A DNA stretch of 64,000 nucleotides, from positions 310,001-374,000 of the forward strand of contig NZ_FOYS01000002.1 in the NCBI RefSeq assembly GCF_900115785.1, read 5' to 3'. The stretch comes from Halogeometricum limi (GTDB lineage Archaea; Halobacteriota; Halobacteria; Halobacteriales; Haloferacaceae). Every line of letters starts with the position of its first letter. The first letter of the stretch is position 1. A program made the position numbers and the translations under genes. The notes below the pieces were generated by a model. It ran no database searches, was not told where the DNA came from, and saw nothing but the letters and a program-made list of their open reading frames with translations. Below, piece by piece: positions 1 through 64,000 of the stretch.

Positions 1-255
1 GACCTCACGATGGCCTCTGCCGTCGAGACGGTCGACGGCCCCCTCGTCGGCGCTCTCCTCACCGGGATGGGACGGGACGGCGTCGACGGGATGGGCCGCA
101 TCCACGAGGCGGGCGGACACACGGTCGCACAGGACGAAGACACGTCGGCAATTTTCGGCATGCCGAAGCGAGCCATCGAGACGGGGTGCGTCGACGCAGT
201 CTCCCCCGCCGACGACATCGCCTCGCACATTCTTGCCGGACTCACAGAGGAGTGA
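1..255 (+). CDS. cheB: Chemotaxis response regulator protein-glutamate methylesterase CheB (C-terminal part)
   Basis: The 5' end lies outside the window; 84 C-terminal residues are visible. The segment VGALLTGMGRDGVDGM is the conserved end of the CheB methylesterase fold, including the aspartate of its serine-hydrolase triad, followed by the usual IFGMPKRAIETG motif. CheB removes methyl or amide groups from transducer glutamates during adaptation. It ends 3 nt before cheA, so cheB-cheA-cheR look like one transcript. The receiver domain and catalytic serine cannot be checked here. Confidence 0.93.
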   Translation, partial: DLTMASAVETVDGPLVGALLTGMGRDGVDGMGRIHEAGGHTVAQDEDTSAIFGMPKRAIETGCVDAVSPADDIASHILAGLTEE

Positions 256-258
256 ACG

Positions 259-2880
259 ATGGACGAAGAACTCTACCAAGCATTCATCACCGAATCCGAA
301 GAGAGCATCACCCAACTGAACAACTCGCTGCTCGAACTGGAGTCGAACCCCGACGACACCGAGGCAATCGACGACATCTTCCGTCAGGCGCACACCCTGA
401 AGGGGAACTTCGGCGCGATGGGTTTCGACAACGCCGCGACGGTGGCGCACGCCGTCGAGGACCTGTTGGACGAGATTCGGCACGGCCGACTGGAGGTGAC
501 GCCGGAGCGGATGGACCTCGTGTTCGACGGGATGGACGAGATTCTCGACATCCTGCACGACATCGAAGAACACGGCGAGTCCAAGAGCGACCCGATGGAC
601 CTCGTCGAAGAGATTCGCGCGGCCGCCGAAGCGGACGGCGAAGAGGCGGGAAACGCGGACTCGGCGGCGACTGACGACGCGTCGGGCGGAGCGGACGCAC
701 TGGCCGTCGCCGCCGAGACGCTCGACACCGACGCCGACGAGTTCGCGGAGACGGAACTGCTCTACCACGCGGCCATCGACCTCGACGCGGGTGAGATGAA
801 GGGCGTCGACGCGGGCCTGTTCCTCGGCGGCGTCCCCGACGAGGTGAACGTCGTGGGGTCGGTCCCCGACATCGACAGCATCGAAGAGGGCAGATTCGAG
901 AACGGCTTTGCGCTGTTCGTCGCGGACGTCCCCGAGTCCGAACTCGGCCCGACGCTCGCGGACCTCTGGAAGGTCGAACGCGTCGAACTCACCGACGTCT
1001 CCGCGATTCTCACCGACGAGTTCGACGCGGACGCCGACGGGACGGCCGCGGACGTCGACGAGAGCGCGGGCGCAGACGCCGAACCGCGGAACGAGGCGGA
1101 CGAGGCGGGCGCGGACGCTCCGGACGGCACCGACGAGACGGAGGCGGAGACGGCGGACGCCGAAGCGGAAGCGACGGACGTGGCGGACGCCGAAGCCGAG
1201 GCGACCGGCGCTTCGGACGCCGACGGCGACGGTATCGACCCCGCCGAGGCGGCCGAAGCGGTCGCGGCCGTCGAAGCCGCGTACGCCGGGTCGTCGACTG
1301 ACGACGCGGAATCCGCGGCCGACCACGCCGAGTCAGAGACGGACGCGGGAGTCGAATCCGACGCAGAATCCGTCGACGCATCCGATGCGGAACCCGACGC
1401 GCAGACGCCCGCCGAAGCCGGGACGGCCGCCGAGGCGACGCCGGCAGTCGACGCCGTAGACGCTCCCGGCGGCACCGACGAGAGCGACCAGACCGACGAC
1501 ACCGACGACACCGACGACACCGGCGATTCGTCGCGGGAAACCCCCGACGACGAGACGGCGACGCCCGGCGGTCAGGAGACGTCCGAGGCCGAGAGGACCG
1601 AGACGCGCGAGAAGAAGGACAAAGACCGGTCCATCTCGGCGGTCAAGTCCGTCCGCGTCGACGTGGACCAACTCGACCAACTCCACGAACTCGTCGAGCA
1701 ACTCGTCACCAGTCGTATCAAACTCCGGCAGGCGATGGAGGGCGAGACCGACCAGACGGGCGGACTCGACACGTTGGACGAGTTGGACAAGATTTCGACG
1801 AACCTCCAGAACACCGTCATGGACATGCGACTCATCCCGCTGAAGAAGGTGTTCGATAAGTTCCCGCGCATGGTCCGCGACATCGCTCGCGAACAGGACA
1901 AGCGCGTTCGGTTCAACGTGGAGGGCGCGGACATCGAACTCGACCGGACCATCCTCGACGAGATATCCGACCCCTTGATGCACGTCCTGCGGAACGCCGT
2001 GGACCACGGCATCGAGTCGCCGGACGAACGCGAGGCCAACGGGAAGTCCCGAACCGGGACCATCGAACTGGCCGCCCGGCGCGAACACGACACCGTCGTC
2101 ATCACCGTCACCGACGACGGGAGCGGCATCGACGCCGACGCGGTGCGGAGCAAGGCCGTCTCGAAGGGGCTAGCCACCCGCGAGGAACTGAACGAACTCC
2201 CCGACGAGGAGGTGTACGACTACATCTTCCACCCGGGGTTCTCCACGAACGACGAGATAACGGACGTGAGCGGTCGCGGCGTCGGCATGGACGTGGTGAA
2301 GACCACCGTCGAAGCGCTCGACGGGTCCGCGACGGTGACCAGCACGCCCGGCGAGGGGTCGGTGTTCACCATCCGCCTGCCCGTCTCCGTCGCCATCATC
2401 AAGGTGCTCTTCGTCCGCGTCGGCGAACGCGAGTTCGGCGTCCCCATCAAGTACATCGACGAGATATCCCGCCGACAGAAAGTCGAGACGGTCAACGGCG
2501 CGGAAGTCGTCGTCCACGAGGACGCCATCTACCCGCTCGTCCGCCTCCGCGACGCCCTCGACGTGGACATCGACGAGCGAGAGACGGGCATGATCGTTCG
2601 CATCCGTCCGGAGGACAGACAGGTCGCACTCCACTGCGACCACGTCACCCGACAGGAGGAAGTCGTCGTCACGCCGCTTCAAGGGCCGCTCAGCGGAACG
2701 CAGGGGCTCTCCGGCACGGCCGTCATCGGCGACGGGAACGTCATCCCCATCCTCGACGTGAGCACGCTCGAACTGCCGGACGGCGGTAAGGAGGCGATGC
2801 GCGAGTGGACGCCGCCGTCGGACGCGAACGGGGAGTCGTCCGACTCCGACGCGGCCGGCGTCGAGGAGGCCGCCGACTGA
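259..2880 (+). CDS. cheA: Chemotaxis sensor histidine kinase CheA
   Basis: 873 aa. The N-terminal HPt domain carries the phospho-acceptor His45 in HTLKGN. A P2-like domain follows (about 165-255), then a very acidic Asp/Glu/Ala linker of about 200 residues (about 260-455). The P3 dimerisation helices begin near 457. The ATPase core has N box HVLRNAVDHGIE (about 574), G1 DDGSGID (about 617) and G2 GRGVGMDVV (about 672), and a C-terminal CheW-like domain starts near 710. CheA phosphorylates CheY and CheB under transducer control. The linker is longer than in bacterial CheA, which is usual for halophiles. The cheR start codon overlaps its stop by one base. Confidence 0.98.
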   Translation: MDEELYQAFITESEESITQLNNSLLELESNPDDTEAIDDIFRQAHTLKGNFGAMGFDNAATVAHAVEDLLDEIRHGRLEVTPERMDLVFDGMDEILDILHDIEEHGESKSDPMDLVEEIRAAAEADGEEAGNADSAATDDASGGADALAVAAETLDTDADEFAETELLYHAAIDLDAGEMKGVDAGLFLGGVPDEVNVVGSVPDIDSIEEGRFENGFALFVADVPESELGPTLADLWKVERVELTDVSAILTDEFDADADGTAADVDESAGADAEPRNEADEAGADAPDGTDETEAETADAEAEATDVADAEAEATGASDADGDGIDPAEAAEAVAAVEAAYAGSSTDDAESAADHAESETDAGVESDAESVDASDAEPDAQTPAEAGTAAEATPAVDAVDAPGGTDESDQTDDTDDTDDTGDSSRETPDDETATPGGQETSEAERTETREKKDKDRSISAVKSVRVDVDQLDQLHELVEQLVTSRIKLRQAMEGETDQTGGLDTLDELDKISTNLQNTVMDMRLIPLKKVFDKFPRMVRDIAREQDKRVRFNVEGADIELDRTILDEISDPLMHVLRNAVDHGIESPDEREANGKSRTGTIELAARREHDTVVITVTDDGSGIDADAVRSKAVSKGLATREELNELPDEEVYDYIFHPGFSTNDEITDVSGRGVGMDVVKTTVEALDGSATVTSTPGEGSVFTIRLPVSVAIIKVLFVRVGEREFGVPIKYIDEISRRQKVETVNGAEVVVHEDAIYPLVRLRDALDVDIDERETGMIVRIRPEDRQVALHCDHVTRQEEVVVTPLQGPLSGTQGLSGTAVIGDGNVIPILDVSTLELPDGGKEAMREWTPPSDANGESSDSDAAGVEEAAD

Positions 2881-3713
2881 TGGCGAGAGCCGAATCGTCC
2901 GACCCCGCGTTTCGGCGTCTGCTCGAGTACGTCGAGGAGTCGCTGTCGTTCGCGACGAGTTCGTACAACGACGCGTACCTCGACCGGCGAATCTCCGCGC
3001 GGATGCGTCGCCGCGGCGTCGACGACTACGACGCCTACCAGTCGTTGCTGGGCGACGACGACGAAGAGCAGCGGGCGTTGCTGAACTCCCTGAGCGTCAA
3101 CGTCACCAGTTTCTTCCGCAATCCAGAGGTGTGGACGGCGCTCAGAGAGGTACTCGCGGACATCGCGCAGTCGAACCGGCGGGTCAACGTCTGGAGCGCG
3201 GCGTGTTCGGACGGCCGCGAGGCGTACTCGCTGGCGATGCTGGCGCACGACGACGACCGAATCGACCCGCGAAACGTCTCCATCCTCGGCACCGATATCA
3301 AACCGGAGATACTCCGCGCCGCCCGGGCGGGCGAGTACCACGTCTCGGAGACGAACGACGTGACGTCGCAACTCGAACCGCTCGACGGCTACGAGCAGTA
3401 CGTCGAACGCGACGACGACGTGTACCGCGTGAGCGACGCGGTGCAGTCGTTGGTGTCGTTCCGCCGCCACGACCTGGTCCAACAGCGCCCGCCGGACACG
3501 TTCGACCTCGTCGTCTGCCGGAACCTGTTTATATACATCAACACCGAGGCGAAGCAGGCGATATTCGACACGCTCGGGTCGTCTCTCACCCCCGACGGCT
3601 ATCTCACCATCGGGATGACCGAGACGGTTCCGCAGTCCTGTCGCGGTCGGTTCGACCCCGTCGAGAAACGCCTCAGAATCTACCGAAACGCCGCGAACGA
3701 CACGACTTCGTGA
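2880..3713 (+). CDS. cheR: Chemotaxis protein methyltransferase CheR
   Basis: 277 aa. ATG at 2880 overlaps the cheA stop (TGATG); longer in-frame upstream starts would run through cheA and are less likely. An N-terminal helical CheR domain precedes a Rossmann methyltransferase. SAM loop VWSAACSDGREAYSLAML replaces the classical GCSTGEE motif, and CRNLFIYI is the conserved CheR strand. It methylates glutamates on Htr transducers with S-adenosylmethionine, opposing CheB. Confidence 0.96.
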   Translation: MARAESSDPAFRRLLEYVEESLSFATSSYNDAYLDRRISARMRRRGVDDYDAYQSLLGDDDEEQRALLNSLSVNVTSFFRNPEVWTALREVLADIAQSNRRVNVWSAACSDGREAYSLAMLAHDDDRIDPRNVSILGTDIKPEILRAARAGEYHVSETNDVTSQLEPLDGYEQYVERDDDVYRVSDAVQSLVSFRRHDLVQQRPPDTFDLVVCRNLFIYINTEAKQAIFDTLGSSLTPDGYLTIGMTETVPQSCRGRFDPVEKRLRIYRNAANDTTS

Positions 3714-3727
3714 GGTGAGCTGAGACG

Positions 3728-4612
3728 ATGAAACCCGGAGAAAAGAAGGTCGCGGACACGAGCGGTCGGTTCCTCCAAGTCAAGCGCGGCGGCCGAAAGC
3801 TGAACGACGCGAACTGGACGAACGGGCGCATCCTCCTCTCGAACCAGCGACTCATCCTCGCGGGGACGGGAGGTAAGCGGACGTTCCCGCTCTCCTCTAT
3901 CCAGCAACTCGGCGGCCGGTTCGACGTGAACCAGCGTATCGCCACCGTCTCCGACTACCTGGCGTTGCAGTACGACGACGGCGAGAACGTGGTGCTCGTC
4001 GCCCCGAAGGACTTCGAGGAGTTCGAACTCGAACTGTACGGCGCGCTGCTCAACTCGGTTCGGTTCCTCGTTCGGCACCCCGCCGTCGAGGGCGGCGTCG
4101 TCCAGAACACCGAGTGGGAGGGCGCTCGCATGAAAGTCGAGGACGAAGCCGTCAGTATCGCGACCGTCTCGGGGTCGTTCGTCCACGTCAGACTGGACGA
4201 CATCGGCGACATCGAGATGGGTCGGCGGACCGTCCGCGAGGAACCGCGCGAGGTCATCGAAGTCGAACACTCGAACGACGAGGGGACGAGTCTCCAGACG
4301 TACATCTCCGGTCCCGAGCGTCCGGTGAGCATCCTGAAGTCGCTGCTCCGTATCGGCGAAGAGCAGTCCGAGACGGCGCTCGAACTGTCCAAACAGGACA
4401 AGCAGGTGCTGATGGCGCTGTACTCGGGCGTCTCGCCGTTCGACATCCCCGCGTTCCTCGGTATCGACGTGGACGACGTGGAGGAACTGTTCGTCAGACT
4501 CATCGACCACCACGTCTTAGACGAGGTCCGAATTCGACACGAGGTCGAACTCAACGCGCGCGGACGGTCCATCGCGGCGGACGCCATCGACGACCAAGGC
4601 GCGAACATGTGA
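3728..4612 (+). CDS. cheF1: Taxis protein CheF (archaellum adaptor), first copy
   Basis: 294 aa CheF/DUF439 family protein, start ATG 3728 after a 14-nt gap from cheR. The N-terminal two-thirds are a PH-like beta domain with recognisable segments such as GRILLSNQRLILA; the C-terminus (about 215-285) looks like a winged helix with DIPAFLGIDVDDVEELFVRL. In Halobacterium, CheF proteins bind CheY, CheD, CheC and the archaellum accessory proteins and are needed to pass the CheY-P signal to the motor. A second copy sits in the convergent operon at 4900-6063. Numbering cheF1/cheF2 is mine. Confidence 0.92.
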   Translation: MKPGEKKVADTSGRFLQVKRGGRKLNDANWTNGRILLSNQRLILAGTGGKRTFPLSSIQQLGGRFDVNQRIATVSDYLALQYDDGENVVLVAPKDFEEFELELYGALLNSVRFLVRHPAVEGGVVQNTEWEGARMKVEDEAVSIATVSGSFVHVRLDDIGDIEMGRRTVREEPREVIEVEHSNDEGTSLQTYISGPERPVSILKSLLRIGEEQSETALELSKQDKQVLMALYSGVSPFDIPAFLGIDVDDVEELFVRLIDHHVLDEVRIRHEVELNARGRSIAADAIDDQGANM

Positions 4613-4627
4613 CCTCGGGGACGCGCC

Positions 4628-4751
4628 GACGACCGACCGCCACGACCGACCCGACGACCGACCGCCACGACCGACCCGACGACCGACCCGACGACCGACC
4701 GCCACGACCGACCCGACGACCGACCCGACGACCGACCCGACGACCGACCGA
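4628..4751. repeat. Short tandem repeat tract between convergent cheF genes
   Basis: About ten imperfect 12-13 nt units alternate between GACGACCGACCC-type and GCCACGACCGACC-type, filling most of the 287-bp space between the 3' ends of the two cheF genes. All three frames give Arg/Pro/Asp low complexity with no family signal, so I treat it as non-coding. The rest of the spacer (4752-4899) shows no gene. Confidence 0.85.
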
Positions 4752-4899
4752 TTCGAGATTCTCCGAGAACAGAAGACACCGGAGAGCGACACGTCGGCGG
4801 TCGCGGACGAGTGTGACGAGGTAGGACAAGCGCGGGCGTGCGACCGAGTTGTCGCCGAGAAGAGACCGAGAGACCGAACGCAGAGCGCAGATACGCGCC

Positions 4900-6063
4900 T
4901 CAGACGTTGACGCCCTCTATCTCCTCGTTGACGACGAACCGGCCCTGCGGAGTGAGGTCGCAGGGGAGTTCCGATTCGGTGATGAGGTTGTCGTCGTACA
5001 GTTCGCCGAGGCGACTCGCGAGTTCGGCCTCGTCGAGGTCCAAGAGCGACGCGAGGTCGATTCCCGGACCGGTCGAGTAGAGACCGACGAGCACTTCGAG
5101 CGTCTCCTCTTCGACTTCCACGTCGCGGACGTCGCTCTTTATCCAGTGGTAGATGAGACGCAGGTAGCGGCCGAGGATGTTCATCTTCCGGCGCGACCCC
5201 ATCGACATCTCCGAGGTGACCGTCTGGCCGTTCTCGACGTGTTGTACCGAGAGGACGAGTCGCTTCTCGTCGTCGATGGTCCGTTCGATGACCTCGAAGA
5301 AGATGACGGAGGCAAGGTCTATCTCGAACGGTCCCTCCGTCTCTCCGAGTTCGTCGTTGCCGGGGAAGACGACGGACTCGTAGTCGAGGTGGAGTCCGGT
5401 CTTGCGCTTCGGCGTGTCCATCACGCGCCCGCCCACCTTCGCGGGGTGTTTCACGTGGGTCGTCGACCCGTTCAGGACCGCCCGGAAGAGGAGTAACGAG
5501 AACTTCTCGATGGTCTCTCTGTCGCCGCCGATGACCGTCGTGCGCCGGCGGTTGCCGACGACGTACCCGACCATCACCGTGTAGTCGAAGAACTCCTCGA
5601 CCTCTGCGGGGACCTGTCCCACGGCGATGTCGAAGATGGAGGTGATGGGGACCACCGTCTTCGTCTCGGAGGTGGCGAGGATGAGGCGGCGTTCGCTCAT
5701 CAGGACGCGCCCTTTCACCGGTTCGAACGTCGCCTCTCCGCCGGCGACGAAGTTCGCGACGAAGTCGACGATTATCGACTCGCCGTTCTTCGACCGTCTG
5801 AGTCGTCGTTCGCGTTCCGCGTCCGTCTCGGACGCGTCGTCCGCCGCGTCTTTCTTGTTCCGGTAGGCTTCGAGCAGGTCTTCTCCCGTCGCACCGGTCG
5901 ACGCGGGCGACGCCGCCGTCTCGCCGGTGTCGGTGTCTGCCCCGTCGCTCCCGCCGTCGGTTCGAAGCGACGCCGTGCGCGAATCCGCGAGGTAGTCGGT
6001 CTCGACGCCCTCGTCGGGTGTCGGTGTCGGTACGCCGGTGTCGGAGCCGAGTTCGTCCGTCAT
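4900..6063 (-). CDS. cheF2: Taxis protein CheF, second copy with acidic N-terminal extension
   Basis: 387 aa. ATG at 6063 overlaps the arlJ stop by 4 nt (ATGA), so it is the last gene of the arl operon. Residues 1-95 are Asp/Thr/Gly-rich and probably disordered; the CheF domain follows with GRVLMSERRLILATSE and IVDFVANF, and the C-terminus again resembles a winged helix. Much longer upstream extensions in frame lie wholly inside arlJ and are rejected. Being translated with ArlJ fits its role as the adaptor linking CheY-P to the motor. Confidence 0.92.
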   Translation of the reverse strand: MTDELGSDTGVPTPTPDEGVETDYLADSRTASLRTDGGSDGADTDTGETAASPASTGATGEDLLEAYRNKKDAADDASETDAERERRLRRSKNGESIIVDFVANFVAGGEATFEPVKGRVLMSERRLILATSETKTVVPITSIFDIAVGQVPAEVEEFFDYTVMVGYVVGNRRRTTVIGGDRETIEKFSLLLFRAVLNGSTTHVKHPAKVGGRVMDTPKRKTGLHLDYESVVFPGNDELGETEGPFEIDLASVIFFEVIERTIDDEKRLVLSVQHVENGQTVTSEMSMGSRRKMNILGRYLRLIYHWIKSDVRDVEVEEETLEVLVGLYSTGPGIDLASLLDLDEAELASRLGELYDDNLITESELPCDLTPQGRFVVNEEIEGVNV

Positions 6064-7811
6064 ACACTGATCAGTGCTCCTGCGAGCGAAGAGGTCGCGA
6101 CGGCACTCGCACAGCCGATCCACACGAGGACCACGAAGTGGAGGTAGGCGTTCGCCTTGTGCCCGCCGTCGACCATCCGGATCATCAGCGACGACAACAG
6201 CGCGTTGAACAGGATGATGAGCGCGAGCAGATACTCGATGAACGGGATGTCGTACACGCCGGCGTAGATGAGTTGTCCGAACTGCATCTGTCCGAGGTTC
6301 ATCTTCGTCGAGAACGACGCCAGAATCTCGACGACTTCGAGGCCGATGAAGAACGCGAACGACGCCGACGCCGTGATACCGTAGAGGACGCCGATGAGCG
6401 TCACCGTCGCCTGTTGGCGCTGCCGTCGGAGTTTGATGACCTCGTTCATGTTCCGGGAGATGAGTTCGCCGAGCTGTTTCGGCTTGCCACCCATCTGCCG
6501 TCCGACGTTGTACATCTCGCTGAACTTCTGGATGAGGTAGGAACTGGACTCGGCGGTGAAGAAGAACCACGACCGTCCGGGGCCGATGCGCATGTTGAGC
6601 CGGACGTACAGGCGGTCTATCTCCCGCGAGAGGACGCCGAAGTCCTTCGTTCGGAGCGTCTTCAGGACGGCCGTCGTCGTACTCTGCTTCGCCGTCTCGG
6701 AGGCACCGAGCGCGCGGATAAATCCGGGGTACTCCTCGTCGCGTTCCTTGATGCGGTTCTCGTGCCGTCGGGCGATGATGCCGGGGATGGCCAGCGGCGT
6801 GAGCGGTGCGGCGATGAGGATGGGGACGGGCGTGTCGAGCATCACCGCGCGGACGGACATCCCGACGTCAGTGAACCCGGCGGTTCCGAGCGCCAGCACC
6901 ATGACGAGGACGAACGAGAGCGCGACGGCGCCGTACAGCGCGATGTCTATCTGACGGTCGGCCTTCGTCCGGTACTCGTCTTGGACGTACCAGAGCGGGT
7001 CGTACGGCGACATCGTCTTGATGACGTAGTAGAAGCCGAGTTGGACGAAGACGAACAGCACGATGACCGCCGCGATAGTCATCGTCGCGTCCGTCCCCGT
7101 GAGGATGGGCAGGACGATGGCGTTGATGACCGCGAACGTCATCGAGAGAATCATCGAGAGGTAGAGGTCTTTCATCACTTCGAGGTTTCCGAGGGCGCTC
7201 TCGTAGACGGTGATGTACTTCTGGACCATCGCGTTCTGCTCGCCGAGGAGGAAGTCGTCTATCTGCTGGCCCGCCCCGAGCGAGTACGCGAGTCTGTCCA
7301 GGAAGTCCGCGAGCGGTTTCGAGGGCACCTGTCGGGCCCGACGCTCGCAGGCGTCGTCCAACGACTGGTTCCACGTATCGACCAGTTGGGTGATGCGGCG
7401 CATCTCGATGGCGAGTTCGCCGTACTCCTCTTCTCGCCCCAGTTGCCGAAACACCGACACGCGGTCGATGTTGGTCGTCGACAGCACCGTCATGTGGGTG
7501 ATGAGGAGGTGCAGTTGGTTCTCCAAGCCGCGGCGCTGTTCCTCGACGAGGAGTCGCGGATACAACAGCGCGCCCGCGAGGACGAGCGAACCGAGGAGGA
7601 ACACGGGGATGCGGACGAGTAACGGGAGCGGAAGCGCGAGGGCACCGACGAGTGCCACGAGGAAGAACACCGACGCCGGGAGCAACACGACGACTCCGTA
7701 GCGCTGCATCGGCATCGGCATGCGCTCGTACGACTCTAAGACCGAGTCGAGAAACGCGCGCACCTGTCTGGTCTGTGCGCCGAACCCCTCCGTGGTACTC
7801 GCCTCGGACAT
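6060..7811 (-). CDS. arlJ: Archaellum membrane platform protein ArlJ (FlaJ)
   Basis: 583 aa polytopic membrane protein, start ATG 7811 two bases after the arlI stop. It has several hydrophobic helices near residues 45-95, clustered helices at about 220-345, and a C-terminal set after about 460. Two cytoplasmic stretches carry GAGQQIDDFLL and the paired segment QMGGKPKQLGELI, as in GspF/FlaJ platform proteins. ArlJ anchors the ArlI ATPase and ArlH at the membrane and supports filament assembly and rotation. Confidence 0.96.
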   Translation of the reverse strand: MSEASTTEGFGAQTRQVRAFLDSVLESYERMPMPMQRYGVVVLLPASVFFLVALVGALALPLPLLVRIPVFLLGSLVLAGALLYPRLLVEEQRRGLENQLHLLITHMTVLSTTNIDRVSVFRQLGREEEYGELAIEMRRITQLVDTWNQSLDDACERRARQVPSKPLADFLDRLAYSLGAGQQIDDFLLGEQNAMVQKYITVYESALGNLEVMKDLYLSMILSMTFAVINAIVLPILTGTDATMTIAAVIVLFVFVQLGFYYVIKTMSPYDPLWYVQDEYRTKADRQIDIALYGAVALSFVLVMVLALGTAGFTDVGMSVRAVMLDTPVPILIAAPLTPLAIPGIIARRHENRIKERDEEYPGFIRALGASETAKQSTTTAVLKTLRTKDFGVLSREIDRLYVRLNMRIGPGRSWFFFTAESSSYLIQKFSEMYNVGRQMGGKPKQLGELISRNMNEVIKLRRQRQQATVTLIGVLYGITASASFAFFIGLEVVEILASFSTKMNLGQMQFGQLIYAGVYDIPFIEYLLALIILFNALLSSLMIRMVDGGHKANAYLHFVVLVWIGCASAVATSSLAGALISV

Positions 7812-7813
7812 CG

Positions 7814-9481
7814 CTACAGCCTCGCCATGTCGAACGGGAGGCCCTCGGCGCCGTCCCGCTGGAAGTCCTCGATGAGTTCGTTCACTTCGTGGTAGCCCGT
7901 GATGTTCTCCTGGATGGCGCGGTTGACGATCTCGGTGCGGTACTCGATGTCGTCGTATATCTTCCGCGTGTCGTCGTAGCCGAGGAGCGTCGCGATCTTC
8001 TCCTCCATGATGAACGAGTTGTTCCGGCCCTGGAACACGATTTCGTCCTCGACGGGGTCCCAGTAGAACGCCTCACGGGTGACGACGCCGCCCATCTCCT
8101 TCGAGTACCCCTCTATCTCTTGGACGCTCGTCACGCGGCGGAGGGTGTCGTTGCCGCGTTTGACCCGGTTCTGGAACAGGGCGATGTCGCAGTTCGACAT
8201 GAACGTCTCCGGGACGTGGATGGGGTCGCCGGTGAAACGCTGGATCATCGAGACGATGTCCGAGGCGTGGAACGTGAGCATCACCGGGTGACCGGTCTGG
8301 GCGGCCTGGAACGCCATCCGGCCCTCTTCACCACGGACCTCCCCGACGATGATGTAGTCTGGACGCGAACGGAGGGCGGCGGCGACGAGGTCGAACATGT
8401 CCACCTCGGAGTCGGCCCCGCGTCCCTCGCGCGTGAGGAGTTGCTGCCACGTGTCGTGCGGCGGAAGGACCTCCGCGGTGTCCTCTGCGGTGTATATCTT
8501 CGAGTCCTGCGGGATGAACGAGAGGATGGCGTTCAGCGTCGTCGTCTTCCCGGACGCCGTCTCGCCGACGACGAAGATGGTCCGCTCGTTCTCCAGCGCC
8601 ATCCAGAGGTACGCGCACAGCTCCGGCGAGAGCGTTCCCCACTTCGCGATTTGGAACACCGACAGGGGGACGTCGTCGCCCTGACGGATGGTGAGGCTGG
8701 ACCCCTTCAGCGACACGTCGTCGGAGTAGATGATGTTGATACGCGACCCGTCCGGGAGCGTCGAGTCGACGATGGGGTGCGCGTCGGAGACGGGGTCGCC
8801 GATTCGCTCACCCATGTTCCGAAGCCAGTTGTCGAACTGGTCTTTCGAGTCGAACTCGACGGTCGTCTCCAGCAGACCGTAGACCCCGTGGTCGACGTCG
8901 ACCTGCCGGGGACCGATGACGTGAATGTCCTCGTTCGCCGGGTCGCGCATGATGGGTTCGAGGGGGCCGAGGCCGACGATGTCGCGGACGAGACGGTACT
9001 GAATCTTCTCGTACGTCTCCTCTGTGACCTGCACGGGCCCGATGTCGAGTCGCTGGATGAGTTCGTGAACCCGCCCCTGCTGTTTTCCCTCCAGCATGAC
9101 GATCTCTTCGAGTAACTCTTCGATGCGGTCCTCGTACTCGACGTCGGCTTCGGGTGCCGGTTTCGACACCGAGCGTTCGAGGAGTTTGTCCTTCACCTGG
9201 TCGAATATCTCGTGTTCGTCGTCGTCGAGTTCCGGTTCGATGGTGTAGTACTTCGTCGTCTCACCGAAGTTGCCGTACACCTGCGCGTAGATGGGGCCGC
9301 CGAGGTGGTAGATGACGTTCGGCCGCCGGGATTCGTACTCCCCGGACGCCTCGTCGATGAGCATCGGGAACTCACCCGTTATCTGCCGGAAGCGTTTGAG
9401 GTGGTCGCGCAGGTGTCCCCAGCGCATCGCGTGCTGTTTCAGGTCGTCGGACAGTTTCGCAGAGCCGTGTTCGGTCGCCAT
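7814..9481 (-). CDS. arlI: Archaellum motor ATPase ArlI (FlaI)
   Basis: 555 aa secretion ATPase of the FlaI/GspE family. Walker A GETASGKTT lies near residue 305. The arginine-rich Walker B region is RSRPDYIIVGEVRGEEG, and the His box is GHPVMLTFHASDIVSM. The N-terminal half contains the FlaI-type domain with the segment MRDPANEDIHVIGPRQVD. It hexamerises on ArlJ and powers both archaellin export and rotation. Its ATG overlaps the arlH stop by one base (TAATG). The large pilus ATPase at 61230 is a distant paralogue. Confidence 0.97.
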   Translation of the reverse strand: MATEHGSAKLSDDLKQHAMRWGHLRDHLKRFRQITGEFPMLIDEASGEYESRRPNVIYHLGGPIYAQVYGNFGETTKYYTIEPELDDDEHEIFDQVKDKLLERSVSKPAPEADVEYEDRIEELLEEIVMLEGKQQGRVHELIQRLDIGPVQVTEETYEKIQYRLVRDIVGLGPLEPIMRDPANEDIHVIGPRQVDVDHGVYGLLETTVEFDSKDQFDNWLRNMGERIGDPVSDAHPIVDSTLPDGSRINIIYSDDVSLKGSSLTIRQGDDVPLSVFQIAKWGTLSPELCAYLWMALENERTIFVVGETASGKTTTLNAILSFIPQDSKIYTAEDTAEVLPPHDTWQQLLTREGRGADSEVDMFDLVAAALRSRPDYIIVGEVRGEEGRMAFQAAQTGHPVMLTFHASDIVSMIQRFTGDPIHVPETFMSNCDIALFQNRVKRGNDTLRRVTSVQEIEGYSKEMGGVVTREAFYWDPVEDEIVFQGRNNSFIMEEKIATLLGYDDTRKIYDDIEYRTEIVNRAIQENITGYHEVNELIEDFQRDGAEGLPFDMARL

Positions 9482-10230
9482 TATGCCACGCTCCGACTCT
9501 CGATGACGATGCCGATTCCCGACCGGACCGAGAACCCGATGCGGTCTCCGACCTGTTCGCCCATCCCCGCGAACCGCTTGACGAAGACGTTCCGCCGCAC
9601 GTCGTTACCGACTTCGACCATCTCCAACTGGAGGTAGACGTCGGCGATAGAGCGGAACGGCCCGATGGCGTCGTCGTCCACGGTGGAGGGGTCGACGGTG
9701 AGGATGATGGTCTTCCCCTTCGTCGTCAGTTCGCGGAAGAAGGAGATAATCTCCAAGGCGGCCTGTCGCTCCTCGTTCTGCCTGACGAGTGCCTCGAACT
9801 GCGGGTCGTTCCGCAGGATGGCGTCGAACGTGTCGATGATGGTCACGTCCGCCTCCCAGAGCGTCTCGGCCTCCATGAGTCGCCGGAGGAGTTGCTTTCG
9901 CTCTTTCGACGCGCCGCCGGTGAGCGTCCCCGAGGCGTCTATCTCCGCCGGGATGAACAGCACTTCTTCGTCGAGAAGCGGTTTCACCATGTCGTACGAC
10001 AGCGAGTGCATCTGGTCGAGAAAGCCCCGCACGCCCAACTCCGTCGAGATGAGCGACGTCACGATATCTTCTCGACTGAACCCGTAGGTGAACCGCTGGG
10101 AGAGGACGCTCTTTCCGGCGCCGTAGTCCCCTTCGATGAGGACGATAGACCCCTTCGGAATCCCGCCCCCGAGTTCCTTCTGTAACCGGTCGTGCTGTTG
10201 TAGCCCGAGTGAGAAGTGATTCGATTTCAT
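9481..10230 (-). CDS. arlH: Archaellum motor ATP-binding protein ArlH (FlaH)
   Basis: 249 aa RecA/KaiC-fold protein. I choose ATG 10230 (MKSNHFSLGL), 2 nt after the arlG stop; the in-frame extension upstream is Arg-rich and lies within arlG. Walker A EGDYGAGKSVLSQ is near residue 33, and the Walker B strand is ADVTIIDTFDA. ArlH binds ATP, docks on ArlI and is thought to be a regulatory moderator rather than an efficient ATPase. Note the second RecA-fold protein of the cluster at 12826. Confidence 0.96.
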   Translation of the reverse strand: MKSNHFSLGLQQHDRLQKELGGGIPKGSIVLIEGDYGAGKSVLSQRFTYGFSREDIVTSLISTELGVRGFLDQMHSLSYDMVKPLLDEEVLFIPAEIDASGTLTGGASKERKQLLRRLMEAETLWEADVTIIDTFDAILRNDPQFEALVRQNEERQAALEIISFFRELTTKGKTIILTVDPSTVDDDAIGPFRSIADVYLQLEMVEVGNDVRRNVFVKRFAGMGEQVGDRIGFSVRSGIGIVIESRSVA

Positions 10231-10232
10231 GA

Positions 10233-10682
10233 TTACGTTCTGAACTGGAATATCTCCTCGTCGCCGTCGACGATGAGTTTCGCGCGGTGGTCGCCGGAGT
10301 CGAGCGAGAGACCGCTCACGACCACCTTGACGACCCCGTGTGGTTGCCACCCCGTCTCCCCGTCCACGACGGTGACGGTGACGTCGGTCTGGTACTGCGC
10401 GTCGACGATGACGTCGAACGACTGCCCCGTCGCGGGGATCGATCTCGTTCCGGTGTTCTTCACGTACAACGTAAGGTTTCCGGAGGTGCTGTTGTAGACG
10501 GCCGACTCCGAGTCGCTGATAACCTCCATGTCGGTCCGGATGTTCTTCGAGACGTCCGCGCCTCGGTCGTCTAGCGCGCTACTGATGTCGGTGACCGTGT
10601 TGATGAGCACGCCCGAGACGCCCGCCGCGATGACGAGACTCGCGATGAACAGGATGAGCGTCGGTGCGGAGACGTCCGCCAT
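10233..10682 (-). CDS. arlG: Archaellum stator protein ArlG (FlaG)
   Basis: 149 aa. A single N-terminal hydrophobic helix (LILFIASLVIAAGVSGVLI, about residues 8-27) is followed by a beta-rich domain with LTLYVKNTGTRSIPATG. ArlG and ArlF form the pseudoperiplasmic stator that contacts the S-layer. Start ATG 10682 lies one base after the arlF stop. Confidence 0.94.
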   Translation of the reverse strand: MADVSAPTLILFIASLVIAAGVSGVLINTVTDISSALDDRGADVSKNIRTDMEVISDSESAVYNSTSGNLTLYVKNTGTRSIPATGQSFDVIVDAQYQTDVTVTVVDGETGWQPHGVVKVVVSGLSLDSGDHRAKLIVDGDEEIFQFRT

Positions 10683-10683
10683 C

Positions 10684-11136
10684 TCAGTTCACCACCGTCT
10701 CGTTCGCGTCGGCGACGCCGTACTCGGTGACGAACTTGACTCGCTGGGGCGCGTCGTCCCCGGAGAACTCCACGAGGAGCGTCTCTCCGGGGGCCCAGAT
10801 GTCCGTCCCGGCGGTGCCGTCGACCTCCAGTACGGTCGAGTTACTGAGCGCTCTGTACTCGTTGTCGACGAGTAGCGAGGTGTCGTTGACGGACAACGTC
10901 GTCGTCCCGGTGTTCTCGACTTCGATAGAGGTCGGATAGCTGCCGTTGTTGTTCGTGTAACTGGCCGAGGTGATGTTTATCGCCGTGTTTCGCTGGTCGA
11001 GGAGTCGTTCGTCGGTGGCGTCCCGTGCGTCGGAGAGTTGCTCTGCGCTCCCCGCCGCGGCGGTGTACAGCGTCCCCGTGCAGACGAGGACACCGAGGAA
11101 GATTATCGCCGTCGAGCCGCTAACGCCGAATCCCAC
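10684..11136 (-). CDS. arlF: Archaellum stator protein ArlF (FlaF)
   Basis: 150 aa. The N-terminal hydrophobic segment GSTAIIFLGVLVCTGTLYTA anchors an immunoglobulin-like beta domain (SYPTSIEVENTGTTTLSVN). It binds the S-layer and works with ArlG as stator. Its start lies 17 nt inside the end of arlCE, which implies translational coupling. Confidence 0.94.
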   Translation of the reverse strand: MGFGVSGSTAIIFLGVLVCTGTLYTAAAGSAEQLSDARDATDERLLDQRNTAINITSASYTNNNGSYPTSIEVENTGTTTLSVNDTSLLVDNEYRALSNSTVLEVDGTAGTDIWAPGETLLVEFSGDDAPQRVKFVTEYGVADANETVVN

Positions 11137-12517
11137 GGTGACCCCCCCGATGCGACAGTTCTTCGAGCAGACGCGCTTCGGCGACGTCGCCAGCCAGCCT
11201 GCTCACGTACGTGAGGCTCTCTTTGTGGTGTTCGACGCGGAGGTCACGCGGTTCCTCCGCTGTCGTCGACGACGCCGCGTTTCGGACGTGCGCGTTCATC
11301 TGTCTCTCGACGGTGCGGGATATCCACTCCTGTTCGCGGTACTGCCGGAGGGCGCGCGCCGCGCCGATGGCGCCGCCGACCGAGACCAGAAAGCGCGTCC
11401 ACTCCAGCGCGACCGATTCGGCGACGTAACTCGCCGGGAGGGCGCTGAGGTAGACGTCGGCGTCCGCCGTCGCGTCGGCGGTCTGTCCGGACGTCTGCTC
11501 GGCCTGCGCTCCCGAGTCGGAGCCTGTGGTCTCCGCGGTGTCCGACGTCTCGAACTCGAACGACCCGGTGTCCGGTTCGGCTGCTTCGGACGCGTCGGGT
11601 TCGTCGGTCGCACCGAGGAACTCCGATTCGGCTTCGTCGGCCGCCTCGGCCTCGTCCGCGTCCGCGTCGTCCGCGTCGTCGCCGACGAGTTCCTCGGTGG
11701 TGGGGACGTCGTCGTCTTCGACCGCCAGGTCGTCGGCGTCGAGGGGGCTGTCGTCGACGTCCGCGTCGTCGTCTTCCCAGCCGTCTCCCTCCTCGTACTC
11801 GGCTTTCAGGTCGTCGAAGCTCGACCCGCTGGTGCTCGGTTCGTCCTCCCCGTCGTCTTCGACCATCGGGTCCTCCTCGCCGAGAATCTCCGAGGGGTCG
11901 TCCCGTTCGTTCTCGGAGAGTTCGTCGCCGGCGGCCAACTCGGCCTCTTCGGCCTCCGCCTCGGAGTCGAAGTCGCCGAAGTCTTCGTCGAAGAAACTCT
12001 CGGCGTCGGCGCTCACGACGTCGGGGTCGAGGTGTTCTTCTTCCTCCTCTTCGGCCTCGAACAGGCCGAACGACCCGCCGCCTTCGAGTCCGCCCATCTC
12101 GCGGGCGTCGTCGACGAACGGGTTGATTCCGCGCGTCACCATCTCGTAGATGTCGAGCAGTTTGCGGATGGTGTCGTCGAGTTCTTCGACGGTCTCGCCG
12201 ATCTGTTTGTTCTCCTCGCGGACGGTGTTCATCCCGGACGACGTGGCGCTGACCTCGTTCTCCAGTTCGGAGACGCGGTCTTCCAGTTCGGCGACGGTGT
12301 CGGGGTCGACGCCGCCGCCGCCACCGCCACCGCCGAAGTCGCCGTCTTCGTCGTCGAAGCCGTCCATGTCGTCCGCCTCGTCTCCGAAGTCACCGAAGTC
12401 GTCGGAAAAGTCGTCGAGGTCCTCGTCGAACCCGAGGCCGTCCGTCGCGAGACCCGTCGCGTCACCATCGGGTAGCGCGTCCTCGTCTTCCCCGTCTATC
12501 CAGTCCATCATTCCCAT
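11120..12517 (-). CDS. arlCE: Archaellum accessory protein ArlCE (fused FlaC/FlaE)
   Basis: 465 aa first gene of the arl operon. Residues 1-65 are strongly acidic with a Gly-rich run. The FlaC-type coiled coil spans about 70-140 (VAELEDRVSELENEV, then KLLDIYEMVTRGINPFVDD). A highly acidic linker follows, and the C-terminal FlaD/E domain (about 345-430) has YLSALPASYVAESVALEW. In haloarchaea, C and E are fused and pass switching signals from CheF to the motor. MGMMDW gives two possible ATGs (12517, 12511). Confidence 0.94.
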   Translation of the reverse strand: MGMMDWIDGEDEDALPDGDATGLATDGLGFDEDLDDFSDDFGDFGDEADDMDGFDDEDGDFGGGGGGGGVDPDTVAELEDRVSELENEVSATSSGMNTVREENKQIGETVEELDDTIRKLLDIYEMVTRGINPFVDDAREMGGLEGGGSFGLFEAEEEEEEHLDPDVVSADAESFFDEDFGDFDSEAEAEEAELAAGDELSENERDDPSEILGEEDPMVEDDGEDEPSTSGSSFDDLKAEYEEGDGWEDDDADVDDSPLDADDLAVEDDDVPTTEELVGDDADDADADEAEAADEAESEFLGATDEPDASEAAEPDTGSFEFETSDTAETTGSDSGAQAEQTSGQTADATADADVYLSALPASYVAESVALEWTRFLVSVGGAIGAARALRQYREQEWISRTVERQMNAHVRNAASSTTAEEPRDLRVEHHKESLTYVSRLAGDVAEARLLEELSHRGGHRGIRR

Positions 12518-12676
12518 CCGTCTCGCCTCCGTCGTGTGCGGACGGCCGCGTGGCCTCGCTCACCGTCCGACTGAGACACGCGGCCCTCACTCCGGTGTCT
12601 CGCCGGTTCCCGGCCGGATGGGCACTCCGACGTCGGGGGAACAGGTAGCATTGACTCCAATGAACAGTCATCAGTA

Positions 12677-12710
12677 CAAGAATGTTGCCACCAAATTATC
12701 AGCGGTGATA
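12677..12710 (-). promoter_or_regulatory. Candidate arl operon promoter with TATC-N6-GATA palindrome
   Basis: The palindrome TATC-AGCGGT-GATA occupies 12697-12710. On the reverse strand, 14 nt further downstream lies TTCTTG (12682-12677), a poor TATA box at the spacing seen in the other motility promoters. The arlCE start is 160 nt further on. The site could also serve kaiC (12826), but no TATA box lies at the matching forward spacing. The 308-bp spacer 12518-12825 holds no gene I can support. Confidence 0.55.
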
Positions 12711-12825
12711 CGACACGTCGGACCCGCGGCAGAGGGGTAGACCGCTGTCTCAGCCCGTGTGAGAAGAATTATCCGGGTGGAAGACCGAACAGCCAACCGA
12801 TAGCCTATATGGAGGGTGAACATCT

Positions 12826-13572
12826 ATGCCAGAACTCGTAAAAACCGGAGTCGACGGACTCGACTCCATCCTCAACGGCGGTATCGTAAAGAACGCCGCG
12901 GTGCTCATCAGTGGCAACCCCGGGACGGGGAAGAGTATCCTCGGTCTGCAGTATCTCTACAACGGCGTCGACCAGTTCGACGAAGGCGGAATCTACCTCA
13001 CGTTCGAGGAGGCCGAAGACGACATCCGAGAGGCCGCCGAGTCCATCGGCTTCGACCGCTGGTCGGAGTACGTCGACGAGGGGAAGATCAAAGTGTACGA
13101 CAAGCGGACGCTCCTCCGGGACGGTGACTTCTCCTCGACGCTCGACCGCATCCTCGACGACCTTCAGGACACCTCCTACGACCGACTCGTCCTGGACTCG
13201 CTGACGATGTTCCAGCTGTTCTTCGAAGACGAGAAAGAGCAGCGTCAGTACCTCCTGAAGTTCATCGACATCCTGAAAGAGAGCGATCTGACCTCGCTTC
13301 TGACGACCGAGCAGTCGGCCATCTTCCCCGAGACCGAAATCGGGCTGGAGAACTTCCTCACCGACGGGAACATCTACCTCATCCAGAGTCCCGCCGGCGC
13401 GACGAGCAACCGGTACGTCTGGGTCGCGAAGATGCGCAAGCAGTCGATCAAGAACTCGATGTTCCCCTTAGAGATCAACGAGGGCGGAATTCAGATCTAC
13501 GAGCAGGCGGCCGGGTTCTCGATGGTCGGCGAGTCGCCGCCGTGGTTCGGCGAAGAAGGCGACTTAGAGTAA
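12826..13572 (+). CDS. Single-domain KaiC/RadA-like RecA-fold ATPase of the archaellum cluster
   Basis: 248 aa, start ATG 12826. Walker A is GNPGTGKS near residue 28. The KaiC-type catalytic pair sits in YLTFEEAEDDI, and Walker B is DRLVLDSLTMF. Only one KaiC domain is present, unlike the double-domain cyanobacterial clock protein, and no kaiA or kaiB is nearby. Haloarchaeal single-domain KaiC homologues (the cir family) include members near archaellum genes that affect motility and cell shape; this gene most resembles that group. It is not ArlH, which is present separately at 9481-10230. Confidence 0.85.
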   Translation: MPELVKTGVDGLDSILNGGIVKNAAVLISGNPGTGKSILGLQYLYNGVDQFDEGGIYLTFEEAEDDIREAAESIGFDRWSEYVDEGKIKVYDKRTLLRDGDFSSTLDRILDDLQDTSYDRLVLDSLTMFQLFFEDEKEQRQYLLKFIDILKESDLTSLLTTEQSAIFPETEIGLENFLTDGNIYLIQSPAGATSNRYVWVAKMRKQSIKNSMFPLEINEGGIQIYEQAAGFSMVGESPPWFGEEGDLE

Positions 13573-13690
13573 CGGCCCGCCCCTCCTGACTCTCCGTCTC
13601 GCGTTCGTCACTCCCCGGAGCAGTGCGTCCGCGTCGGACGACGCGTCTCTGTCCCGAGCGAGTGCCGCCGCTACCGTGTCAGCGTCCGTG

Positions 13691-13710
13691 AAAAATGGGA
13701 GAGTCGAAAA
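13691..13710 (-). terminator. Probable terminator downstream of the archaellin genes
   Basis: On the reverse strand two T-tracts (TTTT then TTTTT, complement of 13707-13710 and 13691-13695) lie 24-43 nt past the archaellin stop codon. Oligo-T tracts are the usual archaeal termination signal. Confidence 0.5.
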
Positions 13711-13733
13711 GCGATTCGGAGTGAGCGCCGAAC

Positions 13734-14375
13734 TTAGAGTTCGACGGGGTCGCCCGCGTCCTTACCGGCGAGTTGCTGGGGCATCGTCAGGATGACCTGC
13801 GTCGTGCCGCCCGTTCGGCTCGTGATTTCGAGCGTGACCTGCTCGCCCGTGGTGAGGCCGTTCGTGTGACCCGCGTCGTTCGCTCCCGCTTCGACGTCGG
13901 ACGTGTTGATGACGACCTCGTAGCGGTCGTTCATGCTGTTGAGCACGCCGAACGACCCGTCGTCGTCCGTAACCTCGGTGAGACCGAACTCGTCGGCGTC
14001 GGCGACGTTCGCCGTGCCGTCATCTCCGACGATCGTCTGGTTCGTCAGCGTTTGCACGTTGGTCGCGCTGAGGTACTTGATCGACGTCTCGTTCATGTCG
14101 ACGCTGCTGGAACCGGCCGCGAGGCGGACGGTCAGGTTGATGCTGCGGATGGTGTCGTCGCCGACGACGCCGTGCTGGTTGAGCACTTCGACGCGGTTCG
14201 TCACCTTGTCCACGCTCTGCTGTCCGGCGTCTTCTGCGGTCGCCTGCAGGAAGCCGGCCGTGTTCACGAGGACCCCCGCGGCGATGGCCGCGACGAGGAC
14301 CATCGCGATGAACACGATGAGCGTCCCGATGCCGACCTGACCGCGGTCGTCGTCGTTGAATAGTTTGTTGAACAT
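13734..14375 (-). CDS. arlA: Archaellin (major filament protein), downstream copy
   Basis: 213 aa. A class III signal peptide has the cleavage context [19 protein letters not shown], processed by the prepilin/prearchaellin peptidase; the hydrophobic helix that follows (about 15-42) packs the filament core. The mature part has four N-glycosylation sequons (NLT, NET, NQT, NTS), as expected for AglB-modified archaellins. It lies 10 nt downstream of the other archaellin, with nearly identical 5' sequence, so a tandem duplication is likely. Which copy corresponds to ArlA1 or ArlA2 is not decidable here. Confidence 0.96.
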
Positions 14376-14385
14376 TGGTCTTATC

Positions 14386-15060
14386 TTAGAGAGCGATTGG
14401 GTCGTTGTTGTTCTTGCCCGCGAGCTGCTGGGGCATCGTCAGGATGACCTGCGTCGAACCACCGGAGCGGCTCGTGATTTCGAGCTTCACGGAATCGCCG
14501 GTGCTGACGCCTTCGCCGTTCGCTTCGACGACCGAGGTGTTGATGACCATCTCGTAGCGGTCGCCCTGCGTGCTGAGGACGGGGAACGACGTGTCGTCAC
14601 CGTCTTCGAGGGCGTACGCCGTGAACTCTGTCGAGTTCAGACCCTGGTCGTTTCCGCTGATGTTGTACTCGTGAACGGGACCGAGTTGCGTGCCGTCGGC
14701 GTCCGTCGTTGCGTTTTTGTACACGAGGTTGCGCGCGGTGTCGTCGCTCACGTACTTGATGGTCGTATCTTCGAGCGAGACACTGCCGGAACCTGCGGCG
14801 AGTCGAACCGTCAGGTTCAGACTGTCGACCGCGAGACCGCTGCCGGTGTCGTTGACGATGCCGTGTGTGCTGACGACGTCGACGCGGTTGGTAACTTTGT
14901 TAACACTTTCCTGCCCGGCGTCCTGCGCAGTCGCCTGCAGGAAGCCAGCCGTGTTCACGAGGACCCCCGCGGCGATTGCCGCGACGAGGACCATCGCGAT
15001 GAACACGATGAGCGTACCGATACCGACCTGACCGCGGTCGGCGTCAAATTGTTCGAACAT
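14386..15060 (-). CDS. arlA: Archaellin (major filament protein), promoter-proximal copy
   Basis: 224 aa. The signal peptide [11 protein letters not shown] is followed by the same core helix as the downstream archaellin, and the C-terminus ends in the shared [14 protein letters not shown] block. The middle third differs and has six sequons in all (NDT, NLT, NAT, NIS, NST, NTS) against four in the other copy. In Haloferax the first archaellin gene usually supplies the main filament subunit; by position this is the equivalent. Its promoter lies at 15137-15172. Confidence 0.96.
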
Positions 15061-15136
15061 GGGTTGTATATCTCCAGTACGGCCCCACCCCCTTGCCGGA
15101 GGAGAAGACCTACGATACTGACAATCAGTGTTACGT

Positions 15137-15172
15137 ACATAACGCTACGGTCCCAATTATCGGAGCCGATAA
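15137..15172 (-). promoter_or_regulatory. Archaellin promoter with perfect 16-bp palindrome
   Basis: TTATCGGAGCCGATAA (15157-15172) is a perfect 7+2+7 inverted repeat containing TATC-N6-GATA. Reading the reverse strand, 14 nt separate it from the TATA-like hexamer GTTATG (15143-15138). A transcription start would fall near 15112, giving a leader of about 50 nt before the ATG at 15060. Confidence 0.7.
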
Positions 15173-15304
15173 CAGAGCCAGCACACGGCCGTGAGTAAAA
15201 TAGTGCGCGTACGCGAGGGCGAACGTGAGTCCGCGGTCGAACAGTTGGGGGTCGAAACGTCGTCGAAAGACGAAAAAGGAGAGAACAGGCCCAGCGTCGG
15301 GCGA

Positions 15305-15643
15305 TCAGTCGCGAGCGATCTGCCGCCAGACGTCGTCGAGTTTGTTCTTCACTTCGGGTCGTTCGGTGACTTGGACGTTGCACTCCTGACCGTCGAAGCG
15401 GATGACTATCTCGTCTACCTCGCGCCGGTAGACGTTGGTTCGGCGGTGTTCGTCCGAGAGAACTCTGTCGTGGAGGTCGAGAAGGCCGGCGGCGGTCAGT
15501 TCCTCGATACGACGGTAGCACGTCGCAATGGGAATATCGAGCATCTCGCTGAACTCTTGAGCGGAGTGAGGTTCGTCCGCAGCGCGTAAGATATCGGGAT
15601 TGTATTCGTTGCCCAGCGCTGCAAGGGTCCTGTCAGACTCCAT
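15305..15643 (-). CDS. Small winged-helix (ArsR-like) transcription regulator
   Basis: 112 aa. A winged helix-turn-helix occupies about residues 10-75 (SAQEFSEMLDIPIATCYRRI as recognition region, then the wing at RRTNVYRR). A short C-terminal beta segment is EIVIRFDGQECNVQV. It is alone and leaderless: TTAACT on the reverse strand is centred about 27 nt before the ATG. It lies directly upstream of the archaellin promoter and inside the motility island, so control of arl/che genes is a reasonable inference but unproven. No metal-binding cysteines are seen beyond two scattered ones. Confidence 0.85.
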   Translation of the reverse strand: MESDRTLAALGNEYNPDILRAADEPHSAQEFSEMLDIPIATCYRRIEELTAAGLLDLHDRVLSDEHRRTNVYRREVDEIVIRFDGQECNVQVTERPEVKNKLDDVWRQIARD

Positions 15644-15787
15644 AGATGGAGCTATCTCTGTCGTGAGTTAATGTGAATGTGTTGGTTATCGTGAGGGGAC
15701 ATCGGCCCGGTGGACGTACGCCACCGGAGCGACGACAGTCGCGGCGTCGGCGATGGTCTTATTAGTTCCCCGAGGCCACCTCCGGGC

Positions 15788-16351
15788 ATGGCCTCCGACG
15801 ACCCTCCGCGCGACCGTTCGACACGGCGGAGCGAAGAGGGAGTCGTCGGTCCCCGTCAGTTGGATTACACCGAGAGCGAACGCGTCGCCGAAATCGGCGA
15901 GGGGCGGTACGTCGTCGCCACCGACAACGACGGGACGCCGAACGTAGACGAGACCGGGGATGCCCCGTCTGAAGCGGACCACACGATAGAAGAGCGGGGT
16001 CGGTTCGCCAGTCAGCAGATGGCCCGGTACGTCTCCGACCGCGACGCCGACTACGGGTTCTCACTGACGGCGTCGTTCGACGGGTCGGTCTCCCATCGGG
16101 AACTGTTCTCCGACGACGTGGCGACGGCGTTCGGTGACCTCGCCGCGTGGTACGCCGACAGCGTCGACGGCGACGCCTCGTCGGCGGAAGTCCTCGGTAT
16201 CCTGCTTTTGGCGTCCGACACCGACGTCACGTTCCCGACGAAAGTGCTCGCGCCGGTTCTTCGCGAACACGGACTGACGACGAGTGACTCCATCGGTGAC
16301 CTCGTCGAGGCGCTCGCGGGCGACGGTCTCCAGATACCACCGCGAGACTAG
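15788..16351 (+). CDS. Uncharacterised haloarchaeal protein, motility-island copy
   Basis: 187 aa. I take ATG 15788 (MASDDPPRD), which has a TATA-like TTATTAG about 28 nt upstream and would be leaderless. It shows an N-terminal motif RVAEIGEGRYVVAT, an acidic linker, and a C-terminal helical part with DLAAWYADSVDGDASSAEVL. The same two motifs occur in the protein at 27301-27846, so the pair are paralogues of one haloarchaeal family of unknown function. No catalytic motif or membrane helix is visible. Confidence 0.8.
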   Translation: MASDDPPRDRSTRRSEEGVVGPRQLDYTESERVAEIGEGRYVVATDNDGTPNVDETGDAPSEADHTIEERGRFASQQMARYVSDRDADYGFSLTASFDGSVSHRELFSDDVATAFGDLAAWYADSVDGDASSAEVLGILLLASDTDVTFPTKVLAPVLREHGLTTSDSIGDLVEALAGDGLQIPPRD

Positions 16352-16410
16352 CCCGAGCGCCCGACAACGGCCTCCTCCCGCCAGTTCGTCCCCATTCCGA
16401 GACGGTACTG

Positions 16411-16444
16411 TATCAGCGTTGATAATGGGGTGGAAGGGTTTATA
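16411..16444 (+). promoter_or_regulatory. cheY-cheC promoter with TATC-N6-GATA palindrome
   Basis: TATC-AGCGTT-GATA (16411-16424) is followed after 14 nt by TTTATA (16439-16444). The cheY ATG at 16469 is 27 nt from the TATA centre, so the message should be leaderless and the palindrome centre lies near -50. Confidence 0.75.
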
Positions 16445-16468
16445 GCCGGTTTCCCAGAAAGTGGGAGC

Positions 16469-16837
16469 ATGGCAAGCACCGTACTGGTCGTGGACGACTC
16501 GGCGTTTATGCGGAACCTGCTGAAGCAGTTGCTCGACGGCGAGCACGAGGTGGTCGGCGAGGCAGAGAACGGCGTCGAAGCGGTCGAACTGTACCGAGAA
16601 CTGGACCCTGACGTGGTCACGATGGACGTCGTGATGCCGATTCGAAACGGCATCGAGGCGACGACCGAGATAAAGTCGCTCGACGCGAACGCGTCGGTCA
16701 TCATGTGCACCTCCGTCGGGCAGGAAGAGAAGATGCGCGAGGCGGTCGAAGCCGGTGCGGACGGCTACATCACGAAACCGTTCCAGAAGCCCAACGTCCT
16801 CCAAGCCATCGACGACGTGGTGAGCGTCGAGGCATGA
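16469..16837 (+). CDS. cheY: Chemotaxis response regulator CheY
   Basis: 122 aa single receiver domain. The acidic pair Asp9/Asp10 lies in VVDDSAF, the phospho-acceptor Asp53 in TMDVVMP, the conserved Thr in MCTSVGQ and the Lys in YITKPF. Longer in-frame starts exist, but the TATA box at 16439 places the transcript start at this ATG. CheY-P is bound by CheF to switch the archaellum. It overlaps cheC by 4 nt (ATGA). Confidence 0.97.
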   Translation: MASTVLVVDDSAFMRNLLKQLLDGEHEVVGEAENGVEAVELYRELDPDVVTMDVVMPIRNGIEATTEIKSLDANASVIMCTSVGQEEKMREAVEAGADGYITKPFQKPNVLQAIDDVVSVEA

Positions 16838-18027
16838 ACTTAGACGTCCAGTCGCTACGGACGTTCAGCCGCCTCGCTCACTCCGGTGCGGAACGCGCCG
16901 CCGGGTCGCTCTCGCAACTCACCGGCGTCGAGACGTTCGTCAACGTCACGAAGATAGAGGTCAGTACGCGTCAGGACGTCGAGCGAGAGTTCCACGAACG
17001 CGACCTCGTGACGGTTCACATCGGCTTCAACGGCGGTATCGACGGTCGAACCGTCCTCGCGTTCGACCGAGCGGAGGCCGTCGAACTCGTCGACGTCCTC
17101 GTCCCGGGCGCGGCCGACCAACCCGAGGGCGAGATGGCGACGAGCGGCCTGAAGGAACTCGGGAACATCATGCTCGGGGGCTTTCTCGACGGGTGGGCCG
17201 ACCACCTCGAGACGTCTATCGACATCACCACACCGACGTTCGTCGACACGCAGACCGAGGGCACGCTCGAAGACATCACCGGGGACTCCGGCTTTCAGAT
17301 GGCCACCGGCGACGACCACGTACTGGCGTTCCGGAACCAACTGGAGACCAGCGAGAGTCGCGTCGGCTTCCACATCTACATGCTCCCGACGCACGATTCG
17401 GTCGACACCATCTCGAATCTCACCGGAGGCGAGTCGGACTCGGTCCCCATCGAGACGTTCACGTCGTTCTCCAGTATGATATCCGAGGGGGCCGAACAGG
17501 CGTCCGACGACCTCACGGCGATGACCGGCATGGAGTCGGCCGTCGAAGTTAGCCGACTGAGTTTCGTCCCCATCGAGGCGGTGCCGATGCAACTGACCGA
17601 CGCGACCCGGAAGGGCGTCGTGTTGGAGTTCATGGGGACGCCGTCGGGCTACATCGCCATCCTGTTCGACGACGAGTCCGCCGAGAAGGTGGCGGACGCG
17701 CTCATGCCCGGCATGGAGGCCGACCCGGCGATGCGGCAGAGCGCCATCCAGGAGATCGGAAACATCGTCACGTCGGGCTTCATCGACGGCTGGGCGAACG
17801 CGCTGGAGACGGTCATCGAGATATCGCCACCCACGTACGTCGACGACATCGGCTCCGCCATCGTCGACCCGTTGGCGACCGAACTCGCCCAAGCACAGGA
17901 GTACGCCTTCCTCATCGACTCGGCGATTCGGACCGAGAACGACGCGTTCACCTGCGACATCTACGCCCTTCCGAACGAGTCCGAACTCCGCGAGGCACTC
18001 GACCAACTCGCGGCGGAGGCGCAGTAG
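16834..18027 (+). CDS. cheC: Double-domain CheC-type CheY-P phosphatase
   Basis: 397 aa made of two CheC domains. Each carries the E-x2-N phosphatase signature: SGLKELGNIMLGGFLDGW near residue 105 and SAIQEIGNIVTSGFIDGW near 305. The start overlaps the cheY stop. CheC proteins hydrolyse CheY-P and bind CheD; the duplicated form matches the long CheC seen in other haloarchaea. Both catalytic pairs look intact. Confidence 0.95.
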   Translation: MNLDVQSLRTFSRLAHSGAERAAGSLSQLTGVETFVNVTKIEVSTRQDVEREFHERDLVTVHIGFNGGIDGRTVLAFDRAEAVELVDVLVPGAADQPEGEMATSGLKELGNIMLGGFLDGWADHLETSIDITTPTFVDTQTEGTLEDITGDSGFQMATGDDHVLAFRNQLETSESRVGFHIYMLPTHDSVDTISNLTGGESDSVPIETFTSFSSMISEGAEQASDDLTAMTGMESAVEVSRLSFVPIEAVPMQLTDATRKGVVLEFMGTPSGYIAILFDDESAEKVADALMPGMEADPAMRQSAIQEIGNIVTSGFIDGWANALETVIEISPPTYVDDIGSAIVDPLATELAQAQEYAFLIDSAIRTENDAFTCDIYALPNESELREALDQLAAEAQ

Positions 18028-18081
18028 ACACCCCGACGGGGCGGCCGTCAGCCGGCCGTCTCGTCTCCGCGGACACACACG

Positions 18082-18585
18082 ATGAAAATCTACACGAGCG
18101 ACACGACGAACACGGTTCGCGAGCGGACGAAAGTCGGTATCGCAGACTACGGCGTCGTGTCCGGTGACGAGACGCTGACGACGAGTGGACTCGGGTCGTG
18201 CGTCGGCATCGCCCTCTACGACAACGCGTCGGGCGTCGCCGGACTCGCACACGCCATGCTCCCCTACGCGAACGGCGACTCGAAGGAGGCGAAGTACGTC
18301 GACACGGTCGTTCCCGCCCTCCTCCAGTCGATGGTGGACCGGGGAGCCAACCCCCGCAACGTGCGGGCGAAACTCGCCGGCGGCAGCACGATGTTCGAGT
18401 TCTCCTCGACGGACGGGAGCATCGGCGACCGAAACGTCGCCGCCGCCCGCGAGGTTCTCGGCCGAGAGCGTATCAGTATCGTCGCAGAGAACGTCGGCGG
18501 CGACCACGGCCGGTCGCTCGAACTCGTCGCGTCGACCGGTGACCTTCGCGTACGCAGTGCAAACGCCGGACGAACGACGATTTGA
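18082..18585 (+). CDS. cheD: Chemoreceptor glutamine deamidase CheD
   Basis: 167 aa. The catalytic Cys40 lies in SGLGSCVGIALYD and His57 in GLAHAMLP, with AKLAGGSTMF as the third conserved region. CheD deamidates receptor glutamines and exchanges with CheC according to CheY-P level. It follows cheC by 54 nt and no separate promoter is evident. Confidence 0.96.
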   Translation: MKIYTSDTTNTVRERTKVGIADYGVVSGDETLTTSGLGSCVGIALYDNASGVAGLAHAMLPYANGDSKEAKYVDTVVPALLQSMVDRGANPRNVRAKLAGGSTMFEFSSTDGSIGDRNVAAAREVLGRERISIVAENVGGDHGRSLELVASTGDLRVRSANAGRTTI

Positions 18586-18635
18586 CTCTCGGCCGACCGC
18601 GTCTCGACCGGCTTCGCACCGTAGCTCTCCGACGT

Positions 18636-18669
18636 TACTGCTTTTGATAATCGCGGCAGAGAATTTATC
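18636..18669 (+). promoter_or_regulatory. Transducer gene promoter with degenerate palindrome
   Basis: A TACT-GCTTTT-GATA element (18636-18649; left half deviates from TATC) is followed after 14 nt by TTTATC (18664-18669). The transducer ATG at 18693 falls about 27 nt from the TATA centre, so it would be leaderless. The spacing is identical to the cheY and arlD promoters. Confidence 0.6.
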
Positions 18670-18692
18670 CGTCAACTCGTGTCACGCTGGGC

Positions 18693-21080
18693 ATGGATTG
18701 GTTTCGCGCCGCACTTCGGCGAGTTCGGAGACGGCTGCCAACACGCTCGCTCGATGACCTGCTGGAGAGACGTCGGTCCGGAACGACCGGTCGGCGGTCG
18801 CTCCTGCCGCGACAGGTCCGTGGAAGCTACGCTCGGAAACTCGTCTCGCTGTTCCTCGTCGTCATCGTCCTCTTCGCCGGTGTCGCCGCGTTCGAGTACC
18901 AGACGGTCGCCGCCGAGGTGCAGTCGAGCGCGCAGTCGGAGGTGGCACAGACAGCCGAACTGCAGGCCAACCAGTTCGGCGAGTGGATGCAACAGCGACG
19001 GGAGACGACGCGGATGCTCTCGTCGTACGAGATGTACGATTCGCCGTCGTACATCCTGAGTGAGAACCTGAAGTCCGAGCGGTCGAGACTCCCACTCGGA
19101 TACGCGGCCATCCACTACGTCGACACGAACTCCGGCGAAGTCGTGGCCAGTTCGAACGATTCGATGGTCGGCGAGACGCCGTGGAGTGACACGGCGTTCG
19201 TCTCGTCCGTCAAGTCGACGTTCGCAGACAACGTCGTTCGGTCGGACCCGTACACGTCGGCGGCCGGAAAGCGCGTCGTCGCCTTCGGCTCTCGCGTCCA
19301 GAGTCAACCGAACGGGGCCCTCGTCGTCACCGCCGACGTGTCCGTCCTCCAGTCGCGTCTCGACACGGAGATGAACGGGTCGTTCGTCCACGTCGTCTCC
19401 GCGAACGGGAAGTCGACGTTCAGTTCCGGCGGGTCGGACCTCGCCGACATCGACCCCGACAGTCCGATACTCGAACGGACGACGCGCGGACAGTCGGGGG
19501 TCCTCGAACGTCCGGCGGACGACGTGATGGACGAACGCCACCTGGTCGCGTACGCCCCGAGCGGTGACGGTTCCGTCGTCCTCGTCTACGTCCCGACGAA
19601 GACGGCGTACGCCCTCCAACACACCGTCGGGATGCACGTGTTCCTCATCGTCGCTCTCGCCGTCGTCTCGCTGGCCGCGGTCGGTTACGTCCTCCGGCGT
19701 ATCACGGTCAGACCGCTCGAACGACTCTCCAGGGCCGTCTCGCAACTCAGAGCGGGTGCGCTCGACACGGACCTCGAAGTCGACAGAGAAGACGAGTTCG
19801 GCGAGGTGTTCGCGGGCGTCGCCCAGATGCGCGACGACCTGCGCGACCAGAGAGCGGACGCGGACGCGTACTGCGACGTGATGGACCGGACCGCCGCGGG
19901 CGACCTGACCGCCCGGATGGACGGCGACAGTCGGTCCAGAGAGATGGCGAACATCGCCGACTCGTTCAACGAGATGATGGACGAGATGGAGGGAACCATC
20001 GTCACCGTCTCCGAGTTCGGTCGACAGGTCGCCGCCCTCGGCGAAGACGTCGCCGAACGGACCGAACACGTCAGCGAGACCAGCCGAGAGGTCGCGACGT
20101 CAATCGAGCAGATATCCGCCGGTGCCGAAGAGCAAAGCGAGAATCTGACGCACGTCACGAAGGAGGTGAACGACCTCTCGGCGTCCGTCCAACAGATCGC
20201 TTCGGCGGCCGACGAACTCGCGTCGCTGTCGGCGCAGACGGCGGACAGAGCCCACGGCGGTGTCGACGCCGCCGGCGACGCCCTCGACGGGATGGACGAC
20301 ATCCGAACCGAGACCGAGCGAACCGTCGAGGAGGTTGAGCGACTGGACGACAGACTCGCCGAGATAGGCGACGTGGTCGAGGTCATCACCGACGTGGCCG
20401 AGCAGACGAACGTCCTCGCGTTGAACGCGCAGATAGAGGCCGCCCGCGCCAGCGAGGAGGGGGAGGGCTTCGCCGTCGTCTCCCGCGAGGTGAAGACGCT
20501 CGCCGAGGAGACGCGGACCTCCGCCGCGGAGATATCCGCACTCGTCGAGGACATCGGCGAACAGCGAGAACGCGTGGTCGAACGGGTCGAACGGATGCAC
20601 GACGGGGTCCGGAACGGGGCCGAGGACGTGGAGGGTGCGCTCCGGTCGCTGGACGACATCGTCGAACAGATAGAGGAGACGAACGCCAGCGTCCACGAGA
20701 TAACCGACGCGACGGGCGGGCAGGCCACCTCGGCGCAGGAGGTGTTGGCGACGGCCGACGAGATAGCGAGTATCGCAGAGGAGATGGCGGGCGAGGCGGG
20801 CGCCGTCGCGACGGCCGCGGAGGGGCAGACGGCGACGCTCGGAAGCGTCGACGACCGCATCCAGTCGCTGTCGACGGACACGACGCAGTTGGTGACGATG
20901 CTCGACCGGTTCGAGGTGCGCGACGCGTCGGCCGACGGCGTCGAGTTCGCCGAGCGAGATTCGGCGGACTCCCCGGACGACCGGACGGACTCGGAGGGGC
21001 ACTCGACGCCACCGGGAGACGACGAACCCGACGTCTCGGGTCGCGCCGCCGCGCCGGACGGCGGGGCGTCGTCGGACTGA
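18693..21080 (+). CDS. Membrane-bound methyl-accepting taxis transducer (Htr)
   Basis: 795 aa. A cytoplasmic N-terminus precedes TM1 (about 50-68, LVSLFLVVIVLFAGVAAF). An external Cache-like sensor spans about 70-305, with TM2 near 312-332 and HAMP domains (about 334-445). The coiled-coil signalling region is centred on the hairpin tip DVAEQTNVLALNAQIEAARA near residue 570. The C-terminus is acidic with no CheR-tethering pentapeptide. The ligand is unknown. Placement after cheD and before arlD suggests a receptor expressed with the motility genes. Confidence 0.94.
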   Translation: MDWFRAALRRVRRRLPTRSLDDLLERRRSGTTGRRSLLPRQVRGSYARKLVSLFLVVIVLFAGVAAFEYQTVAAEVQSSAQSEVAQTAELQANQFGEWMQQRRETTRMLSSYEMYDSPSYILSENLKSERSRLPLGYAAIHYVDTNSGEVVASSNDSMVGETPWSDTAFVSSVKSTFADNVVRSDPYTSAAGKRVVAFGSRVQSQPNGALVVTADVSVLQSRLDTEMNGSFVHVVSANGKSTFSSGGSDLADIDPDSPILERTTRGQSGVLERPADDVMDERHLVAYAPSGDGSVVLVYVPTKTAYALQHTVGMHVFLIVALAVVSLAAVGYVLRRITVRPLERLSRAVSQLRAGALDTDLEVDREDEFGEVFAGVAQMRDDLRDQRADADAYCDVMDRTAAGDLTARMDGDSRSREMANIADSFNEMMDEMEGTIVTVSEFGRQVAALGEDVAERTEHVSETSREVATSIEQISAGAEEQSENLTHVTKEVNDLSASVQQIASAADELASLSAQTADRAHGGVDAAGDALDGMDDIRTETERTVEEVERLDDRLAEIGDVVEVITDVAEQTNVLALNAQIEAARASEEGEGFAVVSREVKTLAEETRTSAAEISALVEDIGEQRERVVERVERMHDGVRNGAEDVEGALRSLDDIVEQIEETNASVHEITDATGGQATSAQEVLATADEIASIAEEMAGEAGAVATAAEGQTATLGSVDDRIQSLSTDTTQLVTMLDRFEVRDASADGVEFAERDSADSPDDRTDSEGHSTPPGDDEPDVSGRAAAPDGGASSD

Positions 21081-21090
21081 GAGCGACCCG

Positions 21091-21125
21091 TTATCTCGGG
21101 TGATAATCTCGGGGGTACGTTTATC
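21091..21125 (+). promoter_or_regulatory. arlD promoter with TATC-N6-GATA palindrome
   Basis: TATC-TCGGGT-GATA (21092-21105, embedded in a 16-base TTATC...GATAA inverted repeat at 21091-21106) is followed after 14 nt by TTTATC (21120-21125). Initiation near 21150 would leave a leader of about 70 nt before arlD. Confidence 0.7.
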
Positions 21126-21222
21126 ACGACCCCGTGACTGTTCTGGACCAACGCACGTCGCCTCCGCGCCGCCGGAGGTGACCGTACGGCGTCGTCGTGC
21201 CGTCGTGCGAGCGAGGTGAGGT

Positions 21223-22212
21223 ATGAAGATAGACCCTGACAACTACGACCTACGTGAACTCCGGCGTATCGCCGACGAACGACGAACCGACCGAGACAGC
21301 GCCGACGACGACCGTCGCCGCGGGGGCGAGGGGGGTCGCCCGACCCGCACCGACGCGCCGCGCGAGGGTCGCAGACGTCGGAGTCGCTCGGACGGTCCGG
21401 ACCGAGGACGCGACGGCCGCGACCGCCGGGACGACCGAGGCTACGACCGCCGCGAGAACCGTGACGGGGGCGGACGCGGGGGACAGACCCGGGCCGACCA
21501 CGACGACTACGACGGCTACGAGGAACGTGACCGAAGCGGGCGCTCCCGACGGGACGACGGCCTTCGACGACCGCGAGAGGGATACAGCGACCACGCGCGC
21601 GCGTACGACGAAGTCGCCCGCGCGGACCACATCGTGAGCCGGTTCGGCTTCGGCGGTGGGGACGGTGACGGCCGCCGAAACGGTCGCGACGGGCCGCGAG
21701 GCGGGTACGACGAACTCGGCTACGAACGCTCCTACGACGGCCGGCGGTTCGACTTCGAGGAGGTCGGCGAGTTCCGCTTCGACAACCCGGTGCACGACCG
21801 TCCGCGTGGGCGCGCCGGCGAGGCGCTCAGACACAACCAACTCGAACAGCTACTCATGCACGAGACGGCCGCCGCGGGCGGGTCCTTAGAGAAGCCCTAC
21901 CTCTCCAGCGTTCCGAAGGAGTACGCCGCCGAACGCGTCGTCTTCGACTGGTTGGAGTTCCTCGTCCTCAAGGGCGGGTTCAAGCGGACGATGGACGCAC
22001 TCCGCTACTACCTCTCGGTCGACTGGATCACCGAAGACGTCGAGACGGAACTGCACGACTACCTCATCGGCTTCTCGGGGAACGTCTCGAACACGACGGA
22101 GTTCGACGTGGACGACCACCACCTCAGCTTGGTCCACGTCGCCAGACTGGCCTCGATGGCCGGGCGGAGCGACGAGGAGTCCCCCCGTCAGGGTCGGTCT
22201 CCCTCGCTCTGA
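21223..22212 (+). CDS. arlD: Archaellum accessory protein ArlD (FlaD)
   Basis: 329 aa. It begins MKIDPDNYDLRELRRIADER, a conserved haloarchaeal ArlD start. A long Arg/Asp/Gly-rich, probably disordered stretch follows (about 20-130), and the C-terminal FlaD/E domain (about 220-320) has YLSSVPKEYAAERVVFDWLE and DWITEDVETELHDYL. It pairs with ArlCE in the cytoplasmic switching complex. The mixed-charge linker contrasts with the purely acidic one in ArlCE. It lies apart from the arl operon and has its own promoter. Confidence 0.92.
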   Translation: MKIDPDNYDLRELRRIADERRTDRDSADDDRRRGGEGGRPTRTDAPREGRRRRSRSDGPDRGRDGRDRRDDRGYDRRENRDGGGRGGQTRADHDDYDGYEERDRSGRSRRDDGLRRPREGYSDHARAYDEVARADHIVSRFGFGGGDGDGRRNGRDGPRGGYDELGYERSYDGRRFDFEEVGEFRFDNPVHDRPRGRAGEALRHNQLEQLLMHETAAAGGSLEKPYLSSVPKEYAAERVVFDWLEFLVLKGGFKRTMDALRYYLSVDWITEDVETELHDYLIGFSGNVSNTTEFDVDDHHLSLVHVARLASMAGRSDEESPRQGRSPSL

Positions 22213-22274
22213 CCGCGGGTCGCGTCTGTCGATTGACCGACAACGTTTTTCATTCGGTGCGCTACGGTGGGGGT

Positions 22275-23345
22275 ATGGCGGAGGATGGAACAGACGGAGA
22301 CGCCTCGTTCGACGACGAATCGACGACCGGACCCACGCCCGTCGGCGTGAAACTGGGGAGTACGCGAACGATTCTCCAGTTTTACGACGGCGACGGCGAC
22401 CTGCAGACGGTTCGGACGCTCACCTGCCTCGCGACGTACGAAGACGCGCTGACCGGCGACGAACGCGTCCTCTACGGCGAACAGGCCGCCCAGGAGTACC
22501 CCGACAGAGTCGAGTACATGCTCCGCTCTGGACTCCCCGAGGACGACGACGGTGCGGAGTCGGCGAAGAAGTTCTTCTCCGAGTTGGTGACCGCGAACGG
22601 CCTCGACGGCGACAGCGCCGTCGTCTACGCGATTCCCACCATCGACAACGAACCCGGCCTGCGAAACCTCAACCGCGTCATCGAAGAGAGCCCCGTCGGC
22701 GACGCCCTCGTCCGCAGTTTCCCCGAGTCGCTCTGCGGGGCGATTCCGGCGTTCGGCGACGACTTAGAGGCCATCGACAGCGTGTTCGCCGCGGTCAACA
22801 TGGGGTCGACCAACCTCGAAGCCTCCGCGTACCGCCACGGCGAACAGCTCTCCCCGTTCGTCTCGGGTGCCGTCACGGGCAACGAGGTGGACCGCCGCAT
22901 CGCGAACGCCGTCGAAGAGGAGACGCAGGGCAGAGTGAACATCGACCTGACGACGGCGCGCGAGTACAAAGAGGAACACGCCGACTTCGACGACTTCGAG
23001 GCGTTCACCGACGTGATACAGCAACCGGGCGGTGGCTCTCACGAGTTCACCATCGAACGCTCCGTGATGGAACCCCTCGACGACTACCTCGACGACGCCG
23101 TCGACGAGGTGGCGAACAACTTCCTCGCGCAGTTGGCGAACGACCACATGAAACCGTACCAACTCGCCCTCTCGAAGCCCATCGTCCTCACCGGCGGGAT
23201 GGCCTGCATCCCCGGCATCGTCGAGGAGTTCGAGACGCGACTCTCCGAGGAACTCAACCGCGACGTGGAGTGCATCTCGGCGGACCGGCCGGACCTCGCA
23301 CCCGCGGAGGGTGCCCGCCGCATCGCCGAACGACTCGTCAAGTGA
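22275..23345 (+). CDS. Actin-superfamily (MreB-like; salactin/volactin-type) ATPase
   Basis: 356 aa from ATG 22275; a TATA-like GTTTTTCA lies about 27 nt upstream, so the longer start at 22233 is less likely. An acidic leader of about 20 residues precedes GVKLGSTRTILQF, the phosphate-1 loop. AAVNMGSTNLEASAY is the phosphate-2 loop and PIVLTGGMACIPGIVEEF the adenosine motif. Haloarchaeal actin homologues (salactin, volactin) form dynamic filaments affecting shape and division; this protein fits that group by size and motifs. Polymerisation cannot be inferred from sequence. Position beside arlD is notable because disc cells and swimming rods interconvert in this lineage. Confidence 0.85.
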   Translation: MAEDGTDGDASFDDESTTGPTPVGVKLGSTRTILQFYDGDGDLQTVRTLTCLATYEDALTGDERVLYGEQAAQEYPDRVEYMLRSGLPEDDDGAESAKKFFSELVTANGLDGDSAVVYAIPTIDNEPGLRNLNRVIEESPVGDALVRSFPESLCGAIPAFGDDLEAIDSVFAAVNMGSTNLEASAYRHGEQLSPFVSGAVTGNEVDRRIANAVEEETQGRVNIDLTTAREYKEEHADFDDFEAFTDVIQQPGGGSHEFTIERSVMEPLDDYLDDAVDEVANNFLAQLANDHMKPYQLALSKPIVLTGGMACIPGIVEEFETRLSEELNRDVECISADRPDLAPAEGARRIAERLVK

Positions 23346-23359
23346 GGGTCGTCGGAGCG

Positions 23360-24346
23360 CTACTGCGAGGCGACGAACTCTCGGACCGCCTCGCGGTCCG
23401 GCAGTGCCGTCATCGCGCCCGCGGCAGTCGTCGTCACCGCGGCGACGGCGTTCGCGAACGCCAGCGACTCCGAGAGCGACCGGCCGTCGACGAGGGCCGC
23501 GACGACGCCGGCGGTGAACGCGTCGCCCGCGCCGGTCGTATCGACCGGGTCGACGTCGTAGCCGCCGTGTGAGACGACGTCGCCGCCGTCGGACCACGGC
23601 GACGCCTCCGTCGTCACGGCGAGCGAGCCCTCGCTTCCGAGGGTGAGAAACACCGTGTGCGGACCGTCTTCGGTGATTTCGCGCCCGACCGACTCGGGGT
23701 CGCCGTCGTAGTCGAGTTCGTCGAGGTCCTCGGGCGTCGCCTTCACCACGTCAGCCAGTTCGAACGCCTCCTGTACCGACTCGGCGTAGTCGAACTCGCT
23801 CCACAGTTCGGGACGGGCGTTCGGGTCGAACGACACCGTCGCCCCGGCGTCGCGGGCGCGGCGCATCAGGTCGAACGTCGCCTCTCTGGACGGTTCGTTC
23901 GTGAGCGTGACGCCGCCGACGTGGACCCACTCGGCCGCTTCGAGCGTCGCGTCCGGGACCGCGCCGGGTTCCATCCGCGTGTCCGCGGTCCGGTCCCGGT
24001 AGAACGAGAACCCCCGGTCGGCGTCGTCGCCGAGGGCGACGAACGCGAGCGACGTCTTCGCCTCGGGGTCCCGTTCGACGAACTCCGTCCCGAGTCCGGC
24101 GTCTGCCAGCGTCTCCACGAGGAAGTCACCGAACGGGTCGTCGCCGACGCGGGTGGAGAACGCCGGCGTCTCGTCCAAGTGCGACAGGGCGACGGCGACG
24201 TTCGCTGGCGCGCCGCCCGGACGTCTGCTGAACGATTCGACCGACCGCAACGAACCCTCTCGGTCGGGGAGAAAGTCGATGAGCGTCTCACCGGCGACGA
24301 CGACGCGGGGTGACCCCCCGTCGGCCGCGAGTCTGTCTGAATTCAT
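23360..24346 (-). CDS. PfkB-family carbohydrate kinase (fructokinase-like)
   Basis: 328 aa, ATG 24346; 18 further in-frame residues upstream are not conserved in character. PfkB signature 1 is RRPGGAPANVAVALSHL and signature 2 is DTTGAGDAFTAG with the catalytic Asp near residue 270; the start GETLIDFLP is typical of fructokinases. It phosphorylates a sugar using ATP; 2-keto-3-deoxygluconate is an alternative substrate. It is convergent with the actin gene, 14 nt apart. Confidence 0.9.
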   Translation of the reverse strand: MNSDRLAADGGSPRVVVAGETLIDFLPDREGSLRSVESFSRRPGGAPANVAVALSHLDETPAFSTRVGDDPFGDFLVETLADAGLGTEFVERDPEAKTSLAFVALGDDADRGFSFYRDRTADTRMEPGAVPDATLEAAEWVHVGGVTLTNEPSREATFDLMRRARDAGATVSFDPNARPELWSEFDYAESVQEAFELADVVKATPEDLDELDYDGDPESVGREITEDGPHTVFLTLGSEGSLAVTTEASPWSDGGDVVSHGGYDVDPVDTTGAGDAFTAGVVAALVDGRSLSESLAFANAVAAVTTTAAGAMTALPDREAVREFVASQ

Positions 24347-24528
24347 GGCACGTCGTACGGTCACGGGGTAGTTGAAACCACTCACGACGGCAGTATCCAC
24401 GTCCGGGTCTGCCGGCGTTCGGTCGCTCTCTCGATTCCTCTCGCTCGGTCGCTCCGTCGTCGACTGGCGCCCACCGCTCGCTCCCTCGACCGCCCGCGTT
24501 GAAGTCGGTGCGTCGCCTCCGAGGAGCT

Positions 24529-24915
24529 ATGGACACAGGGTCGCGGCCGCCGCTCTCGGCGTTCGACGACGGGGTGATTCGGCGCGTCGCGCGCGAACGC
24601 GAACTCGACGAGGCGAGGCTTCGAGACGTCCTGAGAGCGCATCAGGAGGGCGTTCGGTCGCTTCCGGGTGTCGACGACATCGTGTACGAGTGGCGGCGGA
24701 CGCTTCCCCGGGACCCACTCCTCGAACGTCGTCCGGACGTGTATCTCTTGGCCGTCGAGGACGCCGTCTGGGAGGAGTTCCTCGACGCACTCGACTGCCC
24801 TCCCGGCGAAGGCGACGCTCTCAGAGCGGTGCACCACGAACAGGCGGTCGAACACCTCGGTGGGGAGCGCGTTCCGACCGGCGGCCGGAGCGCGTTCGTG
24901 CTCACGCGGCCCTGA
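24529..24915 (+). CDS. Uncharacterised haloarchaeal protein
   Basis: 128 aa, start ATG 24529 preceded by GGAGCT. It is acidic and mostly helical with a run of charged heptads at the N-terminus (RRVARERELDEARLRDVLR) and no membrane helix, cysteine cluster or enzyme motif that I recognise. Its 3' end meets the histidine kinase stop with a 2-nt gap. It is probably real because its composition and codon use match neighbours, but the function is unknown. Confidence 0.7.
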   Translation: MDTGSRPPLSAFDDGVIRRVARERELDEARLRDVLRAHQEGVRSLPGVDDIVYEWRRTLPRDPLLERRPDVYLLAVEDAVWEEFLDALDCPPGEGDALRAVHHEQAVEHLGGERVPTGGRSAFVLTRP

Positions 24916-24917
24916 GG

Positions 24918-27020
24918 TCAGTCGTCCGAACGCGCGAGTTCCTCGTCGCCGTCGCGCGCCGAATCCGCCGGGGCGGACGCGCACTCGAACCGCATCACGA
25001 CGGCCGTTCCTCTCCCGTCTCGTTCCTCGAACGATATCGACCCGTTCGACACCGAGAGAATCCACTTCACCAGCCACAGGCCGAGTCCGCTGGCGTGTTG
25101 CAGTTGCGTCTCGGTGCCGGACTCCAACGCGGCGAGTTCGGAGGGGGGGATGCCCGGTCCGTTGTCGACGACGCGGACCTCGACTTCGTCGTCCGCCGGC
25201 CGCGTCGTGACGGAGACGCCGACCCGCGGGAGCACCCGGTCGTTGTGTTCGAGGGCGTTGTCCACGACGTTCGTCACCGCCGTTCCGACCTGGTTCGTCG
25301 CCAGCACCCACGCCTCTTCGGGGAGGTACGTGTCGAGGACGATGGACGGGTTTTCGTCTCGGACGGCCGCCAACCGGTCGCGGAGCAGGTCGGTAATCTC
25401 CACGGGGACTCGTTCTCGCTCGTCGCTGTGCAGCGTCTTGTCTATCTGTCGGGCGCGTTCGCCGAGCGAGACGAGCGACCGCGCTTTCCGCCGTATCGTC
25501 TCGACGTGGGCCATCTCGTCGGGGTCGTCGAGTCTGTCCGCCAGCAACTCCGTGTGTCCGAGGATGACGTTCATGTCGTTCCGGAGGTCGTGTCTGAGGA
25601 TGCGGTTGAGGACCCGGAGTCGCTGTTCGTAGCGTCGACGCTCGGTCACGTCGCGGGAGTTGACGACGACGCCACCGACGGCGGGGTCGTCGAGGAGGTT
25701 CACCGCGACGGCGTCGAGGGTCCGCCACGTCCCGTCGGCGTGCTTCGTTCGGAACTCCGCGCGGACGGCGTCGCTCGTCGCGATTCCCTCCTCGAACGTC
25801 GATGCGACCGCTTCGTAGTCGTCGGGGTGGATGCGGTCGAGTGCGCCGTTGCCTTCGAGTCGTTCCCGAGGGACGCCGAGCACCTGTTCGGACGACGGAC
25901 TCGCGTACGTCCGCGTCCCCTCGGCGTCGAGGACGGTGATGAGGTCGCGCGAGTTCTCGATGAGTGCGCGGAACTTCGCCTCGGTCCGTCGCCGTTCGGT
26001 GGTGTCGCGAAGGACGACCGTCCACCCGCGGTCGTGGCCCTCGGTCCCGCCGATGGGCGTCGCCGTCGCCTCGTAGTACCGTCGTTCGTCGTCGTCTTCG
26101 ATTTTGAGGTCGAGTCGGTCTCTGTCGCCGTCTAAGAGCGCGTACATCCCGAGCGAGTTGTGGCACACGTCGGCGACGTGCGACCCGACGGCCGACGACC
26201 GCGGGACGGTAAAGAGCGGCCGGGCCGCGGGGTTCAACTCGACGACGCGCGCCCGGTCGTCGAGGACGACGATACCGTCGCGAATCTCCGTGAGGACCAG
26301 GTCGCGTGCGACGGGCGTCACGTCGAACAGTTCGTCGCTCTGGAGGCCGAACAGGACGACGAGCGCCGACAGACCTAGTGCGGGCGGGACCGACTGGAGT
26401 TCCGTCGGCGACCGACCGAGGAGGTCCACCGCGAACCCGAGCAACGGGAGCGCCGCGGCGGCGAGGAGAACGAGGGTTCCCCGCCGGTAGGTGCCGTCGC
26501 CGCGGACGAGGAGTCGTCCCATGACGACGGCACCCACCAGTGCCAGCGTGGTGACGTAGAGCAGGTGGACGTCGTACAACGGACCCTGCGCCGCGACGAC
26601 GTAGCTCCACGAACCGACGGTCACGTGGTCGAATCCGGCGACGAACAGGTCGTTCGTCCCCGCGACGCCGGTGACGACGAGGAGCACCACGAGGACGGGT
26701 TCGACGCACAGTGCGGCGATGTTCCGCCGCGTGAGCGTCGTCCTGTCACCGGCGTACGCGAGGGCGAAGACGAACCACGCGGTCGGCGCGAACGCCGCGC
26801 CGACCCACGTGAGTTGGTACCACAGAAGCGACCCCGTCCGCGTCGGAGCCATCAGTTTGAACCCGTACGCCGTCGCCCAGACGGCGCACACCAACGAGAG
26901 AACGGCGAACGGAACGCGAACGCGACGCGAGTAGAAGTTGTATCGAAGGAGCACGACGACGGTGACGGACGCGCAGAGCGCTCCCGCTACGAGCGAGAGG
27001 CCGATAGTCGTCCGTATCAT
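24918..27020 (-). CDS. 7TM-PAS-PAS sensor histidine kinase
   Basis: 700 aa. Seven hydrophobic helices in residues 1-230 form a histidine-kinase N-terminal 7TM module. Two PAS domains follow (about 240-350 and 355-470), then the H box ILRHDLRNDMN with its phospho-acceptor His near 483, N box NVVDNALEHND, G1 VVDNGPGIP and G2 GLGLWLV. No receiver domain or response regulator lies next to it, as is common for haloarchaeal kinases. Upstream is a palindrome-TATA arrangement like the motility promoters, suggesting co-regulation with taxis genes. Confidence 0.93.
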   Translation of the reverse strand: MIRTTIGLSLVAGALCASVTVVVLLRYNFYSRRVRVPFAVLSLVCAVWATAYGFKLMAPTRTGSLLWYQLTWVGAAFAPTAWFVFALAYAGDRTTLTRRNIAALCVEPVLVVLLVVTGVAGTNDLFVAGFDHVTVGSWSYVVAAQGPLYDVHLLYVTTLALVGAVVMGRLLVRGDGTYRRGTLVLLAAAALPLLGFAVDLLGRSPTELQSVPPALGLSALVVLFGLQSDELFDVTPVARDLVLTEIRDGIVVLDDRARVVELNPAARPLFTVPRSSAVGSHVADVCHNSLGMYALLDGDRDRLDLKIEDDDERRYYEATATPIGGTEGHDRGWTVVLRDTTERRRTEAKFRALIENSRDLITVLDAEGTRTYASPSSEQVLGVPRERLEGNGALDRIHPDDYEAVASTFEEGIATSDAVRAEFRTKHADGTWRTLDAVAVNLLDDPAVGGVVVNSRDVTERRRYEQRLRVLNRILRHDLRNDMNVILGHTELLADRLDDPDEMAHVETIRRKARSLVSLGERARQIDKTLHSDERERVPVEITDLLRDRLAAVRDENPSIVLDTYLPEEAWVLATNQVGTAVTNVVDNALEHNDRVLPRVGVSVTTRPADDEVEVRVVDNGPGIPPSELAALESGTETQLQHASGLGLWLVKWILSVSNGSISFEERDGRGTAVVMRFECASAPADSARDGDEELARSDD

Positions 27021-27122
27021 CGGTTCGGTTGCATCGGTTCGTGAGTTTCACCCTCGATAACGGTAGCCGTCACTCCCCAAACGGCGGCGCACGTCCTCAC
27101 GGGAATCGATGAAAAACAACTA

Positions 27123-27156
27123 CTTAAGCAGTTCCCTCGCGGTATCGAGTGTGATA
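27123..27156 (-). promoter_or_regulatory. Candidate histidine-kinase promoter with TATC-N6-GATA palindrome
   Basis: TATC-GAGTGT-GATA occupies 27143-27156. On the reverse strand CTTAAG (27128-27123) follows after 14 nt, the same distance as in the motility promoters. Initiation near 27098 would give a leader of about 78 nt. No TATA box is placed to serve the forward gene at 27301. The rest of the 280-bp spacer shows no gene. Confidence 0.6.
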
Positions 27157-27300
27157 ATTCGCCCCCGTCGAGACGGGGCGTTCGGACCGCAGAGAACGGA
27201 CCGGCTAACCGCCCGAATCGCCGACAAAACCACTCGTTACGCCGTCTCGACGGTGAATCACACGGTCTATAACGATACCCGGTGGTGTCGTGTCACCGGT

Positions 27301-27846
27301 ATGGACGAAGCGGACCGCGAACCCCTCACACCGGACGAACTGGACTTTCGACGGGACGACCGAGTGACCGCACTGGGCGACGGGCGGTACGTCGTCGCCA
27401 CCAGCACCGACCCCGCACCCACCCCGAGACGGCCGCTCTCGACGGGCGTTCGAGGACGACCAGGTGACGTCGACGCCGAGACCGACGTCGGTACCGATGC
27501 CGCCGACGCCGATACGGAGACCGACGTTGATGCGGAGACCGACGGCGGTGTCGACACCGCCGGCAACGGCGCGGACGCCGCGGCGACACCGACCGCGGTA
27601 CCGGACGAGACGGCTCTCGCGCGCGAGTCGCGAGACGACCCGAAGTACTTCGTCGAACTCGCGGCGCGGACGGACGAAGGGACGTTCGAGACGCGCATCG
27701 ACGGCGACGACATCGGCGCGGTGTGTGCGTCGATGCTCCGCTGGTACGCGCGGCAGGTCTCACCGTCCGACGACCCGAAGAAAGTGCTCTCGGTCCTCCT
27801 CTCGCGCTCGGAGTTCGGCCTCAGAGGCCCAACTGCCGACCGATGA
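27301..27846 (+). CDS. Uncharacterised haloarchaeal protein, paralogue of 15788-16351
   Basis: 181 aa from ATG 27301; a 64-residue in-frame extension is basic and non-typical, so it is left out. RVTALGDGRYVVATS matches RVAEIGEGRYVVATD of the motility-island protein, and SMLRWYARQVSPSDDPKKVL matches its C-terminal block. Between them is a degenerate Asp/Glu/Thr/Ala repeat. The last 26 bp overlap the convergent acyl-CoA dehydrogenase gene. Function is unknown. Confidence 0.8.
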   Translation: MDEADREPLTPDELDFRRDDRVTALGDGRYVVATSTDPAPTPRRPLSTGVRGRPGDVDAETDVGTDAADADTETDVDAETDGGVDTAGNGADAAATPTAVPDETALARESRDDPKYFVELAARTDEGTFETRIDGDDIGAVCASMLRWYARQVSPSDDPKKVLSVLLSRSEFGLRGPTADR

Positions 27847-28963
27847 CGAGGTGCTGAATCTCGCTCGTCCCCTCTCCGATCTCCATCAGTTTGGCGTCGC
27901 GGTAGAATCGCTGCGGCGCGAAGTCCTCGGTGTACCCGTACCCGCCGAGGACCTGCACGGCGTCTTCTGCGACTTTTCGGGCCGCTTCCGACGCGTCGAG
28001 TTTCGCGAGTGCGGACTCCTGGGTGACCGACTGGCCGTTGTCGTAGCGCGTCGCCGCCTTGTGGGTCAGGAGTCGCGCACGCTCGGTCTTTCGGTGCATG
28101 TCGACGAGTTTGTCGCGGATGGCGTCGAACTTCGAGATGGGTTTGCCGAACTGCTCTCTGTCCGCGGCGTACGTCTTCGCCGCCTCGTACGCGCCCTGCG
28201 CGAGGCCCGTCGAGAGCGCGGCGATAGAGATGCGGCCGCCGTCTAACGTCTTCATCGTCTGCGTCCAGCCTTCGCCCTCCTCGCCGAGCAGTCGGTCCTC
28301 GGGGAGTCGAACGTCGTCGAACGCGAGTTCGCACGTCGGCGAGGAGTTCAGCCCCATCTTGTCCCACACCGACGTCACCTCGAACCCGTCGTCGTTTCTC
28401 GGGTCGACGATGAACGTGGAGATGCCGTCGTAGCCCTCACCGGGGTCCGTCACGGCCTTGACGAGGACGGACCCTGCGACGTTCGCGTTCGTGATGAACT
28501 GCTTCGTTCCGTTGAGAACCCACTCGTCGCCATCCTTCTCGGCGACGGTGTCCATGTCGCTGGCGTCGGACCCGGAACCGGGCTCTGTGAGCGCCCACGC
28601 GCCGAGATAGTCGCCTTCCGCGAGCGGACGGAGCCACCGCTCTTTCTGCTCGTCGGTTCCGAACAGTTCGATGGGTTTCGACGCGAGGCTGACGTGCGCC
28701 GCGTAGGAGAGGCCGATGCCGCCGGAGACGCGGCCCAGTTCCTCGGTGACGAGCGCGTACATGAGTTGGTCGCCGCCGAGTCCCCCGTACTCCTCGGAGA
28801 TGGGGACGCCGAGCATGTCCAGGTCGGCCAGTTCGTCGAACACCTCCTCGGGGAAGCGATGCTCGTCCTCTATCTCCTGTGCGATGGGCGAAATCTCCTC
28901 CTCGCAGAACTCCCGGACGGTGTCGCGAATCATCCGGTGCTCGGAGGGCAACTCGAAGTCCAT
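27821..28963 (-). CDS. Acyl-CoA dehydrogenase
   Basis: 380 aa, the usual size for a short- or medium-chain acyl-CoA dehydrogenase. The flavin/substrate signatures WALTEPGSGSDASDMDT and YGYTEDFAPQRFYRDAKL are present, and the catalytic glutamate lies in EIGEGTSEIQHL. It uses FAD to form enoyl-CoA in fatty acid or branched-chain amino acid breakdown; substrate length cannot be told. No electron-transfer flavoprotein genes are adjacent. Confidence 0.95.
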   Translation of the reverse strand: MDFELPSEHRMIRDTVREFCEEEISPIAQEIEDEHRFPEEVFDELADLDMLGVPISEEYGGLGGDQLMYALVTEELGRVSGGIGLSYAAHVSLASKPIELFGTDEQKERWLRPLAEGDYLGAWALTEPGSGSDASDMDTVAEKDGDEWVLNGTKQFITNANVAGSVLVKAVTDPGEGYDGISTFIVDPRNDDGFEVTSVWDKMGLNSSPTCELAFDDVRLPEDRLLGEEGEGWTQTMKTLDGGRISIAALSTGLAQGAYEAAKTYAADREQFGKPISKFDAIRDKLVDMHRKTERARLLTHKAATRYDNGQSVTQESALAKLDASEAARKVAEDAVQVLGGYGYTEDFAPQRFYRDAKLMEIGEGTSEIQHLVIGRQLGL

Positions 28964-29124
28964 AGCGCTTCTTTCTACGTTACCGCAATAAAGTAATCGA
29001 ACGACCGTGATGAATATCCCCGGACCGCGTCGCGTCGGTGCTTCGCGGCGTCGCTTTCGGTCACGCCTCTCGCGGTTCGAGAACCGCCGCCGCGACTAAG
29101 ACGTCAGCGCGAGAACAGCAAATC

Positions 29125-29559
29125 GTGTACGACAGAATCCTCGTGCCGACCGACGGAAGCGACTGTGCGGCGGTGGCTATCGAGCACGCACTCGAACTCG
29201 CGCGACGCTACGAGGCCGAGGTGCACGTCCTCTTCGTCGTGGACGTGCGGATGGGCGGACAGGGAAACTGGGCGGTGGACGCCGACAACGTGTTCGAGGC
29301 GATTCGAGAACACGGCGAGTCCGTCGTCGAGGGCGTGGCCGAAAAGGTTCGCGAGGCGGACGTCCCGGTGACGACGACAGTCGTGACCGGCACCCCGGCC
29401 ACCGAGATATGCGACTACGCGGACGAGGAGCGCTGTGACCTCGTGGTGATGGGGACGCACGGCCGAAGCGGACTGAGCCGCTATCTCCTCGGAAGCGTCG
29501 CAGAACGGGTCGTCCGACAGTCCGACGCCCCGGTGATGACCGTGCGCGCCGAGTCCTGA
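29125..29559 (+). CDS. Universal stress protein, UspA family
   Basis: 144 aa with a GTG start at 29125 (YDRILVPTDGS is the family N-terminus); upstream in-frame residues are atypical. The ATP-binding signature GTHGRSGLSRYLLGSVAERV is followed by APVMTV at the end. Usp proteins bind ATP and modulate stress survival. Single-gene unit. Confidence 0.93.
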   Translation: MYDRILVPTDGSDCAAVAIEHALELARRYEAEVHVLFVVDVRMGGQGNWAVDADNVFEAIREHGESVVEGVAEKVREADVPVTTTVVTGTPATEICDYADEERCDLVVMGTHGRSGLSRYLLGSVAERVVRQSDAPVMTVRAES

Positions 29560-29621
29560 CCCCGGTCGTCGCCCCGCATCTGCCCGGACAGTTATAGCCT
29601 CGGCGCTCGTTATCACGGTCA

Positions 29622-30419
29622 ATGGAATTCCGCCGCCTCGTCCGGGGGCGCGTGGACTGGCCCCGCTTGGAGGCGGTCGTCCGAGAACTGCGCGAACGCT
29701 ACGGACGCGAGGAGTTACACGTTCGGTTCCTCGACGCCGACAACTGGCTCTCCACCCCCATGGTCGTCGACGACGAGTGGTTCGTCAAGGTCATCTCGAA
29801 GCAGAACTCGCTGGTCCACGCCCTGTTCACTACCGGCCGGAACCTCGGTGCGTTCTCCTCCGGCACCGAAGGCTTCTTCGAACACTTCGGCACGCCGATG
29901 GAGATGGCCGAACACGAACTGGAGGCGACCCGCCGGATGCGCGACATCGGTCTGAACGCCCCCGAACCCGTCGAGGCCTTCGAAGTCGAGGGTCTCGGCG
30001 TCCTCGTCTTGGAGTACCTCCCCCACTTCCGGTCGCTGGACACGCTCGACCGCGAGTCGGAAGTGCGACTCGCACCGGTCGTCTTCTCGGCGCTCCGCAC
30101 GATGCACGACCACGGACTCGCGCACGGTGACCTCCGCGCGGAGAACGTCCTCATCGTCGACGACGACGTCTACTTCATCGACGCGACGAACGTGAGCGAC
30201 GAGGGGGCCGCCGACTCGAAGTCCTACGACGTCGCGTGCGCGCTCGCGGCGATGGAACCGCTCATCGGGCCGAAGGCGACCGTCGACGCCGCACTCGACT
30301 CGTACACGCCGGTGGAACTCCTCGCGGCCTTCGAGTTCCTCGACTTCGTCAACATCCGCCCGGACCACGACTTCGACGCCGCGGCGCTGAAAGGCGTCAT
30401 CGAGCAACGGGCGACGTGA
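29622..30419 (+). CDS. RIO/Bud32-like protein kinase domain protein
   Basis: 265 aa. It has a kinase-like fold with a candidate ATP-anchoring Lys in WFVKVIS (near residue 52). The catalytic loop HGDLRAENVLI lies near 166 and a metal-binding Asp in VYFIDATN near 185, replacing the usual DFG. Residues 1-45 may be a small helical domain. The layout resembles RIO-type or aminoglycoside-kinase-like families rather than a canonical Ser/Thr kinase. A TTATAG element about 28 nt upstream suggests a leaderless message. Target unknown. Confidence 0.82.
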   Translation: MEFRRLVRGRVDWPRLEAVVRELRERYGREELHVRFLDADNWLSTPMVVDDEWFVKVISKQNSLVHALFTTGRNLGAFSSGTEGFFEHFGTPMEMAEHELEATRRMRDIGLNAPEPVEAFEVEGLGVLVLEYLPHFRSLDTLDRESEVRLAPVVFSALRTMHDHGLAHGDLRAENVLIVDDDVYFIDATNVSDEGAADSKSYDVACALAAMEPLIGPKATVDAALDSYTPVELLAAFEFLDFVNIRPDHDFDAAALKGVIEQRAT

Positions 30420-30455
30420 GCGAAACCTATCCGTTCGCGGCGCGAAGGAGACGTC

Positions 30456-31658
30456 GTGCGAGCCTACTTCGACGACCAGACGTTCGACTATCAGGCGCGA
30501 CGCGCCGCGGCGTACGCGCCGTACGGCGGGTCGGCGCTCGGTGAAGTCCGAGCGACGGTCGGACGCATCCCCGAGGGCGACTTCGAGGCGTGGCACACCG
30601 AGTGGCGACGGACGGCGGACCGGGTCCGTCGAGTGGCGGAGTCGGCCGCGGCCGCCGGACGCGACCGAACCGCGGGTCGGGCGTTCCACCGCGCGCACAC
30701 GTACTACCGGACGGCGGAGTTCTTCCTCGCGGCGGACGACGCGCGCCGCCGCCCGACGTACGACCTGAGCAGGGAGACGTTCTTCGCCGGTCTCGACCGC
30801 CTCGGCGTTCGATACGACCGCCTCGCCGTCCCGTACGAGGAGACGACGCTCCCGGCGACGGTGTACCGTCCGGCCGAACCGCCGGGAGACGGAGACGGCG
30901 CGGACCCACACCCGACGCTCGTCTTCGTGGGCGGATTCGACGCCACCGCCGAGGAACTCTACTTCCTCTGTGGCGTTCCCGAGGCCCTCGAACGCGGGTA
31001 CGTCTGCGTCGCGTTCGACGGCCCCGGACAGGGGGCACCGCTTCGCGAGGGGGGACTGGTCGCACGACACGACTGGGAACACGTCGTCGCCCCCGTCCTC
31101 GACGCGGTCTGTGCCCGGCCGGAAGTGGACGAGGCCCGACTCGCCCTCGTCGGCGCGAGCATGGGCGGGTACTACGCTCCCCGCGCCGCCGCGTTCGACG
31201 ACCGAGTCGCCGCCGTCGTCGCGTTCGACCACTGCGTCGACCTCTGGGCGGCGTCGGCGACGGGACAGGAGCGGGTCGCCGCCGTCTTCGACCGACTCCC
31301 CGGTTCCGTCGTGAACGCCGCCGCCGCCCTCGCCGCCCGGATGAGTCCGGGCGCGCGGTGGCAACGGCAGAACTCGGAGTGGGTGTTCGGCACCGACATG
31401 GCCGGCCTCCGCGACGTGTTGAAGCGCTACTCGCTGCGCGACGTGGCGCACCGAATCACGTGCCCGACGCTCGCCCTCGCGGGCGCGGACGACCACCTGA
31501 TTCCGCTCTCGCTCGCGTACGAGTTCGTCGACGCCGTCGCCGGCGAGACGACGCTCCGCGTGTTCACCGAAGAAGAAGGCGCGGCGGAACACTGCCAACT
31601 CGGGAACCTCTCGCTCGCACACGGCGTCGTGTACGATTGGATGGACGAGACGCTCTGA
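30456..31658 (+). CDS. Alpha/beta hydrolase (FrsA/dihydropseudooxynicotine-hydrolase-like)
   Basis: 400 aa with a GTG start at 30456. A helical N-terminal part (about 1-110) precedes an alpha/beta hydrolase core. The oxyanion segment is LVFVGGFDATAEEL, the nucleophile elbow GASMGGYY near residue 233, and the acid and His regions ALAGADDHLIPL and AAEHCQLGN. The N-terminal helices resemble the cap arrangement of FrsA-type hydrolases. Substrate unknown. Confidence 0.88.
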   Translation: MRAYFDDQTFDYQARRAAAYAPYGGSALGEVRATVGRIPEGDFEAWHTEWRRTADRVRRVAESAAAAGRDRTAGRAFHRAHTYYRTAEFFLAADDARRRPTYDLSRETFFAGLDRLGVRYDRLAVPYEETTLPATVYRPAEPPGDGDGADPHPTLVFVGGFDATAEELYFLCGVPEALERGYVCVAFDGPGQGAPLREGGLVARHDWEHVVAPVLDAVCARPEVDEARLALVGASMGGYYAPRAAAFDDRVAAVVAFDHCVDLWAASATGQERVAAVFDRLPGSVVNAAAALAARMSPGARWQRQNSEWVFGTDMAGLRDVLKRYSLRDVAHRITCPTLALAGADDHLIPLSLAYEFVDAVAGETTLRVFTEEEGAAEHCQLGNLSLAHGVVYDWMDETL

Positions 31659-31682
31659 GCCGTCGGCCCGGGAGCGGCCGAA

Positions 31683-32048
31683 CTACGCGCTTCGGTTCGT
31701 CAGATGCTCTTCGAGCAGGTCGGCGTTTCGGACGTTCGCCTTGAACAGCACGTCGAACAGGTCGCCGAGAACCGGAATCGACCCGACGCCGACGTCGACG
31801 CCGATGTTGAGGAGCATCTTGCCGATGACCTTCGGTTCCACGCCGAGACGGGCCGCTTCGGCCACGGTGTACAGCGACGCCGCGCCGCCCACGAGGTCAC
31901 CCGAGACGGGGAGGAGACCGACGAGCGAGTCGAGGCCGACGCCGACGTCGGTGCCCGGAATTTTCACCGCGTCGTCGAGCAAGTCGGCGACGAGTCGGAC
32001 GCGCTTCATCACGTTCTCTTCTTCCAGAGAGAGTGCTGGGTCTGTCAT
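31683..32048 (-). CDS. DUF4112 family membrane protein
   Basis: 121 aa, ATG 32048. It carries the family pattern with repeated Gly/Pro motifs: GLDSLVGLLPVSGDLVGG and GVGSIPVLGDLFDVLFKANVRN. Two amphipathic or weak membrane segments are plausible. Function is unknown. Longer in-frame starts run into the divergent halocyanin region and are rejected. Confidence 0.88.
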   Translation of the reverse strand: MTDPALSLEEENVMKRVRLVADLLDDAVKIPGTDVGVGLDSLVGLLPVSGDLVGGAASLYTVAEAARLGVEPKVIGKMLLNIGVDVGVGSIPVLGDLFDVLFKANVRNADLLEEHLTNRSA

Positions 32049-32134
32049 ACTACTCGCTACACCGGTCACACGGGAAGGTGTGATGGCCGTATATACCAGA
32101 TGTCGTCCACCGGGTCCGCGTCGGTCCGCCCGAC

Positions 32135-32713
32135 TCACTCGCAGGGGAGCGTCCCGTCGTAGTCGACGTCGCCGACGACGACGACGCCGCACATCGCCGT
32201 CCCGTGGATTGTGCAGAAGTACTCGTACGCGCCCGGTTCGTCGAACCGGTGTCGAACCGACTCGCCTTCGTCGAAGTTCTTCGAGAAGTACGACCACTCC
32301 GCCGCCGAGTCGTTGAACCGCGTGCTCTTGACGTTGTGCGGGTAGCCGTCCTCGTTCCGCCACTCGACGGCCGTTCCGGTCGCGACGGAGAGCCGATGCG
32401 GACGGAACCGACTGTTCCGGAGCGTCACCGTCTCCGACTCCCCGGACGGTTCGGGCGTCGGGGACGTCGTCGGTTCCGGCGTTGGAGACGCCGTCGGCGT
32501 CGGTTCGGCCGTGGCAGTCGTCGGCGGCGTCGGTTCGGCCGTGGCAGTCGTCGGCGGCGTCTCTTCTGCCGTCGGCGTCGCCTCGGCCGTCGTGCCCGTC
32601 TCCGTCGGTTCCGTCGTCGCGGCGTCGTCGCCGCTTCCGAGACAGCCAGCGAGTCCGACCGCCGAGACGAGGCCCACGCCGAGTTCGAGGACGTGCCGTC
32701 GCGTAGAATCCAT
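32135..32713 (-). CDS. Halocyanin-like blue copper lipoprotein
   Basis: 192 aa. The signal peptide has an N-terminal TRRHVLELG segment and lipobox LAGC, so it is exported (probably by Tat) and lipid-anchored. A Thr/Pro/Glu-rich linker (about 30-95) holds a 30-bp tandem duplication. The plastocyanin-like domain has copper ligands His in GYPHNVK and Cys/His/Met in YFCTIHGTAM. It should act as a small electron carrier or copper protein on the outer membrane face. Confidence 0.93.
   Translation of the reverse strand: MDSTRRHVLELGVGLVSAVGLAGCLGSGDDAATTEPTETGTTAEATPTAEETPPTTATAEPTPPTTATAEPTPTASPTPEPTTSPTPEPSGESETVTLRNSRFRPHRLSVATGTAVEWRNEDGYPHNVKSTRFNDSAAEWSYFSKNFDEGESVRHRFDEPGAYEYFCTIHGTAMCGVVVVGDVDYDGTLPCE
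32501..32560. repeat. Exact 30-bp tandem duplication in halocyanin linker
   Basis: 32501-32530 and 32531-32560 are identical. They encode a ten-residue Thr/Pro/Ala/Glu unit (TPPTTATAEP) twice in the linker between lipid anchor and copper domain, giving a length-variable tether. Confidence 0.9.
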
Positions 32714-32737
32714 ACGCGAACCGGCGACGACAGCGGC

Positions 32738-32742
32738 AAAAA
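32738..32742 (-). terminator. Probable liv operon terminator
   Basis: A T5 tract on the reverse strand 35 nt past the livF stop, within the short spacer before the halocyanin-like gene. Confidence 0.4.
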
Positions 32743-32776
32743 GCGATTTCCCAAATTCGGCCCGGTTCCGGGCCGA

Positions 32777-33556
32777 CTACTCGTAGTCCGCGCCGCCCAG
32801 GTAGAGTTGCGACACCTCGGGGTTGTCCAGCAGTCCGTCGGCGTCGTCCTCGTAGGCGACCGTTCCTTGGTCTAAGACGTAGCCGCGGTCCGAGATGGCC
32901 AACCCTTCGCGGGCGTTCTGTTCGACCATGAGGATGGCCGTCCCGAGTTCGTTCACCGTCTGCACGTCCTCGAACACCTCTTCGACGATACTCGGCGCGA
33001 GTCCGGCCGAGGGTTCGTCGATGAGGAGGACGTCCGGTTCCATCACGAGGGCGCGGGCGAACGCGAGCACCTGTCGTTGACCGCCGGACAGCGTGCGGGC
33101 CTTCGCCTCGCGCTTGTTGTCGAGGATGGGGAACCGGTCGTACAGTTCGCGGATTACCTCGTCGACGCCGCCCTTCCGGGCGACGCCGCCCATCCGCAGG
33201 TTCTCGTCGATGGTGAGCGAACCGAACACGTTGTCCACCTGCGGGACGTAGCCGACGCCCATCCGGACCAGGTCCTCGGGGTCGGTGCCGGTGATGTCTT
33301 CGTCACCGAGCATCACCGTCCCCTCCCACGGTTTGAGGAGGCCGAAGACGGTCTTCAGCACCGTCGACTTCCCGGCCCCGTTCGGACCGATGAGACAGAC
33401 GATTTCGCCGCGGTCGACGTGGAGGTTCAGGTCCGAGAGCACCTGCGCCTCGCCGTACCCCGAGTCGACGTTCGACACCGAGAGCGCACGCTCCGCGCGA
33501 GACGCCGCGGCGGCGTCGGTGGACGCGTCGGAACCGGAACCGGAACCGGAACTCAC
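32777..33556 (-). CDS. livF: Branched-chain amino acid-type ABC transporter ATP-binding protein LivF
   Basis: 259 aa. A Ser/Gly/Ala-rich start of about 20 residues precedes the ATPase. Walker A is GPNGAGKSTV, the signature LSGGQRQVLAFARAL, Walker B VLLIDEPSAGL and the switch His VEQNA. The GTG start at 33556 overlaps the livG stop (GTGA). It energises LivHM permease uptake. Confidence 0.94.
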   Translation of the reverse strand: MSSGSGSGSDASTDAAAASRAERALSVSNVDSGYGEAQVLSDLNLHVDRGEIVCLIGPNGAGKSTVLKTVFGLLKPWEGTVMLGDEDITGTDPEDLVRMGVGYVPQVDNVFGSLTIDENLRMGGVARKGGVDEVIRELYDRFPILDNKREAKARTLSGGQRQVLAFARALVMEPDVLLIDEPSAGLAPSIVEEVFEDVQTVNELGTAILMVEQNAREGLAISDRGYVLDQGTVAYEDDADGLLDNPEVSQLYLGGADYE

Positions 33557-34389
33557 GGCCCGGCACCTCCGAGGTAGGCGTCGATGACGCGTTGGTCGGA
33601 GCGGACTTCGTCGGGCGTCCCCTCCATCAGTACCTTCCCTTGGTCGAGGACGATGACAGGGTCTGCGAGGTCCATGATGAACGGCATGTCGTGTTCGATG
33701 ATGAGGAAGGTCTGTCCCTCCTCGTTGAGTTCGCGGATGAACCGCTTGATGTCGTTCGCGAGCGTCGGGTTCACCCCCGCGACGGGTTCGTCCAACAGCA
33801 TCACGTCCGGGTCGGCGGTGAACGCCCGCGCGAGTTCGACGAGCTTCAACTGGCCCCCGGAGAGGTCCGTCGACGGCTGGTCGATGAGGTGCGCTATCTC
33901 GAAGCGCTCTAACAGTCGTTCGGCGCGTTCGACGTTCGCGCGTTCCTCTCGCGTCACTTTCGACGGCGAGAGCCAGAGGGGGAGAATCGACTCCCCGGTC
34001 TGTCCCTTCGCGCCGACCAGCATCGCCTCGCGGACGGTCATCCCCTCCAGTCGCCGCGGCGTCTGGAACGTTCGAATCAGTCCGGACTGCGCCGTCTCGT
34101 GCGGTTCCTTCTCCGTCACTTCCGTGTCGTTGACCCAGACGCGGCCGCCGTCCAAGTCGTAGAACCCCGAGATGAGGTTGAACAGCGTGGACTTGCCCGC
34201 GCCGTTCGGACCGATCATCCCGGTGATAGAGCCGCGTTCGACTTCGACGGAGACGCCGTCGGTGGCGACGAGGCCGCCGAACGTCTTGCGCAGGTCTTCG
34301 GTTCTGAGGACGGGGTCGGACTTTCCGAGGTTCGCGCCCTCGTACGTCATGTCCTCGTGGCTCCCCGTCTGTCCGGCGTGCTCGGTCAT
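33553..34389 (-). CDS. livG: Branched-chain amino acid-type ABC transporter ATP-binding protein LivG
   Basis: 278 aa, ATG 34389 overlapping the livM stop (ATGA). Walker A is GPNGAGKSTL, the signature DLSGGQLKLVELARAF and Walker B VMLLDEPVAGVNP, with the LivG-type insertion TFQTPRRLEGMTV and IIEHDM switch. Longer in-frame upstream sequence lies in livM and is rejected. Confidence 0.95.
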   Translation of the reverse strand: MTEHAGQTGSHEDMTYEGANLGKSDPVLRTEDLRKTFGGLVATDGVSVEVERGSITGMIGPNGAGKSTLFNLISGFYDLDGGRVWVNDTEVTEKEPHETAQSGLIRTFQTPRRLEGMTVREAMLVGAKGQTGESILPLWLSPSKVTREERANVERAERLLERFEIAHLIDQPSTDLSGGQLKLVELARAFTADPDVMLLDEPVAGVNPTLANDIKRFIRELNEEGQTFLIIEHDMPFIMDLADPVIVLDQGKVLMEGTPDEVRSDQRVIDAYLGGAGP

Positions 34390-35471
34390 TCCTCGCCCTC
34401 CTCCCGGCGCGCGCCGGGCCAGATGAGTTCGTCGCGCGGCGGAAGGAGTCCTTCCGGTCGGAGACGCACGACGAGGATGATGAGCAGTCCGACGAACAAC
34501 AGTCTGAGCGGCGCGAGGTTGAGTCCCAGCGACGCGAACGCCTGCACGTCGTTGAGGAAGCGCGTCCCCTCGCGAATGGCGATGACCGTCGCCGCGCCGA
34601 GGACGGCCCCGCGGTTCGACCCGGTGCCGCCGAGGATGACGGCGACCCAGATGTAGAACGTCGTCAGCGGAATCAGGTCGGAGGGGTCGATGTAGAGGTT
34701 CACGTGGACGTAGAACGCCCCCGCGATGGCCATGATTATCGACCCGAGGACGAACGCCTGCATCTTGTAGGCGTACGTGTCCTTCCCGAGCGCTTTCGCC
34801 AAGTCCTCGTCCGAGCGGATGGTCCGCAGGACGCGTCCCCACGGCGAGCGGTGGACCCGCCGGAGGAACGCGTAGACCAGACCGATGAGGACGACGACGA
34901 CGGCGAGGTTCGTCGCGTTCTGCGTCAGCGGCAGTCCCTCGAGGAGTCGCGGAATGCCGGAGATACCGCTGGACCCGGCGGTCCACTGCTCCTCGTTGAG
35001 GATGATTCGACGGACCACCTCGGCGAGTCCCAACGAGGCGATGGCGAGGTAGTCCTCGCGCAGTCGCAGCGTCGGGATGCCGATGAAGACGGCGAGTATC
35101 GCGCTGACGACGATGGCAGCGACGAACCCGACGATGGGATTCAGACCGAGTCCCAGCGGCGAGTTCGGCGCGCTCAACAGCGCCGCGGAGTAGGCGCCGA
35201 TGCCCCAGAACGCCGCGACGGAGAAGTTGATGAGGCCCGCATAGCCCCACTGGACGTTCAGTCCGAGCGTGAGGAGGACGTACATCCCCGCGAGCGACAG
35301 CAACGACAGGAGGAACGGGAGGCGGACGACGCCGAGTGCGGTCAACACGAGGATGCCGACTGCGACGACGGCGACGCCGCCGAGGACGTTTCGTTCGCCG
35401 CGCGAACGGACGAGCGAGTCGACGAACCCGCGTCCGCGCGTTCGCGTTCCGGTGCCGGTGTCGTCGCTCAC
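34386..35471 (-). CDS. livM: Branched-chain amino acid-type ABC transporter permease LivM
   Basis: 361 aa with a GTG start overlapping the livH stop. After a basic cytoplasmic N-terminus there are about nine to ten membrane helices. The permease motif GYAGLINFSVAAFWGIGAY and the coupling loop SPWGRVLRTIRSDEDLAKAL, which contacts the ATPases, are both clear. Confidence 0.95.
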   Translation of the reverse strand: MSDDTGTGTRTRGRGFVDSLVRSRGERNVLGGVAVVAVGILVLTALGVVRLPFLLSLLSLAGMYVLLTLGLNVQWGYAGLINFSVAAFWGIGAYSAALLSAPNSPLGLGLNPIVGFVAAIVVSAILAVFIGIPTLRLREDYLAIASLGLAEVVRRIILNEEQWTAGSSGISGIPRLLEGLPLTQNATNLAVVVVLIGLVYAFLRRVHRSPWGRVLRTIRSDEDLAKALGKDTYAYKMQAFVLGSIIMAIAGAFYVHVNLYIDPSDLIPLTTFYIWVAVILGGTGSNRGAVLGAATVIAIREGTRFLNDVQAFASLGLNLAPLRLLFVGLLIILVVRLRPEGLLPPRDELIWPGARREEGEE

Positions 35472-36415
35472 GTGGCATCACCCGCGATTCCCTGCGGCCG
35501 AACGAGCAGGATGACGACCATGATGACGAACGCCACGGCTTCGGCGTACTCGTTACCGATGGGGATGCCGACCATGCTGAACAACGGCGTCAGTTCGTAC
35601 AGCATCCCGATGACGAGTCCGCCGAGCATCGCGCCGTAGACGGAGCCGATGCCACCGAGGATGACGGCGGCGAACACGATGAGGAGGATGTCGAACCCCA
35701 TGCGCGGACGGACGAGCGTCTCCAGGCCGAGGAAGACGCCGCCCGCGGCGGCGAGGACGCCGCCGATGACCCACATGGCGATGATGACTTCGCGAGTTCG
35801 AATCCCGCTCACTCGTGCGAGCGTCGGGTCGTCCGCCGTCGCGCGCATCTTCCGTCCGAGCGTCGTGTACTGCAAGAGGACGTGGAGCGCGCCGACGAGG
35901 ACGATAGCCGAGACGACGGCGACGACCTGTCGGGGCGTCACCGCGAGGTTCAGCGTCTCGCGTATCTCCGGAATCGGTCCCGCTCTGGGGACGCCGTAGC
36001 GCGAGGCGTCCGTCCCGAACCCGAGGAAGATGACCGCGCGGTACGCGAGGGCGACGCCGATACTCGTGATGAGCAGTTCGATAGACCCCGTGTCGAGAGG
36101 GCGGTAGATGACGAACTCCGTCGCGACGACGACGACGGCGGCGAGTGCCATCCCGACGAACAACGCGGCGAACATCCACACCGGGAACCCGAAGACGAGG
36201 ATTCCCTCCATCGCGGGCGCGAGGACGCCCGCCGCCGCGAGTGCGCCGAACGCGCCGACGGTCATCGTGTCGCCGTGCGCGAAGTTGGCGAAGTCGGCGA
36301 TACTGTACACTAACGACAGGCCGATGGACGCCAAGACGATGACGCTACTGAAGACGAGACCGTTGACGAGGAACTGGACCGGGTTCAGCCCCTGTAGCGG
36401 GACGAGGAGCGTCAC
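35468..36415 (-). CDS. livH: Branched-chain amino acid-type ABC transporter permease LivH
   Basis: 315 aa, probable GTG start 36415. There are about eight membrane helices; the LivH motifs SLVYSIADFANFAHGDTM and TTLGRKMRATADDPTLARV (coupling loop) are present. It forms the translocation pore with LivM. It follows livJ by 48 nt. Confidence 0.94.
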   Translation of the reverse strand: MTLLVPLQGLNPVQFLVNGLVFSSVIVLASIGLSLVYSIADFANFAHGDTMTVGAFGALAAAGVLAPAMEGILVFGFPVWMFAALFVGMALAAVVVVATEFVIYRPLDTGSIELLITSIGVALAYRAVIFLGFGTDASRYGVPRAGPIPEIRETLNLAVTPRQVVAVVSAIVLVGALHVLLQYTTLGRKMRATADDPTLARVSGIRTREVIIAMWVIGGVLAAAGGVFLGLETLVRPRMGFDILLIVFAAVILGGIGSVYGAMLGGLVIGMLYELTPLFSMVGIPIGNEYAEAVAFVIMVVILLVRPQGIAGDAT

Positions 36416-36463
36416 GGCTCCCTCCCGGGGTCGGTCCCCGTCTGTCCACCCGTTCGTGCCATC

Positions 36464-37801
36464 TTAGCTCGTCACGTAGTCGCCGTACTCGTAGCTGTGG
36501 TCCTGTACGGAGTACACCTGGTAGAGACCCGGCGGGTCGCCGTTCTCGTCGATGTCGACCGGACCGCTGACGCCCTGGTAGTTCACGTCGCTCGGTGACC
36601 CGCCGTCGCGCAGAATCGCCGCAGCCTCCTCGAAGGAGAACACTTCCTCGCCCTCGGGGCGCGTCACGTCGCGCACGACTTCGTTCAACGCATCGCCGGT
36701 GAAGTCGTCGGCCGCCTCGATGGCGAGCGCCGAGATGGTGACGGCGTCGTACGCGTACGCCGCCCAGACGGTCGGCGTCGAGTCGTACGCCTCCTCGAAG
36801 TTCGAGACGAAGTTCTTGTAGTTGTCCTGGTCGGCCGGGGCGGACTCGGTGATGCCCTTCATCCCGTCGAGACTCCCCTCCGGCGTGTTCGCCAGAATCT
36901 CCTCGGCGACGGTCGACTCCGCGCCGTAGTAGTCGACGTTCGTGTTGTAGCCCTGGTCGAACGCCTCGTTCGCCATGACCGTCATCTCGTTCGCGTAGGT
37001 GAGGAACAGCCACGCCGACGCGTTCGTGGAGGCCATACTGGTGAGCGTCCCACTGTACGAGGACTGCCCCTGGTCGTGGGGTTCGTTGAACACGACGTCG
37101 CCCTCGAAGCTCTCGGCGAACACCTCGGAGAGGCCGGTGCCGTAGTCGTTGTTGATCCACGTGACGGCGACGGTGTCGTGGCCCTCGTCGGCGATGAACT
37201 GCGCGAGCGCCTGCCCCTTCGCCGACCCGGAGGGACTCGTCCGCATGAGGCCCGGGCGAGTCGTCAGTTCGGGACTCGTGGAGTTCTGCGATATCTGGAC
37301 GACGCCCGACCCCTCCGTGACGGAGTCGTACATCGCGATGGAGACGCCGGAGCCGACGGCGCCGATGAACAGGGGGACGCCGTCCTGTTCGACCAGTTTC
37401 TGCGCCGCGGTGACGCCGGACTGGTTCGACGACTCGGAGTCCTCGACGCTGATGCTGAGCTGTCCGCTCTCCGAGCCGATTCCGACCTCGTTTATCGCCT
37501 CCAAGGCGAGGTCCTTGCCGCGTTGGTTGCGTTTGCCGTACGGTGCGAGCGACCCGGTGAGCGCGTCCACCATCCCGATGGTGTACGACCCCTGTCCGCC
37601 GGAGTCGCCCTCGCTCTCGGTCGCCGTCTCGGCGTCCGTGCTGTCGCCGCCTCCCGACTCTCCACCCGACCCGGAGTCGCCACTGGTCGGCGTCGATTCG
37701 GAGTCTTCGAGACAGCCAGCCAACCCGCCGACGAGCCCCATCCCAGAGAGTTTGAGAAGCGTTCGGCGGTCCACACGTCCGCCCGTGCCATTAGATTGCA
37801 T
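36464..37801 (-). CDS. livJ: ABC transporter substrate-binding lipoprotein LivJ-type
   Basis: 445 aa, ATG 37801. A twin-arginine-type leader DRRTLLKLSGMG ends in lipobox LAGC, so the protein is probably folded before Tat export and then lipid-anchored. An acidic Ser/Gly/Asp linker precedes a type I periplasmic binding fold beginning YTIGMVDALTGSLAPYGK. The set livJHMGF is complete. The proline catabolic genes next door make an amino acid cargo plausible; urea or amide cargo cannot be excluded. Confidence 0.94.
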   Translation of the reverse strand: MQSNGTGGRVDRRTLLKLSGMGLVGGLAGCLEDSESTPTSGDSGSGGESGGGDSTDAETATESEGDSGGQGSYTIGMVDALTGSLAPYGKRNQRGKDLALEAINEVGIGSESGQLSISVEDSESSNQSGVTAAQKLVEQDGVPLFIGAVGSGVSIAMYDSVTEGSGVVQISQNSTSPELTTRPGLMRTSPSGSAKGQALAQFIADEGHDTVAVTWINNDYGTGLSEVFAESFEGDVVFNEPHDQGQSSYSGTLTSMASTNASAWLFLTYANEMTVMANEAFDQGYNTNVDYYGAESTVAEEILANTPEGSLDGMKGITESAPADQDNYKNFVSNFEEAYDSTPTVWAAYAYDAVTISALAIEAADDFTGDALNEVVRDVTRPEGEEVFSFEEAAAILRDGGSPSDVNYQGVSGPVDIDENGDPPGLYQVYSVQDHSYEYGDYVTS

Positions 37802-37827
37802 GACAGAGTATCGTCGCCGGTGTTCCC

Positions 37828-37847
37828 GGATAAGGGTAGAACCTACC
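37828..37847 (-). promoter_or_regulatory. Candidate liv promoter and operator
   Basis: On the reverse strand CTTATCC (37834-37828) lies about 30 nt before the livJ ATG. Immediately upstream is the inverted repeat GGTAG-AAC-CTACC (37835-37847). The adjacency suggests a regulator site next to the TATA box. The spacer 37802-37979 holds no gene. Confidence 0.5.
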
Positions 37848-37979
37848 ATGGTCGGGTATATCTATCAGACGTCCGAGAACACCACTCAGCGGCGATTGTG
37901 AGGCCGTTGATGATTTCGGAGGGTGGGGTTTCTATGGTCGGGTGAGCCACTAATACCCCGGACTCCCGAGCCACGAGTG

Positions 37980-38813
37980 ATGATACCACCGGTCGCCAAC
38001 AACTTCGTGGCGGGCGAGGACGTCGACGGTGTCCTCTCGCACGTCGCCGCGACGAACGAGACGGGAATCTCTGCCATCGTCAATCTCCTCGGCGAACACT
38101 ACGACGACGAGGCCGACGCCGCCGCCGACGCCGACACCTACTGCGAACTCGTCGAACAGATCGCCGAACGCGACCTCGACGCGTGCGTCTCCGTGAAGCC
38201 CTCGCAGATCGGACTCGACATCGGTGACGACGTGTTCGCGGGGAATCTCGCGCGCATCGCCGACCGCGCCGACGACCACGGCGTCTTCGTCTGGGTGGAC
38301 ATGGAGGACCACGAGACGACCGACGCGACGTTGGACGCGTTCGAGGCGAACGCCCGCGAGTACGACGGCGGCCTCGGGGTGTGCGTGCAGGCGAACCTGC
38401 GGCGGACCGAAGCCGACCTGAAGCGACTCGCGGGCGTCCCGGGCAAGGTCCGACTCGTCAAAGGCGCGTACGACGAACCGAAGTCGGTCGCCTACACCGA
38501 CAAGGCGACGGTGGACGAGAAGTACCGCGAGTATCTCGCGTTCATGTTCCGCGAGTTCGACGGCGGAATTGGCGTCGGCAGTCACGACCTGGCGATGATA
38601 AACCACGCCCTCGATTTGCACCGCGAACACGGCACGCCGTTCGAGGTACAGATGCTGATGGGCGTGCGCGAGGACGTGCAAGAACGACTCGTCGACACCG
38701 TCCCCGTCTACCAGTACGTCCCCTACGGCGGCAAGTGGGCCTCGTACTTCTACCGCCGCGTGCGCGAACGCAAGGAGAACGCGCTGTTCGCGCTTCGGGC
38801 CGTCCTCGGGTAG
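37980..38813 (+). CDS. Proline dehydrogenase
   Basis: 277 aa from ATG 37980, with a TAATAC element about 28 nt upstream; the 19-residue in-frame extension is therefore unlikely. It is a PutA-type TIM barrel with VWVDMEDHETTDATL, VCVQANLRRTEADL, RLVKGAYDEPK and the C-terminal YVPYGGKWASYFYRRVRERKEN? segment carrying the conserved Tyr and two Arg residues that bind proline. It is monofunctional and uses FAD; the next step is encoded at 39768. Confidence 0.93.
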   Translation: MIPPVANNFVAGEDVDGVLSHVAATNETGISAIVNLLGEHYDDEADAAADADTYCELVEQIAERDLDACVSVKPSQIGLDIGDDVFAGNLARIADRADDHGVFVWVDMEDHETTDATLDAFEANAREYDGGLGVCVQANLRRTEADLKRLAGVPGKVRLVKGAYDEPKSVAYTDKATVDEKYREYLAFMFREFDGGIGVGSHDLAMINHALDLHREHGTPFEVQMLMGVREDVQERLVDTVPVYQYVPYGGKWASYFYRRVRERKENALFALRAVLG

Positions 38814-38916
38814 TCGACGGCCGCAGTCTCAATCGTGGTCGGAGTCGTAGTGTCAGTCGCAGTCTCAATCGTGGTCGGAGTCGTAGTGTCAGTCGCAGTC
38901 GACGGCCGCAGTCTCA
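38813..38916. repeat. Nested tandem and direct repeats at a convergent junction
   Basis: A 36-bp unit occurs twice in tandem (38823-38858 and 38859-38894). It is bracketed by a 19-bp direct repeat (38813-38831 and 38898-38916). The array fills the whole space between the proline dehydrogenase and regulator stop codons. Confidence 0.9.
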
Positions 38917-39642
38917 GTGCGACTCGGGGTCGAGCAGTTTCGCTTCGGCCTTCCGCAGGTGTTCTAACAGCGTCGTCTTCGAGATGTCCAACTCGGCGGC
39001 GAGTTCGCGCGTGGAGACGCCGCGCGGCCACTGGTAGTACCCCCGGTCGCGGGCCAACTCGAACACCTCGTGTTGGGTCGGCGTCAGCGTCCCCAGTCGG
39101 CGTTCGCGCTCGGGTTCGACCGTGTCCGAGGTGGCGATTCGCTCGATGGCTATCTCCGCGCCCGTCTCCTCGCTCACCGCGTCGAGTTCAGACTCTATCT
39201 CCGTCCGTTCGCCGGCGAAGCACACCTTCCAGTACTCTCTGCCGCCTTCGATGCGCGTCGGCGCACTGTGGACGAACCCGTGTCTGAGGAGCGTCGGACA
39301 GATCATGTCGCAGGGGTCGTACTCCAAGAAAAACTCGCGGGCGACCCGTCCGGGGGCGACGCGCGCGGCCGTCTGCCCGAACCGCTCCTGTAACTCCTGG
39401 ACGTCCCCGCCGTGTTCGGACGCCGCCACCGCGTCGAGGAGCGTCTCCACCTCGGCGGCACTGTCGCCGTAGGCGGTGAACAGGCCGTTCACCGTCGACG
39501 CTCCCGCTTCCGGGGCGTGGTAGATAGCGTGCGCGAGGATGCCGCCGGGATGTTTCTCCGTCGCTTCGATAGCCCAACAGTTCGGATGCCACAGGTCGAG
39601 CGTCAACCGCGTTCCCGCTCTCGTGACTCCACGTACACCCAT
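38914..39642 (-). CDS. Bat-type HTH-10 transcription regulator (probable proline catabolism regulator)
   Basis: 242 aa from ATG 39642, where a TATATC element about 28 nt upstream implies a leaderless start. The N-terminal half is a GAF-like or Bat-type sensing region with LWHPNCWAIEATEKHPGG and CDMICPTLL. The C-terminal HTH-10 domain contains LTPTQHEVFELARDRGYY and ELAAELDISKTTLLEHLRKA. Placement between proline dehydrogenase and the divergent dehydrogenase suggests it senses proline or an intermediate, an inference from context. Confidence 0.9.
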   Translation of the reverse strand: MGVRGVTRAGTRLTLDLWHPNCWAIEATEKHPGGILAHAIYHAPEAGASTVNGLFTAYGDSAAEVETLLDAVAASEHGGDVQELQERFGQTAARVAPGRVAREFFLEYDPCDMICPTLLRHGFVHSAPTRIEGGREYWKVCFAGERTEIESELDAVSEETGAEIAIERIATSDTVEPERERRLGTLTPTQHEVFELARDRGYYQWPRGVSTRELAAELDISKTTLLEHLRKAEAKLLDPESH

Positions 39643-39713
39643 GTACGACTCTGTTGGTCTACTCGGAGATATAGTGTTTGTTGTTCCCATGACCGACGGT
39701 GGCACGGACGCCG

Positions 39714-39743
39714 GCCGTCCATGGGAGGGACGGCGGTTATTAA
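39714..39743 (+). promoter_or_regulatory. Candidate operator and promoter for 1-pyrroline-5-carboxylate dehydrogenase
   Basis: The inverted repeat GCCGTCC-N7-GGACGGC (39714-39734) abuts TTATTAAG (39736-39743). The TATA centre is about 28 nt before the ATG at 39768. It is a natural target for the divergent Bat-type regulator. Confidence 0.6.
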
Positions 39744-39767
39744 GTGAGGTTCGTGAATATTGCCAGT

Positions 39768-41297
39768 ATGGCGAACGAAGACGAAGTCTATCAGCACTAC
39801 ATCGCGGGCGAGTGGACAGACGGGACGGGCACGGAGACGTTCGAGAGCGAGAACCCGGCCACGGGGGAGTCACTCGGCGAGTTCCGTCAGGGAACCGCGG
39901 AGGACGTGGACGCCGCCCTCGCGGCGGCCGAAGACGCCTACGAGGAGTGGCGCGCCCTCTCGCACATCGACCGCGCGGAGTATCTCTGGGACATCTATCA
40001 GGAACTCAAGGACCGCCACCAGGAACTCGGCGAAGTCGTCACCAAAGAGTGCGGCAAAGAGATAAGCGAGGGCAAGGCCGACGTGACCGAAGCGTGGCAC
40101 ATGGTCGAGTGGGCCGCGGGCGACGCCCGACACCCGAAGGGCGACGTGGTCCCCTCCGAAATCGCCGCGAAGGACGCCTACATGCGCCGTAAGCCGCGCG
40201 GCGTCGTCGGCTGTATCACGCCGTGGAACTTCCCGGTCGCCATCCCGTTCTGGCACATGGCCGTCGCCCTCGTCGAGGGCAACGTCGTCGTCTGGAAGCC
40301 CGCCGAGCAGACGCCGTGGTGCGCGCAGATTATCGCCGAGATGTTCGACGACACGAACATCCCGGACGGCGTGTTCAACATGATTCAGGGCTTCGGCGAC
40401 GCCGGCGAGGCCATCGTCGACGACGACCGCGTCGACACCGTCCTCTTCACCGGCTCTGCGGAAGTCGGCCACGAGATAGCCTCGAAGGTCGGCGGCGAAC
40501 CCGGCAAACTCGTCGCCGCGGAGATGGGCGGCAAGAACAACGTGGTCGTCACCGAGAACGCCGACCTCGACATCGCCGTCCACTCGGCCGTCATGTCGTC
40601 GTTCAAGACGACCGGTCAGCGCTGTGTCTCCTCTGAACGACTCGTCGTCCACGAGGACGTCTACGACGAGTTCAAAGAGCGATACGTCGAGATAGCCAAG
40701 GACGTCGCCGTCGGCGACCCCCTCGAAGAGGACACGTTCATGGGTCCGCTCATCGAGGCGGAGCACTTAGAGAAGGTCCGCAAGTACAACGAACTCGCGA
40801 AGAAAGAGGACGTGAACGTCCTCGTCGACCGCACGGACCTGGACGACGACGAGATTCCCGAGGGCCACGAGGACGGCCACTGGGTCGGCCCGTTCGTCTA
40901 CGAGGCGGACCCCTACGATGACCTGCGCTGCACGCACGAGGAAGTGTTCGGTCCCCACGTCGCCTTGCTCAAGTACTCCGGCGACATCGAGGAGGCCGTC
41001 GAGATTCACAACGACACCGAGTACGGCCTCGCAGGCGCTATCATCTCGGAGGACTACCGCCAGATAAACTACTACCGCGACAACGCGGAAGTCGGCCTCG
41101 CCTACGGCAACCTCCCCTGCATCGGCGCGGAGGTGCACCTGCCGTTCGGCGGCGTGAAGAAGTCCGGGAACGGCTACCCGAGCGCCCGCGAGATAATCGA
41201 AGCCGTCACCGAACGGACGGCGTGGACGCTCAACAACTCGAAGGACATCCAGATGGCGCAGGGACTCTCCGCGGACATCAAGACGAAAGACGACTGA
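39768..41297 (+). CDS. Aldehyde dehydrogenase, probable 1-pyrroline-5-carboxylate dehydrogenase
   Basis: 509 aa, ATG 39768. Motifs include GCITPWNFPVAIPFWHMA and FTGSAEVGHEIASKVGG. The general-base Glu region is VAAEMGGKN, and the catalytic Cys lies in FKTTGQRCVSSERL. By context it oxidises glutamate-5-semialdehyde to glutamate after proline dehydrogenase. Sequence alone would also allow another aldehyde substrate. Confidence 0.92.
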   Translation: MANEDEVYQHYIAGEWTDGTGTETFESENPATGESLGEFRQGTAEDVDAALAAAEDAYEEWRALSHIDRAEYLWDIYQELKDRHQELGEVVTKECGKEISEGKADVTEAWHMVEWAAGDARHPKGDVVPSEIAAKDAYMRRKPRGVVGCITPWNFPVAIPFWHMAVALVEGNVVVWKPAEQTPWCAQIIAEMFDDTNIPDGVFNMIQGFGDAGEAIVDDDRVDTVLFTGSAEVGHEIASKVGGEPGKLVAAEMGGKNNVVVTENADLDIAVHSAVMSSFKTTGQRCVSSERLVVHEDVYDEFKERYVEIAKDVAVGDPLEEDTFMGPLIEAEHLEKVRKYNELAKKEDVNVLVDRTDLDDDEIPEGHEDGHWVGPFVYEADPYDDLRCTHEEVFGPHVALLKYSGDIEEAVEIHNDTEYGLAGAIISEDYRQINYYRDNAEVGLAYGNLPCIGAEVHLPFGGVKKSGNGYPSAREIIEAVTERTAWTLNNSKDIQMAQGLSADIKTKDD

Positions 41298-41343
41298 GGC
41301 AGTCGACGCGGAGAATCGTCGAGAGAAACCCTCGTACCGTGAC

Positions 41344-41348
41344 TTTTT
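41344..41348 (+). terminator. Probable terminator of the aldehyde dehydrogenase gene
   Basis: A T5 tract 47 nt after the stop codon. The gap that follows to 41748 (451 bp in all) has no convincing gene; it contains the hairpin below. Confidence 0.45.
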
Positions 41349-41551
41349 GCAGGCGTCGGTCGCGTGGTTCTGAAACGAGTCCGTACCGTACGCGGCGTTC
41401 CTGTGCCAGCGTACGGTCCGACGAGTGCGGTGTCGCGGCGAGTGAGGGTGGCGGACGGTCCTCGCCGGGTTCGAGGACGGTCCGTGTCGACGCCATGTCG
41501 CGTCGATATGCCGTAGCGGACCCCGTTCACTACGGCGTGGTGCGGCGGGTC

Positions 41552-41590
41552 GTGCCGACGTAGACGAGAAAAGCGTCTTTCTGTCGGCAC
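41552..41590. other. Intergenic stem-loop of unknown role
   Basis: GTGCCGAC (41552-41559) pairs with GTCGGCAC (41583-41590), and an inner GACG/CGTC pair tightens the loop, which contains a short A-rich segment. It sits in a long spacer and 20 nt before a purine-rich AAGGAGGACAG. It could be a structured RNA, a terminator stem or a protein-binding palindrome. Confidence 0.45.
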
Positions 41591-41748
41591 TGCTGGCTAA
41601 GGAGGACAGATGGATAAACCCTCCGGGAGAATGGCTGGCATCCCACAGCGACGGACGCCGTCTTCGGGACGTGCGATATCGACCCCGAACGGCGTCGGAA
41701 ACTGCGAGAAAGGGCCGCGGCCGAGACTCCTCGTCCGAACCCTCTTTC

Positions 41749-42171
41749 TCAGGATAGCTCCGCTCTGAGGGCGGCTTCGAGATTTTCGAGTTCGCGGTCG
41801 AGGTTCCGCTTGAAGAACTGTTCGACGCCGGGTAGTCGGCCGTCGACGATGAACTCGTTGACGAGACGACTGCCCGTCTCCGTCTCCTCGATGGTGTGTT
41901 CGCCCGTGACGCGCATCAGTTTGGACTTGCCGACGAACTTGACGTAGCGCGGCGGGTCACGCTGGACGTCTTCGGTCTCGACGGGCGCCGTCGACTTCAC
42001 CAGCGGAATCGGGAGCGAGACGTGCCAGGTCGCCGACCCCGTGTCCTCGTCGACTTCGTACCGTTCGACGACGCTTATCGCCTCCGCTCTCTTTGCCGGG
42101 TCGGCGATGAACTCCCAGACGGCCTCCGGCGGAGCGTCGAACTCGAACGCTCGCCTGACACGGACGGTCAT
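41749..42171 (-). CDS. SRPBCC/CoxG-like lipid-binding fold protein
   Basis: 140 aa. Its start, RVRRAFEFDAPPEAVWEFIADPAKRAE, has the classical polyketide-cyclase/START-like N-terminal strand and helix (residues 3-29), and LPGVEQFFKRNLDRELENL forms the long C-terminal helix. This fold binds hydrophobic ligands. Ligand and role are unknown. Confidence 0.88.
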   Translation of the reverse strand: MTVRVRRAFEFDAPPEAVWEFIADPAKRAEAISVVERYEVDEDTGSATWHVSLPIPLVKSTAPVETEDVQRDPPRYVKFVGKSKLMRVTGEHTIEETETGSRLVNEFIVDGRLPGVEQFFKRNLDRELENLEAALRAELS

Positions 42172-42211
42172 ACTCGCAGCCTACGAGAGGAGAGTAAAAA
42201 AGCCACCCGAC

Positions 42212-42436
42212 CTATCCCATCGTGACGCGCCACGTCGTCGACCGGGCGCGCCCCCACTTCTCTATCTCGACGTCTTCGGACTTCTCGGCGAGTCGCGGGA
42301 GACGAGAACCGACCTGCTTCGCGGAGAGGCCGATGGCCTCGGCGATGTTCTTCGCCCGGAAGTATCGCTCGCCCGTGCCGACGCTCTCTCGCAGGTAGGC
42401 GATGATCCGCTGTTCTTCGTCGGTGTACTCACTCAT
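42212..42436 (-). CDS. Small winged-helix-like haloarchaeal protein
   Basis: 74 aa from ATG 42436; the 17-residue in-frame extension looks unlikely. It has an HTH-like core RAKNIAEAIGLSAKQVGSRL and the end RARSTTWRVT. This short protein is widespread in haloarchaea by my recollection, without known function. A small DNA-binding regulator is likely. Confidence 0.82.
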   Translation of the reverse strand: MSEYTDEEQRIIAYLRESVGTGERYFRAKNIAEAIGLSAKQVGSRLPRLAEKSEDVEIEKWGRARSTTWRVTMG

Positions 42437-42495
42437 TCTGAGCCGTTGGTAAGGGGTTTCATGCCTTAACGGTTTCTCGTCAGACACCGGTTAGA

Positions 42496-42678
42496 TTACC
42501 AGAACGCCTGCGCGGCGACGACGGCGAGGGAGGCGGCGACGACGGCGACGGCGAACGCGACGGCGGTGGTGAGTTGGTCGCCGGAGACGACCATCCCGGC
42601 CGCGGCGATGACGGTGACGACGGAGAAGAGGACAGCGAAGCCGATTCCTTTGTCCGATTGGACACTCTTAGTCTGCAT
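42496..42678 (-). CDS. Small two-helix membrane protein
   Basis: 60 aa. After a polar start (MQTKSVQSDKG) there are two membrane helices, about 12-32 and 38-57, Ala/Val-rich. No motif suggests a function. It lies 59 nt upstream of the wHTH-like gene and may be cotranscribed with it. Confidence 0.72.
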   Translation of the reverse strand: MQTKSVQSDKGIGFAVLFSVVTVIAAAGMVVSGDQLTTAVAFAVAVVAASLAVVAAQAFW

Positions 42679-42778
42679 ACTCTCGCGTTCGGTGGCACCG
42701 ACTTAGTTCATTCGACAGCCCCTGACACGCGGCGACGGAGTCGGACCACATTTGTAGGAGGGACGAATCGCGTCGGAT

Positions 42779-43996
42779 ATGTCCGGGCAGATCGCGTCGG
42801 TGTTCGCCGGGAGCAAACTCCGAATCGCCGCGACGGTCGTCGTCGCACTCCTCGCCGTGACCGGGGGCCTGTTCGCGACGGGCGTCCTCGGCGCGCCCGC
42901 CGTCACGGGCGTGGAGAACCGCTTCGGCGACGTCACCGACGAGACGACCACCATCCACACGAACCTCTCCGTCTCGAACCCGAACCCCCTGGGTATCGAA
43001 CTCGGCGGCGTCACCGTGAACTACACCGTCGACATGAACGACGTGCGCATCGCGAGCGGTCAGAAGTCGGGCGTCGCCATCGACGCCGGGAACGCGACGG
43101 TGAACACCGCGACGCAGATGCGAAACGAGCGCATCGTTCCGTGGTGGCGTTCGCACGTCCGAAACGGCGAGCACACGGTGGTGACTATCTCGCCGGAAGT
43201 CCACTCCTCGACGCTCGGTCGGACGTTCGAGGCGCCGACCGTCACCCGAGACGTGAACACCGACATGCTCTCGCAGTTCAACTCCTCGGAGACGCGCCCG
43301 GTGAACGCGAGTTCGCCCGTCGTCTCCGACCCCGTCCTCTACATCAACCAGACGAACGCCTCGTGGGGGCAGGTCAACGAGTCGGTGACGCCGCTGAACC
43401 TCCGGTTCGTCGTCTACAACCCCAAGTCGTACCCCATCACGGTCAGCCGACTCGGCTACGACATCGCGATGAACGACGTGGCCGTCGGCGACGGTACCAG
43501 CGAGTCGGGGTACGTGATTCCCGCGAAGTCGACGAAGACCATCGAGACGACGACGTACATCCGCAACGAGAACCTCGACGAGTGGTGGGTGAGCCACCTC
43601 GAACGGAATCAGGTGACCGACCTGCGGATAGACTTCCACGCCCGACTCGACGTGGGCGGGCAGACGGTCCGAATACCCCTCGACGCACTGACGTACGAGG
43701 AGGAGATAGAAACCGACATCTTCGGCACCAAACCGACGACGGCGAACGCCACGGACGACTCCGCGGCGGGCGCGGAGTCCGGGTCGCAGACGGAGACGGG
43801 TGACGACTCGGACGCGACGGCCACACCGACGGCGACGCCGACGGAGACGGACGACGGCGGCCTCCTCGGTGACGGAACGGCGACGCCGACGGAGACGGCC
43901 GAACCGACGAGCGCACCGGAACCGACCGCCACGGAGACGGAGACGACGGGGACGCAGACGACCACCGACGACGGCCTGTTCTCCGTGTCTCTGTGA
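42779..43996 (+). CDS. Membrane-anchored protein with two LEA14/WHy-type domains
   Basis: 405 aa. One N-terminal membrane helix (about 15-38) is followed by two related beta domains with LSVSNPNPLGIELGGVTVNY and LRFVVYNPKSYPITVSRLGY, the water-stress/hypersensitive-response pattern. A Thr/Glu/Ala-rich tail (about 325-400) with TETE and TPTA repeats follows. Several N-x-S/T sites suit a surface glycoprotein. Role unknown; desiccation or osmotic protection is only a family association. Confidence 0.85.
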   Translation: MSGQIASVFAGSKLRIAATVVVALLAVTGGLFATGVLGAPAVTGVENRFGDVTDETTTIHTNLSVSNPNPLGIELGGVTVNYTVDMNDVRIASGQKSGVAIDAGNATVNTATQMRNERIVPWWRSHVRNGEHTVVTISPEVHSSTLGRTFEAPTVTRDVNTDMLSQFNSSETRPVNASSPVVSDPVLYINQTNASWGQVNESVTPLNLRFVVYNPKSYPITVSRLGYDIAMNDVAVGDGTSESGYVIPAKSTKTIETTTYIRNENLDEWWVSHLERNQVTDLRIDFHARLDVGGQTVRIPLDALTYEEEIETDIFGTKPTTANATDDSAAGAESGSQTETGDDSDATATPTATPTETDDGGLLGDGTATPTETAEPTSAPEPTATETETTGTQTTTDDGLFSVSL

Positions 43997-44036
43997 GTGT
44001 GCGACCTCTCTCACGACACCGGTCACCAGTTGGTAA

Positions 44037-44041
44037 TTTTT
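44037..44041 (+). terminator. Probable terminator after the LEA-domain gene
   Basis: A T5 tract 41 nt past the stop. A second T-rich stretch near 44055 more likely forms the TATA box for the next gene. Confidence 0.4.
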
Positions 44042-44150
44042 CTCATAGGCGATACGTTTTTATTGTCGGTCTCTGATGAGTGGAGTATAATGAATCGGGG
44101 TTCCAACGCTCCTGGTCGAGTTCTGCGCCCGTGATGAAGACCCCATCTCG

Positions 44151-44591
44151 GTGAGTTCCGACGGCGAACGCGTCGTCGTCGACATCGGTGAGCAGTCCTG
44201 CGTGCTGTCCAGAGCCGAAGCCGCGGCGCTACAAGACGCCCTCGGCACGGCGATTACGACCAAACGAGAGTTCCTCCGAACCGCGGGCGAACACCGCCCG
44301 GACGGGAGTTACGTCGTCTCGCGTCGCAGTTCCGAGTCGTCTGGCAACACGAAGGTCTTCGCCACGTTCGGAGCGTTGCACCGCCTGTTCGACCGGTTGC
44401 CCGAGGAGTTCACCGCCGACGACGTGGGACGAACGGGTATCACGGGGTCTCGGCGACACATGGTCGTCCGTCACCTCGGTGAGCATCCGGAGTTCGACTG
44501 CGACATCGCCAGTCGCAACCCGCTGACGGCGGTCAAAGCCGAGGGTCTCGACCCGTCGAAGGGAGACACCGTAGACGCCGACGCCGACTGA
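44151..44591 (+). CDS. Uncharacterised haloarchaeal protein
   Basis: 146 aa with a GTG start at 44151, because the nearer in-frame ATG runs into a stop. The N-terminal strand-helix unit has RVVVDIGEQSCVLSRAEAAAL, the middle SYVVSRRSSESSGNTKVF, and a helical C-terminal half with VGRTGITGSRRHMVVRHL could contact nucleic acid. No family function is known to me. The upstream leader contains a 14-codon mini-ORF. Confidence 0.78.
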   Translation: MSSDGERVVVDIGEQSCVLSRAEAAALQDALGTAITTKREFLRTAGEHRPDGSYVVSRRSSESSGNTKVFATFGALHRLFDRLPEEFTADDVGRTGITGSRRHMVVRHLGEHPEFDCDIASRNPLTAVKAEGLDPSKGDTVDADAD

Positions 44592-44643
44592 CTCGTTTCG
44601 AGCGAAGAGCGACGGTTTCCGAGAGAAGAGCGACGAGGCCGAC

Positions 44644-45675
44644 TCAGCCGATGGTGACGTGGTCGGACTCTTCGTTGAGTGCGAGGTTCGCCGCGATTTC
44701 GGCGTTCCGCATCGCGTACTGTGCGGTCTGCTGGAGGCTGACCAGCACTTCGCGAATCTGGAGGAGTTTCTGGTTGTCCATCTCCGGCAAGTCGTCGAGG
44801 ATGTCTCGCTCCTTGTCGCGGATGTCGCGGAACAGTTCGCGACACTCCACCGTGAGGTCGTAGTCCCGTTCGACGACGGACTGAACCGCCTTCGACGTTA
44901 TGTCGTCCACTTGGTCCGTGAACTCGCGGATGCGCCGCATCGTCGTCTGGTCGACGTCGAGGGTGTGCCCGTCCGCGTCCATGACGATGTTGGCGATGTC
45001 CTCGGCGTTGTCGGCGGTGAGTTCGAGGTTCTTCGCGACCGACCGGTAGCCGATGAGGGGGAATCCGGACTCCAGACCGACCGCGCGGCAGAGGTTCGGG
45101 TTCTGGTAGGCCGTGAAGATGAGGCGAAGGAGGAGGACGAATATCTTGTTCGCCTGCCGTTCGCGGTTGAGTGCACGCTGTGCGAGGTCGGGGTTGCTGT
45201 GCGCGAGGGCCTTGATGGCCTCGCCGCGCATCGTGCTCCCGGTGTTCTCCAGTCGTTCCAAGAGGTTGTCGAGGTTGAAGTCCTCGGGGTCGACAGAACA
45301 CCGGATGGCGATTCGCTCGGGCGTCTCCTCGATGACGCCGAGACCCATCAGTTGCGTCTCCGCCTTGTAGACGGCGTTGATGTGTTCGGAGTCGAGGGCG
45401 CCCTCGCCCTTCTCGATGTGGATGACTCGTCGTCCGAGGACGTACTGTGCGACGATGGCGCGTTCGAGTGCGTCCGCGTTGAGTGCGTCCGCTCGAATGG
45501 TCGCGAGGGCGTCTTCCTGACTCGCGGACTCGGGGAGGACGGTGAGCGTTCCCTTCCCGCCCATCCGCAACGACACCTCGTCGCCTTTGTTCACGTTGTG
45601 TTCTTTGGCCCACTCCGCCGGGAGGGTCATCGCCAGCGTCGAGGGACCCAATCGCTGTACCTTACGCGTCTCCAT
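44644..45675 (-). CDS. phoU: AbrB-PhoU fusion phosphate-uptake regulator
   Basis: 343 aa from ATG 45675. An N-terminal SpoVT/AbrB domain (RKVQRLGPSTLAMTLPAEWA, residues 4-23) precedes two PhoU three-helix repeats (about 110-330) with metal-coordinating Glu/Asp-rich helices. AbrB-PhoU fusions are typical of haloarchaea and control phosphate-responsive genes. No pst transporter lies in the window. CCCC-N5-GGGG sits in the leader just before the ATG. Confidence 0.92.
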   Translation of the reverse strand: METRKVQRLGPSTLAMTLPAEWAKEHNVNKGDEVSLRMGGKGTLTVLPESASQEDALATIRADALNADALERAIVAQYVLGRRVIHIEKGEGALDSEHINAVYKAETQLMGLGVIEETPERIAIRCSVDPEDFNLDNLLERLENTGSTMRGEAIKALAHSNPDLAQRALNRERQANKIFVLLLRLIFTAYQNPNLCRAVGLESGFPLIGYRSVAKNLELTADNAEDIANIVMDADGHTLDVDQTTMRRIREFTDQVDDITSKAVQSVVERDYDLTVECRELFRDIRDKERDILDDLPEMDNQKLLQIREVLVSLQQTAQYAMRNAEIAANLALNEESDHVTIG

Positions 45676-45777
45676 GTCTACCCCCTTGTTGGGGATGACC
45701 TTAATCCTCACTATATGCCGATTATACGTACACTCAGAAATAGAACCGAATACGAGTGTCAGTGACCCGGCAGGCTC

Positions 45778-46851
45778 TCAGACCACTTCCATCATCCGGC
45801 GTTCGAAGCGCCCGACGCGGACGCGCGTCCACCCGCGGAGTTCGTCGTCCAGTTCCGGGTCGTCGGTGTCGACGTGGAGTTCGCCGACGCCGTCGAGTTT
45901 CGCCCGGGAGGCGACTATCTCCACGTCGCAGCGCCGAATCACGTCCGGAGAGAGTTGCGGGTTGCCCCGTCCGAAGACGAACCCCTGTCCGCCGATGGGC
46001 GAGACGACGACGACGTTCTCCCCGTCGGGTCCCAGGTGGTCCAGAATCTCCCGTTCGGTGGCGTCGAGGGCGACGACGTCGCCGTCGCGCCAGACGTCGA
46101 CGCCGATGGGCGACCCCTCGAACCCGAGTTCGGCTTTCACCGCGCCGACGGTGCTTCCGGGGCCGAGGACGAACGTCTTCCCCGGCGCGTCGCGGATGTC
46201 GTCGGCGACGCCCGCGGCGAGGGCGTCCACCGTCCCGCCGCCGAGTTGCTTCGAGGACTGCATGTCGTCCGCCACGGGGACGACGGCGACGCCGCGGAGT
46301 TCGGGGTGAACCTCCCCCTCGCGGTAGTCGTCCTCGTTTATGTCGACGACTTCGCGTCGCTCCGTCCGGTCGAACGTCGTCGCCACGACGGCGGCGTCCT
46401 CCGGCGAGACGGCGAACACCGACGAGTAAACTTTCACGCCCGCGGGCGTGCCGAGCATCGGCGTCTCCGTCCCCTCCAACGCCTCGGCCACGTCCGCGGC
46501 GGTGCCGTCGCCGCCGACGAAGAGGACGAGGTCCACCGCCGCCTCGACGAACGCCTCCACGGCCCGTCTGGTGTCGTCGGTGGTCGTCTCCTCGTCGTCG
46601 GGGCCGCCGAGGACCGTCGGCGAGAATCCGGCGGCGCGCGCCGCCGACTCGCCCATCTCGCCGCCCCAGACGAACAGTTCGACGTCCGCGTCGCCCTCGT
46701 CGCGGAGCGTCTCGAACATCCGGCGGGCGCGGTTCGGCGCGCGCGGTTCCGCCCCGCGGGCGCGCGCCTCCGCGACTTTCCCGTCGGTCCCCTTCAGACC
46801 GACCCGACCGCCCATGCCCGCGATGGGGTTCACGACGACACCGATTCGCAT
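45778..46851 (-). CDS. ATP-NAD kinase family protein
   Basis: 357 aa from ATG 46851 (MRIGVVVNPIAGMGGRVGLK). The diacylglycerol/NAD-kinase core has FVGGDGTAADV as the GGDGT motif and LGTPAGVKVYSS. It resembles the archaeal COG3199 group, which phosphorylates NAD to NADP. Whether it is the main NAD kinase of the cell cannot be told. A longer in-frame start would overlap the upstream promoter. Confidence 0.88.
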   Translation of the reverse strand: MRIGVVVNPIAGMGGRVGLKGTDGKVAEARARGAEPRAPNRARRMFETLRDEGDADVELFVWGGEMGESAARAAGFSPTVLGGPDDEETTTDDTRRAVEAFVEAAVDLVLFVGGDGTAADVAEALEGTETPMLGTPAGVKVYSSVFAVSPEDAAVVATTFDRTERREVVDINEDDYREGEVHPELRGVAVVPVADDMQSSKQLGGGTVDALAAGVADDIRDAPGKTFVLGPGSTVGAVKAELGFEGSPIGVDVWRDGDVVALDATEREILDHLGPDGENVVVVSPIGGQGFVFGRGNPQLSPDVIRRCDVEIVASRAKLDGVGELHVDTDDPELDDELRGWTRVRVGRFERRMMEVV

Positions 46852-46982
46852 ACTCCAGTCGAGAGACGGCGGCGACAAAAGCGCGACGGTGCGCGTCGCC
46901 GTCGCGTCCGGCGTCACCACCGAGCGAGCGCCGACCCCCGGCGGACGACGTTCGCCGTCGCCGCGTCGTCGGAACTCGAACG

Positions 46983-46988
46983 TTTAAG
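46983..46988 (+). promoter_or_regulatory. TATA box for the 38-aa membrane protein
   Basis: TTTAAG is centred 28 nt before the ATG at 47014, consistent with a leaderless transcript. Confidence 0.55.
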
Positions 46989-47013
46989 AAAGGCGGCGGG
47001 AAACAGAGTGGCA

Positions 47014-47130
47014 ATGATGCTTCCGCTCGAAGTCACCGGCGAACCGTTCCCCATCATGGAGACTGGCGCGACGATTCTGCTCGTGAGTATCCTGATGACC
47101 GTCGGCTGGTTGCTCTACCTCTACCGGTAG
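47014..47130 (+). CDS. 38-residue single-span membrane protein
   Basis: The sequence starts MMLPLEVTGEPFP, followed by one membrane helix (about 18-34) ending in WLLYLYR. ATG 47014 fits a TATA box 28 nt upstream; ATG 47017 is equally possible. It ends 1 nt before the convergent CinA-like stop. Small, but the sharp polar-to-hydrophobic-to-basic pattern and promoter support a real gene. Function unknown. Confidence 0.7.
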   Translation: MMLPLEVTGEPFPIMETGATILLVSILMTVGWLLYLYR

Positions 47131-47131
47131 G

Positions 47132-47830
47132 TCACTCCTCTGTCTCGACGAGTTCGACCCGCGCGCTGAGCCACGCCGCCGCGTCGCGGAGTTCCGCCTC
47201 GTCCGTCGCCGTCAACTTCAGTCGGACGTGTTCGCCCGGGTAGCTTCCGACGGTCACGTCGAACGCCTCTTGGACGCCCGCGATTCGGTCTAACAGTTTG
47301 CTCTCTGGTTCGGCCGCGTGGACCGTCTCGGTGAACGTCTCCTCGCCGTCGAACTCGTCCTCCACGAGTTTGAACATCGCCTGCATCTCCGCGGGGACTC
47401 CCGGAAGCACGTAGATGCCCTCGACGACGGCACCGGGGGCGACGCCCTCCTCGTTCGGGAGCATCCGCGCACGCGCGGGCAGGTGCGTCGTCCCGTCGGC
47501 CAACTCCTCGGAGACGTAGCCGCCCTGTTCGGTCAACCACTGGAGCGCTTCCTCGTGTTGGACCAACTCGCGCCCGACGGCGGCGGCGACGCCCGCCATC
47601 GTCAGGTCGTCGTGCGTCGGGCCGAGTCCGCCGGTGACGACGACGGCGTCGTACTCCGCGCGGTACTCGTTGACGACGCGAGCGATGTCCGCGACGCGGT
47701 CCGGCACCGTCGTCACACGTTCGACGCGCGCGCCGCGCGCGGTGAGTCGCTCGCACAACCACGAGGCGTTCGTGTTCACTGTGTCTCCCGCGAGGAGTTC
47801 GTCGCCGACGGTCACGACTGCGATTCGCAT
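47132..47830 (-). CDS. CinA N-terminal / molybdopterin-binding domain protein
   Basis: 232 aa from ATG 47830 (MRIAVVTVGDELLAGDTVNT). The MoCF-biosynthesis fold shows VVVTGGLGPTHDDLT, and the CinA-N extension has VLPGVPAEMQAMF. The amidohydrolase half found in bacterial CinA is absent. Archaeal stand-alone forms may be nucleotide pyrophosphatases. About 72 in-frame residues upstream are atypical. Confidence 0.9.
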   Translation of the reverse strand: MRIAVVTVGDELLAGDTVNTNASWLCERLTARGARVERVTTVPDRVADIARVVNEYRAEYDAVVVTGGLGPTHDDLTMAGVAAAVGRELVQHEEALQWLTEQGGYVSEELADGTTHLPARARMLPNEEGVAPGAVVEGIYVLPGVPAEMQAMFKLVEDEFDGEETFTETVHAAEPESKLLDRIAGVQEAFDVTVGSYPGEHVRLKLTATDEAELRDAAAWLSARVELVETEE

Positions 47831-47970
47831 GCCCACAGTTGGGCGGAGGTGCGGAAAAGCGACGCGGCACGCGAACGACGACACCTTCACCGAGCGAAAC
47901 CTGTTCGGTTCCGAGACACATATCTCACGCTCACGAGCGCTTTTCATTCCCGACCGAGAGTGTCTGAACG

Positions 47971-49053
47971 ATGTCACGAGACACACCCACGGTCGATCGG
48001 CGAACGGTCCTCGCGGGAACCGGCGCACTCGTCGGTGCGACGGCACTCAGCAGCGTCACGGGCGCGGCGGACACAGACGAGAGCGTGACGAACCACCAGC
48101 AGGACGAACACACCGACCCGCAGATTATCGCACACCGCGGGTTCGCCGGGGCGTATCCGGAGAACACCCTCGGCGCGATTGGACGGGCGACGTGGGGCGA
48201 CGGCGCCGAGATGATAGAGATAGACGTCATCCCCTCCGCGGACGGGGAGGTCATGGTCGTCCACGACCCGGACCTCAGCAGTCGGGACGACGGGACGCGC
48301 GGACTGACCGACCTCGACGGCTACGTCTGGGAGTACTCCGCGGACGAACTCTCCGAGGCGAACGTCCTGCAGAGCGGTGAGGGGATTCCGACGCTCGGCG
48401 AGGTGTTGGACCTCATTCCCGACTCGGTCACGGTCAATATCGAGTTCAAGAACCCCGACACGACGGATATCGTCACCTCAGGACGCCTCTCGGAGGAACA
48501 GCTCGCAGAGCGGACGGAGCGGTGGCGACCGCTGGCCGAACGGGCCCTCGAAGTCGCCGCCGAGTACGACAACGAGATACTCGTCTCCTCGTTCGCGGAG
48601 GCGGCTCTCGCCGTCGTCCGCGACGTGGACCCGGAGGTTCCCATCGCGTACCTGTTCTTCGACTCCATCGAGACCGGACTGGAGATAACCCGCGACTACG
48701 ACTGCGAGGCGATGCATCCGCCGTACGACATGATTCAGGGGTCGCCGTTCTACGGCGACGTGTACGGCCCGTACGAGGGCGAGGACGTCGACCTCGTCTC
48801 CGTCGCACGGGAAGAGAACCGGACGCTGAACGTCTGGACCGTCAAGACGTGGTACGAGGCCGAGCGACTCGCCGCCGCCGGCGTCGACGGTCTCATCGCG
48901 GACTATCCGAACCTCCTGTGGTCCGCAGACGACGAGATGGACGACGGCGGTCAGACGCCGACCGAGACGGCGGAAGAGACGGAGACGGGTACCGAGACGG
49001 GGACAGAGGAGGAAACTGCGACGGAGACGACCGAGACCGAAACGGAGGACTGA
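47971..49053 (+). CDS. Secreted glycerophosphodiester phosphodiesterase
   Basis: 360 aa. A Tat signal (VDRRTVLAGTGALVGATAL) is followed by the GDPD barrel. Catalytic His and acidic residues lie in IIAHRGFAGAYPENT and IEIDVIPSADGEVMVVHDP; VNIEFK and WTVKTWYEAERLAAAGVDGL complete the fold. The last 45 residues are a Thr/Glu-rich tail, perhaps a wall spacer. It hydrolyses glycerophosphodiesters to glycerol-3-phosphate outside the cell. A TTTTCAT element lies about 28 nt upstream. Confidence 0.94.
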   Translation: MSRDTPTVDRRTVLAGTGALVGATALSSVTGAADTDESVTNHQQDEHTDPQIIAHRGFAGAYPENTLGAIGRATWGDGAEMIEIDVIPSADGEVMVVHDPDLSSRDDGTRGLTDLDGYVWEYSADELSEANVLQSGEGIPTLGEVLDLIPDSVTVNIEFKNPDTTDIVTSGRLSEEQLAERTERWRPLAERALEVAAEYDNEILVSSFAEAALAVVRDVDPEVPIAYLFFDSIETGLEITRDYDCEAMHPPYDMIQGSPFYGDVYGPYEGEDVDLVSVAREENRTLNVWTVKTWYEAERLAAAGVDGLIADYPNLLWSADDEMDDGGQTPTETAEETETGTETGTEEETATETTETETED

Positions 49054-49078
49054 GAACGGAGTTTCGACGGCGCCGCGG

Positions 49079-49882
49079 TCAGCGCATCCCCGGCGGCGGG
49101 CCGTCGTCCCCGTCGTCCGTCTGGACGCCGAGGCCCATCTCCTCGCGTTGCTTGCGGAGGGCCTCTATCTGGCGGCGGTAGTAGAACAGGCCGCCGAGGC
49201 CGATGGCGCCGAACAGGGCGAAGATGCCCGCGAACACGTACAGGTCGCGTTCGAGGTAGAACTGGACGGAGATGGTGTCCACGTTCTGTCCCACCTCCTC
49301 GTCGGGCCAGTAGAGGTGGACCTGCCCGTCTTCGACGGACTTGTCGTAGCCGCCGGGTCGCGCCTGCCCGATGATGGGCGCGTCGATGCTTCGGTCCGGC
49401 GGGAGCACGATTTCGTAGGACCCCTCGACGTACGTGGGCAGGGAGAACCGCTTCGGCGACCCGCTACTCGTGAACGCGAGGTGGCCGCCGCCGCCCGGCG
49501 GTGCGTCGCTCGGGAGCGCGATGGTCGTCACGTCGCGGTTCTGCCGGACAGCACCGCCCCGGGCGCGAATCTCCGTCCCGTTGACGACGGTGCCGTTGGG
49601 GTACTGGTAGCGGACCGCCTCGACGGAGAGGGGGTTGCGCCCGCCGAAGCCGTCTCGACGGAACAGTTGTATCTCGCTTTGGTTCAGTTCGTACACCGCG
49701 GCGAACTTCGTGCTCTCCAGTATCTCGATGTGCGTCGTCGCGTTCGACTCCCACGCGTACTCCGCGGGCGGTTCGGCGTCGATACGCTCGGCCGCCACGT
49801 CACCCGTGCCGAACCCGAGACACCCGGAGGTGACAGCGAGGAGGGCGAACGCCACGAGGGCGAGGAGCAGCCTTCGGTTCAT
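49079..49882 (-). CDS. DUF5803-type membrane lipoprotein
   Basis: 267 aa. An N-terminal signal with lipobox VTSGC is followed by a beta-rich outer domain (about 25-210) with several N-x-T sites. One membrane helix (about 213-235, YVFAGIFALFGAIGLGGLFYY) precedes a basic/acidic cytoplasmic tail. It closes the trm56-tfe-DUF2110 series by position, 16 nt after DUF2110. The family number is from memory; function unknown. Confidence 0.82.
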   Translation of the reverse strand: MNRRLLLALVAFALLAVTSGCLGFGTGDVAAERIDAEPPAEYAWESNATTHIEILESTKFAAVYELNQSEIQLFRRDGFGGRNPLSVEAVRYQYPNGTVVNGTEIRARGGAVRQNRDVTTIALPSDAPPGGGGHLAFTSSGSPKRFSLPTYVEGSYEIVLPPDRSIDAPIIGQARPGGYDKSVEDGQVHLYWPDEEVGQNVDTISVQFYLERDLYVFAGIFALFGAIGLGGLFYYRRQIEALRKQREEMGLGVQTDDGDDGPPPGMR

Positions 49883-49898
49883 GTGTGCGCTCCGGTCG

Positions 49899-50579
49899 TC
49901 ACGTCAGGACGCACTTCAGTTCGGACGGCAGATACTTACCGATGCTGGCGAGGAGTCCGGGCGGGTCCGTCCCCTCCGGACAGACGATGCTCTGTTCGAG
50001 TAAGCCGAGTCGTTCGACGGTGACGATGTCCTGGGCGTGGCCGGCGCGGTTGACCGTCGCGCGAACCTCGCCGCGGGTGGCGCTGTTGACGTTGACGCGG
50101 CCGCTCGAGCCCTCCTGACGGGTCCAGTCGTACAGTTCGTCGCGCGTCTCGTCGGCGAGACGGCAGGTGTCGCCGTAGACGAACGACAACGGGACGTGTT
50201 GGACGAGGCCGAACCGGTCGCGAATCTGCGTCGGCGACCCGGTGCCGAGACCGATTTCGTCGGCCGGGATGCGGATGTACTCGTGGAAGCCCACGTCGAG
50301 GACGAAGCCGTCTTCGTCCCACTGGTCGAGCGTTCCGACGTACGTCTCTCCGTCTTCCATGTGCGGCGTTATCTCTCCCCACTCGTCGGCGAGGAGGTTT
50401 CGCGCCGCGGTGGCGTCGTCGCCGTCGACGGTGACGGAGACGAAGTCGTCGTCGCGGACGCCGATGTCCCACGTCACGTCCAGGTCGCCGATGTCGTTGC
50501 GGACTAGCGAGTCCAGACTGTCGAGCGACCGTTCTCGCGCGTCGCCCTCGACGTAGCACTTGGTGGCGAGGACGACCAT
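49899..50579 (-). CDS. DUF2110 family protein
   Basis: 226 aa. A region with YVGTLDQWDEDGFVLDVGFHEYIRIP resembles an S1/OB-like strand set, and the C-terminal half ends IVCPEGTDPPGLLASIGKYL. Its ATG overlaps the tfe stop by one base (TGATG). The tight coupling to TFE suggests a role tied to transcription or nucleic acid handling, which is inference only. Confidence 0.88.
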   Translation of the reverse strand: MVVLATKCYVEGDARERSLDSLDSLVRNDIGDLDVTWDIGVRDDDFVSVTVDGDDATAARNLLADEWGEITPHMEDGETYVGTLDQWDEDGFVLDVGFHEYIRIPADEIGLGTGSPTQIRDRFGLVQHVPLSFVYGDTCRLADETRDELYDWTRQEGSSGRVNVNSATRGEVRATVNRAGHAQDIVTVERLGLLEQSIVCPEGTDPPGLLASIGKYLPSELKCVLT

Positions 50580-51106
50580 CAGTTAGCCTTCGCCTCGACG
50601 TTGAGTTCGTCTCGCAACTCCTCGATACGTCGTTCCATCGCTCCGACCATGTCGTCGTTCTCCATCGGTTCGAGCGGTGCGCCCGTCTCGGGACACTGGA
50701 AGCCGAGTTCCATCGCTTCGGAGAACTCGAAACGGATGCCCGCGGGTTCCGAGAGGTAGAACTCGTGAGTTCGTTCGTACTCCAGTCGTTCGTCGAGTGC
50801 GTCGAGCAGTCGGTACATCTCCTCTTCGAGGTTCTCCGGGATGTTCTCGTAGTGGAACGTCCAGAGATACGTCAGCCACCCCGAGTCCTCGTCGCGGACG
50901 CGGCGGTACGACGCCAGGTCGTTCTCGTAGAGGATGAAGAGCGCCCGTCGCACGTCGTTGAGTTCGAGTCCCAACTCCTCGGCCAACTCTTCGTCGGTGA
51001 CCTCGCCGTCGGGCGGCGCGGCCGCAACCGGCATCCCCGTCGGTCCAACCAGTTCGTGGAGGTACTTCTGGATGACAGGGTCGTTCAGCAGCCCTTCAAA
51101 AGCCAT
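50579..51106 (-). CDS. tfe: Transcription initiation factor E alpha (TFE)
   Basis: 175 aa from ATG 51106. The N-terminal winged helix has VTDEELAEELGLELNDVRRAL and wing SYRRVRDEDSGWLTYLW. The C-terminal part, ending in a coiled helix, has only one Cys (FQCPETGAPL) where a four-Cys zinc ribbon is classical, as is common in haloarchaea. TFE stabilises promoter opening with TBP, TFB and RNA polymerase. Confidence 0.95.
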   Translation of the reverse strand: MAFEGLLNDPVIQKYLHELVGPTGMPVAAAPPDGEVTDEELAEELGLELNDVRRALFILYENDLASYRRVRDEDSGWLTYLWTFHYENIPENLEEEMYRLLDALDERLEYERTHEFYLSEPAGIRFEFSEAMELGFQCPETGAPLEPMENDDMVGAMERRIEELRDELNVEAKAN

Positions 51107-51187
51107 TACCTGTCTTTGCGTCGCTGAGGAGTTTAAAAGCACCGAATACGGGGTTCCGATGGAGTGTCGGTACCACACCCAGTTGGG

Positions 51188-51787
51188 CTACGCGTCGTCC
51201 GCGTTCGCGTCGGCATCCGCGTCCGCGTCACCGACCGCCGCCGCTTCTGCCGACCCGGGTTCGACCACCTTCTTACCCGTCGCCTTCGGAATCACCGTTC
51301 TGTCGGCGTCCTCCCACTCCCGTTCGAGTTCGCGGCCGTCGAACAGGCGGTCTAAGAACACCGCGAGGCCGGCCACCTCGGAGTGTGGTTGGTTCGTCAC
51401 GCCGACGTTGTAGTCGGCCTCCTCGTACACCTCGAACGGCACCTTCTCGCCGCCGACGACGACGAGGATGGGTTCGGACTGGTGGCGTTCTCGGACCGCC
51501 TCCTCGACGTCCTGGACGCGTTCGCCGTACATCGTCAGGTGGACGACGACGCCCTCCCAGTCCCGGATGAAGGCGTTCAGTCGGTCGGTCAGTTCGACGG
51601 TGAACGGACCGCCGAAGCGCCCGGTGATGTCTTCGACCGTCTCCAGCGACTGCCCGGCGTTGTCGGGGAACACGACCCGGTCCGCGCCGAGTGCGCGGGC
51701 GGTCAGCCCCACGTGCGTCGTCATCCGGTCGTCCCGTCCCGGTCGGTGGCCGTACCGGAGGACGGTGACTTCGGGTTCGTCCTGCAT
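51188..51787 (-). CDS. trm56: tRNA (cytidine(56)-2'-O)-methyltransferase Trm56
   Basis: 199 aa SPOUT-class enzyme. The family start VLRYGHRPGRDDRMTTHVGL and knot residues LVVVGGEKVPFEVYEEADYNVGVTNQPHSEV are present, split here across residues 106-137. A short Ala/Asp tail is added. It methylates the ribose of C56 in the T-loop, an archaea-specific modification. Confidence 0.95.
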   Translation of the reverse strand: MQDEPEVTVLRYGHRPGRDDRMTTHVGLTARALGADRVVFPDNAGQSLETVEDITGRFGGPFTVELTDRLNAFIRDWEGVVVHLTMYGERVQDVEEAVRERHQSEPILVVVGGEKVPFEVYEEADYNVGVTNQPHSEVAGLAVFLDRLFDGRELEREWEDADRTVIPKATGKKVVEPGSAEAAAVGDADADADANADDA

Positions 51788-51953
51788 GAGACGGCATCGT
51801 CGGTGCGGGCGCTAAGGCCCTTCGCTTCGCCCGCTTCCCGAGACCTTCGAGAACCCCGAGAGAGGCTGTCACACGGGAGACGGGCCGTGAAAACCTGTCG
51901 CAACGCGCGCACCGGACCAGAACGAACTTACTCCGCCGAACGGGAGTGGCCGT

Positions 51954-52904
51954 ATGGACCTCATCGACAAGCGCGTCGTCGTCACCGGCGGCGCGGGACT
52001 CGTCGGCTCTCACCTCGCGAAACGACTCCGCGACGACAACGACGTCGTCGTCGTGGACGACCTGTCGAAGGGCACGCGAGAACGCGTCCCCGACGGCGTC
52101 GAGTTCGTGCGGGGCGACCTGACCGACGCCGACGACGTGGCCGAAGTCATCACCGAAGACGTGGACGTCGTCTTCCACTTCGCCGCCTACACGGACACGA
52201 ACTACGCGCACCCGCGGAAACTGTTCGAGGAGAACACCGAGATGACGTACAACGTCCTCGAACGGATGGAAGAGGTGGGCGCCGACAACCTCGCGTTCAC
52301 CTCGTCGTCGACGGTGTACGGCGAGGCACCCCGCCCGACGCCCGAGGACTACGCCCCCCTCGAACCCATCAGCGTCTACGGCGCGTCGAAACTCGCCGAC
52401 GAGGGCCTCCTCTCGACGTACGCACACTCGAAGGACTTCACCGTCTGGCTGTTCCGCTTCGCCAACATCGTCGGGCCGAAACAGCGCGGGAACGTCGTTC
52501 CCGACTTCATCGAGAAACTGCTGGAGGACCCCGAGACGCTCACCATCCTCGGCGACGGCCGCCAGGAGAAGTCGTACCTCCACGTCGAAGACTGCGTGAG
52601 CGCCATCTCGCACGTCGTGGAACACGCCGACGCGTCGATGAACACGTACAACCTCGGCACGCGGACGACCACCTCCGTCACGACCATCGCCGACATCGTC
52701 GCCGACGTGATGGACGTCGACCCCGAGTACGAGTACACCGGCGGCGACAGAGGCTGGGAGGGCGACGTGCCGCGGATGCGTCTCTCCATCGAGAAGCTCT
52801 CTGCGCTCGGTTGGAACCCCGATTCGTCCAGCGACGACGCCGTCCGCCGGGCGGCGCGAGAACTCGCCGCGGAACTCCGCGCCGAGTACGGCGTCGAAGC
52901 CTGA
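51954..52904 (+). CDS. NAD-dependent sugar-nucleotide epimerase/dehydratase
   Basis: 316 aa extended SDR. The Rossmann loop is VTGGAGLVGSHL (residues 9-20), followed by VVVDDLSKGT, the catalytic Ser/Thr in FTSSSTVYGE and the YxxxK pair in VYGASKLADEG. UDP-glucose 4-epimerase is the closest functional label, but substrate is uncertain. Nearby glycosyltransferases at 54520-56766 point to surface glycan synthesis. Confidence 0.92.
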   Translation: MDLIDKRVVVTGGAGLVGSHLAKRLRDDNDVVVVDDLSKGTRERVPDGVEFVRGDLTDADDVAEVITEDVDVVFHFAAYTDTNYAHPRKLFEENTEMTYNVLERMEEVGADNLAFTSSSTVYGEAPRPTPEDYAPLEPISVYGASKLADEGLLSTYAHSKDFTVWLFRFANIVGPKQRGNVVPDFIEKLLEDPETLTILGDGRQEKSYLHVEDCVSAISHVVEHADASMNTYNLGTRTTTSVTTIADIVADVMDVDPEYEYTGGDRGWEGDVPRMRLSIEKLSALGWNPDSSSDDAVRRAARELAAELRAEYGVEA

Positions 52905-53000
52905 GCGACGGGCCGACGAGTCGGTTCTTCGGACCGTCGCCTGCGCGTTCACCAGCATTGAAGGGCCGCCACTTCCCAAGCCCCTGACGGGTGAGTACAG

Positions 53001-53177
53001 ATGGGCGTGCTCACGGCAGTCGTGAACGTGCTGTCGCCCGACGAGGAGACGGCGGGCGACGACTCGTTCGGGTATCGCTGCGTCGACTGTGACGCGGAGT
53101 TCCGGCGGCCGAAGCGACAGATGACCCGCGTCAGATGTCCGGACTGTGGGTCGCCGGACGTGCGGAGTGCGGGCTGA
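53001..53177 (+). CDS. Small zinc-ribbon protein (two CxxC knuckles)
   Basis: 58 aa: MGVLTAVVNVLSPDEE start, then YRCVDCDAEFRRP and VRCPDCGSPDVRS, giving C-x2-C...C-x2-C spaced 18 residues apart. This is the pattern of haloarchaeal CPxCG-type micro-zinc-finger proteins. ATG 53001 is the only reasonable start. It probably binds one zinc ion; the partner is unknown. Confidence 0.85.
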   Translation: MGVLTAVVNVLSPDEETAGDDSFGYRCVDCDAEFRRPKRQMTRVRCPDCGSPDVRSAG

Positions 53178-53260
53178 CGAGACGGCACCGCCTCGCGCGG
53201 CGTCGCTCGCGACCCGCCGCGAGCGGTACGGCTTTTACCGGCGGGCCACTACCCCCGGAC

Positions 53261-54007
53261 GTGCAGTTCGTCGGGTACGACACGGCCGGTCCGGGACTCT
53301 TCCTCGCGAGCGACGGCGACGTCGAGTACGTCTCCGTCGAACCGGGCGACCGGTTGCGGTACACGCTCGGCGACCGTCACTGCGCGGGCGTCGTCGTCGA
53401 CGACGAACACCGCGCGTGCGGGGCCGAGACGGTCCCCTACTGCCGTGACCACCGCTCGACGTGGGTGTGCGCGAAGTGTACGGGCACCTGTCTCAAAGAC
53501 GAGATGGACTGTCACGACCCGCACGCCGTCTACCTCGCGGCGTTCGCTCCCGACGTGTTCAAAGTCGGCGTGACGAAGGAGTGGCGACTGGAGACGCGCC
53601 TGCGCGAACAGGGCGCCGACAGGGGCGCGCACCTCGAAACTGTCGCCAACGGCCGCATCGCCCGCGAGAGAGAGGCCGGTCTGGCCGAGTCGATACCCGA
53701 CCGAGTCCGCGTCCCGACGAAGCGCGCGGGCCTCCACCGCGACGTCGACGACGACGCGTGGGAGTCGCTCTGTGCTGCGTTCGACGTGCGAGCGCGGTTC
53801 GACTTCGACTACGGCCTCGGACTGGAGTCGCAACCGGTGGACGAGCGAATCGCCACCGGCGTCGTGCGCGGCGTCCAAGGGCGACTCCTCGTCTTGGACC
53901 ACGCCGGAAGCACGTACGCCGTTGATTTGCGCGACTTGGTCGGCCACGAGGTGACCGCCGAAGCGACGACGCGCGACGTGCAGTCGAGCCTCGGCGCGTG
54001 GGGATAA
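53261..54007 (+). CDS. DUF2797 family protein with Cys-rich N-terminus
   Basis: 248 aa with a GTG start at 53261 (QFVGYDTAGPGLFL). A TTTTA box is centred 26 nt upstream, so it is leaderless; the 42-residue in-frame extension overlaps the zinc gene and is rejected. Paired cysteines (HCAGV, ACGAE, YCRDH, VCAKCTGTCLKDEMDC) suggest zinc binding. The segment AVYLAAFAPDVFKVGVTKEW resembles a GIY-YIG-like core. No function is established to my knowledge. Confidence 0.88.
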   Translation: MQFVGYDTAGPGLFLASDGDVEYVSVEPGDRLRYTLGDRHCAGVVVDDEHRACGAETVPYCRDHRSTWVCAKCTGTCLKDEMDCHDPHAVYLAAFAPDVFKVGVTKEWRLETRLREQGADRGAHLETVANGRIAREREAGLAESIPDRVRVPTKRAGLHRDVDDDAWESLCAAFDVRARFDFDYGLGLESQPVDERIATGVVRGVQGRLLVLDHAGSTYAVDLRDLVGHEVTAEATTRDVQSSLGAWG

Positions 54008-54059
54008 CGTCACTCGCTCGACCAACAGTCCTTTGCGGCCTGGCCGTCAACGGTGAGCC

Positions 54060-54491
54060 ATGTCCGAAGAGCCGGACGAACCCACCGACGACCCGGCCGC
54101 AGACGCCGGTGAAGACGCGAGTGACGACGAGGAGATGTCCTTCCGCGAGCGAGTCGAAGAGATTCGCAAGCGCCGCGAGGAGGAACGCGAAGAGGGTGAC
54201 CAGCCGTCGCCCGAGGAGATGATGGGCGGCGGCGGTCCGGGCGGCCCCGGCGGCGCGGGCGGTAACCCCTTCGCGCAGATGATGAGCGGGATGATGGGCG
54301 GCGGTGGCGGCCCCGGGATGGGCGGCGGCATGGGCGGCCCGCCGGGCGCGCGCGGCGAGTCCCGCGAATCGGAGTCGGCCGGCAACGAGGAACTCGTCCG
54401 AGAGGTCCGCCAACTCCGCGACGAAGTCCGCGACGCGACTCGACAGCTTCAGCGCATCGCGCAGGCCGTCGAAGACCTGAACGACGACTGA
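54060..54491 (+). CDS. Gly/Met-rich haloarchaeal protein with flanking coiled coils
   Basis: 143 aa. It has an acidic start, a charged helix FRERVEEIRKRREEEREE (residues 27-44), and a low-complexity Gly/Met/Pro tract (about 53-97) with MMGGGG and FAQMMSGMMGGG. A C-terminal coiled coil has VREVRQLRDEVRDATRQLQR. It may self-associate. T6 at 54528-54533, just past the stop, is a candidate terminator lying over the end of the reverse gene. Confidence 0.75.
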   Translation: MSEEPDEPTDDPAADAGEDASDDEEMSFRERVEEIRKRREEEREEGDQPSPEEMMGGGGPGGPGGAGGNPFAQMMSGMMGGGGGPGMGGGMGGPPGARGESRESESAGNEELVREVRQLRDEVRDATRQLQRIAQAVEDLNDD

Positions 54492-54519
54492 GAACCGACG
54501 GAGCGGACCGCAGAGACGC

Positions 54520-55635
54520 TCAGTAGCTTTTTTCGGCGCACACCCGGTCGTACAGCGACGCGAGTTCGTCGATGGCGTGGTCGACGCTCACTTGGTCGCG
54601 CCGTTCGAGACACGACGCCGAGAGCACCTCGCGTTCGTCGAGGACGCGGCCGATGGCGTCGCGACAGGCGCTCAGGTCGCCGAGCGGGTAGTGATAGCCG
54701 GTGACGCCGTCGACGACGGTGTCCGAGAGCGCTCCCTCGTCGACGCCGACGACGGGCGTCCCGCAGGCGTTGGCTTCGAGCGCGACCAACCCCTGCGTCT
54801 CGACGGGACTCGGGAAGACGAACGCGTCGAGGACGCTGTAGAACGCCGCGAGTTCCTCGCGCGGGAGGAAGCCGAGGAAGTGCGCGTCCAGTCCCAACTC
54901 CGTCGCCAGCGACTCCAACTCCTCGCGGGCGGGGCCGTCGCCGCCGAGGACGAGCGACACGTCGAGTCCCTCGCTCGCCCGGAGGAACTCGTCGAGATTC
55001 TTCTCGAACCCGTGCCGACCGGTGTAGCCGACGAGCGGTCCGTCCGGGAGGTCGTACTTCTCGCGGAAGGCCGTCGCGTCGACGGGACCGAACCGTTCGA
55101 CGTCGATACCGTTCGACAGGACGGTTATCGGCGTCTCCACGCCGACGTCGTCGCGGAGGTGCTCGCGGGTGTCCGCACTCGGACAGATGACGGCGTCCGC
55201 GCGGCCGAAGAACCAGCGCTCGTACCGCTCGGACAACGCCTCGATTCGGCGCTCGACGGAGTCTCGGGTGGTGATGTAGTCCGCGTACTCTCCCGTCGGC
55301 GTGTGGTATGAAGCGACGAACGGGCGGTCCTCGCTCCGGGCGAGTCGCATCCCCGAGAGACCGAGGGCGAACGGCGTGTGCGCGTGGACGACGTCCACGT
55401 CTTCGACCCGACTCGGGACGCGCGGGACGCCGAGGCGGTAGCCGTCGTAGAACGGGAACGAGACGCTCCTGACGGGGTACTCGCCCTCGCCGGGCGTGTA
55501 GTCGTTCGTCCCGGGGAACACCACGTCCATCCGGCCGCCACGCTCTCGCCAGTAGTCCCGCCACGTCTGGACGGTGTAGGAGACGCCGTTGACCGTGGGG
55601 AGATACGTGTCCGTGAACGCTGCGACCGACTGCAT
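54520..55635 (-). CDS. Glycosyltransferase family 4 protein
   Basis: 371 aa from ATG 55635. GT-B fold: acceptor domain start AAFTDTYLPTVNGVSYTVQ, donor domain with VGYTGRHGFEKNLDEFL, LGGDGPAREELESLA and the E-x7-E-like PSPVETQGLVALEANACGTP. It probably transfers a hexose to a lipid or glycan. It lies 48 nt after the other GT4 gene, likely one transcript. Confidence 0.92.
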   Translation of the reverse strand: MQSVAAFTDTYLPTVNGVSYTVQTWRDYWRERGGRMDVVFPGTNDYTPGEGEYPVRSVSFPFYDGYRLGVPRVPSRVEDVDVVHAHTPFALGLSGMRLARSEDRPFVASYHTPTGEYADYITTRDSVERRIEALSERYERWFFGRADAVICPSADTREHLRDDVGVETPITVLSNGIDVERFGPVDATAFREKYDLPDGPLVGYTGRHGFEKNLDEFLRASEGLDVSLVLGGDGPAREELESLATELGLDAHFLGFLPREELAAFYSVLDAFVFPSPVETQGLVALEANACGTPVVGVDEGALSDTVVDGVTGYHYPLGDLSACRDAIGRVLDEREVLSASCLERRDQVSVDHAIDELASLYDRVCAEKSY

Positions 55636-55683
55636 GCGTTCTCGGGTGCGCGGGCGGCCCTCATAAACTGCCGTGACTCGCAT

Positions 55684-56766
55684 CTACGGGTCCGGAACGC
55701 GCCCGTCGAGGAGTGCCTCGTAGGTTGCTTCGAGTCGCTCGCCGACGCGGTCTAGGCTGTGCTCGGCGGCCGTCTCGCGGGCGTTCTCTCCGAGTCGCCG
55801 CCGGAGTTCCGGGTCGCGCGACAGCAAGTCGAGGGCGCGACGGAACTCCGCGTCGGTGTCGCACTTCAGGCAGTCGTGCCCGTGCGTGTAGAACTCCTCG
55901 AAGACGGGGATGTCGCGGAGGACGACGGCTTTTCCGCACGCCATCGCCTCCAAGACGGCGATGCCCTGGTTTTCGTTCTTGGTCGGGAAGAGGTAGACGT
56001 CCCCCGCCCCGAACGCCCCCCGAATGTCGTCTATCCAGCCCGTGAACGTGACGTTCGCCGGTGGGTTCGCCACCCACCGGTTCACCGTCCGCGAGGCGTG
56101 CGGGCCGGTGTCGTACGGGCCGAACCACGCGAAGTCGTAGTCGGTGGCTTCCGCGACTTCGCAGAACGTCGTGAGTCCCTTTCGCTCGAAGACGTTGCCG
56201 ACGGCGAAGACGACCATCCCCGAGAGGTCGTACTTCCGGCGGTACTCCTCGCGAAGCTCCTCGAACCCCGCGAGCGAGTCGGTGTCGACGCCGTTCGTCA
56301 TCGACCGAATCGGCGCGTCGACGGGGTACGACTCCAAGACGGACTTCGTGTACGCCGACGGACAGAGCACCAGGTCGGCCTGCGAGTAGAACCACTTGAG
56401 ATACCGCCCGAGGAAGGGAGCGACGGTGGTCGAACCGCGGAACGACTCGGCGAAATCCTCGCGGGTGACGTGCGAGTGGAGGACGAGCGGAATCCCGTTG
56501 GCCGTCGCGTGGCGGGCGACGGCGACGGACCCGGGGCCGACGAGGTTGCAGTGCGCGAGGTCGTAGTCGCGGAACGCGCCGCGTCCGACGGCGGCCGAGA
56601 GACTCCCCACGGCGGGGTGGCCGCCGCGCCACGGTGAGGTGACCACGTCGACGTCGGTGTGCGAGAGCGCCGCGCGTTGCTGGGCCGTCGCCGTCCCGAT
56701 ACCGCTTCGGTCGAGGTGCGATTCGAGTTCCAGATAGTTCAACGCGCGAATGCTCACTGTCGTCAC
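55684..56766 (-). CDS. Glycosyltransferase family 4 protein
   Basis: 360 aa with a GTG start at 56766, or 56757. MRALNYLE-type start after TTVSI, then HCNLVGPGSVAV, VFAVGNVFERKGL, the donor-site segment FPTKNENQGIAVLEAMACGK and a C-terminal helix. The organisation is that of archaeal GT4 enzymes acting in N-glycan or glycolipid synthesis. The pair of GT4 genes could build consecutive linkages. Confidence 0.9.
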   Translation of the reverse strand: MTTVSIRALNYLELESHLDRSGIGTATAQQRAALSHTDVDVVTSPWRGGHPAVGSLSAAVGRGAFRDYDLAHCNLVGPGSVAVARHATANGIPLVLHSHVTREDFAESFRGSTTVAPFLGRYLKWFYSQADLVLCPSAYTKSVLESYPVDAPIRSMTNGVDTDSLAGFEELREEYRRKYDLSGMVVFAVGNVFERKGLTTFCEVAEATDYDFAWFGPYDTGPHASRTVNRWVANPPANVTFTGWIDDIRGAFGAGDVYLFPTKNENQGIAVLEAMACGKAVVLRDIPVFEEFYTHGHDCLKCDTDAEFRRALDLLSRDPELRRRLGENARETAAEHSLDRVGERLEATYEALLDGRVPDP

Positions 56767-56886
56767 CGAGTTTCTCGGCGGGCGGTTTGACGCTACCGAC
56801 TCGGTGGCGTCTCCCGGCGGCATCTCGCGGCTGCGATCCGTCCGCGGAACGGAACGACTTTGCCCGACGGTCTCGGTCCAGAGAAC

Positions 56887-57162
56887 ATGAGTATCGCCGA
56901 AGAGCGCATCGAGCGTCTCCACGGACTCGCCCGAAAAGCGGCCGCAGAAGGCGAGTACGAGCGCTCTCGCGAGTACGTTCGGCTCGCTCGGCGCATCGCG
57001 GAGCGGAACCGCTGTGGCCTCCCGCGGTCGTTCCAACGTTCGACGTGCGACACCTGCGACGTCTACCTCCGTCCGGGGCGGAACGCCCGCGTCCGCGTCC
57101 ACCGGGGCCGCGTCATCGTGCGCTGTGACTGCGGCGAGACGAAGCGCTACCCGTTCGACTGA
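56887..57162 (+). CDS. rnp4: Ribonuclease P protein component 4 (Rpp21/Rpr2)
   Basis: 91 aa from ATG 56887. Helical N-terminus IERLHGLARKAAAEG, then the zinc ribbon CDTCDVYLRPGRNARVR and CDCGETKRYPF. It binds zinc and pairs with Rpp29 in archaeal RNase P for 5' tRNA processing. Confidence 0.95.
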   Translation: MSIAEERIERLHGLARKAAAEGEYERSREYVRLARRIAERNRCGLPRSFQRSTCDTCDVYLRPGRNARVRVHRGRVIVRCDCGETKRYPFD

Positions 57163-57242
57163 GGACGGCCGGCGTTCGCTCCCGCGTCTCGACGCTCGGA
57201 GTAATCCTCAACGTTGAAATCGCTCGACCCACACAGACACGT

Positions 57243-57491
57243 ATGAGCAATCAAGACCTCCGGAAAGAGGCACACGACTTGGACGTGACCGTCTGGGTCG
57301 GCAAGAGCGGAATCGGCGCCGTCGAGGAGGAACTCTCGGACCAACTGAGAGAGCGAAACCTCGTGAAGATCAAGTTCCTGCGGTCGGCCCGCGCCGGAAC
57401 CAGCGTCGAAGAACTCTGCGCGGAACTCGCCGAGCGAGTGAACGCCGAGGTAGTCGAGACGCGGGGTAACACCGGAGTCGTGCACCGATGA
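57243..57491 (+). CDS. CRM/YhbY-type RNA-binding protein
   Basis: 82 aa with the CRM signature VWVGKSGIGAVEEELSDQL and basic RSARAGTSVEELC. CRM proteins bind structured RNA such as rRNA. It follows rnp4 by 80 nt and overlaps mscS by 4 nt, forming a likely RNA-and-membrane operon. Confidence 0.93.
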   Translation: MSNQDLRKEAHDLDVTVWVGKSGIGAVEEELSDQLRERNLVKIKFLRSARAGTSVEELCAELAERVNAEVVETRGNTGVVHR

Positions 57492-58411
57492 GCAGGGGAC
57501 TGGTGCTTCTCCAGCAGAGCGAGGGCTCGGGGTTGTTCGACGCTATCGGGAAGTTCCTGACGGGAGTCGGCGTCCCGGCCGAGGTGGCCGAACCGTTCGC
57601 GCGCGTCCTCGCGTTCGTTCTCGCGTTCGTCGCCGTCTACTTCCTCGGACGACTCGCGCTGTTCCCCGTCGTCAACCGAGTCATGGACGGCCGCGGACTC
57701 GAACCCCACGCGCAGAAACCGCTGCGACGTCTCCTCGGCGTTGTCGTCGTCTTCGTCGCCCTCACTGTGGCGTTCGGGGCGGCGGGACTCCCGAACTTCC
57801 TGCAGTCGCTCGCGACCATCGCGGCGGCGGCGACGCTCGCAATCGGCTTCGCGATGCAGGACGTGCTTCAGAACTTCGTCGCGGGCATCTTCATCTACAC
57901 GGACAAGCCGTTCCGCATCGGCGACTGGATAGAGTGGGACGGCAACTCCGGCATCGTCGAAGACATCAGCTTCCGCGTCTCGCGCGTCCGGACGTTCGAC
58001 AACGAACTCCTGACCGTGCCGAACTCGCAACTGACCGACGGCGTCATCAAGAACCCCGTCGCGAAGGACACCCTGCGACTGCAGGTGCCGTTCGGCATCG
58101 GCTACGACGACGACATCGAGGCGGCAACGGACATTATCGTCGAAGAGGCGGAGTCGCACCCGGACATCTTAGCCGACCCCGGCCCGACGGTCCGACTGAC
58201 CGAACTTGGCGACTCCTCCGTCGTCCTCAACTCGCGGTTCTGGATAGCGAACCCGAGTCGCGCCGACTTCGTGAAGACGAAAGCCGACTACGTGAAGAAC
58301 GTCAAACGGCGGTTCGACGCGCAGGACATCAACATCCCGTACCCGAACCGAACCCTCAGCGGCGAACTCACCGTCGCCGGAGTACGAGAGGTCTCACCGT
58401 CTGACGACTGA
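57488..58411 (+). CDS. Small-conductance mechanosensitive channel (MscS family)
   Basis: 307 aa, ATG 57488 within the CRM gene end. Three membrane helices lie about 30-55, 72-95 and 105-130. The pore helix pattern is SLATIAAAATLAIGFAMQDV, followed by VAGIFIYTDKPFRIGDWIEW, where the beta domain starts. The C-terminal vestibule domain has VKTKADYVKNVKRRFD. It should release osmolytes on hypo-osmotic shock. Confidence 0.95.
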   Translation: MSRGLVLLQQSEGSGLFDAIGKFLTGVGVPAEVAEPFARVLAFVLAFVAVYFLGRLALFPVVNRVMDGRGLEPHAQKPLRRLLGVVVVFVALTVAFGAAGLPNFLQSLATIAAAATLAIGFAMQDVLQNFVAGIFIYTDKPFRIGDWIEWDGNSGIVEDISFRVSRVRTFDNELLTVPNSQLTDGVIKNPVAKDTLRLQVPFGIGYDDDIEAATDIIVEEAESHPDILADPGPTVRLTELGDSSVVLNSRFWIANPSRADFVKTKADYVKNVKRRFDAQDINIPYPNRTLSGELTVAGVREVSPSDD

Positions 58412-58434
58412 AGCGCCGCGCTCGCGCTTTCTTC

Positions 58435-59241
58435 TCACAGTTCGATACGTTCGACGAGTTGGTCGTCTGCCTTCGTGTTGACCGCGATAATGCGGATGTA
58501 GTCTTCCAGCAGTGATTTGTGGAGCTTCGCCTTCAGGAGGTTGTCTACCTGATAGACACCCGCGGCGTTGACCATCTCAATCTCGACCAGAACGGGTTTG
58601 CTGTCTCCCGGTTTCAGCGCCACGCTGTCTATCGCCTGACTGGAGAGCGTGTTGATTCCCCGGCCGCCTTTCTCGTAGGGGATACGCGACCGGCCGCGCT
58701 CCATGTCGAGTGCGTCCGAGACGCGGATGACGCCCGCCTCGGTCGTCAGGGGGTCCTCCTCGGTGTGGTGACAGAGGATGGCGTGGAGCACTTCCGCCTT
58801 CATGCGGACGACTTCGGGCGTCTCGTAGAAGCGCGGGAGGAACCGGTCTAACAGGTCCGCGGCCAGCGGAATCGAGTAGTAGGCGTGCTCGTCGCGGTGG
58901 ACGATGTGCCCGATGTCGTGGAGCGTCGCCGCGAGTGCGACGATGACCGCTTCGTCCGCCTCTTCGAGACCCTGTTGGGCGGCGCCGTTGAACTCGACGC
59001 CGCCCTCTTTCAACAGGTCGTACAGACGGAGCGCGCGGTTGCGAACGATTTCGATGTGCTTCTCGCCGTGGTCGTTGTAGCCCTTCCGCGTGACGGCGTT
59101 GACGTTCTGTGCCTTGAGATACGTCCGCACCTCGGGGTCAGAGAGGAGTTCCGGCAGAATCTCGTTGAGTTTCTCGTCCGGAAAACTGTGGTCCGCGTCG
59201 GGGTCGTACTTTCGACCGCCGTTGTCGGTTACGTCAGCCAT
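58435..59241 (-). CDS. HD-domain phosphohydrolase
   Basis: 268 aa from ATG 59241. The HD motif includes HGEKHIEIVRNRA (first His), LAATLHDIGHIVHRDEH (HD pair) and LCHHTEED. The C-terminal domain has VLVEIEMVNAAGVYQVDNLL. The family hydrolyses nucleotides or phosphoesters using divalent metals; substrate unknown. Longer in-frame sequence upstream enters the peroxiredoxin gene. Confidence 0.9.
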   Translation of the reverse strand: MADVTDNGGRKYDPDADHSFPDEKLNEILPELLSDPEVRTYLKAQNVNAVTRKGYNDHGEKHIEIVRNRALRLYDLLKEGGVEFNGAAQQGLEEADEAVIVALAATLHDIGHIVHRDEHAYYSIPLAADLLDRFLPRFYETPEVVRMKAEVLHAILCHHTEEDPLTTEAGVIRVSDALDMERGRSRIPYEKGGRGINTLSSQAIDSVALKPGDSKPVLVEIEMVNAAGVYQVDNLLKAKLHKSLLEDYIRIIAVNTKADDQLVERIEL

Positions 59242-59300
59242 TCCGTCGCGTAGTACGCCCGGGAGGTGAAAGTACCTCCGGTCGTGGCAGGGGCGACGTG

Positions 59301-59798
59301 TCAGATGCGCGCGGAGTCGGACGCGGACGCCGCGGCGGCCGCCTCGGCCACTTCGTCGTAGTCGGGTTCCGCGCTCGGGTCGTCGCTCACCCACCGGTAC
59401 GTCACCGTTCCGTCGGCGTCCACGACGAACACCGCGCGCTTGGCCACGTCGCGAACGCCCGCCGACGTGAAGTCCATCGCCACGTCGTAGTCGTGGACGA
59501 GTTCGCGGTTCGTGTCGCTCAGCAGCGCGAAGTTCAGGTCGTTCTGCCGACGGAACTCGTTGAGCGTGAACGGCGTGTCGATGCTGACTCCGTACACCGT
59601 CGCGTCTATCTCCTCGAAGTTCGCCATCCGGTCGCGGAACGTGCACATCTCTGTCGTACAGGTGCTCGTGAACGCGGCGGGGAAGAACGCGAGGACGAGT
59701 GGTGCGTCGTCGAGGTTCTCCGACAGCGTGAACGTCTCGACGGAACCGTCTGCGAGCGGTACGGTGAAATCCGGGGCTTCGTCGCCAACGTCGACCAT
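59301..59798 (-). CDS. Peroxiredoxin (AhpC/TSA, Bcp-like)
   Basis: 165 aa from ATG 59798. VGDEAPDFTVPLADG start, peroxidatic Cys in FFPAAFTSTCTTEMCTFRD, then the thioredoxin-fold end VFVVDADGTVTYRWV. The second Cys five residues on could be resolving. It reduces hydroperoxides. Single-gene unit before doxX. Confidence 0.94.
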   Translation of the reverse strand: MVDVGDEAPDFTVPLADGSVETFTLSENLDDAPLVLAFFPAAFTSTCTTEMCTFRDRMANFEEIDATVYGVSIDTPFTLNEFRRQNDLNFALLSDTNRELVHDYDVAMDFTSAGVRDVAKRAVFVVDADGTVTYRWVSDDPSAEPDYDEVAEAAAAASASDSARI

Positions 59799-59841
59799 AG
59801 CGGGTCGTAGGAGGAGAGTCGGTTGAAGCTTACTGTACGCC

Positions 59842-60225
59842 TCAGTTCTCGCCGCGTTCGCGAATCGCAACGGCGAAGGCGGCGGCGGCACCGACGAACG
59901 ACGCGTTGCGCACGAAGGCGTCGAACTCGTCGTCTCGCTGGTCGCCCTCCATGTTCCAGAAGTCGTGCATCTGCGGCGTCACGCCGAGGAGGAACGCCGC
60001 GATGCCGGCGACGCCGAGGAGGGGCGCGAGGCCGACGGCGAGAAGCACGCCACCGACCAAGAGCATCGCACTCGCCGCGGGGACGAGGACGTTGGGGAAC
60101 GGGACACCGACGCTGTCGGCGTAGCCCACCATGTCGTCGATATTCGAGAGGTTGTCGTAGCCGTCGCGGGCGAACTTCGCACCGAACGCCACTCGCGCGA
60201 CGACGAGTAGGAGGCGGTTAATCAT
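59842..60225 (-). CDS. DoxX family membrane protein
   Basis: 127 aa, ATG 60225. Four membrane helices (about 4-20, 42-62, 64-84, 104-122) with the N-terminal ARVAFGAKFARDGYDNL pattern. DoxX members associate with quinone or thiol redox systems, but the exact role is unknown. Confidence 0.88.
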   Translation of the reverse strand: MINRLLLVVARVAFGAKFARDGYDNLSNIDDMVGYADSVGVPFPNVLVPAASAMLLVGGVLLAVGLAPLLGVAGIAAFLLGVTPQMHDFWNMEGDQRDDEFDAFVRNASFVGAAAAFAVAIRERGEN

Positions 60226-60340
60226 ACAGTCGAGTACAGGGCGAGACGAGGATAATGTCTGACGGCCCCGGCGGGCGCCACTGGTTTCACCATCGTTGAC
60301 ACGACGTTCGGCGTCCCGCGGAAAATCACGGGGTGTACGC

Positions 60341-60354
60341 TCTCTCTAGAGAGA
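60341..60354. repeat. Perfect 14-bp palindrome in tatA upstream region
   Basis: TCTCTCTAGAGAGA, alone in a 281-bp spacer otherwise without genes, about 118 nt upstream of doxX and about 130 nt before the tatA promoter. It could be an operator or a chance repeat. It contains CTAG, which is rare in haloarchaea. Confidence 0.6.
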
Positions 60355-60506
60355 CATTGTGTGAAGCGTGTTTGTTTCGCTCCGAGAGTCGCGCAGCGGC
60401 CCGAAGAAGGCCGATACGCTGACGTGAGACGGTCGAAGTGCGCACCCGTGCGACACCGTGAAATGCAAAAAGCCTATAGTCGCGAGTAGGTTAGGGCCAG
60501 TTAGCG

Positions 60507-60770
60507 ATGTTCCAGACGATAACCCCCCTGTTCCCAGGGATTCCGGGTGGGCCGGAGCTTCTCATCGTCCTGCTCGTCCTCGTGTTGCTGTTCGGGGCGA
60601 ACAAGATTCCGAAGCTCGCTCGGTCCACGGGTCAGGCCATGGGCGAGTTCAAGCGCGGGCGCAGCGAGATCGAAGAAGAACTGCAGCAGATGGGGCAAGA
60701 CGACACCGACGACGACGAAGAGGACGAGGAGACGGCGAAGTCCACGACCACGTCTTCGGAGACGAACTGA
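60507..60770 (+). CDS. tatA: Twin-arginine translocase subunit TatA
   Basis: 87 aa. Short periplasmic start, one membrane helix (ELLIVLLVLVLLFGANKIP, about 17-35) with the FGANKIPKLARSTGQAMGEF hinge, then an amphipathic helix and acidic Asp/Glu/Thr tail. Tat is the main export route in haloarchaea, and several Tat substrates occur in this window. A CCTATAG box near 60470 precedes the ATG by about 35 nt. Confidence 0.95.
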   Translation: MFQTITPLFPGIPGGPELLIVLLVLVLLFGANKIPKLARSTGQAMGEFKRGRSEIEEELQQMGQDDTDDDEEDEETAKSTTTSSETN

Positions 60771-60807
60771 GCGGTCTTCTTCCTCCAGCTTTCTCGAAAA
60801 CAGACGA

Positions 60808-60814
60808 CATATAG
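60808..60814 (+). promoter_or_regulatory. TATA box of tRNA-Arg
   Basis: ATATAG is centred about 26 nt before the mature 5' end of the tRNA. Confidence 0.6.
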
Positions 60815-60837
60815 TGGTCGCTCTCGTACGGTCGACG

Positions 60838-60910
60838 GAACGTGTGGCCTAGTGGATAGGGCGAGAGGTTCCTAACCTCTCGATCGCGGGTTCGAATCCC
60901 GCCACGTTCG
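60838..60910 (+). tRNA. tRNA-Arg (anticodon CCU)
   Basis: The acceptor stem GAACGTG pairs with CACGTTC, discriminator G at 60910. The D arm is GCCT/GGGC, the anticodon arm AGAGG-TTCCTAA-CCTCT gives CCU, and the T arm is GCGGG-TTCGAAT-CCCGC. CCA is not encoded. No intron. It reads AGG codons. Confidence 0.96.
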
Positions 60911-61082
60911 TCTTCGGCGACCGACGGAGTAGCCCCACCCGCGGGCGTCGTCCGGCCACCCTGAACCGACAGCGCTCGGGTTGCGATTCAAGTAATTAAC
61001 AACCTACTAAACGTCGGTGTAAGAGTTGTCTCGACGACATGAAAATCCGTATTCGCAGAATTACTAGCTCGCACGGATTTCG

Positions 61083-61149
61083 TGAGAGATAGTTCTCATC
61101 AGGCCCAGATATCCCGAATATTTTCACCGACATGTCCGATTCTGTCGGA
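61083..61149. repeat. Cluster of inverted repeats in AT-rich spacer
   Basis: TGAGA-N6-TCTCA (61083-61098) and TCCGA-N5-TCGGA (61135-61149) follow an AAATCCGT...ACGGATTT pair (61043-61050, 61073-61080). They lie in the 319-bp gap between tRNA-Arg and the pilus ATPase, which is visibly AT-richer than the flanks. No ORF in it is convincing. Confidence 0.65.
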
Positions 61150-61229
61150 TATATCGCTCGGAGTGGTTCGTTAAACAGGCCGTTAAATCCCCAGAAGCCT
61201 TTTTGATGCGGGGCGACCACCGAGGAACA

Positions 61230-64000
61230 ATGGCTACCGACGACGACGCGTCTTTACCCGTCCGGGACGACTCGGACGGCGACGCCGAAGACGCGTCGGA
61301 GGGGGAGGTCGGCGGCGACCGAGTCGCTCTCGAAGGGGACGTCGCACCGGGGGGCGCGACGGCCGATGCGGGCGACTCCGACGCGCCGACTGGGGACTCC
61401 AACGACGGACCGACGGCCGCAGTGGGAGCGTACACGTGGGCGCACTTCCTCGACGAGTTCGGGGAGGACGGCGACGTCACGTCGCTGTACCGCGGCCGCG
61501 ACCCACGCGTGGACCGTGACCGTCCCGGCAGTTCGCGCTGGGACGACGGGGACGACGACCCATCACCTCCGACGCGGCCGACGCGCGACGACTGGCGGAA
61601 CGTCAGTCTCGACCCGACAGAGGAACGGTATCTCGGCCACCATCCGGTCGACACCGAAGACGAACTCACGGACGCCGCGAGCGAGGCGAAACGTATCCAG
61701 ACGGCGTTCGAGGCGTTCTGCGACCCCGAGACCACGCCCGTCGTCAAGGACGTCTGGATGTGGGAGCACTACAAGCGCGAGTACTACTACGAGGACGACG
61801 GCAGTCGGCCGCGCGACGACGACGGCGAGATAGACCGCTTCGACGCCGAAGACGCCCTCGGTTTCGACCCGTCGGTGACGGAGAACGCCCTCGCGCGCGC
61901 CGGACGACGCGCCGAGGAACTCGCCGACGTCGTCGACGAACGGACCGTCGACGTGAACGGAGAGATGGACGAGGACGCGTTCTTCTCGGACGAACGGGGC
62001 GTGACGACGGCCGCGAACCGCTACGACCTGGAGAAGGCGGTGCCGATGGAGAAGAAGACGCACTTCCGCGAAGTCGAACGCTACTGGGTGAACAAGCCCC
62101 ACTCGTTCGTCGTCGTCTTCCACTCGGTCAAGGAGAACGAGAAGAAGTACTACGTCATCGAACCCTACCAGAACCGCCTCGAAGCGGACCTGACGGAATT
62201 TCTCACCGGCAAGTTGCGGACGGCCATCAAGTACGACGACGAGAGCACTGTCGGGACCGAAGAGGGGACGCGACGGCGAGTCATCGAACAGCAGTCGCTC
62301 GAACTCCTCGAACGGTACGACCTGTTCGACCCCGGCCCGGACGGCTACTCCGACTCGTTCTCGCTCGCACCGCCGCGGACGACCGCCGAAGACGACGGCG
62401 CGGACGGCGAAGACGACGGCGGCGGACTCTTCGACCGCTTCGGACTCGGCGGCGGGTCGGCGACCGATTCGGAGGCCGAAACGTCGGCGACCCGCGACGG
62501 CGCACTCGCCTCGTTCGCGCGTCGCCTCGGCCTGTCCGAGGAGTCGCTCGGCGGCCGACTCGACGGCCTGTTCGCGAAACCGCCGCGCGACGACGGCCGA
62601 CTCGACGGTATCGCCGTCCGGCCCGAACCCGCCCTCCTCGAAGAGGACGCCGACACGCTGACGGAGTACCAGGTCGAGAAACTGCTCTACTACCTCCGGC
62701 GGGACTTCATCGGCTACGAACGCATCGACGGCATCAAACACGACATCAACGTCGAGGACATCTCGTGCGACGGCTACAACTCGCCGGTGTTCGTCTACCA
62801 CTCGGACTACGAACAGATAATCTCGAACGTCGTCCACGGGGAGACGGAGTTAGACGACTTCGTCGTCAAACTCGCCCAGCGCTCCGGCAAGGGTATCTCG
62901 AAGCGTCGCCCGCAGGTGGACGCCACGCTTCCCGACGGGTCACGCGCGCAGTTGACGCTCGGTCGCGAAGTCTCGGACCACGGGACGAACTACACCATCC
63001 GCCAGTTCAAGGACGTGCCGTTCACGCCCATCGACCTGGTGAACTGGAACACGTTCTCGCTCGACGAGATGGCGTTCCTGTGGCTCTGCATCGAGAACCA
63101 CAAGTCGCTCATCTTCGCCGGCGGGACGGCGTCCGGGAAGACCACCTCGCTGAACGCGGTGTCACTCTTCATCCCCTCGAACTCGAAAATCGTCTCCATC
63201 GAGGACACCCGCGAGGTGGAACTGCCGCAACGGAACTGGATCGCCTCCGTCACCCGTCCGTCGTTCTCCGACGACGACAAGGGCGACGTCGACGAGTTCG
63301 ACCTCCTCGAAGCGGCACTCCGCCAGCGACCCGACTACATCGTCATGGGCGAGATTCGGGGCGAGGAGGGGCGGACGCTGTTTCAGGTCATGTCGACGGG
63401 CCACACCACGTACACGACGTTCCACGCCGACAGCGTCGGCGAGGTCCTGAAGCGCTTTACGACCGACCCCATCAACGTCTCGAAGACGATGTTCTCCGCG
63501 CTCGACCTGGTCTCGATTCAGACCTCGACGCGCGTGCAGGGGAACAAGGTCCGACGGAACAAGTCGCTGACCGAGATAAACCACTACGACGCCGAGAACG
63601 ACGAGATAAACGTCCAGGACGTGTTCCAGTGGCAGGCCGAAGACGACGAGTTCCTCCGGATGGGTTCGTCGAACACGTTAGAGGAGATTCGGTTCGACCG
63701 CGGGTGGTCCCACGAGACGCTCGAACGCGAACTGTTCGTGCGACAGGTGGTCCTCGCGTACCTCATCGAACGCGGCCTCAACACGTACACGCAGGTGGCC
63801 GCGACGCTGCAGGCGTTCATCAACGACCCCGACACCATCCTCGCACTGATGGCGCAAGACGACCTCGAACGGAGTCTCGAAGACCTCCGCGAGATGGAGT
63901 CGGTCCACATCAACGTCGACCCCGAGAAGGAGAAGATGGTCCCGCGCCCCGACCCGCCCGAGGACGTCCTCGAACTCTGCCGGGAGATACTCGCCCGCGC
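61230..64000 (+). CDS. pilB: PilB-type type IV pilus / secretion ATPase (3' end missing)
   Basis: At least 923 residues, continuing past the window. ATG 61230 follows a TTTTTG box by about 28 nt. A long acidic start (about 1-75) leads to a large N-terminal domain; an insertion at about 385-425 is Asp/Gly-rich. The ATPase core has Walker A FAGGTASGKTTSLNAV near 629, RQRPDYIVMGEIRGEEG and GHTTYTTFHADSVGEVL, and a C-terminal helical region. It is larger than ArlI and distinct from it, matching haloarchaeal PilB3-type assembly ATPases, usually paired with a PilC membrane protein just downstream (out of window). Confidence 0.92.
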   Translation, partial: MATDDDASLPVRDDSDGDAEDASEGEVGGDRVALEGDVAPGGATADAGDSDAPTGDSNDGPTAAVGAYTWAHFLDEFGEDGDVTSLYRGRDPRVDRDRPGSSRWDDGDDDPSPPTRPTRDDWRNVSLDPTEERYLGHHPVDTEDELTDAASEAKRIQTAFEAFCDPETTPVVKDVWMWEHYKREYYYEDDGSRPRDDDGEIDRFDAEDALGFDPSVTENALARAGRRAEELADVVDERTVDVNGEMDEDAFFSDERGVTTAANRYDLEKAVPMEKKTHFREVERYWVNKPHSFVVVFHSVKENEKKYYVIEPYQNRLEADLTEFLTGKLRTAIKYDDESTVGTEEGTRRRVIEQQSLELLERYDLFDPGPDGYSDSFSLAPPRTTAEDDGADGEDDGGGLFDRFGLGGGSATDSEAETSATRDGALASFARRLGLSEESLGGRLDGLFAKPPRDDGRLDGIAVRPEPALLEEDADTLTEYQVEKLLYYLRRDFIGYERIDGIKHDINVEDISCDGYNSPVFVYHSDYEQIISNVVHGETELDDFVVKLAQRSGKGISKRRPQVDATLPDGSRAQLTLGREVSDHGTNYTIRQFKDVPFTPIDLVNWNTFSLDEMAFLWLCIENHKSLIFAGGTASGKTTSLNAVSLFIPSNSKIVSIEDTREVELPQRNWIASVTRPSFSDDDKGDVDEFDLLEAALRQRPDYIVMGEIRGEEGRTLFQVMSTGHTTYTTFHADSVGEVLKRFTTDPINVSKTMFSALDLVSIQTSTRVQGNKVRRNKSLTEINHYDAENDEINVQDVFQWQAEDDEFLRMGSSNTLEEIRFDRGWSHETLERELFVRQVVLAYLIERGLNTYTQVAATLQAFINDPDTILALMAQDDLERSLEDLREMESVHINVDPEKEKMVPRPDPPEDVLELCREILAR

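Follow-up and report, generated by a model that had tools for sequence, protein, structure and literature searches.

A CsmR ortholog in the motility island of Halogeometricum limi and its predicted operators two helical turns upstream of TATA boxes

Introduction

CsmR (HVO_1209) of Haloferax volcanii, published in June 2026, is a regulator of swimming (PMC13286277). ChIP-seq yielded the motif TATCA(N4)TGATA at arl and che promoters, deletion of csmR leads to the loss of archaella and motility, overexpression causes hypermotility and rod-locking, and CirA acts as a counter-regulator (PMC13286277). Paradoxically, arl and che transcripts rise in the deletion strain despite the lost motility, and the strongest upregulation is seen for genes with motif-containing promoter-proximal peaks (PMC13286277). 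According to the same study, csmR is invariably accompanied by archaellin genes, and it classifies the protein as Lrp/AsnC from structural modelling while also reporting a match to Phr (PMC13286277).

Another described regulator, EarA of Methanococcus maripaludis and Pyrococcus furiosus, is likewise a small winged-helix protein; in a recruitment model, it acts upstream of BRE and TATA at the archaellum operon. However, EarA is absent from haloarchaea and shares neither sequence nor structural similarity with CsmR (PMC13286277).

Here, we analyse a CsmR-type gene and its predicted operators in 64,000 nucleotides of Halogeometricum limi (contig NZ_FOYS01000002.1; this whole stretch is called the window) and in other haloarchaea. 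The available part of the text of PMC13286277 makes no mention of a spacing rule, sites at chemoreceptor genes, a csmR self-site in further genera, or a paralogue of a second chemotaxis system. Relative to that part, our analysis adds the fixed spacing, a differently placed csmR self-site elsewhere, a paralogue clade, and a predicted ArsR/Phr-type fold.

Results

The sequence-only reading of the window had placed a 112-aa winged-helix protein in the motility island, and this assignment holds. The frame is open on the minus strand from an ATG at 15643 to 15305 (the plus strand of the same segment is interrupted by a stop), the N-terminal half matches Pfam HTH_20 (PF12840) with 34.8 bits against a cut-off of 27, and the AlphaFold2 model is a winged helix of medium confidence (pLDDT 75). 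Relatives are also found in most haloarchaeal genomes searched, and the gene is therefore real. NCBIfam provides no usable name for the protein, and a search for viral relatives found none.

On the same strand, csmR is followed by arlA1 and arlA2, with cirA facing them and arlC/E beyond, whereas its other flank is occupied by a DUF7500 gene and then cheY (Table 1). The order cheC-cheY-DUF7500-csmR-arlA1-arlA2-cirA-arlC/E is common to the window and Haloferax (H. sulfurifontis, locus L062). The protein shows 96% identity to its counterpart in H. pallidum and 88-90% to Haloferax CsmR over 112 aa, and it groups with Haloferacaceae relatives in the tree (clade support 98/98). These comparisons identify it as an ortholog of CsmR (HVO_1209); the H. 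volcanii record was absent from the loci compared, so the assignment rests on sister species, gene order, and the published description. The two proteins have in common their orthologous position and gene order, the palindrome at arl and che promoters, the winged helix, and a proposed small dimer. They differ in genus and in the operator of arlA1, which reads TATCGN4CGATA here instead of TATCAN4TGATA.

The earlier view that this is the sole dedicated regulator of the island was nearly right, but the KaiC-type cirA and a 7TM histidine kinase are encoded nearby. The island also contains two DUF7500 genes, one separating csmR from cheY and one adjacent to the kinase operator, and a salactin-family (actin-like) gene directly 3′ of the arlD/E-type gene.

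Table 1. Genes and predicted regulatory elements of the window
Feature	Position	Strand	Basis or remark
arlC/E (FlaC_arch + Arch_fla_DE)	11120..12517	-	Pfam
Putative CsmR-type operator, arlC/E-cirA intergenic, TATCACCGCTGATA	12697..12710	-	Read towards arlC; exact consensus
TTCTTGTA		-	14 nt downstream of the 12697..12710 operator, towards arlC
cirA-like KaiC ATPase	12826..13572	+	Pfam KaiC, 1.8e-51
arlA2, archaellin	13734..14375	-	PF01917, 1.4e-33
arlA1, archaellin	14386..15060	-	PF01917, 1.2e-32
TATA-like box of arlA1, GTTATGTA	15136..15143	-	Starts 14 nt past operator
Putative CsmR-type operator of arlA1, TATCGGCTCCGATA	15158..15171	-	Read towards arlA1; TATCGN4CGATA variant; arms extend to 15157-15172
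csmR ortholog, 112-aa winged-helix (ArsR/Phr-like) regulator	15305..15643	-	ORF, Pfam HTH_20, alignments, synteny with Haloferax
DUF7500 gene	15788-16351	+	
Putative CsmR-type operator of cheY, TATCAGCGTTGATA	16411..16424	+	Exact published consensus; present in 21/21 related loci
TATA box of cheY, TTTATAGC	16439..16446	+	14 nt past operator
cheY, response regulator receiver	16469..16837	+	Pfam PF00072, 9e-31
Weak (8/10) operator-like site ahead of chemoreceptor gene	18636..18649	+	TTTATCCG 14 nt downstream
Chemoreceptor gene	18693-21080		Pfam MCPsignal
One-mismatch putative operator ahead of arlD/E-type gene, TATCTCGGGTGATA	21092..21105	+	TTTATCAC 14 nt downstream
arlD/E-type gene	21223-22212		Pfam PF04659
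Salactin-family gene	22233-23345	+	PF25229, E 2.8e-182
7TM histidine kinase	24918-27020	-	Pfam
Putative CsmR-type operator ahead of 7TM histidine kinase, TATCACACTCGATA	27143..27156	-	CTTAAGTA 14 nt downstream
DUF7500 gene	27301-27846	+	

The AlphaFold2 model of CsmR was compared with known folds by Foldseek. The best match was Phr of P. furiosus (PDB code 2p4w; E 7e-4, TMq 0.70), followed by CadC, CzrA, and SmtB; Lrp/AsnC proteins are absent from the top 50 fold matches. HTH_20 was detected in 38/38 orthologs at E<=0.01, an AsnC-type HTH matched weakly in 8/38, and no Pfam match to a RAM-type C-terminal domain was obtained in any of the 38 members at E<=0.01. Neither the single protein nor a profile gave a significant match when solved structures were searched by sequence. 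The recognition helix region reads IPIATCYRRIEEL, and P38-I46 are nearly invariant in the ortholog alignments.

Judged from the model and the domain matches, the fold of CsmR appears to be of the ArsR/Phr type and not of the Lrp/AsnC type. With Phr and ArsR proteins, CsmR shares the best structural match and HTH_20, whereas the C-terminal part of its model differs. Phr has about 200 aa and is an autoregulated heat-shock repressor, and a metal-binding site is missing from many ArsR proteins. The Lrp/AsnC class shares the winged HTH, but the missing RAM-type (effector-binding/oligomerisation) domain, HTH_20, and the Phr/ArsR fold matches all speak against placing CsmR there.

At the archaellin promoter, the element TTATCGG-AG-CCGATAA consists of two 7-bp arms that pair perfectly and an AG centre that is not self-complementary (7/8 pairs), so its earlier description as a 16-bp perfect palindrome was right for the arms and slightly overstated for the 2-bp centre. 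Nearly all Haloferax and Halobellus loci hold TATCAN4TGATA at this position. When template arms and TATA spacing are combined, the window contains four full sites (arlA1, cheY, arlC, and the 7TM kinase) versus none in 20 Markov-shuffled windows. In Haloferax marisrubri (locus L148), a site also precedes a gene that starts similarly to the 7TM kinase gene. The weak site at 18636 scores 11/13, for which 2.6 occurrences per window are expected by chance.

Genome-wide, TATCRN4YGATA occurs at 17 sites versus none for the reversed pattern; several of these fall within coding sequence and probably reflect chance. A site is found at 5/12 chemoreceptor (MCP) genes (hypergeometric p about 1e-9, assuming 3600 genes). 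An extra archaellin gene far from the island (genome G000, contig C3:1833-2363; L007) has the site TATCGTTATTGATA upstream.

The spacing between motif and TATA box is typically the same from site to site. Across 21 loci from Haloferax, Halogeometricum, Halobellus, and Salinigranum, the promoters of cheY, arlA1, and arlC keep the arms but are free in the four spacer bases, and at these three non-homologous promoters a TATA-like box begins 14 nt past the motif, which places the dyad 21 bp, or two helical turns, from the TATA box. Of 147 distinct sites, drawn from many genera, 94 have TTA[ATG] at offset 15, whereas other offsets average 1.4; related species share similar sites, so the 94 are not a tally of independent events. 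The rule is obeyed by promoters of cheY, archaellin, arlC, cheW, cheB, and a small membrane protein, and in other genera one palindrome lies between divergent cheW and cheB genes with TATA boxes equidistant on both sides. A gene for a membrane protein of roughly 92 aa (e.g. MIEVLYAVSTLVFVVAGLTMVGMAIRAYVQTSR) is conserved near csmR in other haloarchaea (L086, L091, L095-L101, L186, L190, L191, and others), and its promoter carried a CsmR-type site in 23/23 cases tested.

Orthologs and palindrome co-occur across genomes. In 146 genomes of the order, the mean count of exact motifs is 2.94 with csmR and archaellin and 2.45 with a csmR-like gene but no archaellin, versus 0.83 with archaellin but no csmR and 0.75 with neither, whereas the reversed-pattern control stays at 0.3-0.7 in all four groups. 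The count tracks csmR presence when permuted inside families (p=2e-4; the presence/absence data are phylogenetically clustered), and the contrast is not seen in families f7 and f14. None of nine archaellin promoters in four archaellated genomes without csmR has a site of at least 9/10; in csmR-bearing loci, roughly half of the archaellin promoters do. Exact sites are absent from 9/84 archaellated genomes that carry csmR, and in Halolamina, which retains csmR, the loci examined show no convincing site.

We also considered whether the motif is confined to archaellated species, which the mean in csmR-like genomes without archaellin contradicts. At the threshold used, 22/106 genomes with csmR-like genes lack PF01917, and the published strict co-occurrence with archaellins fails there. 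Most archaellin-less copies examined belong to a paralogue clade or are isolated, so true csmR may follow the rule more closely. One such isolated csmR is found in a Haloquadratum-like genome (G060, L051; 47% GC) in which no archaellin, PF04659, or MCP was found; it contains 14 exact motifs versus 2 reversed controls, and the examined sites have no TATA at +14.

The promoter of csmR itself carries no site in the window (best 7/10). The earlier statement to this effect is true of this lineage, but many other haloarchaea do possess one: a site scoring 9/10 or better is found at 74% of their csmR promoters, against a background of 6%. These self-sites follow the TATA rule in just 1/42. Haloarcula and its relatives have a site that covers the BRE and stops 2 nt short of the TATA box; Halorussus, Halomicrococcus, and some others have one that overlaps the start. 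This geometry suggests autorepression of csmR in other haloarchaea.

A CsmR-like paralogue is present in complete genomes that lack both archaellins and PF04659. Several genomes, some archaellated and some not, have it in a second che cluster (L182, L183, L192, L196, L198), and others have it elsewhere; moderate support (91/60) unites the paralogues in one clade. All six archaellum-less genomes with a readable motif-linked cheY have the exact motif and a TATA box 14 nt downstream of it, upstream of cheY. The paralogue, whose recognition helix is identical to that of CsmR, probably recognises the same operator.

Archaellum-adjacent CsmR variants in L186, L190, and L194 have the recognition helix IPVTTSYRRV. 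Their archaellin promoters are devoid of the canonical site and show a TTTCC...TTGAAA-like repeat at a similar distance, a possible case of protein-DNA covariation; for this variant of family f7, a possible altered operator was sought in three promoters only. In L197 (genome G009), a divergent csmR-like gene has a KaiC/cirA-like gene directly 3′, which suggests that the pairing of CsmR and CirA is old.

Discussion

The winged-helix protein of the H. limi island very probably reads the palindrome upstream of the swimming genes, as far as can be judged from sequence. The sequence-only reading had guessed as much, and two checks that it named, co-occurrence of orthologues with the palindrome and an effect of deletion on arl/che transcripts, turn out in its favour. 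The guess agrees with published work, since the protein is an ortholog of CsmR, for which ChIP-seq in H. volcanii gives the same palindrome at arl/che promoters and deletion raises these transcripts while abolishing motility (PMC13286277).

We consider it highly likely that the protein is CsmR and that, as a homodimer on TATCR-N4-YGATA two turns upstream of TATA, it controls TFB/TBP loading at motility and chemosensory promoters. The archaellin, arlC, and cheY promoters and those of several chemoreceptors and a kinase would each hold an ArsR/Phr-type dimer on the same DNA face as the TATA box, just upstream of the BRE and with the dyad 21 bp upstream of TATA. In this position, CsmR would govern loading, presumably through contact with TFB. 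Binding in vivo is known from H. volcanii (PMC13286277), and contact of the dimer with the palindrome would be expected in Halogeometricum.

The sign of this action is probably activating or permissive, counterbalanced by CirA. The upstream position, the constant phase, and hypermotility on overexpression point to activation or tuning, whereas derepression in the deletion points to repression; because the genes bound in H. volcanii rise in its non-motile deletion strain, a simple activator model cannot be taken as established. CsmR might instead repress arl/che genes directly, with motility lost in the deletion through unbalanced expression or failed assembly. Although the genes with motif peaks are those most strongly upregulated in the deletion, we regard direct repression as possible but doubtful, given that overexpression yields hypermotility (PMC13286277) and that the site constantly lies 14 nt upstream of TATA, clear of the BRE and start that csmR self-sites in other genera do overlap.

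It is very unlikely that CsmR is a mere neighbour and that the palindrome is read by another factor, either a same-helix paralogue or an unrelated regulator. Paralogues with the same IPIATCYRRI helix do exist in other families, with the motif ahead of a different cheY, but the ChIP-seq motif came from CsmR itself (PMC13286277), csmR is the sole strong match among the three matches listed for this genome, and csmR and motif are jointly missing in archaellated genomes. AT-rich inverted repeats near TATA boxes may arise by chance or structure, but the palindrome as a general promoter or DNA-structure feature without a dedicated regulator is most improbable and largely refuted by the absence of control sites, the enrichment at motility and chemosensory genes, the free spacer between conserved arms, and the dependence of the motif on csmR.

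Across haloarchaea, the CsmR family may use one palindrome in two geometries, one at motility and chemosensory genes and another at csmR itself, with a paralogue clade running a second chemosensory system in archaellum-less species; we give this broader proposal an even chance. A dyad two turns upstream of TATA would serve activation or tuning, and a site abutting TATA/BRE or lying over the start of csmR would serve autorepression; the Haloferax/Halogeometricum lineage would have no such loop.

How haloarchaea, which lack EarA, switch on archaella had no answer before CsmR, and the data published on it present a paradox. The two-turn spacing, the distinct geometry of the self-site, and the natural losses of protein and motif make this paradox directly testable, and our findings suggest that control by CsmR extends to chemoreceptors and to a second chemotaxis system.

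Follow-up and report, generated by a model that had tools for sequence, protein, structure and literature searches.

Salactin and its neighbours in the window

The window analysed here, a 64,000-nucleotide stretch of Halogeometricum limi DNA whose own numbering is used throughout, carries at positions 22275-23345 on the forward strand a complete reading frame (ATG start, TGA stop) that codes for an actin-like ATPase of 356 aa. A sequence-only reading of this DNA had placed an actin-superfamily gene 62 nt after arlD, in the same direction and at the edge of the motility island, and had brought up salactin and volactin in connection with it. Coordinates and profile scores bear out the position, and of the two names the first stood: the protein scored 605.8 bits with Pfam PF25229 (cut-off 27.1) and 594.9 bits with NCBIfam NF053533 (cut-off 400) and is, by these curated family cut-offs, salactin, while a volactin identity was rejected at 20.3 bits with PF25216 (cut-off 35). 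Profile searches of the whole genome returned a single salactin match and no volactin over its cut-off. The AlphaFold2 model of salactin (pLDDT 86.6, pTM 0.84) adopts an actin fold, with residues 1-16 below pLDDT 50 in an N-terminal acidic tail that is short in this protein. Foldseek returned MreB-type chains as the best matches of the model and MamK at ranks 19, 23 and 26; membership in the MamK family was rejected at 33.5 bits with NF040964 (cut-off 400). Glycine-rich stretches around GVKLGSTRT, NMGST and TGGM, which may be nucleotide-binding motifs of the actin/HSP70 fold, are kept across our salactin alignment (A2). Sequence searches for relatives of solved structure gave none, at E 0.1 for ArlD and at E 1e-6 for the salactin profile.

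The gene upstream of salactin, at 21223-22212 (+), was identified as arlD by its Arch_fla_DE domain (PF04659, 88.1 bits), a tree of DE domains, an alignment and a structural model. Alignment and model give ArlD a conserved N-terminal helix, a long low-confidence linker rich in Arg, Gly and Asp, and a C-terminal helical DE domain. The linker covers about residues 25-195 of the window protein, and the ArlD open frame measures 297-445 aa in the window genus, g6 and g8 and mostly 150-240 aa in other genera. No usable fold match was found for the ArlD model. In the DE-domain tree, which has 88 rows and few columns, the window ArlD falls into a group supported at 99/96, apart from the window ArlCE; no true ArlCE row belongs to this group, CE_L038 within it being an ArlD frame mislabelled by length. 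The salactin-linked DE genes fall mainly into two groups, one from the window's family and one from Haloarculaceae, separate from most ArlCE rows, with L054, L068 and L098 on long branches close to ArlCE rows. A salactin-specific ArlD paralogue is not supported as a general account, given the few columns of the tree and these three salactin-linked rows near ArlCE.

The motility island beside salactin contains cheA, cheF, arlJ-I-H-G-F-CE, archaellins, a KaiC-like gene, a gene for a CheC/CheX-like protein, cheD and a chemoreceptor gene. Profile searches placed arlJ, I, H, G and F at 6060-11136 (-), and the other DE-domain protein of the genome, ArlCE, is encoded at 11120-12517 (-), with its DE-domain match at 11189-11461. 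Beside the archaellin genes, a winged-helix protein of 112 aa encoded at 15305-15643 (-) matched PF12840 (HTH_20), and tblastn recovered a homologue in 13 of the 15 fetched archaellum clusters. This protein is a candidate CsmR and probably the orthologue of that regulator.

The arlD-salactin pair and its promoter-like elements

Because our two sets of salactin loci overlap, one fetched and one named, we counted distinct salactin sequences. A DE gene lies directly upstream, on the same strand, of 116 of the 144 distinct haloarchaeal salactins, a count that includes the best 80 of 139 named matches and whose distance rule for adjacency omits L080 and L206; rows L085 and L132, which are 100-base fillers, were dropped. 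Taken by set, the arrangement is found for 64 of the 80 salactins in 78 fetched loci plus the window, the fetched loci being drawn from 77 of 146 salactin-positive genomes and hand-picked to cover genera, and for 68 of the 81 salactins in the named loci (best 80 of 139 matches). ArlD and salactin genes are a conserved two-gene unit in haloarchaea, and their adjacency is an old trait, present in three families and beyond chance. The sequence-only reading had singled out synteny as a check on its idea, and the orthologues prove to lie generally behind arlD, not elsewhere. The pair is also mostly distant from other archaellum genes: any arl or che query matched within flanks of up to 8 kb at 9 of the 80 named loci (best 80 of 139 matches), two of which match arlCE only and possibly through the DE gene itself, and arlF to arlJ lie near salactin at one of these 80 loci, L211. 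Halobacterium has no such pair, which would suit a neighbourhood that arose by chance beside the motility island; this account is refuted by the 116 of 144 distinct salactins, which come from three families and are for the most part remote from the island.

The exceptions comprise six loci of Halobacteriaceae (f9), part of the f2 genera g46, g53 and g61, several Halovenus loci and some short contigs, while two Halosimplex loci have ArlD 5 kb upstream of salactin. Adjacency is missing from Halobacteriaceae and from part of Haloarculaceae. In its accessible part, PMC10746226 reports poor salactin synteny even within Halobacterium; this published check, made on Halobacterium and its near relatives, concerns a lineage in which the arlD-salactin pair is broken. 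Our searches, in mainly open-access literature, found no paper linking salactin to arlD. In Haloferax (g28), salactin follows a DE gene in all 15 genomes and H. volcanii is positive for PF25229; we infer that HVO_1202 is the H. volcanii salactin. Eight Haloferax loci (L077-L082, L138 and L139) carry an additional divergent DE gene some 3-5 kb downstream of the pair, and in H. mucosum (L076, L140) such a gene lies behind a second salactin locus.

The two genes overlap by 4 or 8 nt, or are separated by 2 nt, in 14 of the 64 adjacent pairs of the fetched loci and window. Overlap of the salactin start codon with the arlD end is seen in g14, most named Halorubrum, g16 and f8; in Halobaculum, g17 and four named Halorubrum, 2 nt separate the genes. 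Since the genes overlap or sit 2 nt apart, co-transcription of arlD and salactin is likely in Halorubrum and Halobaculum.

In Haloferax volcanii, according to the accessible part of PMC13286277, the CsmR motif is TATCA-N4-TGATA with TATA boxes adjacent, motility and shape genes are under CsmR control, and ArlD/HVO_1202 is among the transcriptional units upregulated in a csmR mutant. A CsmR-type box with one mismatch to this motif, TATCTCGGGTGATA, precedes arlD in the window at 21092-21105 (+), and the TATA-like TTTATC of the arlD promoter lies 14 nt after it at 21120-21125 (+). Motif scanning found exact boxes between arlCE and the KaiC-like gene (12697-12710) and upstream of the CheC/CheX-like frame (16411-16424), and a box with one mismatch at 27143-27156, upstream of a gene for a 7TM-PAS histidine kinase (24918-27020, -) that may belong to the same regulon. 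With up to one mismatch allowed, the motif occurs 4 times in the window against 0.05 expected, and the window CsmR would be predicted to bind there.

Across haloarchaea, a CsmR-type box with up to one mismatch occurs within 260 nt before arlD at 45 of 129 arlD-salactin loci against 0.25 expected, in a count that contains some genomes twice. Boxes precede arlD in Haloferax (7/7), Halobaculum (8/8), Halorubrum (16/18), the window genus (2/2), g17 (3/3), g8 (2/2), g27 (2/3) and Halobellus (5/9). None was found within one mismatch at the other 84 of the 129 loci, including all those of Haloplanus (0/13), Haloarculaceae (0/43), Halohasta and relatives (0/12) and g10 (0/2) and seven single loci (0/7). 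At the printed box-bearing loci, a TATA-like element follows the box at similar spacing wherever the print extends that far. The fetched archaellum clusters contain boxes as well, those of Haloplanus and Haloarcula included, and all three g14 (Halorubrum-like) clusters share the variant TCTCA..TGATA between cheD and arlCE. Because a box-bearing arlD abuts salactin far from the cluster, salactin in Halorubrum and Halobaculum probably answers to the motility regulator; the pair of Haloplanus and Haloarculaceae seems to have left CsmR control.

A T-rich TATA-like element also lies at 22246-22254 (+), about 29 nt before the salactin ATG, and its spacing to the ATG is fixed in orthologues of the window lineage, in which the distance from arlD to salactin varies between 61 and 200 nt. 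Where arlD and salactin are 45 nt or more apart, such an element precedes salactin at 27 of 37 loci (at none of the six from Haloferax), and where they are closer, at 3 of 27; at a control position, often inside arlD and thus not purely intergenic, it was found at 0 of 37. Since the element keeps its place while the arlD gap varies, window salactin likely has its own promoter besides possible read-through from arlD. A terminator-like stem at 22227-22242 was rejected as being at chance level (2 found, 1.1 expected), and scans for bacterial sigma-70 promoters and against Rfam gave nothing useful. The suggestion that filament cytoskeleton and motor are linked in expression thus gains from the general adjacency and from the box before arlD, which would favour co-expression of the two genes, and loses from the likely separate promoter of salactin in the window.

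The same elements would fit an explanation by regulatory coupling only, in which CsmR times salactin to the motile rod phase and the protein acts on shape or envelope and not on the motor. CsmR controls motility and shape genes alike, its putative boxes stand before arlD, and the accessible part of PMC10746226 describes poor viability, uneven DNA and misshapen cells upon salactin deletion in H. salinarum under low phosphate. According to that source, mutant cells growing exponentially in rich medium were unchanged in shape, and in stationary phase they were larger, which qualifies the effect on shape mentioned in the sequence-only reading. As adjacency is moreover kept in Haloarculaceae and Haloplanus despite the absent box, we regard regulation alone as an unlikely account of the pair.

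Salactin, the archaellum and genomes outside the haloarchaea

We compared the occurrence of salactin and the archaellum in all 148 genomes of the window's family, with arlJ as the archaellum marker (123 with, 25 without). Salactin was over its cut-off in 100 of the 123 arlJ-bearing genomes and in 3 of the 25 arlJ-less ones (Fisher, P = 5.5e-11), and as one of these three is fragmented, salactin is intact in 2 of 25. In a within-genus permutation that left out G044, 0 of 20,000 rearrangements were as extreme, and the difference persisted among genomes at least 90% complete (94/116 with arlJ compared to 2/17 without, P = 3.6e-8). Volactin, taken as a control, occurred in 55 of 123 genomes with arlJ and 11 of 25 without (P = 1; within-genus permutation, P = 0.98). 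In the window's family, salactin is thus usually absent where the archaellum has been lost. In a sample of 194 genomes of the order, partly the same as the family set, salactin was found in 69 of 139 genomes with arlJ and in 0 of 55 without, a count weighted by whole families that have no salactin; 43 of the 69 positives lie outside the window's family. Conversely, 23 of the 123 arlJ-bearing family genomes have no salactin, and none of the f5 or f11 genomes of the order sample gave a match although many carry arlJ. Salactin is therefore not required for the archaellum.

In the compared members of g5, g14, g16 and g23, over 100 kb separate the pair from arlJ, and in those of g4 the two are on different contigs; no intact salactin was found in the arlJ-less members of these five genera. 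Given this distance, the loss of salactin is not simply one island deletion. Two cases stand apart: G044:C8:772366-777208 holds a broken arlJ and a broken salactin within about 5 kb, in apparent joint decay, and G095 and G100 of the Haloplanus group, the sole arlJ-less genomes with an intact salactin, have no full arlJ and keep ArlD and salactin together.

Joint loss could also reflect operon hitchhiking, salactin having been put behind arlD once and then deleted together with a useless arlD, with no role in motility of its own. One ancestral pairing would account for most of the adjacency, and four genomes (G003, G060, G086 and G143) have neither salactin nor any DE match. However, the pair persists though the flanking genes called at five pair loci mostly differ, with one shared upstream gene; loss of salactin would still need the gene to be dispensable without motility; and three DE genes and two salactins alternate at each of L071 (G278, f2) and L211 (Halobacteriaceae archaeon SHR40), next to genes of the archaellum. 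Hitchhiking therefore appears improbable to us. ArlD, for its part, can persist without arlJ or salactin, since five f11 genomes (G225, G256, G271, G280 and G283) contain a single DE gene and no match to either, the gene being of ArlD type in the two of the five that entered the DE tree. The ArlD of f11 also retains the N-terminal motif, and no salactin match was obtained in f11. The idea that this orphan ArlD has another actin next to it was rejected: the neighbour at L113 is a histidine kinase gene about 850 nt away.

Salactin extends beyond the haloarchaea, being found in 64 of 392 genomes sampled across the phylum, 19 of them outside the order. No DE gene was seen in the 19 fetched non-haloarchaeal salactin regions, several of which end at contig ends, and 6 of the 19 genomes lack any DE-domain match. 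In 11 of 18 of these regions (L218-L226, L228 and L229), salactin is followed by genes for a coiled-coil protein and an ATPase of MinD/ParA type, and partners of this kind are known from partitioning systems; a T2SSF protein gene comes next in three of the 11, and T2SSE/T2SSF genes lie upstream in one. Four f19 regions encode a protein with carboxypeptidase-regulatory domains upstream of salactin, and three (L213, L214 and L216) have genes for a type IV prepilin peptidase and an AAA ATPase downstream. These neighbourhoods hint at a wider tie of salactin to positioning ATPases and type IV filament machines, and they leave room for an older salactin role unrelated to the archaellum.

They bear as well on the published explanation, that salactin segregates chromosomes at low ploidy, in which case its arlD neighbour would be a convenient source of a promoter for actively dividing rods. 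The H. salinarum deletion phenotype (PMC10746226, accessible part) and the coiled-coil and MinD/ParA-type genes behind salactin in those 11 of 18 loci speak for such a function. A general segregation protein should nonetheless outlast the archaellum, whereas salactin is intact in so few arlJ-less genomes and volactin is unchanged, and the published argument from gene context was drawn from Halobacterium and near relatives, without the arlD link. We consider segregation as the main function less probable than a service to the motor, yet the strongest of the competing explanations.

A proposed role at the cell pole and comparison with known systems

In most of the haloarchaea examined that carry it, salactin stands behind arlD, and in the window's family loss of the motor usually goes with absence of salactin, which points to a service of this actin to the motor at the cell pole. 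We propose that salactin is the partner gene of arlD and that its product works for the polar archaellum apparatus to which ArlD belongs, probably to anchor or to distribute that apparatus, and put the chance of this at about one in two. The accessible part of PMC10746226 describes salactin filaments in H. salinarum as polar and dynamically unstable, growing out of the poles; ArlD-GFP marks polar motor foci in Haloferax volcanii (PMC11588486, accessible part); and the accessible text of the review PMC8978795 states that no connection between motor and polar cap has been resolved. In the window organism, salactin filaments would likewise grow from the cell pole, where ArlD, as a component of the cytoplasmic motor complex with its polar foci, would contact the pole-side filament end and tether it to the motor or the polar cap. 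The ArlD linker, long and of low confidence in the model and presumably flexible, would be a plausible tether. By growing and shrinking, the filament could hold, centre or distribute motor platforms in such a way that each daughter receives them, and perhaps hand on other pole-bound cargo as well, such as chromosomes.

Several observations count against this proposal. The accessible part of PMC10746226 reports no motility difference for the H. salinarum deletion, though in a lineage without the pair. The persistence of ArlD in f11, where its N-terminal motif is kept without a salactin match, also weighs against a dedicated partnership, as does the occurrence of salactin without ArlD outside the haloarchaea. 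The missing adjacency in Halobacteriaceae and part of Haloarculaceae, the loci without a box and the motile genomes without salactin point the same way.

More tentatively, and with less than even odds by some distance, salactin might form a cytoskeletal arm of the haloarchaeal archaellum: an actin filament with dynamic instability, held by ArlD, would position and distribute rotary motors at the poles, and the reported DNA phenotype would follow from a disturbance of the poles. In a wider sense, related archaea may use salactin for type IV filament machines; there its neighbours are ATPases of MinD type and, in certain genomes, also T2SSF proteins or a prepilin peptidase. Few archaeal actins have known dynamics, and salactin is one of them, but what is known of its function comes from a single species whose gene context is not informative. 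Taken together, the conserved pair with arlD, the box of CsmR type and the association with the archaellum yield a sharp prediction for genetic models such as Haloferax, namely that an actin filament places the motor or hands it down. If this is true, salactin might be the partner that the motor platform meets at the pole.

Among known systems, the closest is salactin of Halobacterium salinarum (VNG0153C), which belongs to the same family by the cut-offs and shares the actin fold and the low-confidence acidic N-terminus. The genes differ in their setting: the window salactin lies behind arlD with its CsmR-type box, whereas that of Halobacterium lies elsewhere, near replication and repair genes (PMC10746226, accessible part). 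Volactin of Haloferax volcanii (HVO_2015; PF25216) is likewise a haloarchaeal actin that forms dynamic filaments, as described in the accessible part of PMC10869688, but the window gene falls below the volactin cut-off and the presence of volactin shows no trend with the archaellum. As to the ArlCDE switch ring, the window neighbour is ArlD by domain and tree, and an actin is not among the ring's parts in the main text of the review PMC8978795, whose accessible portion contains neither "actin" nor "cytoskelet". MamK, the magnetosome-positioning actin, is the nearest actin subfamily according to the accessible part of PMC10746226 and is among the PDB fold matches of the window protein. Window salactin is not a member of that subfamily and the cargo differs, but organelle positioning by MamK provides the model for the role that we propose for salactin.
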